Source: a virus
Virus record (IMG/VR): IMGVR_UViG_3300022074_000168
Span: 1-35,322 of that record
Direction: 5' to 3' (one strand)
Length of the DNA stretch: 35,322 nucleotides
The position numbers and the translations under genes were made by a program. Below, in pieces: positions 1 through 35,322 of this stretch. Under the pieces are notes generated by a model. That model was not told where the DNA came from. It saw nothing but the letters and a program-made list of their open reading frames with translations, and searched no databases. Position 1 is the first letter of the stretch. Each line of letters starts with the position of its first letter.

Positions 1-38
1 GGGGGTGGGGTGGTAAGGGGTATATATTTTTATCTCCG

Positions 39-131
39 CCCCCCGCGATATTCTGATGGGGGGGGTGTTAACCGATTTTGGGTTAACTTTGTACATATTT
101 TGCAGAAATGTCGCATAACGTTAATTATGCG
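39..131. repeat. Left-end inverted repeats beyond the terS stop
   Basis: The first 158 bases hold no gene. Three inverted repeats are visible. A run of six C (39-44) faces a run of eight G (58-65). GTTAACC (67-73) and GGTTAAC (81-87) are a perfect 7-bp pair around a 7-nt loop. CGCATAA (112-118) and TTATGCG (125-131) are a perfect 7-bp pair around a 6-nt loop. They follow the leftward small-terminase gene, so they could form transcript ends, but no clean U-run follows on the minus strand. They could also be part of a packaging (pac/cos) site, which often lies near terS. The G-rich first 20 bases are unusual for this genome and may mark a contig end. Confidence 0.45.
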
Positions 132-158
132 TAACGCGTATCGTGCAAATACAATAAC

Positions 159-704
159 TTAGCTGCCTGTGGATAACTTTTTGCCCTTCTTGCGCTTGTT
201 TGCCTGCTTTTTAGGCAGATCAGAGTTAACTGAAATGTGGTTGATTTCGCGCGCGCGTAATGCTTCCGCTTGTGTGTTTTCGTTGCCTTCTACCACCTCA
301 ACGTGCTTCAGTTGAGCCGCGCTATTCACCTGCTGCAATAGCTCCAGATACGATCCACCAGCCTCATGCTTAACGTCAACCTGCTGCCTATCGCCATAAA
401 CCTTAGGCACAAGCTTAGACGACCGCCACTTGATGTTATCGCAGATAGTTCTGTGTGCGCTCTCTGTGATCTGGCCTGACAGCAGTAAGCGATCCATCTC
501 ATCCAGCTTGTCAGCATAGATCATGCCACGGCTTTGCATCGCCACACGATAGTTTTCAGCGAACTCTGTGTCCGAACAAACCCGCCGCCAGACGCTAGAC
601 CAGCCCGGCATATCTTTATCTTTGCAAACATCGCGCCCTGATCTGCCTTCAGTGACACGCTCCAAGAACTCTATCATTACGCTGTCTGGCGTTTTAGCTG
701 ACAT
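159..704 (-). CDS. terS: Terminase small subunit (probable)
   Basis: About 181 residues. The pattern matches small-terminase proteins of alphaproteobacterial phages: an N-terminal helix-turn-helix with a DMPGWSSVWRRV-type segment (shortened CKDKDMP.WSSVWRRV), then TESAHRTICDNIKWRSSKL and a VPKVYGD element, and a very basic lysine-rich tail (KKQANKRKKGKK). Its role is to recognise the packaging site and hand DNA to the large subunit. ATG at 704 is preferred because GAGGAT lies 7 nt upstream; ATG at 719 is an alternative. It overlaps the gene before it by 11 nt. It lies at the left end, far from terL at the right end, which makes sense if the genome is circular or permuted. Confidence 0.75.
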   Translation of the reverse strand: MSAKTPDSVMIEFLERVTEGRSGRDVCKDKDMPGWSSVWRRVCSDTEFAENYRVAMQSRGMIYADKLDEMDRLLLSGQITESAHRTICDNIKWRSSKLVPKVYGDRQQVDVKHEAGGSYLELLQQVNSAAQLKHVEVVEGNENTQAEALRAREINHISVNSDLPKKQANKRKKGKKLSTGS

Positions 705-915
705 CGTCGTGATCCTCATCGTCAAAATCTACGGTCAAAACATAGCTGGTGTTATCGTCGATCAACAGCAACGCCTCATCGCAATTGTGGCACACAATAG
801 CTTGCATACCCTCAAACACTTTGCCACGCGTATGCTGCAAGCAATAGTCACAAGTCACGCCATCTTTATCAAAGAACCAAACCCAATGACGCTTGAACTC
901 TAGCACCTCACCCAT
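694..915 (-). CDS. Small zinc-ribbon-like protein
   Basis: 73 residues from ATG 915, whose codon overlaps the preceding stop (ATGGGTGA). Two CxxC-type pairs are present, in DYCLQHTRG and IVCHNCDEA, about 20 residues apart, suggesting one zinc ribbon. The C-terminus is acidic (DFDDEDHDD). A longer reading from 963 exists, but the ATG at 915 has GGTGG 6 nt upstream and a normal overlap with the gene before it. Function unknown; such small zinc proteins often sit beside phage packaging and replication genes. Confidence 0.6.
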   Translation of the reverse strand: MGEVLEFKRHWVWFFDKDGVTCDYCLQHTRGKVFEGMQAIVCHNCDEALLLIDDNTSYVLTVDFDDEDHDDVS

Positions 916-1177
916 CGTGATCCACCAGCTCACCCGCACAAGCCAGATAACCACAGCCGTCAACGTAGTTGTCCTGATGGTACGGATTGCCTTTCAGTCG
1001 TGCCACCTTCAACAGCGTCATCATTATTCCCACGTCGATTGGCGTGACATCGTGACCCAAATGGTTTGACCAGTATTTCGCAATCGTTGTGAAGTTGTCT
1101 TCCATATTGCCGTGATCCGCCGCCCGATCTTTTGTCACATATTCTTTCGCCGTATCTAAAACCTCAGCCCTTTTCAT
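908..1177 (-). CDS. DUF6378-type phage protein
   Basis: 89 residues. The sequence carries the recognisable signature of a small phage family I know as DUF6378: VLDTAKEYVTKDRAADHG, MEDNF, TPIDVGIMMTLLKVARLKG and DNYVDGCGYLACAGEL. The predicted fold is helical and the biochemical role is unknown. In other phages it often lies among nucleotide or replication genes. A GTG at 1183 is an alternative start. It overlaps the zinc-ribbon gene before it by 14 nt and the one after by 8 nt, so translation is probably coupled. Confidence 0.7.
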   Translation of the reverse strand: MKRAEVLDTAKEYVTKDRAADHGNMEDNFTTIAKYWSNHLGHDVTPIDVGIMMTLLKVARLKGNPYHQDNYVDGCGYLACAGELVDHDG

Positions 1178-1334
1178 TTTCACTATCCATTTCGTTAATC
1201 GTTAAATTACATACCAAGCACTCACGCCTGACCATCATTTGCTCATTCACCAGCTTCGTCATCAGGCTCCGACACTTCGGGCATCTATCCTGATCGAGCA
1301 TACGCTGCCAGCTACCATCCCCCGGCGTTATCAT
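1164..1334 (-). CDS. Small zinc-ribbon protein
   Basis: 56 residues from ATG 1334, which follows GGGGAAGGATA; a 66-residue reading from 1364 is less likely. It has RCPKCRSL and RRECLVCNL, two CxxC pairs 18 residues apart, a classic small zinc ribbon. It overlaps the upstream gene by 23 nt and the downstream one by 14 nt. No enzymatic motif is visible. A role as an adaptor that binds DNA or protein is inferred only from the ribbon. Confidence 0.6.
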   Translation of the reverse strand: MITPGDGSWQRMLDQDRCPKCRSLMTKLVNEQMMVRRECLVCNLTINEMDSENEKG

Positions 1335-1563
1335 TATCCTTCCCCTCTCTAAACGGAACCTCAACGCTCGCTATTGGCTCGTATCCCCGCATCAATTCTC
1401 TTGGCCAGATATCCACCTTCACGCCATTACCAACGCGCTGGACGTTCACCGTGAGGTTTCTCACGTCAATCCAAGTGGACGTGCCGAGTAACATATACTC
1501 ACGATCCTTCAGCACATCGTCGCGCTCGTTGTCTACATCTTCCACTGCCCGACCCCCACTCAA
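1312..1563 (-). CDS. Small phage protein, start uncertain
   Basis: 83 codons if the TTG at 1563 is used; it overlaps the previous stop. ATG at 1494 (60 residues, beginning MLLGTSTWIDV) has AAGGA upstream and matches the usual start of small phage proteins with a LGTSTWIDV opening, so the shorter form is quite possible. The middle (NLTVNVQRVGNGVKVDIWP) looks like a beta-strand pair. Function unknown. Confidence 0.55.
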   Translation of the reverse strand: MSGGRAVEDVDNERDDVLKDREYMLLGTSTWIDVRNLTVNVQRVGNGVKVDIWPRELMRGYEPIASVEVPFREGKDNDNAGGW

Positions 1564-2141
1564 AACGGAATCTCGTCGTCTAAATCATACTTCACCGGCT
1601 TGACGCTCTGAACCTCAGCACCGGCAAATGCGTTCTTTATAGCATCAACCACAGGTGCCTCTTTGTTCAACCCCTCAATGATCCGCCCTATCTCATCGAC
1701 AGAATACACCACCATCTCACGATTGTCGCGCTTTACCTTACCCGCCTCATAACCTGTCGCCGTTATCGCTATCACTTTGCCGTCAGGCATCCTGCCCTCA
1801 ACGTAATCACCGCTAAGAGGTTTCGCGCCAGCAGCTATGGCGGCAGCTTCTAACGCCGCCACACCACGCAACGTCACGTCAACCTCATGCTCAATCGACG
1901 GATCGCATTTATCTATCGCCGCATTGAGCCTATCCATCTGCTGCTCAAACCTGTCACGCAGCTCGCTGCTGCCACACACCCACACCAGACGGTCTACACC
2001 CCAACGCCCCTCAACCTCAGACACGACATCGTCATACCTGTGCAACGCGTCCTGCATCCGACGCATTGCTGGCTGAGTAGGTTGATAGTAAATCTTGCTA
2101 GGTTTCGGCCTCGGCCTCGTTGTCTTTTTAGTCGCCATCAT
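1560..2141 (-). CDS. Unknown protein with bacterial SSB-like C-terminal tip
   Basis: About 192 residues (ATG at 2141 or 2138; GAAGGGAAAAG upstream). The N-terminus is basic (KKTTRPRPKP), the middle is helical, and the protein ends in YDLDDEIPF. That ending closely matches the acidic-hydrophobic tip of bacterial SSB (E. coli ends DFDDDIPF), the docking peptide for SSB partners such as PriA, RecO, exonuclease I and the Pol III chi subunit. No OB-fold is recognisable. It lies directly after the primase-helicase. Inference: it may recruit or titrate host SSB-interacting proteins; the rest of the protein is unrecognised. Confidence 0.65.
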   Translation of the reverse strand: MMATKKTTRPRPKPSKIYYQPTQPAMRRMQDALHRYDDVVSEVEGRWGVDRLVWVCGSSELRDRFEQQMDRLNAAIDKCDPSIEHEVDVTLRGVAALEAAAIAAGAKPLSGDYVEGRMPDGKVIAITATGYEAGKVKRDNREMVVYSVDEIGRIIEGLNKEAPVVDAIKNAFAGAEVQSVKPVKYDLDDEIPF

Positions 2142-2149
2142 CTTTTCCC

Positions 2150-2246
2150 TTCGTTCGTGTCGTTCGTACTATCGTATTCGTATCCCCTTAGGGTGGATAC
2201 GATACGAACGATATCGTACCAATTCGTCATACGATATCGTACGAAC
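2150..2246. promoter_or_regulatory. Repeat-rich non-coding region (operator or origin candidate)
   Basis: The gap between the primase-helicase and the next gene is packed with variants of TCGTAC/ATACGA. Two copies of the palindrome-containing word CGATATCGTAC lie at 2209-2219 and 2232-2242, 23 bp apart, each next to an ACGAAC or GAACG arm. TCGTATCC (2178-2185) and GGATACGA (2195-2202) form a perfect 8-bp inverted repeat. TTCGT words recur through 2150-2181. No clear -35/-10 pair or U-run was found. The arrangement fits iterons of an origin or operator sites for the downstream gene. Confidence 0.45.
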
Positions 2247-2262
2247 ACTAAATCCCATACGA

Positions 2263-4110
2263 CTATTCCGCCAAGTTACTGTTAATCCAGCACTTATTGT
2301 CGTCTATAACCACCAGCCCCTTAGCCTGAAGCCCTCTCCGCGCCTGATAGCGCTGATCTGCCGTCGAATCAGGCGTATTTCGCTCATGTTTTGCCTTCCA
2401 ATCGTCGTAATGAACCTGCTTTTCGACGCGGTCTATGAGTAGGTTTTGCAGCGCCATAAATGCTATTTCCTGTGCGCCCTTCGACGGCCTGACCTTCTTT
2501 GCCTTCTTCTGTACGTCTCCAGAGACACGTTCCAGCACGACGGACGTGCCGGATATCATAGCCACCTCGGTCATACGAAACGCCTGATCGTCTACTGGAG
2601 TTGCGTCCTTTTGCTTTTCTACCCTGATCGTCACATATTCCTCATCCTTTGTGACGACCAGCGACGTATCAACGGCACCTAGCAAGGCTGACGAACCGCG
2701 CATGCCGTTTGCCACATTCTTGCCTGAGTGGTGAACACCGACAAACGCACACTTGCAATGCGACTTAATACTGTCGGCGGCTGCCACCCACAATCCCATT
2801 TCTTGGCTGGAATTTTCATCGGCCCCGACAAGCGATCTGGCGACGGTGTCGCAAAAGGCAATCGACCAGCCCGACCCAGCCTTATCAATAGACCGCATCA
2901 GCTTCTCGACTTCGGACTGATCTCTGAAGTTAACCGCGATTGGCAGGACGTGCAGATTGTCGTTAGTGCGGATGCCCTTATGCTGTTCCCACGCAGACAG
3001 CCTTTTCCCTATTCCTGCCAAGCCCTCGCCAACGATATATAAGACCTTGCCCATCTTGGTTGGCATGCCCTGCCATTCAACGCCGTTTGCGATAGACAGC
3101 GCCATATCCAGCGCGATAAACGACTTACCAGCCCCCGGTGCGCCGTAAAGCACGGTCAGGCCATTCTCGGTTATGATTCCGTCGTCACCCTCACCGATAG
3201 CCCACTCAATCGGCGGCATATTGCGTATGTAGTCAGCGCCGACAAATTCAAAATAGTCTAGGCCGTCACCCTCAACCTCAACCGCTTCCGCCTCAACCGC
3301 CGGAGCCTCAGCCACGGTAGACGCAGCCTTAACCGCTGCCGTCAAATCTTCTAAGCCCTTGCCGCTGTCGAGCCAATCGACAACATCGCCCTTGGCCGGT
3401 AGGCCGTCCAGCTCCACCCGCTTTACCATCTTGGCAACGCCAAACAGATTGCCGATCACGATATCCGCATGTTCACGCCCTGCGTCGTCATTGTCAGCAA
3501 GCACCACGACATTGCGCCCAGCAAAATACTGGTTCAATACCGGCTGCCACTTCTTTGCACCGCCGTGCGACGTTGTGGCGACTAGCCCCAGCTTAGTCAG
3601 TCGCTGTGCCGCCTTCTCGCCTTCCACAATAAATATTGGCGCGTCAGGGTTGGTGATTATGTGGTGCAGATTATACGGCAGCGCCTCGACGCCATCCATA
3701 TTAAAGAGCCACCCGCCCTTACCATCTGGCCGACACTGCCTAAACGTCTTCGGCTCAAACCGCCTGACCTGATAGCGCACCTCACCCTGATCGTCGATAT
3801 AGTCATAGACCGCTGACATAAACCGCGCTGGCTGTAACGACTGCTGCGCCTGACGCTGTATGCCGAATTTGCGCTCTAGTATCTCGGGGATGTTGCTGGC
3901 GATTGTGGCACCCTCATTCATCCGCACCAAATCCACACAGCCACCGCCCTCGTTTGTCTCAAAGTCAAACCAAGTGCCTTTGCCCAGATGCACCTCGCGC
4001 GAACCGCGATTGCCAAACCGCAGCGTCCGGCCTTTTTGCGACAGCTTCATGTTGGGTTCGCCCCAATAGTGCCTCGCTATTTGCTCAATGTGAGCCGATA
4101 TATTTGTCAT
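2263..4110 (-). CDS. Primase-helicase (TOPRIM plus RepA-like ATPase)
   Basis: About 615 residues from ATG 4110, with AAAGGG 7 nt upstream. N-terminal primase-like region with a degenerate zinc-type segment (FDFETNEGGGCVDL). TOPRIM domain: glutamate in FIVEGEKAA near 163 and DNDDAGREH near 207. Then an acidic linker (270-290) and a RecA-type ATPase of the RepA/AAA_25 class: Walker A GAPGAGKS near 324, a probable Walker B in WSIAFCDTVARS and GVHHSGKN downstream. The C-terminus (about 550-615) resembles a winged helix. It probably primes and unwinds phage DNA. No DNA polymerase is encoded in the window, so it would have to work with the host polymerase. Confidence 0.85.
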   Translation of the reverse strand: MTNISAHIEQIARHYWGEPNMKLSQKGRTLRFGNRGSREVHLGKGTWFDFETNEGGGCVDLVRMNEGATIASNIPEILERKFGIQRQAQQSLQPARFMSAVYDYIDDQGEVRYQVRRFEPKTFRQCRPDGKGGWLFNMDGVEALPYNLHHIITNPDAPIFIVEGEKAAQRLTKLGLVATTSHGGAKKWQPVLNQYFAGRNVVVLADNDDAGREHADIVIGNLFGVAKMVKRVELDGLPAKGDVVDWLDSGKGLEDLTAAVKAASTVAEAPAVEAEAVEVEGDGLDYFEFVGADYIRNMPPIEWAIGEGDDGIITENGLTVLYGAPGAGKSFIALDMALSIANGVEWQGMPTKMGKVLYIVGEGLAGIGKRLSAWEQHKGIRTNDNLHVLPIAVNFRDQSEVEKLMRSIDKAGSGWSIAFCDTVARSLVGADENSSQEMGLWVAAADSIKSHCKCAFVGVHHSGKNVANGMRGSSALLGAVDTSLVVTKDEEYVTIRVEKQKDATPVDDQAFRMTEVAMISGTSVVLERVSGDVQKKAKKVRPSKGAQEIAFMALQNLLIDRVEKQVHYDDWKAKHERNTPDSTADQRYQARRGLQAKGLVVIDDNKCWINSNLAE

Positions 4111-4150
4111 CACTAAACCCTTTCCTCACCCTTTGCCCCTTTAGAAAAGC

Positions 4151-4196
4151 GGTAGCGGCGACAGGGGAAAGGGAGGAAACCCCAGCCGCCGCTACC
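4151..4196 (-). terminator. Intrinsic terminator or attenuator between SSB-like gene and primase-helicase
   Basis: GGTAGCGGCG (4151-4160) and CGCCGCTACC (4187-4196) form a perfect 10-bp stem. Inner GGGG and CCCC runs (4164-4167 and 4180-4183) extend it. On the minus strand the hairpin is followed by CGCTTTTCT. It sits in the 91-nt gap after the SSB-like gene, and could keep primase-helicase levels below those of the SSB-like protein. Confidence 0.7.
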
Positions 4197-4204
4197 TACT
4201 GCGC

Positions 4205-4846
4205 TTAAAACAGGTCGCTGCCCGCCACTGGAGCCGCCGAGGTGGCAACGGCTTCCATTGCAGGCGCTGACACTGTCGGCGCAGGTTCTTGCGATGCAGC
4301 AGCACCGTCTAGGGTCGCCGGACGGTCAACCCAACCGCTAATGACCATCACCGGCTTCTTAAAAGTCAGCTCACCGTTGGGTGTGTTCACCTTGTAACGC
4401 TCAGAGCCGGTAAACTCTACCACCGGCACCTTACCCGCATTGTCAGCCTTTTGAGCCTCAAACGCATTATGCAAGTCATTGAACGGCACAGTCATTGTCT
4501 TTGCGCCGCTAGAAAGCTCACGCAGCCCCAGCTCCTTGTTGCAGAGCTTGACCTGAAACCCCTGATTGTGGTCAGGGCTTGGACGTGCTGGCATTGGCTC
4601 ACCAATGTTGACCAAGTGGAAGTCTGGCGCACCACCAACAAAGCCAAGCCAGCCGACTTTGATGTTCTCCAAGTCCATCGCAACCTTGACCGGATACTCC
4701 AGCTCGGATTCATCTTTAACCCAAGTGCCGCCCTCATCTTGATGCCGGTCAACCTTAATGATGTAACCACCACGCGTGTCATATTTCAAAATCGGCACGA
4801 TTGCTGAACCGTCACCGCCATTTTCATTTACAAAACCTAAAGCCAT
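4205..4846 (-). CDS. Putative single-stranded DNA-binding protein
   Basis: 213 residues; AAGGAAAAGTTAA precedes ATG. Features of a family seen beside phage helicases in alphaproteobacterial phages: N-terminal IVPILKYDTRGGYI, then VAMDLENIKVGWLGF, PDFHLV, EPMPARPSPDHNQGFQVKL, and VVEFTGSERYKV with VMVISGWVDRPATL near the end. The mixed beta pattern would fit an OB-like fold. The tail is low-complexity Ala/Pro/Ser and ends GSDLF, an acidic-aromatic tip like those of phage and bacterial SSBs. The SSB role is inferred from this tail and from the position directly before the primase-helicase. Confidence 0.55.
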   Translation of the reverse strand: MALGFVNENGGDGSAIVPILKYDTRGGYIIKVDRHQDEGGTWVKDESELEYPVKVAMDLENIKVGWLGFVGGAPDFHLVNIGEPMPARPSPDHNQGFQVKLCNKELGLRELSSGAKTMTVPFNDLHNAFEAQKADNAGKVPVVEFTGSERYKVNTPNGELTFKKPVMVISGWVDRPATLDGAAASQEPAPTVSAPAMEAVATSAAPVAGSDLF

Positions 4847-4875
4847 TTAACTTTTCCTTTTTCGTTTTCAGCTTT

Positions 4876-5304
4876 TCAAAATTGGCTCACAACCGTGAAC
4901 CCCTCAATTGGATAGTAGGCGCAAACGTCACGATCTTGTGGATCACCTCGATCTGACCTACCACCAATATTGACAGAGAACTCGCTGGCGAAATTTATCC
5001 TCACCAATGCGTCCTTGTACAATACGATAAAATACGACGGCAAATTTGTGCAAGCGCTAATGTCATGCGCCTTGACCACCTTAGCCAAGGATATCATCGC
5101 CGTAGGGTACTTATTCATCTCAACCGTTCTGGCCTTCAACTCAGCAAAGCCCACAACCTTGTCTAACTCATCCTCAATAATGGCGAAGTCGAGCTTGTAT
5201 TGGAGCGGCAACTTCACCAGCGTGTAGCCCTTCTCCGCCAGCAACTCAGCCACACGCTGTTCGTTGTTGCGGTCGGCTTGTGTCTCATACATTGGCCTAG
5301 CCAT
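4876..5304 (-). CDS. PD-(D/E)XK nuclease-like protein
   Basis: 142 residues. Around residues 36-60 it reads YKLDFAIIEDELDKVVGFAE then LKART: an aspartate (D39) followed by E-x-K (E55, K57), the core of the PD-(D/E)XK nuclease fold. The following MISLAKVVKAHDI and YFIVLYKDALVRINF fit the alpha-beta continuation of VRR-NUC or resolvase-like enzymes. It overlaps the end of the cytosine methyltransferase by 8 nt. Possible roles are debranching of replication intermediates or a partner of the methyltransferase; neither is shown. Confidence 0.55.
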   Translation of the reverse strand: MARPMYETQADRNNEQRVAELLAEKGYTLVKLPLQYKLDFAIIEDELDKVVGFAELKARTVEMNKYPTAMISLAKVVKAHDISACTNLPSYFIVLYKDALVRINFASEFSVNIGGRSDRGDPQDRDVCAYYPIEGFTVVSQF

Positions 5305-6403
5305 TGTGCGCCTCTTTGATAGCCCACAATATCCGCGCCGCCACTTGCGGCACGATGCTATTACCTAGCTGTCTAAGTCTGTGTACCCGACCGGATACCC
5401 CATTAGCCACTCGACCCACGCTGGGTTCAGGCTCCCACCAACGGCATTGGGCAGGGTATCCTTCGGATTGCCCTTGCGCTCCTGCCTGCCCTTGCCCGAC
5501 ATCCCCTTGTAATCCCTCGCCGCTGGCGTTGGGTACATCTTTACATCCTGACGCAAATCCCGACCCGCGTTTTTTCTGTTTGGGTTCCCCGCTGAAGACC
5601 CCTGCGCGATTGCTGCTGTCGGCGTTGCCCACATTTTCGGCTCTTGCATCTGCACCGCCAATGATAGGGGTGTTCCGCCCTGCGAATATTTCTTTTTTCT
5701 CAGCCCTGTGTCGTCTGCTACCGGCGTGGGCCACATCTTCGGCTCCGCTACTTGATCCCTCAGATTGCTCGATCTCTTGCGCCTTCCTGTCAAGCTCTCT
5801 TTGTACGCGCCCGATATCCCTGCTGGCAGATGATCCATCGTGTTCGGCGTAGCCCATAACGGCTCGTTCCATCCGCTGTTCATTGATGGCGCTAACTGGT
5901 TCGCCTTCGCGGTCGGCGTATGCAATAATCCAGCACCTGTCTCGGCGGTGGTAGGCATCCGCGGCGACAGCCGGTATAACAAAGCATCTTGCTTGGTAAC
6001 CTTGATTTTCCAAGTCAGAAAGCACCTCGTCGAGGCCCATAGAGATGTGTCCAGCAACATTTTCTCCAATAACCCAAGTCGGCCTGACAGCTTGGATAAT
6101 TCTAAGCATTTCCGGCCAGAGGTGTCGGTCATCTTTATCGCCTCGTCTGACCCCGGCAAGCGAGAAGGGCTGGCAGGGGTATCCCCCGACAACGATGTCA
6201 ACCAATCCTCTAAATCTATCTGCGTCATTCGCTAACTCCCTCACGTCATCAATTATCTCTGTGTCAGGCCAGTGCTTACGCAATACCTTCTGCGCGTGTT
6301 TATCATACTCGCAAAACGCGACTGTCTCATAGCCACCCACAAGCTTTTCGCCAGCGTAGCTGAAGCCGCCAATGCCACTGAATAAGTCTAGCATCCTGAG
6401 CAT
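5297..6403 (-). CDS. dcm: DNA (cytosine-5)-methyltransferase
   Basis: 368 residues; GAGGG lies 8-9 nt before ATG. Motif I DLFSGIGGFS (6-15), motif IV GGYPCQPFS with catalytic C77, motif VI GENVAG (113-118), motif VIII RRDRCW (153-158) and motif X RLRQLGNSIVPQ near the C-terminus. It transfers a methyl group from SAM to cytosine C5, probably to shield phage DNA from host restriction. The central 165-335 region, where the target-recognition domain should be, is low-complexity with repeats of DVAHA, NVGNA and DVPNA. This region is also read in a second frame (see 5365-6228). The adjacent nuclease-like genes could form a modification or restriction pair, but no recognisable restriction enzyme is evident. 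Confidence 0.92.
   Translation of the reverse strand: MLRMLDLFSGIGGFSYAGEKLVGGYETVAFCEYDKHAQKVLRKHWPDTEIIDDVRELANDADRFRGLVDIVVGGYPCQPFSLAGVRRGDKDDRHLWPEMLRIIQAVRPTWVIGENVAGHISMGLDEVLSDLENQGYQARCFVIPAVAADAYHRRDRCWIIAYADREGEPVSAINEQRMERAVMGYAEHDGSSASRDIGRVQRELDRKAQEIEQSEGSSSGAEDVAHAGSRRHRAEKKEIFAGRNTPIIGGADARAENVGNADSSNRAGVFSGEPKQKKRGSGFASGCKDVPNASGEGLQGDVGQGQAGAQGQSEGYPAQCRWWEPEPSVGRVANGVSGRVHRLRQLGNSIVPQVAARILWAIKEAHNG
5365..6228 (-). CDS. Overlapping gene inside dcm, WxTP-repeat protein
   Basis: 287 codons on the same strand as dcm in a different frame, wholly inside it. It starts at an ATG with GGGAG 7 nt upstream. Visible signature: SGRKCLELSKLSGRL (38-52), CFLTWKIK (69-76), then a repeated aromatic-x-TP motif (HTPTA 103, LWATPN 124, MWPTPV 165, MWATPTA 199, MYPTPAARDYKG 231) and a C-terminus LNPAWVEWLMGYPVGYTDL. 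I recall similar WPTP-rich proteins ending NPxWVEWLMGxPxGWTDL next to, or overlapping, phage Dcm genes; this was not checked. The same bases spell DVAHA or NVGNA in the dcm frame. Function unknown; it might contribute to target recognition. Confidence 0.6.
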   Translation of the reverse strand: MTQIDLEDWLTSLSGDTPASPSRLPGSDEAIKMTDTSGRKCLELSKLSGRLGLLEKMLLDTSLWASTRCFLTWKIKVTKQDALLYRLSPRMPTTAETGAGLLHTPTAKANQLAPSMNSGWNEPLWATPNTMDHLPAGISGAYKESLTGRRKRSSNLRDQVAEPKMWPTPVADDTGLRKKKYSQGGTPLSLAVQMQEPKMWATPTAAIAQGSSAGNPNRKNAGRDLRQDVKMYPTPAARDYKGMSGKGRQERKGNPKDTLPNAVGGSLNPAWVEWLMGYPVGYTDLDS

Positions 6404-6406
6404 ATT

Positions 6407-6850
6407 TTATTCCCTCGCCATCAGGTCGCGACAAACCATAATGAAGTCAGGCCAAGACAGCGTCGCCGTGTAGCGCCAGTCGTATGCCTCAACCACATCC
6501 TGAGCCAGTGGCCGCCCTAACCGCGCCAGTGCCTCAATAGGTATCCGCACGCTTATGTCTTGCCGGTCTAGCTTCCAGATCAGGCACGGCAGGCAGTCGT
6601 TAGGATTGCCGTCTGACGTGCGGGCGGCGGTCACTATTTGATCCCACCACGACGATGACACGGCATTTTTATATCTTTTCAATTCTAATAAAAAAGGAAA
6701 CGACGCGTCTGATGATGTCAGGTCTGCCAGATTTTTCATCTGATACTGCTCAAGGTTGCGCTTAAACTTTATGCCCAACTCATCGAACAACATGCCCGCG
6801 ATCTGTCGTTCAAACGCTGCCCCCTTGGCACGTCCCCCACCGGCACGCAT
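6407..6850 (-). CDS. PD-(D/E)XK nuclease, resolvase-like
   Basis: 147 residues from ATG 6850, which overlaps the preceding stop (TGATG). An N-terminal helix with E14 (KGAAFERQIAGMLFDELG), then ADLTSSDASFPFLLELKRYK giving D43 and E56-x-K58, and a SSWWDQIVTAA helix that matches the Q/W-rich helix after the ExK motif in phage Holliday-junction-resolvase-like nucleases. It probably cuts branched replication or recombination DNA before packaging. It lies between the RHH regulator and the methyltransferase in the leftward early block. Confidence 0.6.
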   Translation of the reverse strand: MRAGGGRAKGAAFERQIAGMLFDELGIKFKRNLEQYQMKNLADLTSSDASFPFLLELKRYKNAVSSSWWDQIVTAARTSDGNPNDCLPCLIWKLDRQDISVRIPIEALARLGRPLAQDVVEAYDWRYTATLSWPDFIMVCRDLMARE

Positions 6851-7041
6851 CAACCCCGCCCCGCCTGACGATCCATCTCAAACTGCATATTACGCTGGCG
6901 TGCATTTGCCTCTAACTGTCTGACCAGCAACTCATCGGCAAGCGACGACTGTGACCTATGAGCCGACACGTCCAGCTCGGCTTTTAGCATTTCGATGGTC
7001 GAGGCTCTGAGCCTCAACAAAACTGGTTTAATTTGTGACAT
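6850..7041 (-). CDS. Ribbon-helix-helix (Arc/CopG-like) regulator
   Basis: 63 residues. A short beta-strand (KPVLLRLRAS) is followed by two helices (TIEMLKAELDVSA and SQSSLADELLVRQL) and a short glutamine-rich helix, which is the Arc/CopG fold that binds DNA as a dimer through the strand. It is the first leftward gene, preceded by AGGA 9 nt before ATG, and lies next to a perfect 8-bp inverted repeat at 7064-7095. Inference: an autoregulator of the divergent promoters. Confidence 0.65.
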   Translation of the reverse strand: MSQIKPVLLRLRASTIEMLKAELDVSAHRSQSSLADELLVRQLEANARQRNMQFEMDRQAGRG

Positions 7042-7063
7042 TTAATATCATCCTAAAAATATG

Positions 7064-7095
7064 TTGCTATCTGTATTGACATATATTGATAGCAA
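7064..7095. promoter_or_regulatory. Operator-like inverted repeat in the divergent region
   Basis: TTGCTATC (7064-7071) and GATAGCAA (7088-7095) are a perfect 8-bp inverted repeat with 16 bp between. The rightward promoter's -35 box lies inside it. The arm separation places both arms on about the same helix face. It is a strong candidate binding site for the neighbouring RHH protein or for the LexA-type protein at 9622-9834. Confidence 0.6.
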
Positions 7096-7104
7096 GCCCA
7101 TATT
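7076..7104 (+). promoter_or_regulatory. Rightward sigma70-type promoter
   Basis: TTGACA (7076-7081, perfect -35) is followed 17 bp later by CATATT (7099-7104, 4 of 6 matches), with T/A-rich sequence continuing to TATAAG. It points at the rightward operon that begins at 7150 and overlaps the 7064-7095 inverted repeat. Confidence 0.55.
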
Positions 7105-7149
7105 TATAAGGTAAGAGGGATAAATTAGGGAAATCAGGGAGATTACCAA

Positions 7150-7647
7150 ATGACTAAATTCTTAAACGGCGACACCATTGAACTTAAAGCTATCAAATAT
7201 GCTGAGTTTGCATCCGAAGAAACACATTGCTTTGAGGCTAATATTTACATCAACGGCAAGCTTTACTGTCACGTTGATAACGATGGGCGTGGTGGGTCAA
7301 ACCGTTACGACAGGTGTGTTCAAAAGTTATGTGAAAGAATTTCTAAGGAATTGCCAAAGTGGCATAGCGAATGGGATGATTCTTGGAATGAAACAAACTT
7401 GGAAATTTGGTGTGGAGATCAAGTGAACATGTTTTTGGCTAAAAAAGAATTTGCAAAAGCTATTCGCAAAAGCGTCTTGGTGGTTGATCCTAAAGAGCCA
7501 AAAGATGTTCAGGCAATATCTTTTAAGGGCAAGCCTACCATCACAAACAGGCATATTGATTATGTGGTTAACAAATATTCTGACCATAAGGTACTCAACG
7601 CAATGCCAAAGGAAGAAGCTTTTGAGGTGTTTTACGCATTAACCTAA
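7150..7647 (+). CDS. Conserved-looking unknown protein
   Basis: 165 residues; CAGGGAG precedes ATG by about 10 nt. Mixed alpha/beta: CFEANIYINGKLYCHVDNDG is beta-rich, then CVQKLCERISKELPKWHSEW is helical. No catalytic motif or membrane segment is recognised. It is the first gene after the rightward promoter, and its A+T-rich composition contrasts with the more G+C-rich genes of the same operon (for example the exonuclease), which suggests separate acquisition. Position as first early gene makes a host-takeover role possible, but nothing in the protein shows it. Confidence 0.65.
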   Translation: MTKFLNGDTIELKAIKYAEFASEETHCFEANIYINGKLYCHVDNDGRGGSNRYDRCVQKLCERISKELPKWHSEWDDSWNETNLEIWCGDQVNMFLAKKEFAKAIRKSVLVVDPKEPKDVQAISFKGKPTITNRHIDYVVNKYSDHKVLNAMPKEEAFEVFYALT

Positions 7648-7658
7648 AGGGGTAAAAA

Positions 7659-7949
7659 ATGAAACAGATCAGATCAGATCGCGTCAAGCTTTGGTATGTC
7701 GTGAGCCATCCGTTCACGCGTCCAGTTGTAACTGGTCCAATTTTTGACAGGTATGACGCAATCGCGTTGGCTTGTAAACGCACCGGCCACAAGAGCCTCA
7801 TCACGCATATGTCGCGTGGCGAAAGCTGGGTCGGCGGTGAGATCGTGTGTAGCGCGTACCGGCTACATGTTAATGGGTGGACGGCGTTGGCACCAAAGAC
7901 GCCTGACGCGCGGTTAAAGACACCATCAAAATATGGGAGGGTAACATGA
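7659..7949 (+). CDS. Unknown small protein
   Basis: 96 residues; AAAGGGG precedes ATG by about 7 nt. It contains KLWYVVSHPFTRPVVTGPIF and SRGESWVGGEIVCSAYRLHV, suggesting beta-strands, and a basic end. No family recognised. It follows the previous gene by 11 nt and its stop overlaps the next start (ACATGA), so it is in the same operon. Confidence 0.55.
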   Translation: MKQIRSDRVKLWYVVSHPFTRPVVTGPIFDRYDAIALACKRTGHKSLITHMSRGESWVGGEIVCSAYRLHVNGWTALAPKTPDARLKTPSKYGRVT

Positions 7950-8068
7950 TTAAAGACACAATTTGTATGCTGTTTCTGATGGCATTTGGCTTGGCGTTTT
8001 TCACTAGCGCCGTGACTACTGAGTGGAACGTGTGGGCGCTGATGGCTCGCTTTGGGGGAGCAAACTGA
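7946..8068 (+). CDS. 40-residue single-pass membrane protein
   Basis: Starts at ATG 7946 with GGGAGG 6-7 nt upstream; the start overlaps the stop of the gene before it, and its own TGA overlaps the HNH start (TGATG). One hydrophobic stretch ([18 protein letters not shown]) near the N-terminus could be a transmembrane helix or an uncleaved signal. A short C-terminal part follows ([16 protein letters not shown]). Tight packing between two genes with good ribosome binding sites supports it as real. Function unknown. Confidence 0.55.
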
Positions 8069-8667
8069 TGGATATTATCACGCGCCAAGAGGCGATTGAA
8101 CAGGGGTTGCCGCATTACTTCACTGGCAATCCCTGTGTCCACGGTCACATAGACAAGAGGCATACCAAAAGAAAAGTGTGCGCTACTTGTGATGTTGAAT
8201 TAACAAACAAGGCGCGCAAATCGGCAAAGGAAAAGGGGGCAAAGTACCACGGTAAACCGTGCAAATATGGTCATACCTTGCGTTATTCTTGCTCCTTTAC
8301 TTGCGTTGAGTGCGCGAGGCTAAACCGAATAAAGAATAAGGCCAAGCGCCAAAAATATAAGCGCGAATATTATGTAAAAAACAAAGCAAAGGTAATTGAT
8401 TACAATACAGCTTACGAAAAGGCTAAGGGCATAAAAAGAAAGGGGCAAAGCATAAAGCCGATATGTAGGTCTTTGCGCCCGCTGATAATGAAGCTCTATA
8501 GAAAGTCTCGTCAAATGAACAAAGAGGCTGGGTTTATTAAATATCACGTTGACCACATCATACCGCTGAGAGGCGAAAACATTTGTGGCCTTCATGTGCC
8601 GTGGAATTTGCAGGTAATCACGGCTGAAGAAAACCTGCGTAAATCTAACAAATGGGAGGCAAACTAA
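8068..8667 (+). CDS. HNH endonuclease, free-standing
   Basis: 199 residues. Two tandem zinc motifs of the CxxGH...CxxC kind: C23/H27 with C38/C41, and C65/H69 with C79/C82. A lysine-rich linker follows (84-150), then the HNH core: [20 protein letters not shown] with H160, D162 and H163, and WNLQVIT with N180, ending ENLRKSN. This matches free-standing phage homing endonucleases. It is G+C-poorer than its neighbours, as expected for a mobile gene. It could be the partner endonuclease that mobilises the ORF-less intron at 25687-25896, or may simply target its own locus. Confidence 0.85.
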
Positions 8668-9629
8668 TGGTCGGTAAAAAGACACCCGACGACATCGTCA
8701 CCGCATCACGCATACCGTTGCTGATGAACGCATCGCCCTACGGCACACCAAACGACTTGCTGGCTGAGGCACTAGCCTCAATCGAAGGCAAGCCAAACCC
8801 AAACCCATTCAACGGCAACGAAGCCTGCGATTGGGGTGACGCCTTGGAGGGCGTCATCCTCACCACTTCGGCTGAACGACTGAACCTTACTGACCTCAAG
8901 CTGGAACACGACGCTATCTTTCACGACACGCTACCATTTGCCGTGTCTCTGGACGGCACCGCTGACGGCGGGCTGGGTCATGAAGTCACGACCGACCCAT
9001 CTAAGGGCATATACTGCGTTGACGGCCCTGTCTGGGTGGACGGCGTGGGCGTCTTGGAGAGCAAGCTGACTAGCAGTAAGCCAGAAGACCGGCCAGCGCC
9101 TCATAGGGGTGTATTGCAGTTGCAAGGTCAGTTGCTTGCGACCCAAAAAACGTGGGGGGCCGTGTGCGTGTTATACGGCGGTGTGGAGTTACGCATCTTC
9201 TTGTATCAGGCAAACGCTGCGGTGCAGTCGCGCATCACGGATGAAATCGAGGAGTTTGAGCGCCGCAAGTTTGACGTTGACTGGTATCCGATCCAGTCTA
9301 GCTCCGACGGCAATACCGCCTATCCGCGTGTCGATGACGGTGCGCCGCCAATCACGCTTGAGGGCGAAGACAACGACTGGCTGGCGCAACTTGTCAACGC
9401 CAAGGACGCCAAGCGAGCCGCTGAGGGCGACATTGACGAAGCTGAGGCTATGTTGAAAGAGCGTCTGGGTAGCCACGATGAGGCGGTCGGGGTGGTCGGC
9501 AATCGCTCTTATTATGTCAAATGGCCAATGCGTAATTTTAAGGCGCAACCGGCCAAGACGACACCGGCCAAACCCGCACGGATTGCACGCCAAGGCACGC
9601 TGACGATAAAGGAGGCGCGTGATGATTGA
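8667..9629 (+). CDS. YqaJ-type exonuclease
   Basis: 320 residues from ATG 8667, overlapping the HNH stop, with GGGAGG 8 nt upstream. Motifs of the YqaJ/lambda-exonuclease PD-(D/E)XK family in order: TASRIPLLMNASPYGTPNDL (12-31), GDALE (57-61), SLDGTAD (94-100, acidic D96), ESK (131-133), and HRGVLQLQGQLLAT (146-159) with the conserved QxQ helix. The C-terminus is Ala/Pro/Lys-rich. It would degrade one strand of duplex DNA for annealing-type recombination or host-DNA digestion. No RecT/Bet annealase is visible next to it. Confidence 0.8.
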   Translation: MVGKKTPDDIVTASRIPLLMNASPYGTPNDLLAEALASIEGKPNPNPFNGNEACDWGDALEGVILTTSAERLNLTDLKLEHDAIFHDTLPFAVSLDGTADGGLGHEVTTDPSKGIYCVDGPVWVDGVGVLESKLTSSKPEDRPAPHRGVLQLQGQLLATQKTWGAVCVLYGGVELRIFLYQANAAVQSRITDEIEEFERRKFDVDWYPIQSSSDGNTAYPRVDDGAPPITLEGEDNDWLAQLVNAKDAKRAAEGDIDEAEAMLKERLGSHDEAVGVVGNRSYYVKWPMRNFKAQPAKTTPAKPARIARQGTLTIKEARDD

Positions 9630-9834
9630 TGTGCCGCTGACAAAGAAACAGGCGGAACTGCGGATTCTGATTGACCGCATGACCCGCCGGTATGGCTACA
9701 CGCCGACGATCAATGAGCTGTCGCAGAAGACCGGCAAGAGCTTCAGCCAAGTCCACCGGCTGATGTCGGGGCTAGTCGAGCGTGGCGCGGCTGAGAAGGT
9801 GGCCGGTCGGGCCAGGGCGTTTAAGTTATTATAG
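9622..9834 (+). CDS. LexA-type DNA-binding domain protein
   Basis: 70 residues from ATG 9622 (AAAGGAGG ends 6 nt upstream; GTG 9619 is the alternative). It matches the N-terminal winged helix-turn-helix of LexA along its whole length: LTKKQAELRILIDRMTRR, then GYTPTINELSQKTGKS and VHRLMSGLVERGAAEKV, ending ARAFKLL, equivalent to the end of the LexA DNA-binding domain. There is no protease domain, so it would not self-cleave in the SOS response. Probable repressor of phage or host promoters. Confidence 0.75.
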   Translation: MIDVPLTKKQAELRILIDRMTRRYGYTPTINELSQKTGKSFSQVHRLMSGLVERGAAEKVAGRARAFKLL

Positions 9835-9843
9835 GGAGATGAC

Positions 9844-10017
9844 ATGCAGACAGAACACCTAAAACCAAACGACCTAGTCAGCGTGACTGGCCCCAAGGGA
9901 AGGCTGGTGACAGCCCTAGTCAGGCGGGTCGAGCGCATCGACGACGAAAGCTACAACGTGGTTTTTGAGGATATGCAGACCGCTGACAGGTTTGACTATC
10001 AATATCTATACAAGTGA
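9844..10017 (+). CDS. 57-residue unknown protein
   Basis: ATG 9844 follows AGGGAGATGAC; the gene ends 5 nt before the terminator hairpin. The sequence HLKPNDLVSVTGPKGRLVTA followed by VEDM-like and FDYQYLYK stretches suggests a small beta-barrel (SH3/KOW-like), because of the NDLVSV and GRLV strands. Last gene of the rightward operon. Function unknown. Confidence 0.6.
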   Translation: MQTEHLKPNDLVSVTGPKGRLVTALVRRVERIDDESYNVVFEDMQTADRFDYQYLYK

Positions 10018-10022
10018 GATGA

Positions 10023-10038
10023 GGGGGCGAAAGCCCCC
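10023..10038. terminator. Terminator between convergent operons
   Basis: GGGGGC GAAA GCCCCC: a perfect 6-bp G/C stem closed by a GNRA loop, followed on the plus strand by TTATTT. It lies between the end of the rightward operon (10017) and the holin stop of the leftward operon (10039). The best U-run is for rightward transcripts; leftward termination is possible but weaker. Confidence 0.85.
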
Positions 10039-10434
10039 TTATTTCGTTAGCCCCTTCATCTTTTCAAATGACCTCATGCCGCCAAGACCCAACATGCCCA
10101 TCAGCACGGTCAGCAGGCTCGACATATCAAATTGAGGCAGTTCAGGCAAAGCTACACCAGCATAGGCGCTGGCAAAGATCACGAATGGTGCAAGAACGAA
10201 GTGCCAGCACAATGCGACGCCGCACGTCCAGCCGACGAAGGGTCGCCACCCAGCCACAAAAATTGACCTGTGAGACGCCTCAGCCTTGTTGATTTCCAGT
10301 TGACCCTTGGCCAATTCTTGCGCGTGCCTGTCGGCCATTGTGGCGAGTTCATGCGCTAGTTTATTCTTCTGGTCTTTATCTTCGATGAATTTGTCCAGCA
10401 ATCCTGTCACTGGCGCGATAAGTGCCTCAATCAT
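10039..10434 (-). CDS. GTA-type 3-TM holin
   Basis: 131 residues. N-terminal amphipathic helix and charged region (ALIAPVTGLLDKFIEDKDQK to about 55), then hydrophobic segments around GWTCGVALCWHFVLAPFVIF and SSLLTVLMGMLGLGGMRSF. SIFVAGWRPFVGWTC is the recognisable signature of the 'holin of 3 TMs, for gene-transfer release' family (PF11351) of alphaproteobacterial phages and GTAs. It permeabilises the inner membrane to release the lysozyme. It overlaps the preceding gene by 4 nt and is the last gene of the late leftward unit. Confidence 0.8.
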   Translation of the reverse strand: MIEALIAPVTGLLDKFIEDKDQKNKLAHELATMADRHAQELAKGQLEINKAEASHRSIFVAGWRPFVGWTCGVALCWHFVLAPFVIFASAYAGVALPELPQFDMSSLLTVLMGMLGLGGMRSFEKMKGLTK

Positions 10435-10640
10435 TTTTCATGTCCTAACCATACTGCAAAAGCGCCGGTCATTGCCCCGGTCACAGTGGCCGTCAACGCC
10501 GTGGCCTGAGAGGTCATAGCCTCAGGCGGAAGCGCCATAAACCAACGCAGCGTCTCAATGTACATCCACGTCATCACGAACATCATCAAGCGCGGCAATA
10601 TTTTCCAGCGCAAGAATCGTTCCATTGTTATTTCAGCCAT
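10431..10640 (-). CDS. Two-TM membrane protein, holin-like
   Basis: 69 residues with two hydrophobic stretches: ILPRLMMFVMTWMYIETLRW and ATALTATVTGAMTGAFAVWL, separated by a short Pro/Glu loop, and a charged C-terminal GHEK. Two TM helices, short length and position between lysozyme and 3-TM holin fit a class II holin or antiholin. Which of the two proteins is the timer cannot be told from sequence. Confidence 0.6.
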   Translation of the reverse strand: MAEITMERFLRWKILPRLMMFVMTWMYIETLRWFMALPPEAMTSQATALTATVTGAMTGAFAVWLGHEK

Positions 10641-11082
10641 CAGCCAGCGCCCTCATACGTTTGACCAGCCTCTCTGAGCGATTGGGGAGTTGACGCGCCC
10701 ATTTACTGTCGAGCATCTCTAGCGCAGCCCCAGAAAAATCACGCGCATCGACACAACGCTTCATGCCCTTAAATTTTTTCATAGTTGGTAAGCCCATATT
10801 AAACATCATGTTGGCAATGATGCGTTGCGCTTCTTCGGGCAGGTCAGCAAAATCCTCATAGAGCCGGTGACAATCTTCGCGCACAATAGCAATGTCGAGA
10901 TCGAATAACTGTTTCATGCGGCGCTCAGTAATTGTAAAGCCCTCTGGCTTTCCGTGTTCTGCGTCGCCCTCAATGATACGGTGGCCAACCCCTATAGTGA
11001 GGTGGTTTTCTGTGCAGCGGTAAACGTCCAGCCTCATGCCCTCATCAGCGATTAGTTCGTCTCTTAACTTTTCAATATCCAT
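10633..11082 (-). CDS. T4-type lysozyme (GH24 endolysin)
   Basis: 149 residues. DEGMRLDVYRCTENHLTIGV aligns with the T4 lysozyme start ([20 protein letters not shown]): catalytic E14 and T29 are present, while the T4 D20 position is a cysteine (C23), as in many other phage lysozymes. It cuts the MurNAc-GlcNAc bond of peptidoglycan. NMMFNMGLPTMKKFK and the WARQLPNRSERLVKRM region complete the fold. No signal peptide, so export depends on the holins. It overlaps both neighbours (TAATG and 8 nt). Confidence 0.9.
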   Translation of the reverse strand: MDIEKLRDELIADEGMRLDVYRCTENHLTIGVGHRIIEGDAEHGKPEGFTITERRMKQLFDLDIAIVREDCHRLYEDFADLPEEAQRIIANMMFNMGLPTMKKFKGMKRCVDARDFSGAALEMLDSKWARQLPNRSERLVKRMRALADG

Positions 11083-11495
11083 TATCGTCTCATCTCCAGA
11101 ACGTGATCAACCGCCTTATCCCAGCTATCGTTTTCCGCATCCTCAGTGAAGCGCGACGCTGGCAGGCGCATACTATATTGCCGTACTGACGTAACCGGCA
11201 TGAACAAGACCCGGCGGGCATTGGGGGAAACAAGGCAGAGAACATCGTAATCATCTTTCGTTGGTAAATGTTTTGCTTTACAGCCGTGACCAAGTTGGAA
11301 ATGGTGACGCGGAGATCGACCATTGTTATCGCCCAATAAACTCGCAGTCTTTGCCTGCACGCGAAGAAACTCTTGTCCATTCCAAGCCACCATATCTACC
11401 CGGTCTTGTTGAGCCATTGAGACGCGCCACCCTTGCCCAAGAATAGCAGCCGCCGCGATATACTCGCCAATCAGTCCGGTTGTTGTTTCACTCAA
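11082..11495 (-). CDS. PD-(D/E)XK nuclease, I-Ssp6803I-like family
   Basis: 137 residues from a TTG start at 11495 that overlaps the preceding TGA (TTGA); no ATG is available. Catalytic pattern: E11 in GLIGEYIAAAAILGQG, D34 in DRVDMVAW, then LRVQAKTAS with Q47-x-K49. This is the PDDEXK_5 pattern, whose known member is the intron homing enzyme I-Ssp6803I. Later: HHFQLGHGCKAKHLPTKDDY and YDVLCLVSP. It sits oddly inside the lysis cassette. It may be a free-standing nuclease with no link to homing, or one partner of the ORF-less intron in the capsid gene. Confidence 0.6.
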   Translation of the reverse strand: MSETTTGLIGEYIAAAAILGQGWRVSMAQQDRVDMVAWNGQEFLRVQAKTASLLGDNNGRSPRHHFQLGHGCKAKHLPTKDDYDVLCLVSPNARRVLFMPVTSVRQYSMRLPASRFTEDAENDSWDKAVDHVLEMRR

Positions 11496-12004
11496 TTTTT
11501 AGACGCCAGCCATACAATCCAAAAGAATATGCCCAACGATACAATGCCTAACACACCAATCGCAATAGCCTCTATGATTTTCTGGCGGGCTTCTTGCTGC
11601 TTGTAAATCATATCCTGACGCTCTTTGCGGATTTTGCCTTCAAGCTGAATCAGGTCAGCCCAAGCCTGCGGGCCATACGTCATTTGCAGGTACTGTTTAA
11701 GCTCGGCGCGTTGGCTCTCCAGCTTCTTTTTCGCGGCGTAGACCTGCAAAGCCTCACTCTGGACTGCGTCAGAGCCCTTCAGCTTTTTGAACAGCGGTGG
11801 GTTCTTAGCCTGTTTTTCGGCTTGGTCGATGTCGCTGGCCGCCTTCATCCAGCGCGACACGTCACCGATGCAGCTCTCCAGCTCCCGGCCTGCCGACACC
11901 ATCTGGCGGATAGTGTTAAACGCCGCTGTAGCCCCGCTGACGGCTGCTGTGATGGTAATTGGGTCTATGACAGCATTCCTTTCTTGAGTGCTTGGCACCG
12001 CCAT
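11492..12004 (-). CDS. Coiled-coil membrane-anchored protein of marine phages
   Basis: About 170 residues from ATG 12004. An N-terminal helix (DPITITAAVSGATAAFNTIR), a long charged helical region with AEKQAKNPPLFKKLKGSDAV and KKKLESQRAELKQYL, then IRKERQDMIYKQQEARQK and a C-terminal TM helix (AIGVLGIVSLGIFFWIVWLA). The NPPLFKKL segment recurs in similar marine-phage proteins. The residues before IDPITIT look atypical, and AAGGA precedes an ATA codon 8 nt away at that point, so the true start might be non-AUG. It may act in lysis or as a spanin-like bridge; this is not shown. Confidence 0.55.
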   Translation of the reverse strand: MAVPSTQERNAVIDPITITAAVSGATAAFNTIRQMVSAGRELESCIGDVSRWMKAASDIDQAEKQAKNPPLFKKLKGSDAVQSEALQVYAAKKKLESQRAELKQYLQMTYGPQAWADLIQLEGKIRKERQDMIYKQQEARQKIIEAIAIGVLGIVSLGIFFWIVWLASKN

Positions 12005-12168
12005 TTTTTAGGCATCAGGCCGTGGGTCATCTCTCCAACGTCACGCCCCATTTCCATAGCCCTGCGTTCACAGGCAGCGCGGGTGTCATAGGGGCCGCGA
12101 GTGTCGTGAAATTCAATACAGTCGGCAGGGTTTGCTATCGCACAAGCTAGTACGATTGCCTTAAACAT
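11965..12168 (-). CDS. Secreted-type small cysteine protein
   Basis: 67 residues. A short hydrophobic N-terminus (MFKAIVLACAIANPADC) resembles a signal peptide, then EFHDTRGPYDTRAACERRAM and a cysteine pair (C17, C34 and C59 in total). Similar proteins sit in lysis/tail regions of marine phages. Periplasmic location is likely if the signal is used. Overlaps the 12161-12337 gene by 8 nt and the following gene by 40 nt. Confidence 0.55.
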   Translation of the reverse strand: MFKAIVLACAIANPADCIEFHDTRGPYDTRAACERRAMEMGRDVGEMTHGLMPKKWRCQALKKGMLS

Positions 12169-12337
12169 TGCCTTGGATGCGCTTAATGATACGCCTCACC
12201 GTGTCGGTTTCGTAGATACGAATCAGTATCCACACACCAGTAAACAAAGCCACAATATCAGGAACCATCGCCATATAAGCGGCAGCAGTGCCTGTTCCAG
12301 CTACAACGTCAATTATGACTTTGTTTTCCTCGTTCAT
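12161..12337 (-). CDS. Small membrane protein (holin-like candidate)
   Basis: 58 residues from ATG 12337, whose codon overlaps the stop of the fibre-chaperone gene (TAATG). One hydrophobic segment (YMAMVPDIVALFTGVWILIR) with an acidic N-terminus and a basic C-terminus (TVRRIIKRIQ). Charge polarity and size resemble small phage holins, but the family was not identified. Position between fibre and lysis genes supports a membrane role. Confidence 0.55.
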   Translation of the reverse strand: MNEENKVIIDVVAGTGTAAAYMAMVPDIVALFTGVWILIRIYETDTVRRIIKRIQGNV

Positions 12338-12879
12338 TAGATAGCATCCGGCCAGTTGTTGATGGGTGCGTTACCAGTAGGATTGCCGTCAGCGTCCACA
12401 GGAGCGTCATACAGCGCGATAAACGCAGCAAGGTCAGCAGCGTTAGTGATTGCTGTCTCAATGGTCTCTGAGGCTAATCTAACGGCGGCGCGGTAGGCGA
12501 GGACATCGGCAGGGATGTCGGTGCCGTTTTCGGCAGAGCGAACCACCATCCAATCAGTCGGGGCAAGCAAGCCACCAGCCTGTGCCTTAACTGTGGCAAT
12601 GGCATTGGACTTGAGGCCAAGGGTGACGACCTGTTCGCCGTCTTCCATAATGGCGTTGCCATCTTCATCGACAGCGTTTACATCATCCAGCGACTTAGCC
12701 ACACCAGCCGACCAGTAGAACCGACCATCAAAGCTGGCTGGGTCATCTTCCCAGACTAGACCCTTGGCTGCTTTCGTTGCGTCATCCCACAACATCCAGT
12801 TAGCGGGATGCTGTATTCCGTCATTGTCCACCCACGCCTTACCAGCGCGGATAATACGACCTGAGTATTTATATGCCAT
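12337..12879 (-). CDS. Tail fibre assembly chaperone-like protein
   Basis: 180 residues; AGGAGATACCA precedes ATG. The C-terminal third shows the known phage tail-assembly-chaperone pattern (PF16778 type): LAPTDWMVVRSAENGTDIPA followed by LAYRAAVRLASETIETAITN. The N-terminal part (GKAWVDNDGIQHPANWMLW and KGLVWEDDPASFDGRFYWS) probably binds the fibre. It follows the giant tail protein by 9 nt, a typical arrangement for fibre plus dedicated chaperone. Confidence 0.7.
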   Translation of the reverse strand: MAYKYSGRIIRAGKAWVDNDGIQHPANWMLWDDATKAAKGLVWEDDPASFDGRFYWSAGVAKSLDDVNAVDEDGNAIMEDGEQVVTLGLKSNAIATVKAQAGGLLAPTDWMVVRSAENGTDIPADVLAYRAAVRLASETIETAITNAADLAAFIALYDAPVDADGNPTGNAPINNWPDAI

Positions 12880-12888
12880 TGGTATCTC

Positions 12889-15800
12889 CTATCTGGCGTT
12901 AGCGTATTTGAATGGGTTTTCGGCAAAGGCGAGGTAGATGTGGTTTGCGTCTGTGCCGTTAATAGTTGCACCCGAGCCTCTTAGTTTGAAGCCGTTTGAA
13001 GTGAAGTCCATACTGTTATTGCTTGAAGTTGCCTCTGCGTCTGCTTCGTTTGGCTGCAATATTCCATCGACTAAATTGTAAGCGTTACGCTTTGCGTCAT
13101 ATAGATACCAATCAGTTGTAGAATCAGTGCGCTTAATCAAAACCCAAGCTGGTCTAAACCCTGTGTAAACAAACGGCCCATCTGCGTTGCGGTTGCCGGT
13201 GTAGCTGCCTGCCTTGCTGTAGCCTTCAACGCTGTGGAAACAGTACGATATCATACCGTCACCGCTTCCGTTCCATTGACCATCACTACCCACAGTAAAA
13301 ACAGAAGATGTTGGGGATGTGTCATTCCAAGCATTACTGTATGTTGCGGCGGCATTAGATTCTTGAAGCCATATATACTTAGTTGCCCCTAGCGAACTGT
13401 GATAAACACCCCAACCAGCATTATCTATCCTGTTTTTGTTTATAATCATTTCCGGTGCGGATGACAGGCCGTGACCCACAGTCGCGTTGGAACCTGTGCC
13501 AGTCCACGACACCACGCTAAACCCTGCCTCAGTATTCGCAGACACGCTTGACGTAATGCTGCCATCGGTATTGCTGACCGCTGTGCCGCCAGCTTTCCAG
13601 TTCCAAGATGCGTAGGTGCTTCCGCTTTGGTTTGTTACAGAACCAGAGTTAACTCTAAACCCATCGGAATTAAATAAGGTTAGATTATCACTCCTCGTGG
13701 TTTCAGCGTTAGTGAGGTTAGATGACAATCTTTCACCTGCCCCACGAACTGTATCAAATAAACCGTGATTTATTGCTGAAGTTCTATTCTTAATCCAAGT
13801 AAAATCGGGGGCAAACAATAAACCGCCAATATCACGGCTGCCAGTTCCATCACCAGTATAAAGCACCGTGTTAAAATACACAGACCCATCAATAATCGTA
13901 GGGTCTGGAAGGTTAGCCGTACACAAGGATTTGAAACCGGCTGGGGGCTGGTACTGGAATGTTCCCAGTTCGCTGTCATCGGTGTACTCACCCATCGGCT
14001 TTGCGCCAGCGAAGGTGCTGTCTTGACCGAAGTTGAAATGACCAACTCTTGCGTTGTCAAAAACACGACCACCAAATGTAAAGCTGCTATTCGCAGTGAA
14101 AGTGCCTGTTGGGTTTGCCCCTGTTGCTGGGTCTCCAGAACTATCCCACGTTCCATTTAAGCCAGACCAATATTTGCCAGCATCAACATCAACGGCAACT
14201 ATAATTATGTCGCCAGTTGTTGAGGTATTTTTGTTAGCAGCGTAGGCATCATTGACAACGAAATCAACAACAACGCTGCCAGTGCCAGATATTTTTGTGG
14301 CTTCAGCATAATATTTGCCAGAAGTTACACGAATAGTTGCTGGTGTGCTTCTGCCTTGAGATGTTGTGCCAGTATAACGTAGATTGCCTTCAGACAAAGT
14401 TTGTGCGCTATTAGTGCCGCCAATGTTTACAAAGGCTGTTGGCTGCAACGTAGCAAAGTTATTCGCCGGACTGTCAGGCAAGCTATCACGATAGTCTAGG
14501 TTGTTAGGCGTCCAGTTGTTGCCCTGCCCTGATACGTCTTTCCAAAACGCTGCTTCGCGTGTGTCGGCAAATGCCATATAGATAAATTCTGCGCCAGAAC
14601 CATTATGATTATACGAAGCATTGTTAATCGTAAAACCATCGCTATCAAACTGGATGTCATATGTACCACCAGACGTAAATTCTTCATCACTTAGGTTAGG
14701 AAACAATGGGTTGTCTACATCTGCATCATTTGCATCTCTGGTGTTATCCCAGATAATCCAGTTTCCGCCGTTAGCAGTTATGCGCTTAATCATAAGCCAA
14801 GCAGGTTTGAAGCCCAGACCAGTCACAGCATTGCCAGACGAACCTGTGCCGCTGTATGTACCGATTGATGAGTAGCCAGCCACCGAATGGAAACAGTAGG
14901 CTATGTGATTTGACCCTGATTTGTTTGATGAATTTCCGGCAACCGAAAAAACTGAAGATGTTGGGGCGTTGGCTCCGGAATCGGTTTTAGCATCAGTGTC
15001 CTCAAGAATTAAAAAATCAAGAGAACCATCAATAGCAGTTGTATACACTAACCAAGATTGACCCGCCGTAGTCCTGTTTTTAATTATAAATAATTCTGGA
15101 GCAGCACCTAATCCGTGACCAACAGTTTGTGAAGAACCATCAGTTCCAGCCCAGCCCACGATGCTAAACCCATAGCTAGGATTTGCCTTGACCGTGCTGG
15201 TGATTGACCCATCAGTATTGCTTGCGGCTGAACCGCTGCCAGCATCCCAGCACCAAGCGACATAAGTCTTTCCACTTTCTGTATATCCGGCATAAGCACC
15301 ACCAAGAGAAAAACCATCACTGTCAAAAGACGTAACGCCTGTGTAAGAACCTTCTGCGTTTGTGTTGTTTGAAGACAAATTAAGAGGCGCACCACGAACG
15401 CTATCCCACAGTCCGTGACTTTCAGCTTGGCGGGTTTTAATCCAAACTAAGTCTGGAGAAAAACCCAACCCAGACACAGATTGCGTACTGCCATTGCCAG
15501 CATAGGTAACAGCATTGAACCCCTCAGACACAACGTCATCTTGGAAGGTCAGGTGAAAACCGTTTGTGCCGTATGTACCGGAGTAGTCTTTAGCTTTCCA
15601 GTAGCCGTTAACAGTCTCACCAAAGCTGCTTGCGTCTAGGGCTTGACCGTCAATGAAGTTGATATCGGATAGGTAGCCGTCAAAATAGTTGGCGGAATCA
15701 AACGTACCTATCGACTGAGTATTTGCAGCATTAACAAGCGAATCTCTATTTTGAAGATAACTTCCAGAATATGCAGTAAAAGTTACAGCTTGTTCTGTTC

Positions 15801-16215
15801 CGTTTACATAAAATTTTACGGCATTAGCAGATGAAGCTTGCGTTGTATCAAAAGCCACGACAACGTGATACCAAGCAGACGGGTCACGAAAAAGTGCAGA
15901 TGTTTCCCATACTAAGTTATAACCACCGCCCCCCGCAGTAACATCTTGAAGATACAAAGCAGATGCACTAGAAAAGGCGACCCCAGTAAAATAATTCGTA
16001 CCATCAAAATTTAAATTGCCTTCAAACAACCCCGTACCTGACCCCAAGTTCCCACGCTTGACCCAGCCACTCCAAGTCCAAGTCTTGCGGTTGCCAGCAC
16101 TATCCGGTGTCCAGCTTAGATACTGGCTTTCGTCATCGTTAAACTTTAGGGATTGCTGGTCGATGCCAGATGCACCTACGTTACCCGCGCCACCGCTTGA
16201 GAATAGATTACTCAT
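12889..16215 (-). CDS. Giant tail fibre/adhesin with LamG, SPRY-like and duplicated DUF7483-like units
   Basis: 1108 residues. Order: N-terminal anchor (1-20), LamG/concanavalin-type beta-sandwich (25-200; WTWSGWVKRGNLG, AWYHVVVAFD, VKFYVNGTEQ), repeat unit 1 (about 235-555), a SPRY/B30.2-like sandwich (about 605-765; SGKYYAEATK, YWSGLNGTWDS), repeat unit 2 (about 782-1100). The two units share GFSPDLVWIK/LFAPDFTWIK, GLWDSVRGA/GLFDTVRGA, SNTDGSIT, TVGHGL, CFHSV and GF-PAW-IKR. It is probably the receptor-binding fibre, with sandwich domains binding surface sugars. I know the repeated GFxPdlvWiK motif from marine phage tail proteins (DUF7483). Confidence 0.8.
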   Translation of the reverse strand: MSNLFSSGGAGNVGASGIDQQSLKFNDDESQYLSWTPDSAGNRKTWTWSGWVKRGNLGSGTGLFEGNLNFDGTNYFTGVAFSSASALYLQDVTAGGGGYNLVWETSALFRDPSAWYHVVVAFDTTQASSANAVKFYVNGTEQAVTFTAYSGSYLQNRDSLVNAANTQSIGTFDSANYFDGYLSDINFIDGQALDASSFGETVNGYWKAKDYSGTYGTNGFHLTFQDDVVSEGFNAVTYAGNGSTQSVSGLGFSPDLVWIKTRQAESHGLWDSVRGAPLNLSSNNTNAEGSYTGVTSFDSDGFSLGGAYAGYTESGKTYVAWCWDAGSGSAASNTDGSITSTVKANPSYGFSIVGWAGTDGSSQTVGHGLGAAPELFIIKNRTTAGQSWLVYTTAIDGSLDFLILEDTDAKTDSGANAPTSSVFSVAGNSSNKSGSNHIAYCFHSVAGYSSIGTYSGTGSSGNAVTGLGFKPAWLMIKRITANGGNWIIWDNTRDANDADVDNPLFPNLSDEEFTSGGTYDIQFDSDGFTINNASYNHNGSGAEFIYMAFADTREAAFWKDVSGQGNNWTPNNLDYRDSLPDSPANNFATLQPTAFVNIGGTNSAQTLSEGNLRYTGTTSQGRSTPATIRVTSGKYYAEATKISGTGSVVVDFVVNDAYAANKNTSTTGDIIIVAVDVDAGKYWSGLNGTWDSSGDPATGANPTGTFTANSSFTFGGRVFDNARVGHFNFGQDSTFAGAKPMGEYTDDSELGTFQYQPPAGFKSLCTANLPDPTIIDGSVYFNTVLYTGDGTGSRDIGGLLFAPDFTWIKNRTSAINHGLFDTVRGAGERLSSNLTNAETTRSDNLTLFNSDGFRVNSGSVTNQSGSTYASWNWKAGGTAVSNTDGSITSSVSANTEAGFSVVSWTGTGSNATVGHGLSSAPEMIINKNRIDNAGWGVYHSSLGATKYIWLQESNAAATYSNAWNDTSPTSSVFTVGSDGQWNGSGDGMISYCFHSVEGYSKAGSYTGNRNADGPFVYTGFRPAWVLIKRTDSTTDWYLYDAKRNAYNLVDGILQPNEADAEATSSNNSMDFTSNGFKLRGSGATINGTDANHIYLAFAENPFKYANAR

Positions 16216-16225
16216 TATACCGCCT

Positions 16226-16864
16226 TTAGCTTACGTTTAGGCTACGACCGACTTCGTACATATTGGTGCCGTCACTGTAGAATACCAGAATATCCTTCGC
16301 TGAGGCGTCTGTGGTCAGCGTTGGCGCAGTGCCGCCAGCAAACTTAAACACCGCATTGTAAGACAGTGTGCGTGAGCCTGTGGCGTCTTGTATTGCCATC
16401 AGCGTGTATACGCCGCCGTCAACCATATTAGTAGGCGCGGCAAGTGTGCGGTTGTCTGTCAGGGTAACGCTAGTCACCTGATTGGCTGAGGCATCCCAGC
16501 TAATGCTTGCAGCGTCTGTCAGGGTGGTCGCATTGAAGTTCTGTGTCTTGGTGAACTCTTGTGCCTTTTCTAATCCAGCAATAGTCACATCAGCGTCTGG
16601 TGCTGTCAGGACTCGGGTTGTGGCGGTTGTAATGCCAACCGCATCAATGCGTACCTGCTTGGTATCGTCAGCAGGGTCAGACAGCGTGAATGTGTCTTGA
16701 ATAGCAGCCGTGCCAGCGTTCATATCGGCTAGGTGAGCCATAACCTCGCGCAAGGCGTTGTTAACGTCACTAGGCACCATCGTGCCTTCGCCCAAATCAA
16801 TTGAGTCAATATCCGTGTTTGAGCTTGCCGTCTGGCTGTATTGCGAAATCTTTGTTAAAGGCAT
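16226..16864 (-). CDS. Tail fibre or collar protein
   Basis: 212 residues. N-terminal PLTKISQYSQTASSNTDIDS and MVPSDVNNALREVMAHLADM are typical of phage fibre base proteins, followed by a beta-rich C-terminal region (ASISWDASANQVTSVTLTDN; SYNAVFKFAGGTAPTLT; DILVFYSDGTNMYEV). This C-terminal beta-pattern recurs in marine phage fibres. It sits between ejection proteins and the giant fibre, which suggests an adaptor to which the fibre is attached. Confidence 0.65.
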   Translation of the reverse strand: MPLTKISQYSQTASSNTDIDSIDLGEGTMVPSDVNNALREVMAHLADMNAGTAAIQDTFTLSDPADDTKQVRIDAVGITTATTRVLTAPDADVTIAGLEKAQEFTKTQNFNATTLTDAASISWDASANQVTSVTLTDNRTLAAPTNMVDGGVYTLMAIQDATGSRTLSYNAVFKFAGGTAPTLTTDASAKDILVFYSDGTNMYEVGRSLNVS

Positions 16865-16905
16865 CTCTTATTCTCCTAAGCCGTAGCCTTAGTTATAACA
16901 TATAA

Positions 16906-18468
16906 TCAGCGCACGCGCACCGCACGTCCGTCGGATGTCTTGGCGTAGGTTACACGATCTCCCAGCCTATCCGTCACAGTTTCATAGCCGACGATGTTGC
17001 CGCCAGCCGCCATATCTTCGATTGATCCGGCTTGGGCAGAGCTGATGGGCGAAGGCACCTGCTGGGATAACAGGCCACCTGCGGCTGGGGCTCCATATCT
17101 GAGAGCCGCGCCCGGTGCCTTAATCATACCTCTTGCCAACTTACGCCCCGGCGCGTTTTTGTATAAGCCGCTTAATAATATTGACGCTGGCACGCCAAGT
17201 CCGGTGCCGAGTGGATCGCGTATAAGGTCTGAGAGGGCTTGCCTCTCCGCTGTGCCGCTTGATGGCACGCTTGGGCCAATGACCTCACGCGCCTGTCTAG
17301 CTGCTGCTTTGATTGGGTCGGTCGGTGCCTTCTTTTTCATTTGCCGCAAAAGTTGTGCCGGCCCAAAAATGCCCGCCTTTGACAATGCGCTTTCCTTGGC
17401 TTTTTCAATTGGGCGCATTTGGCTAAAGGCTTTGTTGATGTTTTGCAAGTCCGGCACGTCTGGGTTTTGAGCAGATATTTCAGCCCTTAGGGCGTCTCTA
17501 AACTCTTTTACAGCTCTGCCAATCCGGCCTTCTCTGCCGCCTTTGTTAGCCGTTGAGAACACTTCAGATGTTAAGTCTGTCTCAACATCTTTAAGAGTTC
17601 CCTTCGACAGCTTCCCGCCTGACACATTTCTTTGCACCAAGTCCTTTATTATGTCATTAAACTCTTTTGCGTCGGCAGGATTAAGCTGTCTTTTCGCGGC
17701 TATCTCTGACGCCTTACTCGATAGACCTGAGGCGTCAATTGAAAGCTTTGGCACGACCTTGCTGTAAGCGTCGCCAACAGCCTCAGAGGCCGCCTCAACC
17801 AAGTCTTCACCCTCTAGGTTTTTTGGCAACTTAGCCCCAATCGGCGCAACGGCAGTTTCAACCATATCTCGGTTAAACGCCTTCATTACGTTTCTCTGTT
17901 GGCCTTGGATCATTTCCTGAGTAAACGGCAAGGATATTTTTTCTTCAATAGATTTGGTTACGCCGCCCAAAGCCTGACCGGGTGTTAGGGGGTAGCCCTT
18001 GTCCATCAAGGATTTTGCGGCTTGCGTCACTTTGGGGCTTATCGCTTGACCGGCAGCCGCAGTTGCCAGTCCAAGCGGTGCGCCTATAGCGCCGCCAACA
18101 ATTCTCTCCTCTGGAGTCTCTCCGGTTGCGGCTCCGTAAATACCGCCGCCGATTGTGCCAGCGGCTTTTGTGCCTAGCTTTGCAGCCGCAGCGCCAGCGC
18201 CACCAGTCAACAAAGAGCCTAATATCTCAAAGCCGTATGCTTTAACTGGGTCTGTCTCTTTGAACCTAGCCAAACCTTCGCGTATCTCATTAGCCGCATC
18301 TTCATATGACTTGTCAGACGTAAATGCCTTATAAGCACCGTATATCTCGTCTGAGAGGCCAAACGTCAGCCCCTGAGCAGCCGCACGGCCAATATCAGCC
18401 GCAATGTCCATACCAGTTCTGTCGCCGGTTCTGGCCTCAATTTCCGCGTCTGATTTTGGTATAGCCAT
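16906..18468 (-). CDS. Probable ejected virion protein
   Basis: 520 residues. Glycine/alanine-rich hydrophobic stretches (LGSLLTGGAGAAAAKLG; IVGGAIGAPLGLATAAAGQA) in the first 150 residues could insert in membranes; the middle is charged, helical and coiled-coil-like (residues 180-370); another hydrophobic stretch (GVPASILLSGLY) is near the end. TPEERIVGGAIGAPLGLA is typical of DNA-ejection proteins of short-tailed phages. It overlaps the preceding gene by one base (TAATG) and comes third in a row of candidate ejection proteins. Confidence 0.6.
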   Translation of the reverse strand: MAIPKSDAEIEARTGDRTGMDIAADIGRAAAQGLTFGLSDEIYGAYKAFTSDKSYEDAANEIREGLARFKETDPVKAYGFEILGSLLTGGAGAAAAKLGTKAAGTIGGGIYGAATGETPEERIVGGAIGAPLGLATAAAGQAISPKVTQAAKSLMDKGYPLTPGQALGGVTKSIEEKISLPFTQEMIQGQQRNVMKAFNRDMVETAVAPIGAKLPKNLEGEDLVEAASEAVGDAYSKVVPKLSIDASGLSSKASEIAAKRQLNPADAKEFNDIIKDLVQRNVSGGKLSKGTLKDVETDLTSEVFSTANKGGREGRIGRAVKEFRDALRAEISAQNPDVPDLQNINKAFSQMRPIEKAKESALSKAGIFGPAQLLRQMKKKAPTDPIKAAARQAREVIGPSVPSSGTAERQALSDLIRDPLGTGLGVPASILLSGLYKNAPGRKLARGMIKAPGAALRYGAPAAGGLLSQQVPSPISSAQAGSIEDMAAGGNIVGYETVTDRLGDRVTYAKTSDGRAVRVR

Positions 18469-19772
18469 TATTGAACACTCTCTTTTGTCACAAATACAAA
18501 CTTTTCGCCATTAAAGATGAGGTCGCCTACTTTAATTTCTTTGTCTTCGTATGCTTTTTTGTAGGCTTCCTCAGCATCTGGATCACCACTTCTGAAGGTC
18601 TTAAAAAGTTTTCCTTGCTTCTCATCAGCCCATCTATCAAAACCTCTTAAAGTGCCATTTCCAAGTCTCTCGTCTGCCATATAGTCATCCATAAGCCTGC
18701 GGCGCTCTTTGTTAAACTCAATAACCTGCAACATGCCTCTGGCTATCTTCCTGTTGCCAAGCGTCGTCCTGCTGAACATAGGCGCGGCTTGAGCAAACAT
18801 TCTCATTTCATAATCAGACGTTGATCCTGACCCAGCTACACGCATATTGGGGATAATCCTTGATATAGACCTTTGCAACAATTCCGCTGTGCTTAACTCA
18901 TTGGCTTCGGCGTCACTTAGCAGGTCAAACTCTTTCAATAGCTGCTTCAATGGGATTAAAGCGTTTTCTATTCTGCCAGTTTCCGCACCGCCGGAAAGCA
19001 AACTGTCAATAACCTCAAGTTCGCTTTCAATAGTTCTGACATTTGCTATAGCCTCATCTGTTTTACCTAGCTTTTTGAAAGCATATTCAGAAGACAGTTT
19101 GTCATAAGCAAGCTGACCTTTTTGGTCAAATGAAACCGTCGTGCCGGGCTTGGATAGGTGTTCCATTAGCAATTTCTGACCCTGCTCACTCTTAGGGTCA
19201 ATCCCGACAGCGGCCAAGTTTTGCAGAAAACTGGTTGTCTCAGGCCGCATAGCTTTGGCGTACTGAGCCTCAGCCAATAGGCGATCAATAACTGACTTTT
19301 GAGACGCAGCCTTCTGAGCCGCAATGCGATCCTCAGCGGCGGTGTAAGCCTTCATGCCAGCAGTACCCATACGCCCCAGAACCTGACCAAGCGACACCGG
19401 ACGGTCTTGGTAGCCTGATGCCTCAAAGCCAGCGGCGGCAGCGCCTAACATGCCCTGCGTGCGTGGCCGCATTAGCTTCTGACCAAATGTCATCTCAGGC
19501 GCAGGCTGACCAGCCGCTGCGGTTGCGGGGGTAGGCAGACCAACCTGACCAGCTCTTGGCGTCATGCGAGACGCCTGAGCGTTTTTCAAAACCTGCTGCA
19601 TTAGCGGCGATAGCTGTTGATTTGCCAGCATTGGAGACTGAGGCGAGGTGGGTCGAGGCAAAGCCATTGGTGGGGTCATCCCCTGAGGCGTTTGATATGG
19701 GCGCATAATGTTTGCCTGCGGCACAGGCGCTCTGCCCTGAAGCAGTCGGTTGAATCTGTCATAAACGCTCAT
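18468..19772 (-). CDS. Probable internal/ejection virion protein
   Basis: 434 residues. The first 100 residues are Pro/Gln/Met-rich and disordered (RPYQTPQGMTPPMALPRP), then FGQKLMRPRTQGMLGAAAAG and a helical, charged remainder with YTAAEDRIAAQKAASQ and AYDKLSSEYAFKKLGKTDEA. No enzymatic motif. It is placed between a 249-residue glycine-tailed protein and the 520-residue hydrophobic protein, like the gp7/gp16/gp20 series of P22-type phages. Confidence 0.55.
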   Translation of the reverse strand: MSVYDRFNRLLQGRAPVPQANIMRPYQTPQGMTPPMALPRPTSPQSPMLANQQLSPLMQQVLKNAQASRMTPRAGQVGLPTPATAAAGQPAPEMTFGQKLMRPRTQGMLGAAAAGFEASGYQDRPVSLGQVLGRMGTAGMKAYTAAEDRIAAQKAASQKSVIDRLLAEAQYAKAMRPETTSFLQNLAAVGIDPKSEQGQKLLMEHLSKPGTTVSFDQKGQLAYDKLSSEYAFKKLGKTDEAIANVRTIESELEVIDSLLSGGAETGRIENALIPLKQLLKEFDLLSDAEANELSTAELLQRSISRIIPNMRVAGSGSTSDYEMRMFAQAAPMFSRTTLGNRKIARGMLQVIEFNKERRRLMDDYMADERLGNGTLRGFDRWADEKQGKLFKTFRSGDPDAEEAYKKAYEDKEIKVGDLIFNGEKFVFVTKESVQ

Positions 19773-19782
19773 GCCCTAACCC

Positions 19783-20532
19783 CTAACCTAAAAGCCCAGC
19801 CAAAGCGCCAAGTCCAGCGCCCATACCACCACCCATACCCGGCACCATTCCCGCCAACTCCGCGCCGCCTAGTGCGCCACTAAGTACGTTGCCTGCGGTA
19901 TTGCGGAAGACAGGCTTAGTTGATTGCCCGCCAACAGTGCCGCCCTGAACGCTGGCCATATAGTTTGCCAAAGCCATTTGAGGCTGTTGCTGCTCAAAGT
20001 TATAGCGGTCAATGTCTGCCTGCAATTCAGCCTGAGATTGAGCCTCGCGCGCACCGCCGACACCGGCAAGCGTGTTCAGGTCAGCAAAACCAAACTCACG
20101 CGCTGCCGGAGCTTGCGCTATTGCCTGTTGCTGCGCCTGATAAGCCATAGGCGCTAGGGCTGCTGCAACCGCACCCTGCTCATACCCTGAGCCATAACGT
20201 CCAGCCTTAGAGGCTTGAGCCTGCATCTGCTCTATGACAGGGCGGAAGGCGGCTGACTGAAGCGGGTTAGTACCCATCAGATTCTGCATCACAACGTCTT
20301 GTACGGCTGGGATAAACGGTGATCCGTCAATCGCCATCTGGCGGGTTCCTGACAAGGCCATTTCGCTTTCGGGGCTAAAGCCTACGGTTGTCTGACCGGG
20401 GTAGTAAGACGGCTGGTTCTGATAAATATTTTTAGCCTCAGACAAGCCAAATTCCAGAAACGGTTTTGCGTATGCTGGTGCGCTGGTTGTCTGCGTGATT
20501 TGTCTGGTGTCTCCACCGCCGCCTTTACTCAT
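19783..20532 (-). CDS. Ejection/tail-channel protein with glycine-rich tail
   Basis: 249 residues. SKGGGGDTRQITQTTSAPAY at the N-terminus, then YAKPFLEFGLSEAKNIYQ and a helical middle with QAQQQAIAQAPAAREFGF, and a glycine-rich hydrophobic C-terminus (GMVPGMGGGMGAGLGALAGL) that could be a membrane-active segment. Position and glycine-rich ends recall DNA-transfer proteins (P22 gp7-like). Overlaps the previous gene by 8 nt. Confidence 0.55.
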   Translation of the reverse strand: MSKGGGGDTRQITQTTSAPAYAKPFLEFGLSEAKNIYQNQPSYYPGQTTVGFSPESEMALSGTRQMAIDGSPFIPAVQDVVMQNLMGTNPLQSAAFRPVIEQMQAQASKAGRYGSGYEQGAVAAALAPMAYQAQQQAIAQAPAAREFGFADLNTLAGVGGAREAQSQAELQADIDRYNFEQQQPQMALANYMASVQGGTVGGQSTKPVFRNTAGNVLSGALGGAELAGMVPGMGGGMGAGLGALAGLLG

Positions 20533-20920
20533 CTCTCAAATCCTTTGTCAAAACCACCGACGTTGCGGCGTAATCTTTCAGTTGTCTTTGCCAGCCCTTC
20601 CGGCCATTGATCTCCATCGCGTCGCAACCCTGAGCCTTAGCCCAAACTGCAATAGACTTCTCAGCCTCAACCAGCTCATCTAAGTCACCGCCTGCAAGCC
20701 AGATTCGGCACACGGTTAGGCTGGGGTAGTCAACAACTTCGGTTATAATACACGACTTTTCCAGCGGATGTAACTGTGCCTCACCAACAGCGCAAGCTTG
20801 GTAAACATCGTCGATTGAGTGCGTTCCGCCAGAATATTCCAGCGCATCCGCAATGTATTTGCGGTTTTTCTCAAACTTTTCCTTCAGCTTGTCTTCAGCC
20901 GATAATAAGGTAGGCAACAT
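20525..20920 (-). CDS. Conserved phage protein, GNAT-like pattern
   Basis: 131 residues. TEVVDYPSLTVCRIWLAGGD, EKSIAVWAKAQGCDAMEING and RKGWQRQLKDYAATSVVLTK resemble the later strands of a GNAT acetyltransferase, as in small proteins next to ejection genes in T7-like and other podophages. The acetyl-CoA loop (Q/RxxGxG/A) is not evident. An enzymatic role is therefore doubtful; a structural or assembly role is equally possible. Overlaps its upstream neighbour by 26 nt. Confidence 0.5.
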   Translation of the reverse strand: MLPTLLSAEDKLKEKFEKNRKYIADALEYSGGTHSIDDVYQACAVGEAQLHPLEKSCIITEVVDYPSLTVCRIWLAGGDLDELVEAEKSIAVWAKAQGCDAMEINGRKGWQRQLKDYAATSVVLTKDLRDE

Positions 20921-21218
20921 CTACATCGTGTCCGTGGTTTTTGTGTTCGATTATCATAGACCCATTTGTGCTTGTACTTTTAACAAATGGATCGCTATGT
21001 TCTAGCGTCTCGTTATATCCGGTAAAAAAGACGATACTGTCAACGCCATAGCGCGGGTCGCTCACTGTCGTCGTCGTGGTTCCACTTGTTAAAACCGCAT
21101 AACCAACGCTGTTCAAGCCACCGTTTATTGTGCGGTTCAAAACCTCAGAAACCTCTCTTGTCGTCGCAGTGACAGGGTTTAGCGTTCTTAGGTTTGACTT
21201 GCGCTGCTCAACAGTCAT
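20895..21218 (-). CDS. Small beta-rich virion protein
   Basis: 107 residues. The first third is helical (REVSEVLNRTINGGLNSVGY), the rest beta-rich (AVLTSGTTTTTVSDPRYGVD, SIVFFTGYNE, NGSMIIEHKN). Proteins with RYGV-x-S and a GS-x-x-x-xH motif recur after the tail-tube gene in podophages; precise role unknown. It overlaps the preceding stop by 4 nt (ATGA). Confidence 0.5.
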   Translation of the reverse strand: MTVEQRKSNLRTLNPVTATTREVSEVLNRTINGGLNSVGYAVLTSGTTTTTVSDPRYGVDSIVFFTGYNETLEHSDPFVKSTSTNGSMIIEHKNHGHDVDVAYLIIG

Positions 21219-22675
21219 CGACGGCCAACCTCTCTGGCCTCAACGTCAATGCCGTGGGCGAAAGACCAGTTCCCACTGAGTAGCATCTTGACGCGCTGAT
21301 ACCTATCCGCCGCCCTAAACGGCACAAACCCGCTGGCATTAGTTGTTCCGCCAGCTTGAAAAGCGACTGTGTCCGTAGGCGTTCCACGCAGGCCGACAAA
21401 CAGCTCAACCGAGCCATCCTCGTGATAAGGATACACGCGCGTCACAATACTGTGCTTGCCCATACTAAGCGTGGCCTCGCCAGTAGTGATTGTCGCCTGA
21501 AGTGGATCACCAGTAAACGTAAACAACTTTTCGCCGACAGCGCCGCCAAAGAAGAACTCGCCACCCCTGAATAACTGGCTGTCCAAGACAGTGCTGAGGC
21601 CGTCTAGCGTAGCTGAAAGATTGTCCAAGTCCTCGACAGTGTAACCGGCACTAAAGAACGGCGCAATAAAGTCAGCGTCCACGTTGCCAATAGACCAACG
21701 GCCTAGCGCGTAGTTAAAGATTAACAAACGGTCAGGACGGCCAGTTGTGCTGGCGACGCTAGTGTAAGACCAGACTGCAATCTGGTTGAGTGGGTCAACC
21801 GCCGCAGTCATCTTGTCTTTGTATGCTGGGTTAAAGTCCTTGGCAAAAAACTTGTCTATCTTTTCATTGCCAATTGGTGTGGACTTTTGCCCATCGAACA
21901 AATGAAAACCATTGTCCGAATAGTAAAACACGTTTGAGCCGTAGTTACACACCGAACCGGGGATGCTACAGCCGCGCTGACTTTCGACTTTGTCAAACTG
22001 CCAGATCAGCGGCGGGCCTGTGTATGTGGCTCTAAAGATAGCCTTCTCGCACAAGATCGTGCAATACTCTCCGCCCACCATTCCGGTAATGGCACCAGAA
22101 TCGGGCAGAATCTGAAAATCGCTCTGGTCAACGCCGTTAGTCCAGCCCTCAATATCATTAAACGCAGACCATCTGGCCTTGTAGGGAACACGGCCTGACC
22201 CCTCGTCAATATTAGCCGTCCACACAAAATCACGCACAACGGCAAGGAAGTCAGCCTTTGGCGGTGAGCCGCCAAGATTAGAAAATGCAGTGTCCGTTCC
22301 TAACTGCCACTTTTGCAGTTCTTCGCCAATGCCCCCAGACGCAATAACGTACTCGCCAAACTGAACAAACTTCCACTTCTCTGCTCCGGTCAAATCATAT
22401 GCCGGTGATCCGGCCTTGCTGACATCGTCAAGATTGTTTGTTGAGGGATTAAACGAATATAGTTTTGCGTCATCGCCAGCAAATAGTTTGACGTTTCCGG
22501 CGTTGTCCTTTGCGGCGTAAACGCCTCGTATAGTGCCACTAGCCGCATTGCTAAAACTGATAAACTGGTTTAGCGGGCGATAACCATTAAACGCCGGTAT
22601 CACGTTCTCCGCCGTGACGACGCCTGCGTTCATAAATGCCGGCTGGTCTGGCAGCCATTCGCCAAATTTTATCAT
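21215..22675 (-). CDS. Tail tube/nozzle protein (P22 gp10-like)
   Basis: 486 residues from ATG 22675, overlapping the upstream stop (ATGA); a longer reading from 22783 lacks support. It is beta-rich with repeated blade-like strands: IRGVYAAKDNAGNVKLFAGD, YVIASGGIGEELQKWQLGTD, AVVRDFVWTANIDEGSGRVP, CTILCEKAIFRATYTGPPLI, and SNVFYYSDNGFHLFDGQKST. Such a series of beta-hairpin repeats is characteristic of the tail-nozzle protein that extends the portal channel in short-tailed phages. It lies in the neck/tail cluster. Confidence 0.7.
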   Translation of the reverse strand: MIKFGEWLPDQPAFMNAGVVTAENVIPAFNGYRPLNQFISFSNAASGTIRGVYAAKDNAGNVKLFAGDDAKLYSFNPSTNNLDDVSKAGSPAYDLTGAEKWKFVQFGEYVIASGGIGEELQKWQLGTDTAFSNLGGSPPKADFLAVVRDFVWTANIDEGSGRVPYKARWSAFNDIEGWTNGVDQSDFQILPDSGAITGMVGGEYCTILCEKAIFRATYTGPPLIWQFDKVESQRGCSIPGSVCNYGSNVFYYSDNGFHLFDGQKSTPIGNEKIDKFFAKDFNPAYKDKMTAAVDPLNQIAVWSYTSVASTTGRPDRLLIFNYALGRWSIGNVDADFIAPFFSAGYTVEDLDNLSATLDGLSTVLDSQLFRGGEFFFGGAVGEKLFTFTGDPLQATITTGEATLSMGKHSIVTRVYPYHEDGSVELFVGLRGTPTDTVAFQAGGTTNASGFVPFRAADRYQRVKMLLSGNWSFAHGIDVEAREVGRR

Positions 22676-23388
22676 TGTCCTAACCAGTTCCCGGTTGCGC
22701 CTGTTGGGGCGGTTGACCAAATACTTGGAGCGCCTGCTGCCGCTGCCGCCCAAGAAGGTGTGGTCGGAGTAACCGCCGACCATTCCTCGCCGAGTATACT
22801 CATTTTTACATCACCAGTCACTGTCACTTGCTGATTGCCGACGCCAGCAAAGACAGCCACCACACTTGTCGCCTGCGTCACCGCTATGCTGGCGGTGCCT
22901 GCACCTAGCGTCACAAAGTTGGAACTCGATGTTGCGCTTGCTGAGATTGACGCTGAAGCAGCCATTGGGCGCACGCGATTAAAGCCAGAGGTGGCCGTGC
23001 CGACGGCACTCACCAGAGCCTCAAACGGCCTGACGCGGGCAAACGCGCTTGAGGCTGTATTGACGGCGGTTACGCTTGCCGCGGCTGGTCTTATCCGCGC
23101 AACAGCGCCAGACGCCGTCACGGCGGCAGAAACGGATGCTGCGACGCTCTTTAGTTTTGACGCTGACGCGGATGCGGAAGTTGAGGTGGCGGCGCTACCG
23201 GCTGCAACCTTTACCTCAAGGCTTAGGGCGTCCAGTGTTCCGTAGTTCCAGCTATCCAGATTGCCCCAGCCATCCATATGGTCTAGGGCAACAGCAGTCC
23301 AAGCGACCTTATCGCCAACCGTGTCAACGGTAAACGATAGGGCGTCTAAAGTGCCGGTAATCCTGTCTAGTGGTGCAACGGTTGCCAT
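22672..23388 (-). CDS. Ala/Ser-rich repeat protein
   Basis: 238 residues with strongly biased composition. A ~23-residue degenerate repeat runs through 85-170: VARIRPAAASVTAVNTASSA, FARVRPFEALVSAVGTATSG and FNRVRPMAASASISASATSS; each begins RVRP or RIRP. The N-terminus (LDRITGTLDALSFTVDTVGD) resembles tail-associated proteins. Likely an elongated beta-repeat structural protein, perhaps a whisker or decoration. It overlaps the nozzle gene by 4 nt. Confidence 0.55.
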   Translation of the reverse strand: MATVAPLDRITGTLDALSFTVDTVGDKVAWTAVALDHMDGWGNLDSWNYGTLDALSLEVKVAAGSAATSTSASASASKLKSVAASVSAAVTASGAVARIRPAAASVTAVNTASSAFARVRPFEALVSAVGTATSGFNRVRPMAASASISASATSSSNFVTLGAGTASIAVTQATSVVAVFAGVGNQQVTVTGDVKMSILGEEWSAVTPTTPSWAAAAAGAPSIWSTAPTGATGNWLGQ

Positions 23389-23398
23389 CTATCCGCCT

Positions 23399-23785
23399 CT
23401 AGGCTGCGGTGATGTCCATATCACCAATTGCGATTTTTAGGATGTCGCCTGTCTCGATGACTTTGCTTGCAGTCAGCGCACCGTGGATTAACAGGTTGCC
23501 CGAAGTCAAAGCATCAAAAATGCCAAAGTGGCTAACTGTACCCCAAGAGCCGGTTGCAGCGTTAAACTCAACAGCCGCATCGTTTGATGCAGTGCCAGAG
23601 GAAGCTGCGCCAAAGCTGATGCTCTCGCGGGCATAGTTGCTGCCGGAAAGCTCAGTGCCGCTGTTGTCGTCGTTAAACGACCCAGTGGACAGGCCAACGT
23701 AAACTGTGGTCGGCATTGTGTATGCGCCGGTTCCAAGGATGTGGTCTAATATCTCGTTTTCGAGGTAGTCACTCATTGCGCTCAT
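23399..23785 (-). CDS. Gp80-like structural protein
   Basis: 128 residues. The whole length matches a known phage structural family: SDYLENEILDHILGTGAYTM, PTTVYVGLSTGSFNDD, SGSNYARESISFGAAS, VSHFGIFDALTSGNLLIHGA, VIETGDILKIAIGDMDI. Family members are annotated as tail fibre-associated or Gp80-like. It is a small beta-sandwich. Probably a virion attachment or decoration protein. Confidence 0.65.
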   Translation of the reverse strand: MSAMSDYLENEILDHILGTGAYTMPTTVYVGLSTGSFNDDNSGTELSGSNYARESISFGAASSGTASNDAAVEFNAATGSWGTVSHFGIFDALTSGNLLIHGALTASKVIETGDILKIAIGDMDITAA

Positions 23786-23788
23786 AAT

Positions 23789-24433
23789 TTAAGTTCCCGC
23801 TGCTTGCGATTGCCGTTGATAAATGCTGCTGATTTGGAGGCTCCCGGTTCCGTAATTGGCGCGCTGATTGTCAACCTTGATCTGTGCCAAAGCCTTATCA
23901 AATCGAGCCATATACTGAGACGCCCTAGCCTCATCAAGAAGGTAAGCATAAGCCTCAGCGAGTGCGCCGTAAAGGTAGGCGTCGGGCGACCGGCTCAGGA
24001 TTGTGTTTGTAAGATTAGTCGCAGACAGCGCTTCGATTGAGCCAATGTAAATGATTTCCACTTCATAGGCGGCGTCAGGCACCGGACGCAACTTCATCTC
24101 GTCGCCCACAATGCTGTAGCCCTTTGGCTTTCCGCCGCCCTCTGATGCGTATTGCTCGTCCAGCGCGACAGGGCTGTAGTATCTCAGCACGGTCAGCGGT
24201 GCGGTGTTTAGTTTTATTTCGCGAACCTCACGCAGGTCAGTTGGCAGCGCAAGGTATTCATTGCCCGACACAGTGTTTGCAGTTACTCGCTTTTCCTGAC
24301 TGCGTGTCTCCAGCTCTCGGCTCATAGTAGCTTCGGCCAGCGCAATAAAGTCAGGAATTTGTGCGGTCAAATCGTCACGCGCCAAGAAGTTGGCTATGGA
24401 TGTCTGCAAATCTGTGTAAGTCGCAATTGCCAT
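23789..24433 (-). CDS. Head-to-tail connector (adaptor)
   Basis: 214 residues starting inside the TAATG overlap of the previous gene. Pattern of short-tailed-phage adaptor proteins: YTDLQTSIANFLARDDLTAQ, PDFIALAEATMSRELETR, then LPTDLREVREIKLN, EVEIIYIGSIEALS and YLYGALAEAYAYLLDEARAS. It forms the ring below the portal onto which the tail nozzle binds. Position between the MCP/terminator and the nozzle gene agrees. Confidence 0.75.
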   Translation of the reverse strand: MAIATYTDLQTSIANFLARDDLTAQIPDFIALAEATMSRELETRSQEKRVTANTVSGNEYLALPTDLREVREIKLNTAPLTVLRYYSPVALDEQYASEGGGKPKGYSIVGDEMKLRPVPDAAYEVEIIYIGSIEALSATNLTNTILSRSPDAYLYGALAEAYAYLLDEARASQYMARFDKALAQIKVDNQRANYGTGSLQISSIYQRQSQAAGT

Positions 24434-24753
24434 TATACGTTTCCGCCGCCTGTCCTGAAGTCTCGGTTCTCGCTATTATTCAGCCAAGCCTTCCAACCCT
24501 TTGGATTTTGGGCGGGCGGGCCTAGTGTCTCTAGCAGGTGATTATACACGACATTTGGTATTTCCGCCACATGCTGTATATGACGCTGCGTGTTTACCGC
24601 AGCGTGGGCGCGGTAGTCGTTATTCATCTGCTTATTCAGCTTAATCAATCCGTCGAACCTCTGGGTCGTCTCAATGATGTCAGTGCCATCAGACTGCTGA
24701 TCCATAACCACCTCTTTGGCGGTGTGAGGGTCTGTATATAAAACTCGCTTCAT
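24433..24753 (-). CDS. Neck-associated small protein
   Basis: 106 residues; GGGGAAAAC precedes ATG. Contains KRVLYTDPHTAKEVVMDQQS, then NTQRHIQHVAEIPNVVYNHL and NPKGWKAWLNNSENRDFRTG, which recur in a conserved protein following the capsid gene in many marine podophages. Mostly helical. Function unknown; its constant position suggests a virion or assembly role. Confidence 0.6.
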   Translation of the reverse strand: MKRVLYTDPHTAKEVVMDQQSDGTDIIETTQRFDGLIKLNKQMNNDYRAHAAVNTQRHIQHVAEIPNVVYNHLLETLGPPAQNPKGWKAWLNNSENRDFRTGGGNV

Positions 24754-24772
24754 GTTTTCCCCTTGTGAAAAA

Positions 24773-24796
24773 GAGGGGGCAGTTGCCCGCCCCCTC
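24773..24796 (-). terminator. Intrinsic terminator after the capsid gene
   Basis: GAGGGGGC and GCCCCCTC (8-bp perfect stem) are separated by an 8-nt loop and followed on the minus strand by TTTTT (24772-24768). It starts 8 nt after the capsid stop at 24804. It probably lowers expression of neck and tail genes relative to the capsid gene. Confidence 0.88.
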
Positions 24797-24803
24797 AGTT
24801 TTA

Positions 24804-25964
24804 CTATGAACCGTTCAAGTCCATAATCATTGCGTGTGCCTTAGGTGCGGTCGGCTTCAATGCCCACTCTGACACCAGATGGCTTGTCTTGGCATCGCCG
24901 TCCTGAGACAGTTCCTGCTCAAGGAAGTTACGTCCGTTGAGTGTGCAGATTGACACAAAGTTTGGATCAATCAAGAACACCCGGTCGTTTCCAAGTAGCC
25001 GAGACGGAACAGCTTGCACAGTACCGAAGTCGGTCAGGAACACTGATGTCGAACCAACGTAGCTGACTTCCTTGGCGGCAGTCATGTTCACGTCGTTGCT
25101 GACCAAGTTGCCAGTGGCTGACAGGTCTGAGAAGTTGGCACGGTTTGTGGCCGAAGCAACCATCAGCTCAGGTGAGCCGCCGTCTGTCCACGCATCCTGC
25201 ATGCCATCCTCGATCAAGGCGAGTGTCAACGCCCGGTCGTCACCGCCAGTGATTGTGTCAGTTCCGTCGCCTGTGGCGAAGGCACCGGCAGTCGCACCGA
25301 CTGAGCCGTTTGTGATCCAGCAGGTCAGTGAAGCTGACTTGCGTGGGTCTGTTCCAGAACGTGCAACGTCTGTGTCACCGATTGCTTTTTCGATGTCACG
25401 ACGCAGCTCTAAGGCTTTTAAGACCTTTTGATAATTATGTTCACGTTCTCGGCCCGCAGAATCCACGGCGTCGAGTGTGCCTGATGTTGCAAACACCTTC
25501 TTTGAGATTTGGTGGTAGTTACCAATCCGTGAAGTTGGTGTCGCCGCAGCAGTAGCTGTGGTTGCACCTTCGTTGTGGTAGTTAGTAGCAGACGCGGCGG
25601 TCAGCTCCTGAACTTGCCATTCGACGAAAATGCCGTTTGATGTCTCCTTCTTCACATTAGAGAAGATTGGAGTCTCCGCAGGGTCGCATTCTATCCCAGC
25701 CTTTCGGTGGGGGTGGACTATATCATCACTCCGAGTTGGAGTGCCGGACGCTCTAGCCTGTTATTAAGGGGGCTTTACCCCTCAGGTAGTCTCTGAACCT
25801 TCCGCCGGTGTACCGACGGCTTGGATGCTGATTGCCATAGCTTTCGCCTTAGGGTTCCAGCAGTTCATCCGGTTTAGACCGCACCTACCCTATCTAATGC
25901 GGTAAATGATGTCGGCGAGTTGCTCTTTCTCACCAACAGCGTTTTGGGTTGTAAAAACAGCCAT
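24804..25964 (-). CDS. Major capsid protein, gene split by a group I intron
   Basis: Exon 1 is 25964-25897 (68 nt) and exon 2 is 25686-24804 (883 nt). The join restores 951 nt, giving 316 residues. The N-terminus reads AVFTTQNAVGEKEQLADIIY then RIDPAETPIFSNVKKE across the splice (after RI, codon AT|C). This is the conserved DIIYxIxPxETPxxS motif of SU10/DUF5309-type HK97-fold capsids. Later: NYHQISKKVFATSGTLDAVD, SAGREREHNYQKVLKALEL and CTLNGRNFLEQELSQDG. AAGGA precedes ATG. Unspliced, exon 1 ends at TAG two codons into the intron, so splicing is essential for capsid production. Confidence 0.9.
25687..25896 (-). ncRNA. Group I self-splicing intron in the MCP gene
   Basis: 210 nt, no ORF. P1: exon ACCGCAT pairs with internal guide GTGCGGT, with U.G at the splice site. 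P3: CCGGAT with GTCCGG. P4: TGCTG with CAGCA. P5 ends in a GAAA loop. P6: CCGTCGG, TACA loop, CCGGCGG. P7 R element GTTCAGAGACTA (25787-25798) and S element GATATAGTCC (25715-25724), both close to consensus. P7.1-like GGGG TAAA GCCCC. P8: CACTCC AACTC GGAGTG. P9 has a GAAA loop. P10: ACCC of exon 2 with GGGT. The intron ends in G. The P7.1 hairpin suggests an IA-like subgroup, unusually small. Confidence 0.93.
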
Positions 25965-25981
25965 TGTTTTGTTCCTTCGGG

Positions 25982-27013
25982 TTATCTACCCATCAAAAGT
26001 TGTACAGCAGCGTCAACGGTGCCAGCCTTTTCAAACTGTTCACGCGCCTTCCGCTTTGAACGATTAGCAACTTCGCGCTTGGTTGCCGGTTGCCCTGCCT
26101 TGGCCATCTTCGGTGCTTGGCGAGTGCGCTTTTTGGTTGTAGGTTTCTTTTCCATTAGATTATCCCACTTCCACGCTTTGTAGAGAAGTTCAATCGCGCG
26201 TGCATCGCTCGCGGATGAGATTTCTTCCTCGCTAAACCCGACACGCTTCTGTGCGTACTTAATGACTTCTTTCCGTTCAAACTCTCGGGTTTCATCATTA
26301 CGCCACTCAGGTATGCGCTCAAGCATTTCGACACGTTGATTTTGCAGGTGCTGCTTTAGGTTTTGCTCCTGCTCTTGTGCCTGTTGTTGGGCAATCTTCT
26401 GACGCTCTGCCGCCACTTGCTGGATTTGCTTTTGGTGCTTATCCCACTCAGTCTTGGCAAAGAAAATGTCGTCAGTAGACCAGCCCTGATCTTTATAGGC
26501 CGCCCAGTCAGGTTCCTCAGTGAGGCTGAGGTTTGTCTGCTGGAGTTGGGCTTGCAGTAACTCAAGTTGCTGCGCGTAAGCGTCTCGGAGCTGTTTTGTT
26601 TCTGCTGCCTCAGCAGCAAATGCCTTGCGTTGCTCGGCCAGTTCCATTGATCGCTTAGTAAATGCCTCTTGACGTTGATAACCTTTGAGAGCTTCTTCAA
26701 GGTTAACTTCCACTTCCTTGCCGTCCACCTTTACGGTGTATAGCGTCTCAGTGGGTTCCTCGACTTCCGCTTCATCGTCATCATCGTCGTCGTAGGCATC
26801 TTCGCCGTCATCAGCCTCATCGTCATAGTCGTCATCCTCTGGGGCGTCATGCGCCTGATCTTCGGATGGAACTTGCGCCTCGGCTTCGGGCTGTTGAGGC
26901 TGATCTTCAGCCTCATTTCGCTCATCTGTAACGGTGTCCTCAATGGGAGTGTTCAGAAGGCTAATTGCGTCGGTCATTGAAATGTTGTCGGTTCCGTTTG
27001 GAGTATCGACCAT
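25982..27013 (-). CDS. Scaffolding protein
   Basis: 343 residues; AAGGTAGAAAAATT precedes ATG. Highly acidic first third (DDDYDDEADDGEDAYDDDDD), then helical coiled coil (about 120-240; MELAEQRKAFAAEAAETK, QELLQAQLQQTNL-type), and a basic C-terminus (KKPTTKKRTRQAPKMAKAGQ), which is the usual polarity of scaffolds that bind the coat with their C-terminus. It lies directly before the MCP, as in P22 and SU10-type phages. No protease motif, so scaffold exit is probably without cleavage. Confidence 0.75.
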   Translation of the reverse strand: MVDTPNGTDNISMTDAISLLNTPIEDTVTDERNEAEDQPQQPEAEAQVPSEDQAHDAPEDDDYDDEADDGEDAYDDDDDDEAEVEEPTETLYTVKVDGKEVEVNLEEALKGYQRQEAFTKRSMELAEQRKAFAAEAAETKQLRDAYAQQLELLQAQLQQTNLSLTEEPDWAAYKDQGWSTDDIFFAKTEWDKHQKQIQQVAAERQKIAQQQAQEQEQNLKQHLQNQRVEMLERIPEWRNDETREFERKEVIKYAQKRVGFSEEEISSASDARAIELLYKAWKWDNLMEKKPTTKKRTRQAPKMAKAGQPATKREVANRSKRKAREQFEKAGTVDAAVQLLMGR

Positions 27014-27025
27014 AATTTTTCTACC

Positions 27026-27310
27026 TTATCTCTTGTTAAAAGTGGAACGCCTCTTGACTTCGTCAATTTGCGATTGCGCCATCTTACCATCCGATATCAC
27101 CGTTTGAAAATACCCCTTTAGGGCTTCAAGGTTCTGGCTCAATTGGTAAATTCGCTCTCGGTCTTCGGCTTCGCCTATGCCGCTTGACCGCCACGCTTGT
27201 ATAAATTGTTGCTCTAAATAATCAAACGCCTCAGTTAATAACTCATTCCTAAGCAGTGCCTCAGCCTTCTCAGCCCTTAGCACCGCATCCCTCGCCTTGC
27301 CTTCGTTCAT
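27026..27310 (-). CDS. Small helical virion/assembly protein
   Basis: 94 residues; AGGGAAAAC precedes ATG. Entirely helical: AVLRAEKAEALLRNELLTEA, FDYLEQQFIQAWRSSGIGEA and YFQTVISDGKMAQSQIDEVK. Small proteins with AWRSSG...DGKxAQ are common next to portal/scaffold genes in podophages. Their role is not well known; a cofactor of portal or head assembly is plausible. Confidence 0.6.
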   Translation of the reverse strand: MNEGKARDAVLRAEKAEALLRNELLTEAFDYLEQQFIQAWRSSGIGEAEDRERIYQLSQNLEALKGYFQTVISDGKMAQSQIDEVKRRSTFNKR

Positions 27311-27317
27311 GTTTTCC

Positions 27318-28478
27318 CTAACTCAATAACGTGTAACCTGTGGTCGGATATGGCTGGTCAAAATATTCTGGGCGGTACGCTCCACGCTGTCTAAACGCGA
27401 GGTTGGCATCCGCAAACTGTGACGGCGTGCCAAAGCCTGCGCCGTACTGCTGCTGAAACTCAGGCAAACCAGTTGGTGCCACATCTAACAAACCCATCCG
27501 CGCGTATGCGTCGCCGGGCTGCGCCATAACTCCGCCGCCGGTTTGGTCACTCGCGGCAAAGCCTGTGTCTAGGCGGCAAGCCTGCATGTCCTCGTCGAAC
27601 ATATAGCCCTCATCGCATTGGCCGGTCTCTGGGTTCACTGGCTTTACCTGTTCTATATCCCCAAAGCCGCTTTCACCGCCGCCTGCGTTGTATCCTGTTT
27701 CTGGATACCCTTTAACGACGTTTCCAGTGTAAACCTCACCAAACCCAAATGGGCCTTCATTAAACACGCCTTGTATTTGACCTTGCGGGCCAAAAAACGC
27801 ACGACCACCAGACCCAATACCGCCAGCAATATTTCTTAGGTTAGTGTTTCCTAAAAAGCCTAATGCTGACCCAAACAAGCCGGGGATACCATAACCTCGA
27901 TCAGCTTGGCGCATACGATCTTGAATCTGCTGGTTTGCCAGCATTTGAATTTGAGCGTTAACGTAGGGAACAGACGTAAACTGATTAGCGCCCTGATTGC
28001 CAGCCCTTGTTAACTGGCTAACAATATCAGCTTGGACTTGCTGCGCCCTATCTGAGCCACCGCCTGTGCCTATAGTGTTATATGCTTGAGTTTTTGTCAT
28101 TCCACCAAACTCAGGTGTACCGAAAATAGCCTGAGACTCACCGGGCGACATTCCTAAATCGCTATAACTTTTGCCGCCGCCACGACCATCGCCGCCGCCG
28201 ATACCGCTAGTGCTACCACCACCGCCAATACCGGCATCAGGGTCTCCGGCACCGCCTGCTGTATCGGCAGCTTTATCATCGCCTTCACCGCCGCTATCAT
28301 AGCCGCCAGCACCCTCGCCAACGTCAAAAAACGCAGGAATACCCATTGGCCCGGGCTGACCGGCACCGCCATTGTCCATCAACATCTGCGCTTCTTCGGG
28401 CGTAATGTAGGCTAGAAGGTGGTCTTGGCCGCGAATGGTTGTGTTACGCGGCGGCATGATTTTGTTCATCTTGGCCAT
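27318..28478 (-). CDS. Glycine-rich virion protein
   Basis: 386 residues. N-terminal PPRNTTIRGQDHLLAYITPE (a recognisable helper segment), then a low-complexity Gly/Asp stretch (GGGGSTSGIGGGDGRGGGKS, about 85-105), a helical middle (TRAGNQGANQFTSVPYVNAQ), and a C-terminal FMFDEDMQACR-like element. No enzyme motif. Its position between portal and scaffold and the repetitive Gly-rich segments suggest a structural or ejected protein. Overlap with portal is 3 nt apart from its stop. Confidence 0.55.
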   Translation of the reverse strand: MAKMNKIMPPRNTTIRGQDHLLAYITPEEAQMLMDNGGAGQPGPMGIPAFFDVGEGAGGYDSGGEGDDKAADTAGGAGDPDAGIGGGGSTSGIGGGDGRGGGKSYSDLGMSPGESQAIFGTPEFGGMTKTQAYNTIGTGGGSDRAQQVQADIVSQLTRAGNQGANQFTSVPYVNAQIQMLANQQIQDRMRQADRGYGIPGLFGSALGFLGNTNLRNIAGGIGSGGRAFFGPQGQIQGVFNEGPFGFGEVYTGNVVKGYPETGYNAGGGESGFGDIEQVKPVNPETGQCDEGYMFDEDMQACRLDTGFAASDQTGGGVMAQPGDAYARMGLLDVAPTGLPEFQQQYGAGFGTPSQFADANLAFRQRGAYRPEYFDQPYPTTGYTLLS

Positions 28479-28480
28479 CT

Positions 28481-30565
28481 CTATGCCCTCGGTAGGTTGG
28501 TTGATATTTCGGCGTCAGTCACCGCCTTGGCGACACGCAGTTCAGCCTCAGCCTGAAGCTCCTGCTGGCGCATCTGCATCTCCATTTGCATCTTCTCGCG
28601 CTCCATCTGGATTTCGGCCTGCATCTTCTCGCGCTTCAGAGCAATGTCAGCCTCAGCCTTTTGCTGCGCGATCTGGATGTCGGCCTGCGCCTTCTGCTGC
28701 TCTAGCTGTAACACCTGCTGCATCTGCTGCTGCTCAGGTGACGGCTGCTGCGGCTGATTGGCTGCCTGCTGTTGCTTGGCTGCCATAAACTGCGTGACCT
28801 GCTCAGGCGAGTTAAAGAACAGGCTGCTATCCTTGAAGCCGCCAACCTCAGTGATTGAGCGCAGGGTGTTAACATATTGCTGCGCCGTCACAAGCGGGTT
28901 GTCCTGACCTAGCTGCATCAGGATTTGTTCTTGCTTTGATGCGATCTGCGTCAGGAAGGCTATCTTTGTCTCGTCGTCAGTCGTGCCTAAGCCAACCTGC
29001 ACGACAGTGTCAAACTGGCTAGACCACTCGGCTGGGTTGATCGGCACAAACTGATTGCGAAGGCGCACGATCCTTTCCTTGCTGTCGTGCTTTAGTACCA
29101 AGTGCAGGATGCCCTTAAACAGCGCCTTGACGCCTGTTTCAGCCATTGTTCTGGCATATGATTCCAACTTAACCTGAGCGCCGCGCACGGTCGCTGAGAC
29201 TGCGCTGGCGGTGCTTGACTGTAGGCTGTTAGCGTCAAGCCCCTGAGACGCACGGCTCATGCCGGTTCTTTGTTCTTTTACTGTATCCAGATAATCCATC
29301 AGCGGGCGGATTTCGTTGCCGACTGATGCGCCTGTCAGGGCTTGAATCATGCCCGGTTGACGCGTTCTGATTACGCCGCCGGGTGAGCCGTCAAGCAGGT
29401 CGTCGAGGTTCACCTGACCCTCAACCGCCGCAATGCGTGGCAGGGTAGATGAGTAGACGCTGTCGAGGTACTGGCGCATTAGCGTTGACTTAATCACCTG
29501 CAAGTCCTCGGTCATGTCAAAGATGCTGCGGCCAATCAAGCGGTGCGGCATCATAATAGGCGACACGCACGCAAACGGCACATGATCGAATGGCTCATTG
29601 TGCAAAATGTGCTTGCCCTCAGCGCCAATCGCGCATACGCGCCGACGCTCGGCAATGCCGTCGCCGTCATAATCCATATTGATGATGCACTCATAGTAAG
29701 GCACAGACCGCAGTGTCGGGTCTGACGGATCAACCGGCATTGACGATTCAAGGTCTTGGAATCTGTTGCTGACCTCGCGGTCGTTGTCCAGCTCGTTCTC
29801 GCCAGCGTACTGCTCAACCTCATCGCGGTCATAGCCCATAGCCACAAGGTCTGAGACAGTCATGTTTGTGCGGTGCGCGATAAAGTCAGCGTCCTCAAGT
29901 GAGGCGGCGTGACGCGATACCAAAAACTCCTCGGGCGGAATGTTGATGATTTTGATGTCACCTTCTTCGCGCTTGATGCGTACAGTCAAATCGTATTCGG
30001 AGCGCAGGTCTTCGGTCTCGCCGGTCTCGTCGTTATACATGCTCTCGACGACGGTCTCTGTCTGAGACACAAGTTCAACAGTCGGGTCGGCCAGCAGCAT
30101 TGTCAGTTCTTCTTCTGACAGGCCGGTATATTCTTCCTCGTCAACTTCTTCGCGTGTCTCGTAAAAGAACTTCACGACACCCAAACGGAATAACAGCGCA
30201 TCCTTGAAAAACGTGTGCAGGATTTGGTAGCCGGGGTTCTGGGTGTTAAGCACATAATTAACGTAATCAGACGCCTGCTCGGCAGATTCCATATCCTCGG
30301 CAGTGCGCGGTGCGAAGCGAACATATTTGTCGTTAGTCGTAAACACCCGCATCAAGTTAGGCATGATGGCCTCGACGGTGTCGGCAACCTCAGTCGCAAT
30401 CACTGTTGAGCGACCGTCTACCTCGTTTCCGAGTGGCTCACCCAAGTACATATCCAAGGCGCGTAGCCGGTCGGTCGTGTACTCGTTGTCGAAGTGATTG
30501 AGCGCGTCGGTGATCTCACCAGACACGATGCTGCCCAATTGTTCGTCGTCCATCTTTTTAGCCAT
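28481..30565 (-). CDS. Portal protein (P22-like)
   Basis: 694 residues from ATG 30565 (AAGGA 4 nt upstream); the reading from 30637 lacks support because another small gene ends here. Core portal motifs: HFDNEYTTDRLRALDMYLGE, DTVEAIMPNLMRVFTTNDKY, YHEC-type PYYECIINMDYDGDGIAERR, CVSPIMMPHRLIGRSIFDMT and RTGMSRASQGLDANSLQSST. The C-terminal 120 residues are Gln/Met-rich coiled coil (QLEQQKAQADIQIAQQKAEA), like the P22 portal barrel. It forms the dodecameric DNA channel and motor docking site. Confidence 0.85.
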   Translation of the reverse strand: MAKKMDDEQLGSIVSGEITDALNHFDNEYTTDRLRALDMYLGEPLGNEVDGRSTVIATEVADTVEAIMPNLMRVFTTNDKYVRFAPRTAEDMESAEQASDYVNYVLNTQNPGYQILHTFFKDALLFRLGVVKFFYETREEVDEEEYTGLSEEELTMLLADPTVELVSQTETVVESMYNDETGETEDLRSEYDLTVRIKREEGDIKIINIPPEEFLVSRHAASLEDADFIAHRTNMTVSDLVAMGYDRDEVEQYAGENELDNDREVSNRFQDLESSMPVDPSDPTLRSVPYYECIINMDYDGDGIAERRRVCAIGAEGKHILHNEPFDHVPFACVSPIMMPHRLIGRSIFDMTEDLQVIKSTLMRQYLDSVYSSTLPRIAAVEGQVNLDDLLDGSPGGVIRTRQPGMIQALTGASVGNEIRPLMDYLDTVKEQRTGMSRASQGLDANSLQSSTASAVSATVRGAQVKLESYARTMAETGVKALFKGILHLVLKHDSKERIVRLRNQFVPINPAEWSSQFDTVVQVGLGTTDDETKIAFLTQIASKQEQILMQLGQDNPLVTAQQYVNTLRSITEVGGFKDSSLFFNSPEQVTQFMAAKQQQAANQPQQPSPEQQQMQQVLQLEQQKAQADIQIAQQKAEADIALKREKMQAEIQMEREKMQMEMQMRQQELQAEAELRVAKAVTDAEISTNLPRA

Positions 30566-30716
30566 TTTTCCTTGCACCTTTTGCCGCGCGTTTTGGCGCA
30601 CGTTTAACCTTGGACGCCGTCTTTGGCGTGCCGACATTATCGCACACTTCCGCCTTTGGTTCTAGCGGGGGCTGCGGGCGTCTTATGCGACCAACAATCG
30701 GGCGTCTGATGTTCAA
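30558..30716 (-). CDS. Small basic protein (TTG start)
   Basis: 52 residues from TTG 30716, overlapping the stop of the previous gene (ATGAATTGA), ending inside the portal start codon region (TAA overlaps the third portal codon). Arg/Lys/Pro-rich: NIRRPIVGRIRRPQPPLEPK and APKRAAKGARKNG. It continues the run of tiny basic proteins. Only a non-ATG start is available and ribosome binding is weak (AAGG, 10 nt), so it may depend on coupling. Confidence 0.45.
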   Translation of the reverse strand: MNIRRPIVGRIRRPQPPLEPKAEVCDNVGTPKTASKVKRAPKRAAKGARKNG

Positions 30717-30925
30717 TTCATCTTCGCCTTTTTAATTACCTTCTTGGCCGCAGCTTTAATTGGTGCGCCGCGCTTGCCAGCAGTCTCGACTGTGCCTTTG
30801 CTGGTCTGCACAAACTTCGACGGAGCTGGCTCAGGCGTCATGTCCGGCACAGGGTTTTTGCCCTGAATACAACGCTGCTTGATTTCGCAGCGCCCACGAT
30901 ATGGGCAATTGTCACAAACGATCAT
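30713..30925 (-). CDS. Small Cys-rich/basic protein
   Basis: 70 residues. The N-terminus has CDNCPYRGRCEIKQRC with four cysteines, probable zinc or disulfide centre; the rest is basic (KRGAPIKAAAKKVIKKAKMN). ATG 30925 overlaps the previous stop (ATGA). The role is unknown; with adjacent basic proteins it may bind packaged DNA or the portal. Confidence 0.6.
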   Translation of the reverse strand: MIVCDNCPYRGRCEIKQRCIQGKNPVPDMTPEPAPSKFVQTSKGTVETAGKRGAPIKAAAKKVIKKAKMN

Positions 30926-31083
30926 GCTTTCTTCGCTTTCTTTTTAGGTTTCTTCGCGGTCTTTGCAGCCGCCTTGAAAGCCGCAGCCGTGGGCGCACCC
31001 TTGGCTCCGACCTTTCTCATTCTCTCACCGCTGCCCGCCTTAATGCGTGCGCGTTTCTTGGCGATATTGCGATACAAAGACAT
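30922..31083 (-). CDS. Tiny lysine-rich protein (53 aa)
   Basis: 53 residues: starts at the TGATG overlap with the preceding gene and ends KTAKKPKKKAKKA before an ATGA overlap. SLYRNIAKKRARIKAGSGER and VGAKGAPTAAAFKAAAK are followed by a poly-basic tail, giving a strongly positive histone-like protein. Tight overlaps at both ends and intact frame support a real gene. DNA or RNA binding is the natural inference. Confidence 0.6.
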   Translation of the reverse strand: MSLYRNIAKKRARIKAGSGERMRKVGAKGAPTAAAFKAAAKTAKKPKKKAKKA

Positions 31084-31148
31084 CAGCAGTATTTACCGAG
31101 AACTTGCTTTGAGCCTTTTTTGCCGCCTTTTTTCTTACCGTATGCCAT
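31083..31148 (-). CDS. 21-residue lysine/glycine-rich peptide
   Basis: ATG 31148 has AGGAGATATCT upstream, a strong ribosome binding site, and the stop overlaps the next start (TGATG). The sequence is nearly all Lys, Gly and Tyr (AYGKKKGGKKGSKQVLGKYC). Its size makes it doubtful on its own, but the strong site and coupling to the next gene argue for translation, at least as a leader peptide for the downstream gene. Confidence 0.5.
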   Translation of the reverse strand: MAYGKKKGGKKGSKQVLGKYC

Positions 31149-31157
31149 AGATATCTC

Positions 31158-31418
31158 CTAACATTTCCATCTGCGTCTAGCCGCCTTGCCGCGCGGGCCA
31201 GTCCAGCTCTTTGATCTGGCGCAGAAACTCTTGCGCCGCTTTGCGTCTGCGCTACCGGCTTTGACTTTGCCGGTCACAGGCGCTTTTAGTTTTGAGCCTG
31301 TGGCTCGGTTGTATTTTGCACGACCCTTCGCAGTAAGTCCACCACCAGCCTTGACCGACTGCTTTTCACCGCGACCGACTGATAGGCTGACGCTTTTCTT
31401 TTTGCGGGTTGGTGCCAT
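31158..31418 (-). CDS. DUF6321-like basic protein
   Basis: 86 residues; AAAGGTTAAACT precedes ATG. KKSVSLSVGRGEKQSVKAGG, GLTAKGRAKYNRATGSKLKA and RKSFCARSKSWTGP match a small conserved phage family (DUF6321, containing GGLTAKGRAKYNRATGS). Highly basic, role unknown, found in many marine phages. It lies beside the divergent promoter of the plus-strand gene at 31483. Confidence 0.75.
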   Translation of the reverse strand: MAPTRKKKSVSLSVGRGEKQSVKAGGGLTAKGRAKYNRATGSKLKAPVTGKVKAGSADAKRRKSFCARSKSWTGPRGKAARRRWKC

Positions 31419-31428
31419 AGTTTAACCT

Positions 31429-31456
31429 TTGATATTATCCTGATATGGGGTACAAT
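31429..31456 (+). promoter_or_regulatory. Moron promoter
   Basis: TTGATA (31429-31434) and TACAAT (31451-31456), 16 bp apart, each match five of six consensus bases of a sigma70-type promoter. It lies 26 nt before the ATG of the rightward 57-residue gene, in the gap between two leftward genes, so it can transcribe only that gene locally. Confidence 0.65.
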
Positions 31457-31482
31457 TCGTTTTTAAGTAAGGGAGTCATGTT

Positions 31483-31656
31483 ATGAGCATACAAGATAAA
31501 AGAGAAAGAATAATTTTAACAGTTGCAGCGCATTTAGAAACCGCCGACCCAACAACAGACCACAAGCAAAAGCTAGTAGGCTTGGATGCTCTTTTGTGTG
31601 AGGCCATTGGCATCGACCAAGAAACAAATCCACCAGAGTTCATTTTAGTACCCTAA
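31483..31656 (+). CDS. Rightward 57-residue moron gene
   Basis: ATG 31483 with AAGGGAG ending 7 nt upstream; 57 residues, opening MSIQDKRERIILTVAAHLET and ending TNPPEFILVP. Predicted mostly helical; no family recognised. It runs opposite to the whole surrounding structural block, with its own promoter at 31429-31456, and its last 12 nt overlap the end of the convergent gene at 31645. This arrangement is that of a moron, an added gene expressed independently of phage late transcription. Its role could be anti-defence or host modulation, but the sequence does not show it. Confidence 0.7.
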   Translation: MSIQDKRERIILTVAAHLETADPTTDHKQKLVGLDALLCEAIGIDQETNPPEFILVP

Positions 31657-32967
31657 CAAGCCAGACATAGTGTCGACAAGCTCTTGATCGACAATCTGAT
31701 AAGGGTTGTTCAGTCTTGTAGTATACTGTTTCATGCTCGCAGGTTGTGGCGCACCAGACTTTGTCGTCGCCCCCTCAAGGGTTTTAAAGAAATCTCTATA
31801 AAAAATTTCATTTGGTATTGTTCCAGAAAGCTGCACAGGATCGCCAGCGCGGCGCATAGCGGTGCTATATGTTGAGTGAGGCATTATAGGGCTTTTAACA
31901 GCGCCGCTGGCGACATCAATAGGTATAAAAGACAATCCGGTTTGAAATGTTGGAACGTCTTGCTGCGCTTTTTCTGTCAAAGCATATCTAGCCTTGCCAA
32001 CCATTGGGAAGCCTTTTGACCGCCACAAATCTTTGTCCATTTCCTTAATTATCGTCGCTCTAGTTTTACCAGATTTTTGCGACTTCATCCATTCCCTAAA
32101 CTTGGGCGACTTTACACCGGGGAAGCTTGGAAAAGATTTTTTTATTTCATCATCAAATTGCTTTGCGTCTTTCTTGGTTATTTTTGATACTTTTAACATT
32201 TCAGCTACTGCGGCTGAGTTAAAATCAGTAAAGTCAACGGCTGTTGGGTTCATTGTAGAATGAGCCAAAACAACATCTTCTATGCCAGTTTCTTCCTGAG
32301 CCTTTTTAGCGCGGGCTAAAAGCCCTGATATAACACCCTCATCTGACGCCCAAGCATATGGCGTTGCAAGCTGGTAATCCCTGCCCCCCAAAGCAGATAC
32401 CGGCTCATCAAAGACCTGACCAGATAAACTTTTAAGGGTGCCAACTCCACTTCTATCGCCAGCGCCAAACAACGCAACTTTCCCAAGCAGGCTTTCCGGT
32501 TTGACAATTTTTCTATCTGGGAAAAGCAGGCTCATAGGCTCAAAATCATACTGCATTTCAGCCAAAGGCTCGTCGAGTTTTATCTTGCTGTACCCCATAG
32601 GGTCTAACTCAGTTTTCGTCGGCGGCTTTATACGCCCCGCAACCTTAGCGGCTCTAGGTGCTTTCATAGCAGCGCCAACAGGAATAAGCGGCGGCACAAC
32701 CGTACCAGCAGCCATAAAGGCGTCACCGAGTAAGCCTAGCCCCTGCAAGCCAGCGTCCATATACTGACCGCTGCCAATGTTAGCCATCATGCTAGGTTCG
32801 TATTCGCCAGCGGTTGTCATGCTTGGCGCATAGCCCGCCGCGTCGGCTACGCCGGAGCCGGGGGCGAACATCAGGCCGGTAGCTAACGGCGCGTATGGGT
32901 CAAACGACGCCATATCCATAGGCTCGGCCAGCAGCCCCTGCTGATATGCGCCTCTAAATTGATTCAT
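31645..32967 (-). CDS. Large polyvalent-protein-associated domain protein (probable)
   Basis: 440 residues from ATG 32967 (TGATG overlap). The first 110 residues are Met/Ala/Gly-rich with a hydrophobic segment (LLGDAFMAAGTVVPPLIPVG). From about 150 on the pattern GKVALFGAGDRSGVGTL, SALGGRDYQLATPYAWASDE, FPSFPGVKSPKFREWM, SKGFPMVGKARYALTE and PHSTYSTAMRRAGD resembles a domain I recall from large polyvalent proteins injected with phage DNA. The match is from memory only. It lies next to terL, where MuF-type capsid-fusion proteins often sit. Confidence 0.45.
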   Translation of the reverse strand: MNQFRGAYQQGLLAEPMDMASFDPYAPLATGLMFAPGSGVADAAGYAPSMTTAGEYEPSMMANIGSGQYMDAGLQGLGLLGDAFMAAGTVVPPLIPVGAAMKAPRAAKVAGRIKPPTKTELDPMGYSKIKLDEPLAEMQYDFEPMSLLFPDRKIVKPESLLGKVALFGAGDRSGVGTLKSLSGQVFDEPVSALGGRDYQLATPYAWASDEGVISGLLARAKKAQEETGIEDVVLAHSTMNPTAVDFTDFNSAAVAEMLKVSKITKKDAKQFDDEIKKSFPSFPGVKSPKFREWMKSQKSGKTRATIIKEMDKDLWRSKGFPMVGKARYALTEKAQQDVPTFQTGLSFIPIDVASGAVKSPIMPHSTYSTAMRRAGDPVQLSGTIPNEIFYRDFFKTLEGATTKSGAPQPASMKQYTTRLNNPYQIVDQELVDTMSGLLGY

Positions 32968-33440
32968 CAAATATTTTTCCTACGCATCATATCGCCAAAA
33001 TCATCATCATTAACGCCCAAGGCGCTACCAAATTTAGGCAAGTTATCTGTAGGCATCAACGGAACACCACCCATCATTTCTTGCTTGGTCTCATAATCGA
33101 AGCCAAACATTCTCTTGTAAAATTCTTCCTCAGACATTTGCAGGGGGTCAGCTAACAGGCCGTAACTACCGGCACCTTCCATAAACTCACCAAAGTCACC
33201 GACCAACGGCTCACCAAAAATGGGGTTATATGGAAGTGCGTATTCTGCGGAACTTCTAATTTCATCAGCCGTCAAGTCGCCTGACATGACAAGCTCCATA
33301 ATGTGTGAGCGTGCCGCCTTCGGCATTTTCAGAAAAGACGGCCCCAAGACATCATAGGCAACTTTGACTGGAGACAGGTTAAATGCGTCCTCGTCGCTCA
33401 TGCCCTCAGGCCGGAACCTAGACGCGGTAACTTTTTCCAT
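32967..33440 (-). CDS. Unknown virion-cluster protein
   Basis: 157 residues from ATG 33440, overlapping the terminase stop by one base (TGATG). Two parts: AFNLSPVKVAYDVLGPSFLK with MPKAARSHIMELVMSGDL, which looks helical, then an acidic, Gly/Phe-rich half (YNPIFGEPLVGDFGEFMEGA) ending DDDFGDMMRRKN. The same style as the N-terminus of the next gene (low-complexity Met/Gly/Asp) hints at a related origin. Function unknown. Confidence 0.55.
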   Translation of the reverse strand: MEKVTASRFRPEGMSDEDAFNLSPVKVAYDVLGPSFLKMPKAARSHIMELVMSGDLTADEIRSSAEYALPYNPIFGEPLVGDFGEFMEGAGSYGLLADPLQMSEEEFYKRMFGFDYETKQEMMGGVPLMPTDNLPKFGSALGVNDDDFGDMMRRKNI

Positions 33441-34840
33441 CAGACCACCCAATTCGTTTTTGGTTTCAAACTGCGATTTGAATTATAACCTCTTGAGTAG
33501 CCACCGGCAACCGCACCCTGACCCGCGAAGGTCAGCACAAACGCGTCGGCCACGTCGGGTGAACGCTGGCCGCGACGCTTCATCTCGTCCTTGGATTCAA
33601 CCTTCAGCTTGCCAGTAGATAGGTATTTATAGCGGATGCCCGACAACTCCGATATCAGCGTGTCGTCTTGCGGTATTTTGCAGTCTCGCGCCTCAAACCA
33701 CTCGCGGCAGTGCCAGAACAGCTCATCCCTGAGCCTGTTAAACTTAGCCTTTAGGCTGGCAGTCTCAGACACAGATATGCCAACGGCGGGCATATCCAGC
33801 TCCCTAAGCCGGTCAGCCAGTCCTGCGCCAAGGCCAATGGCGTCAATGTAGATCGCCTGTGGCCGCATCTGGTAAGGCACGGCGTCGTATTCCGCCAGCA
33901 CGATACCGGCCAGCTCCATCAAGTCCTTATTCTGCCACGTCTTGATCGGCTCGACCAATATATTGCCCTGACGCTTGGACAGCGCCGACCTATCCGATCC
34001 AAACCGCGCAACGTCCAAGCCCCAGACAACCGGCGTGGTCGGGCCTGATTCCACGTCTCGCTTTGTCGCATCCTCAATCAAGTGCAAAGGCAACAGCACG
34101 TCGTCCGACTGCTTTGGAAACTCACCCAAGACGCGAACCGCGAAGACGTTGCTCTCCTCGCCGTATTTTTCGCCCATCTCGCGGATAAACTTGGGGTCAA
34201 CATATTCGCCCTCACTGCACGACACAGTGATGCAGTGCCATTTTTCGCGGTCGCCGTGGAAGGCGTCGTAAAAATAACCGTCCGACCGTGTGGGGTTCCC
34301 GCACATAATGATTTTCGCGCCGGGGGTGGATAGCGCACCGCTGGCCGTCTCAAAGATTACGTTAGGCACGCCGGACGCTTCCTCGACCACAAACAGCATG
34401 TGCGGCGAGTGAAAGCCCGCGAGGGATTCAGGATTTTCGCGGCGGCTCGTTCTAGCCACTGCGAAGCTGTCGGGTGCGCCCTTGAGGCTGATCTTGTCAG
34501 CCTTGAACTCCAGCAGCTCCTTGAACGCGGGCGGCATGTTACGCGCCCAGCGGTCGATCTCCGTCCACAGCACGTCCGATAGCTGGTGTGCGCTGTTCGC
34601 GGTGACGGCTACCTTGCACGGATAATGCGTCATCAGCCACCACAGAACCACCCAGCTCTCAAAAGCGGTCTTGCCGACACCGTGGCCTGATTTGATGGCG
34701 ACACGATCATTTGTGGCGATTGCGTCTAGCGCCTTTGCCTGCCACTTTTGCGGCGTGGCACCCAAGACCTCCTCGACAAACAACGTGGGGTCAGCCCTTA
34801 ATGCGGCAATCGCTTCGACGGTGGCGGGGGTGGTGGTCAT
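33440..34840 (-). CDS. terL: Terminase large subunit
   Basis: 466 residues; AGGATGGATTTAAC precedes ATG. ATPase domain: Walker A GHGVGKT (52-58), Walker B LFVVEEA (149-155) with the catalytic glutamate pair, and motif III CGNPTRSDGYF (180-190). RNaseH-like nuclease domain: GLDVARFGSD (274-283, D276), IYIDAIGLGAG (330-340, D333) and SPDVADAFVL near the C-terminus. It drives DNA into the prohead and cuts it. Its length and motif arrangement match terminases of headful-packaging P22-like phages. The small subunit is at the opposite end of the window. Confidence 0.93.
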   Translation of the reverse strand: MTTTPATVEAIAALRADPTLFVEEVLGATPQKWQAKALDAIATNDRVAIKSGHGVGKTAFESWVVLWWLMTHYPCKVAVTANSAHQLSDVLWTEIDRWARNMPPAFKELLEFKADKISLKGAPDSFAVARTSRRENPESLAGFHSPHMLFVVEEASGVPNVIFETASGALSTPGAKIIMCGNPTRSDGYFYDAFHGDREKWHCITVSCSEGEYVDPKFIREMGEKYGEESNVFAVRVLGEFPKQSDDVLLPLHLIEDATKRDVESGPTTPVVWGLDVARFGSDRSALSKRQGNILVEPIKTWQNKDLMELAGIVLAEYDAVPYQMRPQAIYIDAIGLGAGLADRLRELDMPAVGISVSETASLKAKFNRLRDELFWHCREWFEARDCKIPQDDTLISELSGIRYKYLSTGKLKVESKDEMKRRGQRSPDVADAFVLTFAGQGAVAGGYSRGYNSNRSLKPKTNWVV

Positions 34841-34841
34841 G

Positions 34842-35322
34842 TTAAATCCATCCTATTTTCGTGTCAGTGGTGCCGCGATCCCATACAAACCAAGCGTATG
34901 CCGTCGTGCCGGTGCTGGTCGGTGCCTCATCGCCGCGCCAAATCGTCAGGCGCTTGGCAAACACCCAAACCCTCGACGGCGGCGCTATGTCAAAAAGCTC
35001 GGCCTTGCGCCTCTTGGATTCAAGAAACGACAGGCGCAACAGCCAGCAATGCTTTTCTGCGCCAAGGTCTATGGCTTTCTGAACAAACGCCTGAGCGTGT
35101 TTATAGGGCGGGTTTGTGACGATATTAGGTGCAAGGAGCTGATCAGCGGCCAAGAAGTCAGCATTTGACGCCCCGAATCCGTAATCGTGCAAGTCAGTGC
35201 TAATAACCGCGTTTTTCTCCGATAGCACGTCGCTGATGGCTCCGTTACCGCAGGCCGGTTCCCATATGTCGCCGCGAAACGCCTCAACCGCTGCCAAGGC
35301 GCGTGTGGCTAATGGCGGGGTT
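34842..35322 (-). CDS. Class I SAM methyltransferase-like protein, 5' end missing
   Basis: At least 159 residues; the frame is open to the window edge and no convincing start is inside. TPPLATRAL at the edge, motif I DIWEPACGNGAISDVLSE, motif IV TNPPYKHAQAFVQKAI (NPPY), and later DTKIGWI. This is the pattern of phage adenine-N6 methyltransferases of the (D/N)PPY type. The gene before terL is often such an enzyme in marine podophages. A TTG at 35297 is not a likely start because TPP-type residues upstream belong to the fold. Confidence 0.75.
   Translation of the reverse strand, partial: TPPLATRALAAVEAFRGDIWEPACGNGAISDVLSEKNAVISTDLHDYGFGASNADFLAADQLLAPNIVTNPPYKHAQAFVQKAIDLGAEKHCWLLRLSFLESKRRKAELFDIAPPSRVWVFAKRLTIWRGDEAPTSTGTTAYAWFVWDRGTTDTKIGWI

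Follow-up and report, generated by a model that had tools for sequence, protein, structure and literature searches.

An SSB-type C-terminal tip on a phage protein without a recognised OB-fold: candidate docking end of a two-protein phage SSB

Introduction

Bacteria use the C-terminal tip of the single-stranded DNA-binding protein (SSB) as a hub by which replication and repair enzymes are gathered on single-stranded DNA (ssDNA), and a free terminal Phe is thought necessary for this tip. The window analysed here, the whole stretch of 35,322 bases, is a virus record with terminase, portal, scaffold, head, tail and lysis genes. One of its proteins, here called F, ends KYDLDDEIPF (ORF 1560-2141, minus strand) and thus carries the Pro-Phe-ending, acidic-hydrophobic C-terminal tip of bacterial SSBs. 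What is such a tip doing on a protein with no recognised OB-fold? A sequence-only reading had suggested that a phage with no polymerase in view could use it to hijack host proteins. We considered the following features:

1560..2141, minus strand: F, 193-aa non-OB protein with an SSB-type tip (ORF, relatives, model)
1563..1586, minus strand: codons of the tip DLDDEIPF of F (sequence, conservation, host match)
2263..4113, minus strand: H, primase-helicase with an AAA_25 domain, between S and F (Pfam and PHROG matches)
4205..4846, minus strand: S, probable phage OB-fold SSB of an unnamed family with a disordered tail (model, VIA list, alignment)
4208..4222, minus strand: codons of the tip GSDLF of S, acidic-aromatic without Pro (sequence)

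H and S lie upstream of F in the same direction, and the two neighbours are as first described, a primase-helicase and a protein ending in GSDLF. The statement that no polymerase is in view also holds, in that none was recognised among the 29 window ORFs compared with PHROGs (nine at E<=1, twenty at E<=0.001). The best PHROG of H is named 'DNA polymerase/primase', and the match sits in the C-terminal AAA part of H; its Toprim-like matches are weak.

Sequence and predicted fold of F

The real start of F is probably Met2 (2138), because relatives vary at codon 1 (V, I or M) and keep M at codon 2. F has no convincing family match in Pfam, PHROG or NCBIfam and no SSB match in Pfam or NCBIfam; the Pfam matches are weak (phiKZ_IP at 0.038, and others) and inconsistent among members. 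The bacterial SSB model TIGR00621 has no match in the window record (the control was positive in 10 of 14 genomes), F has no sequence match to the Gp2.5-like phage SSBs (PHROG 112), and searching PDB sequences with the F and S profiles gave no convincing match.

Structure prediction bore out the earlier statement that F lacks a recognised OB-fold. The AlphaFold2 model, built from 15 sequences (mean pLDDT 73.6, pTM 0.51), consists of a helical bundle (residues 23-103, mostly pLDDT 80-93) and a small beta-beta-alpha-beta-alpha part of moderate confidence (113-161, pLDDT about 55-75), with a disordered tip and no OB barrel. Foldseek of the model against the PDB returned nothing at E<=0.001. A VIA search found helical-bundle look-alikes only, the best of them a DnaK model (Z 7.5, rmsd 3.7, 81 aligned), and these were discounted because the arrangement is a common one. 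Of 13 matches in BFVD at E<=1.3e-6 none was informatively named, one being labelled 'terminase small subunit'. On the sequence searches and the model we rejected both an SSB identity for F and a distant OB-fold relationship.

A second phage SSB of a new fold, bearing its tip as any SSB does, would account for the basic N-terminus of F (KKTTRPRPKPSK) and for its position in the module. However, the SSB slot is already filled by S or by Gp2.5-like proteins, and no ssDNA-binding fold was recognised in F, so that we regard this explanation as highly improbable.

The tip of F belongs to the same end class as that of bacterial SSBs (E. coli DFDDDIPF) and is likewise at the C-terminus. In bacterial SSBs, however, it follows a long Gly-rich linker on an OB-fold protein, whereas in F the distance from the conserved body to the end is 11-22 residues (161 tip-bearing forms) and the long disordered SSB-type linker is absent.

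Conservation of the tip and its likeness to host SSBs

We called a tip canonical when the protein ends (I/L/V/M/A)-P-(F/W) and its last eight residues include two or more acidic ones. The first scan returned 70 viral relatives of F, with an SSB tip in 68 of the 68 whose C-terminus could be read, a count biased by the tip itself being among the six search patterns. Later F scans used tail-free alignments, and most F bodies were gathered in this way. Conservation in homologues had been set beforehand as one of the points on which the idea might fail; of 227 distinct homologues whose C-terminus is visible, 161 have the canonical tip. Within these 161, Pro at -2 and Phe or Trp at -1 are invariant by the selection rule; Asp is present at -5 in 157 forms (entropy 0.22 bits), and Asp or Asn at -6 in 155. 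The linker columns -8 to -16 are far more variable than the tip, at about 2.7-3.1 bits each. The tip codons vary synonymously (at -5, GAT 85 and GAC 72), and some F tips extend past the usual end (DIPWN, EIPFG, IPFFDR, LPFAMEGN).

The chance background was taken from 358 related loci. Once the F, S, H and Gp2.5-like families are set aside, none of 31,644 closed ORFs (20,272 distinct) has a canonical tip, these being ORFs of at least 50 aa in six frames and mostly non-genes. The tip is present in 251 of 355 F ORFs (150 of 213 distinct) and in 58 of 64 Gp2.5-like ORFs (35 of 39 distinct), and in 0/177 S ORFs and 0/309 H ORFs. Conservation of the F tip is well supported by these alignments and counts.

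The tip also resembles those of possible hosts. All 13 SSBs taken from plasmid records (11 alphaproteobacterial and 2 gammaproteobacterial) end (I/V)PF, and three of four Rhodobacterales SSBs end DDEIPF, although Rhodobacterales may not be the host of the window phage. The Haematobacter massiliensis SSB and F share their final eight residues, DLDDEIPF, and the original assignment of YDLDDEIPF as an SSB-type tail is therefore upheld.

Relatives of F occur in Roseobacter phages CRP-831, 823, 821, 822 and 811, in an uncultured phage genome and in a Caenibius plasmid; a scan with a Caenibius-type seed gave 3 loci. Searches of the phage collection found no record with the window F as query and six with a divergent F member. 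Bacterial genomes gave no F with the window protein as query and one locus with a profile, on a contig of an Opitutae MAG binned as Verrucomicrobiota (L072). This contig has a complete S-H-F module and its F ends NDELPF; it may be misbinned phage, because that end is unlike those of the SSBs of the same MAG (DDDDVPF, LDEDVPF).

The neighbouring protein S as a probable phage SSB

S is 213 aa long and ends GSDLF. Modelled from 40 sequences (pLDDT 82.8), it is rich in beta strands, has a single long helix and ends in a disordered tail of pLDDT <50. The VIA list for S is headed by 9teh_I, an integrase-RDF fusion (Z 7.9, rmsd 4.5, 144 aligned), followed by the T4 gp32 core 1gpc (Z 4.7, rmsd 4.2, 120 aligned), both middling scores, and lower down by RPA, SSBs and other OB-fold proteins. 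Foldseek of the model gave nothing at E<=0.001. Neither Pfam nor PHROGs nor NCBIfam offers a convincing match to the family; its weak PHROG match is named nucleotidyltransferase. Judging from the model, the most likely identity of S is an OB-fold SSB of the phage itself whose tip is non-canonical. Among 118 distinct forms, 108 have Phe as the last residue, in ends such as ..DLF or ..DEF and never ..PF, and none has Pro at -2. An S-seeded scan confirmed 319 candidate viral stretches with the family, while scans of phage records with two divergent S types gave 0 and 1 records.

In several loci (L069, L070, L082-L085, L087, L088) the primase-helicase also ends in an S-like manner (..SDDLF, ..EDDLF, ..DADLF, ..PQDLF), and acidic-aromatic ends are found there on up to three adjacent proteins.

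Placement of the tip in the module

In some relatives the SSB slot is occupied by a Gp2.5-like SSB (PHROG 112; E 7.9e-16 in L245, 3.5e-17 in L150). SSBs of this T7 gp2.5 and Enc34 ORF6 type (PHROG 112, PF10991) thus take the same module slot as S and bear a canonical tip in these relatives; F, in contrast, is not an SSB, and the SSB of the window (S) is of another family and ends GSDLF.

The tip of F varies with the type of SSB beside it. In S-type loci (114 distinct F) the tip is canonical on F in 108 and on S in none. Five of the remaining six F have near or extended tips (SDPIPF in L152, GDQIPF in L349, EDEIPFG in L340 and L341, DGLPFAMEGN in L153); the frame of the L079 F is broken and its second piece ends DDEIPF. 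In Gp2.5-like loci (42 distinct F) the tip is canonical on F in none and on the SSB in 39, the other three SSB tips having four or five extra residues (DDEIPFMMEWR, GDEIPFDFAA, DDEIPWIMEWR). Where no SSB was seen (71 distinct F), 53 F have a tip and 18 have none, and in 59 F lies <=2.5 kb from the start of the locus. Among the loci of the 227 F bodies, none has a canonical tip on both F and the SSB.

Loci from L262 on were fetched after the idea had formed and were seeded from the Gp2.5-like clade and its kin, so that the absence of the F tip in 33 of 33 Gp2.5-like loci among them is not independent. In the larger Gp2.5-like clade, the tip-less F often ends DLEDDFDFLSDGVIE or similar (L245, L246, L260), an internal stretch that resembles S-type tips with an extension.

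The S-seeded scan was blind to F, although some of its contigs overlap with earlier loci. Among its 49 distinct S bodies none has a canonical tip; F was found in 27 of the 49 loci and had the tip in all 27, terminal in 23 and with one extra Asn in four (L388, L400, L402, L414). In 20 of the 22 loci without F, less than 2 kb follows S. The contig of L419 begins at S, and F precedes S in L430, its near twin, which leaves L380, with S and 3.6 kb beyond it and no F, as the one real candidate exception. In Roseobacter phage CRP-406, the Gp2.5-like SSB ends MDFDDEIPF and a profile search (run without a positive control) found no F.

These placements bear on the hijacking proposal. Its view of the tip as host-type and conserved stands. 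Since F keeps the tip only where the SSB is without one, a free-standing hijacker seems a less apt description than an SSB made of two proteins, whose absent docking end F would carry.

Evolutionary switches

We built a tree of 67 F bodies with the tails left out. On this tree (INDEPENDENCE) the SSB type changes twice and the tip state twice, both together. Most Gp2.5-like loci fall in one clade. The tip-less Roseobacter phage row groups with the tip-bearing L336 and L338 (support 99), and the second tip-less F group is a separate supported clade. A single clade of all Gp2.5-like rows was rejected (AU p 9.3e-5; 66 rows, L152 left out, tested after the tree had been seen). By this phylogeny, the switch of SSB type and tip occurred twice independently. 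A sign test on the two switch pairs gives p 0.5, since two pairs cannot reach significance, and the exclusivity of the tip between F and the SSB is suggestive, not proven, given just two independent switches.

It follows that the exclusivity might be an accident of two lineages, with the tip of F functional and its absence in Gp2.5-like modules an unrelated divergence. There are just two switches, each on a branch of notable length, as such an accident would have it. However, in both cases the SSB acquired a canonical tip at the same switch, the S-seeded scan points the same way (27/27), and CRP-406 has a tipped SSB and no F found; we think an accident unlikely.

Proposed function

We lean towards the explanation that F supplies in trans the host-docking tip absent from the phage SSB. 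In this scenario F would be a replication-module protein working with S, in phages some of which infect Roseobacter (Alphaproteobacteria). S would coat the phage ssDNA, and its own end lacks the Pro-Phe by which host SSB partners recognise a tip. The globular part of F would join the S-ssDNA or helicase complex, and its LDDEIPF-type tip, mimicking that of the host SSB, could dock chi of polymerase III, PriA, RecO or RecG, whereby a polymerase-less phage would recruit the host replisome. We infer both the host partner of the tip and the F-SSB complex. The tip would be a movable element, carried on either F or the SSB, and a tip-less F beside a tipped Gp2.5-like SSB is expected, because one tip per module would suffice. 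Since F is retained without a tip in Gp2.5-like modules, it must have a further function.

Published work is consistent with parts of this scheme. Loss of the last Phe of the SSB tip, or a change of Pro to Ser, weakens partner binding, and an Arg of RecG was modelled near the terminal carboxyl of the tip (PMC10164576); given the weak binding of these mutants, the Pro-less tips of S should be poor host ligands. Some related roseophage subgroups have no polymerase gene and are thought to depend on host machinery; recognition of an SSB gene was mostly confined to two of the subgroups (PMC12629253), as would be expected if S-type SSBs escape recognition.

The wider claim is that in a large phage group the ssDNA-coating domain and the host-docking tip of an SSB are split between separate proteins, and that the tip has moved between them at least twice, with one tip per module; we consider the chances of this about even.

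The main rival to host docking is a reader encoded by the phage itself, be it H, a nuclease or S, with the tip serving assembly of the phage's own replisome. H adjoins F in almost every locus and matches RadB weakly. The SSB tail NDYPPF of HK620 acts on the phage's own Sak4 (PMC5928155); this is likewise a phage-encoded SSB-type tip in phage DNA metabolism, though unlike in F it is on the SSB itself and its partner is a phage protein. The T7-type SSB tail, too, has been implicated in contacting the polymerase and the primase-helicase of the phage (PMC5686142). Against a phage reader, the F tip keeps the host consensus, to the point of identity with a Rhodobacterales SSB, and stays host-like across very diverse F bodies, whereas the end of S, also beside H, has drifted to another form. 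We consider a phage-encoded reader fairly unlikely on balance.

F might also act as a decoy or in counter-defence, titrating host nucleases, restart proteins or SSB-sensing defence proteins off the host SSB. A host-identical tip on a protein that by its model is not an SSB would suit this role. However, it would leave unexplained both the loss of the F tip exactly beside a tipped phage SSB and the tie of F to the replication module, in which the order S-H-F is found in 111 of 114 S loci; we regard it as quite improbable. In L195, L217 and L221 F precedes S and H, yet its tip is retained.

If F does supply the docking end, an SSB tip works detached from the OB-fold, F offers a natural means of recruiting host SSB partners or blocking them, and the tips of F and of the SSB should be interchangeable. 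A function would also be proposed for two protein families that are blank in current libraries. One parallel is an engineered PriB-SSBc chimera (PMC8509808), in which an SSB tail sits on a protein naturally without one and alters the work of that protein; the chimera is artificial, and PriB resembles SSB in structure. By title and abstract, a literature search turned up no account of a phage protein that lacks an OB-fold and bears an SSB tip; all preprints, and most papers under subscription, were outside its scope.

Overlapping methyltransferase frames

Elsewhere in the window, a frame at 5365-6228 (minus strand) is nested within another at 5297-6403 (minus strand), an 864-base same-strand overlap in which both frames look coding. 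They are a C5 methylase (PF00145, E 3.9e-38) and a 287-aa frame like PHROG 1008 'DNA methyltransferase' (E 1e-33). The 287-aa frame has similar sequences in 71 phage records, several of which annotate two methyltransferase features under the match.
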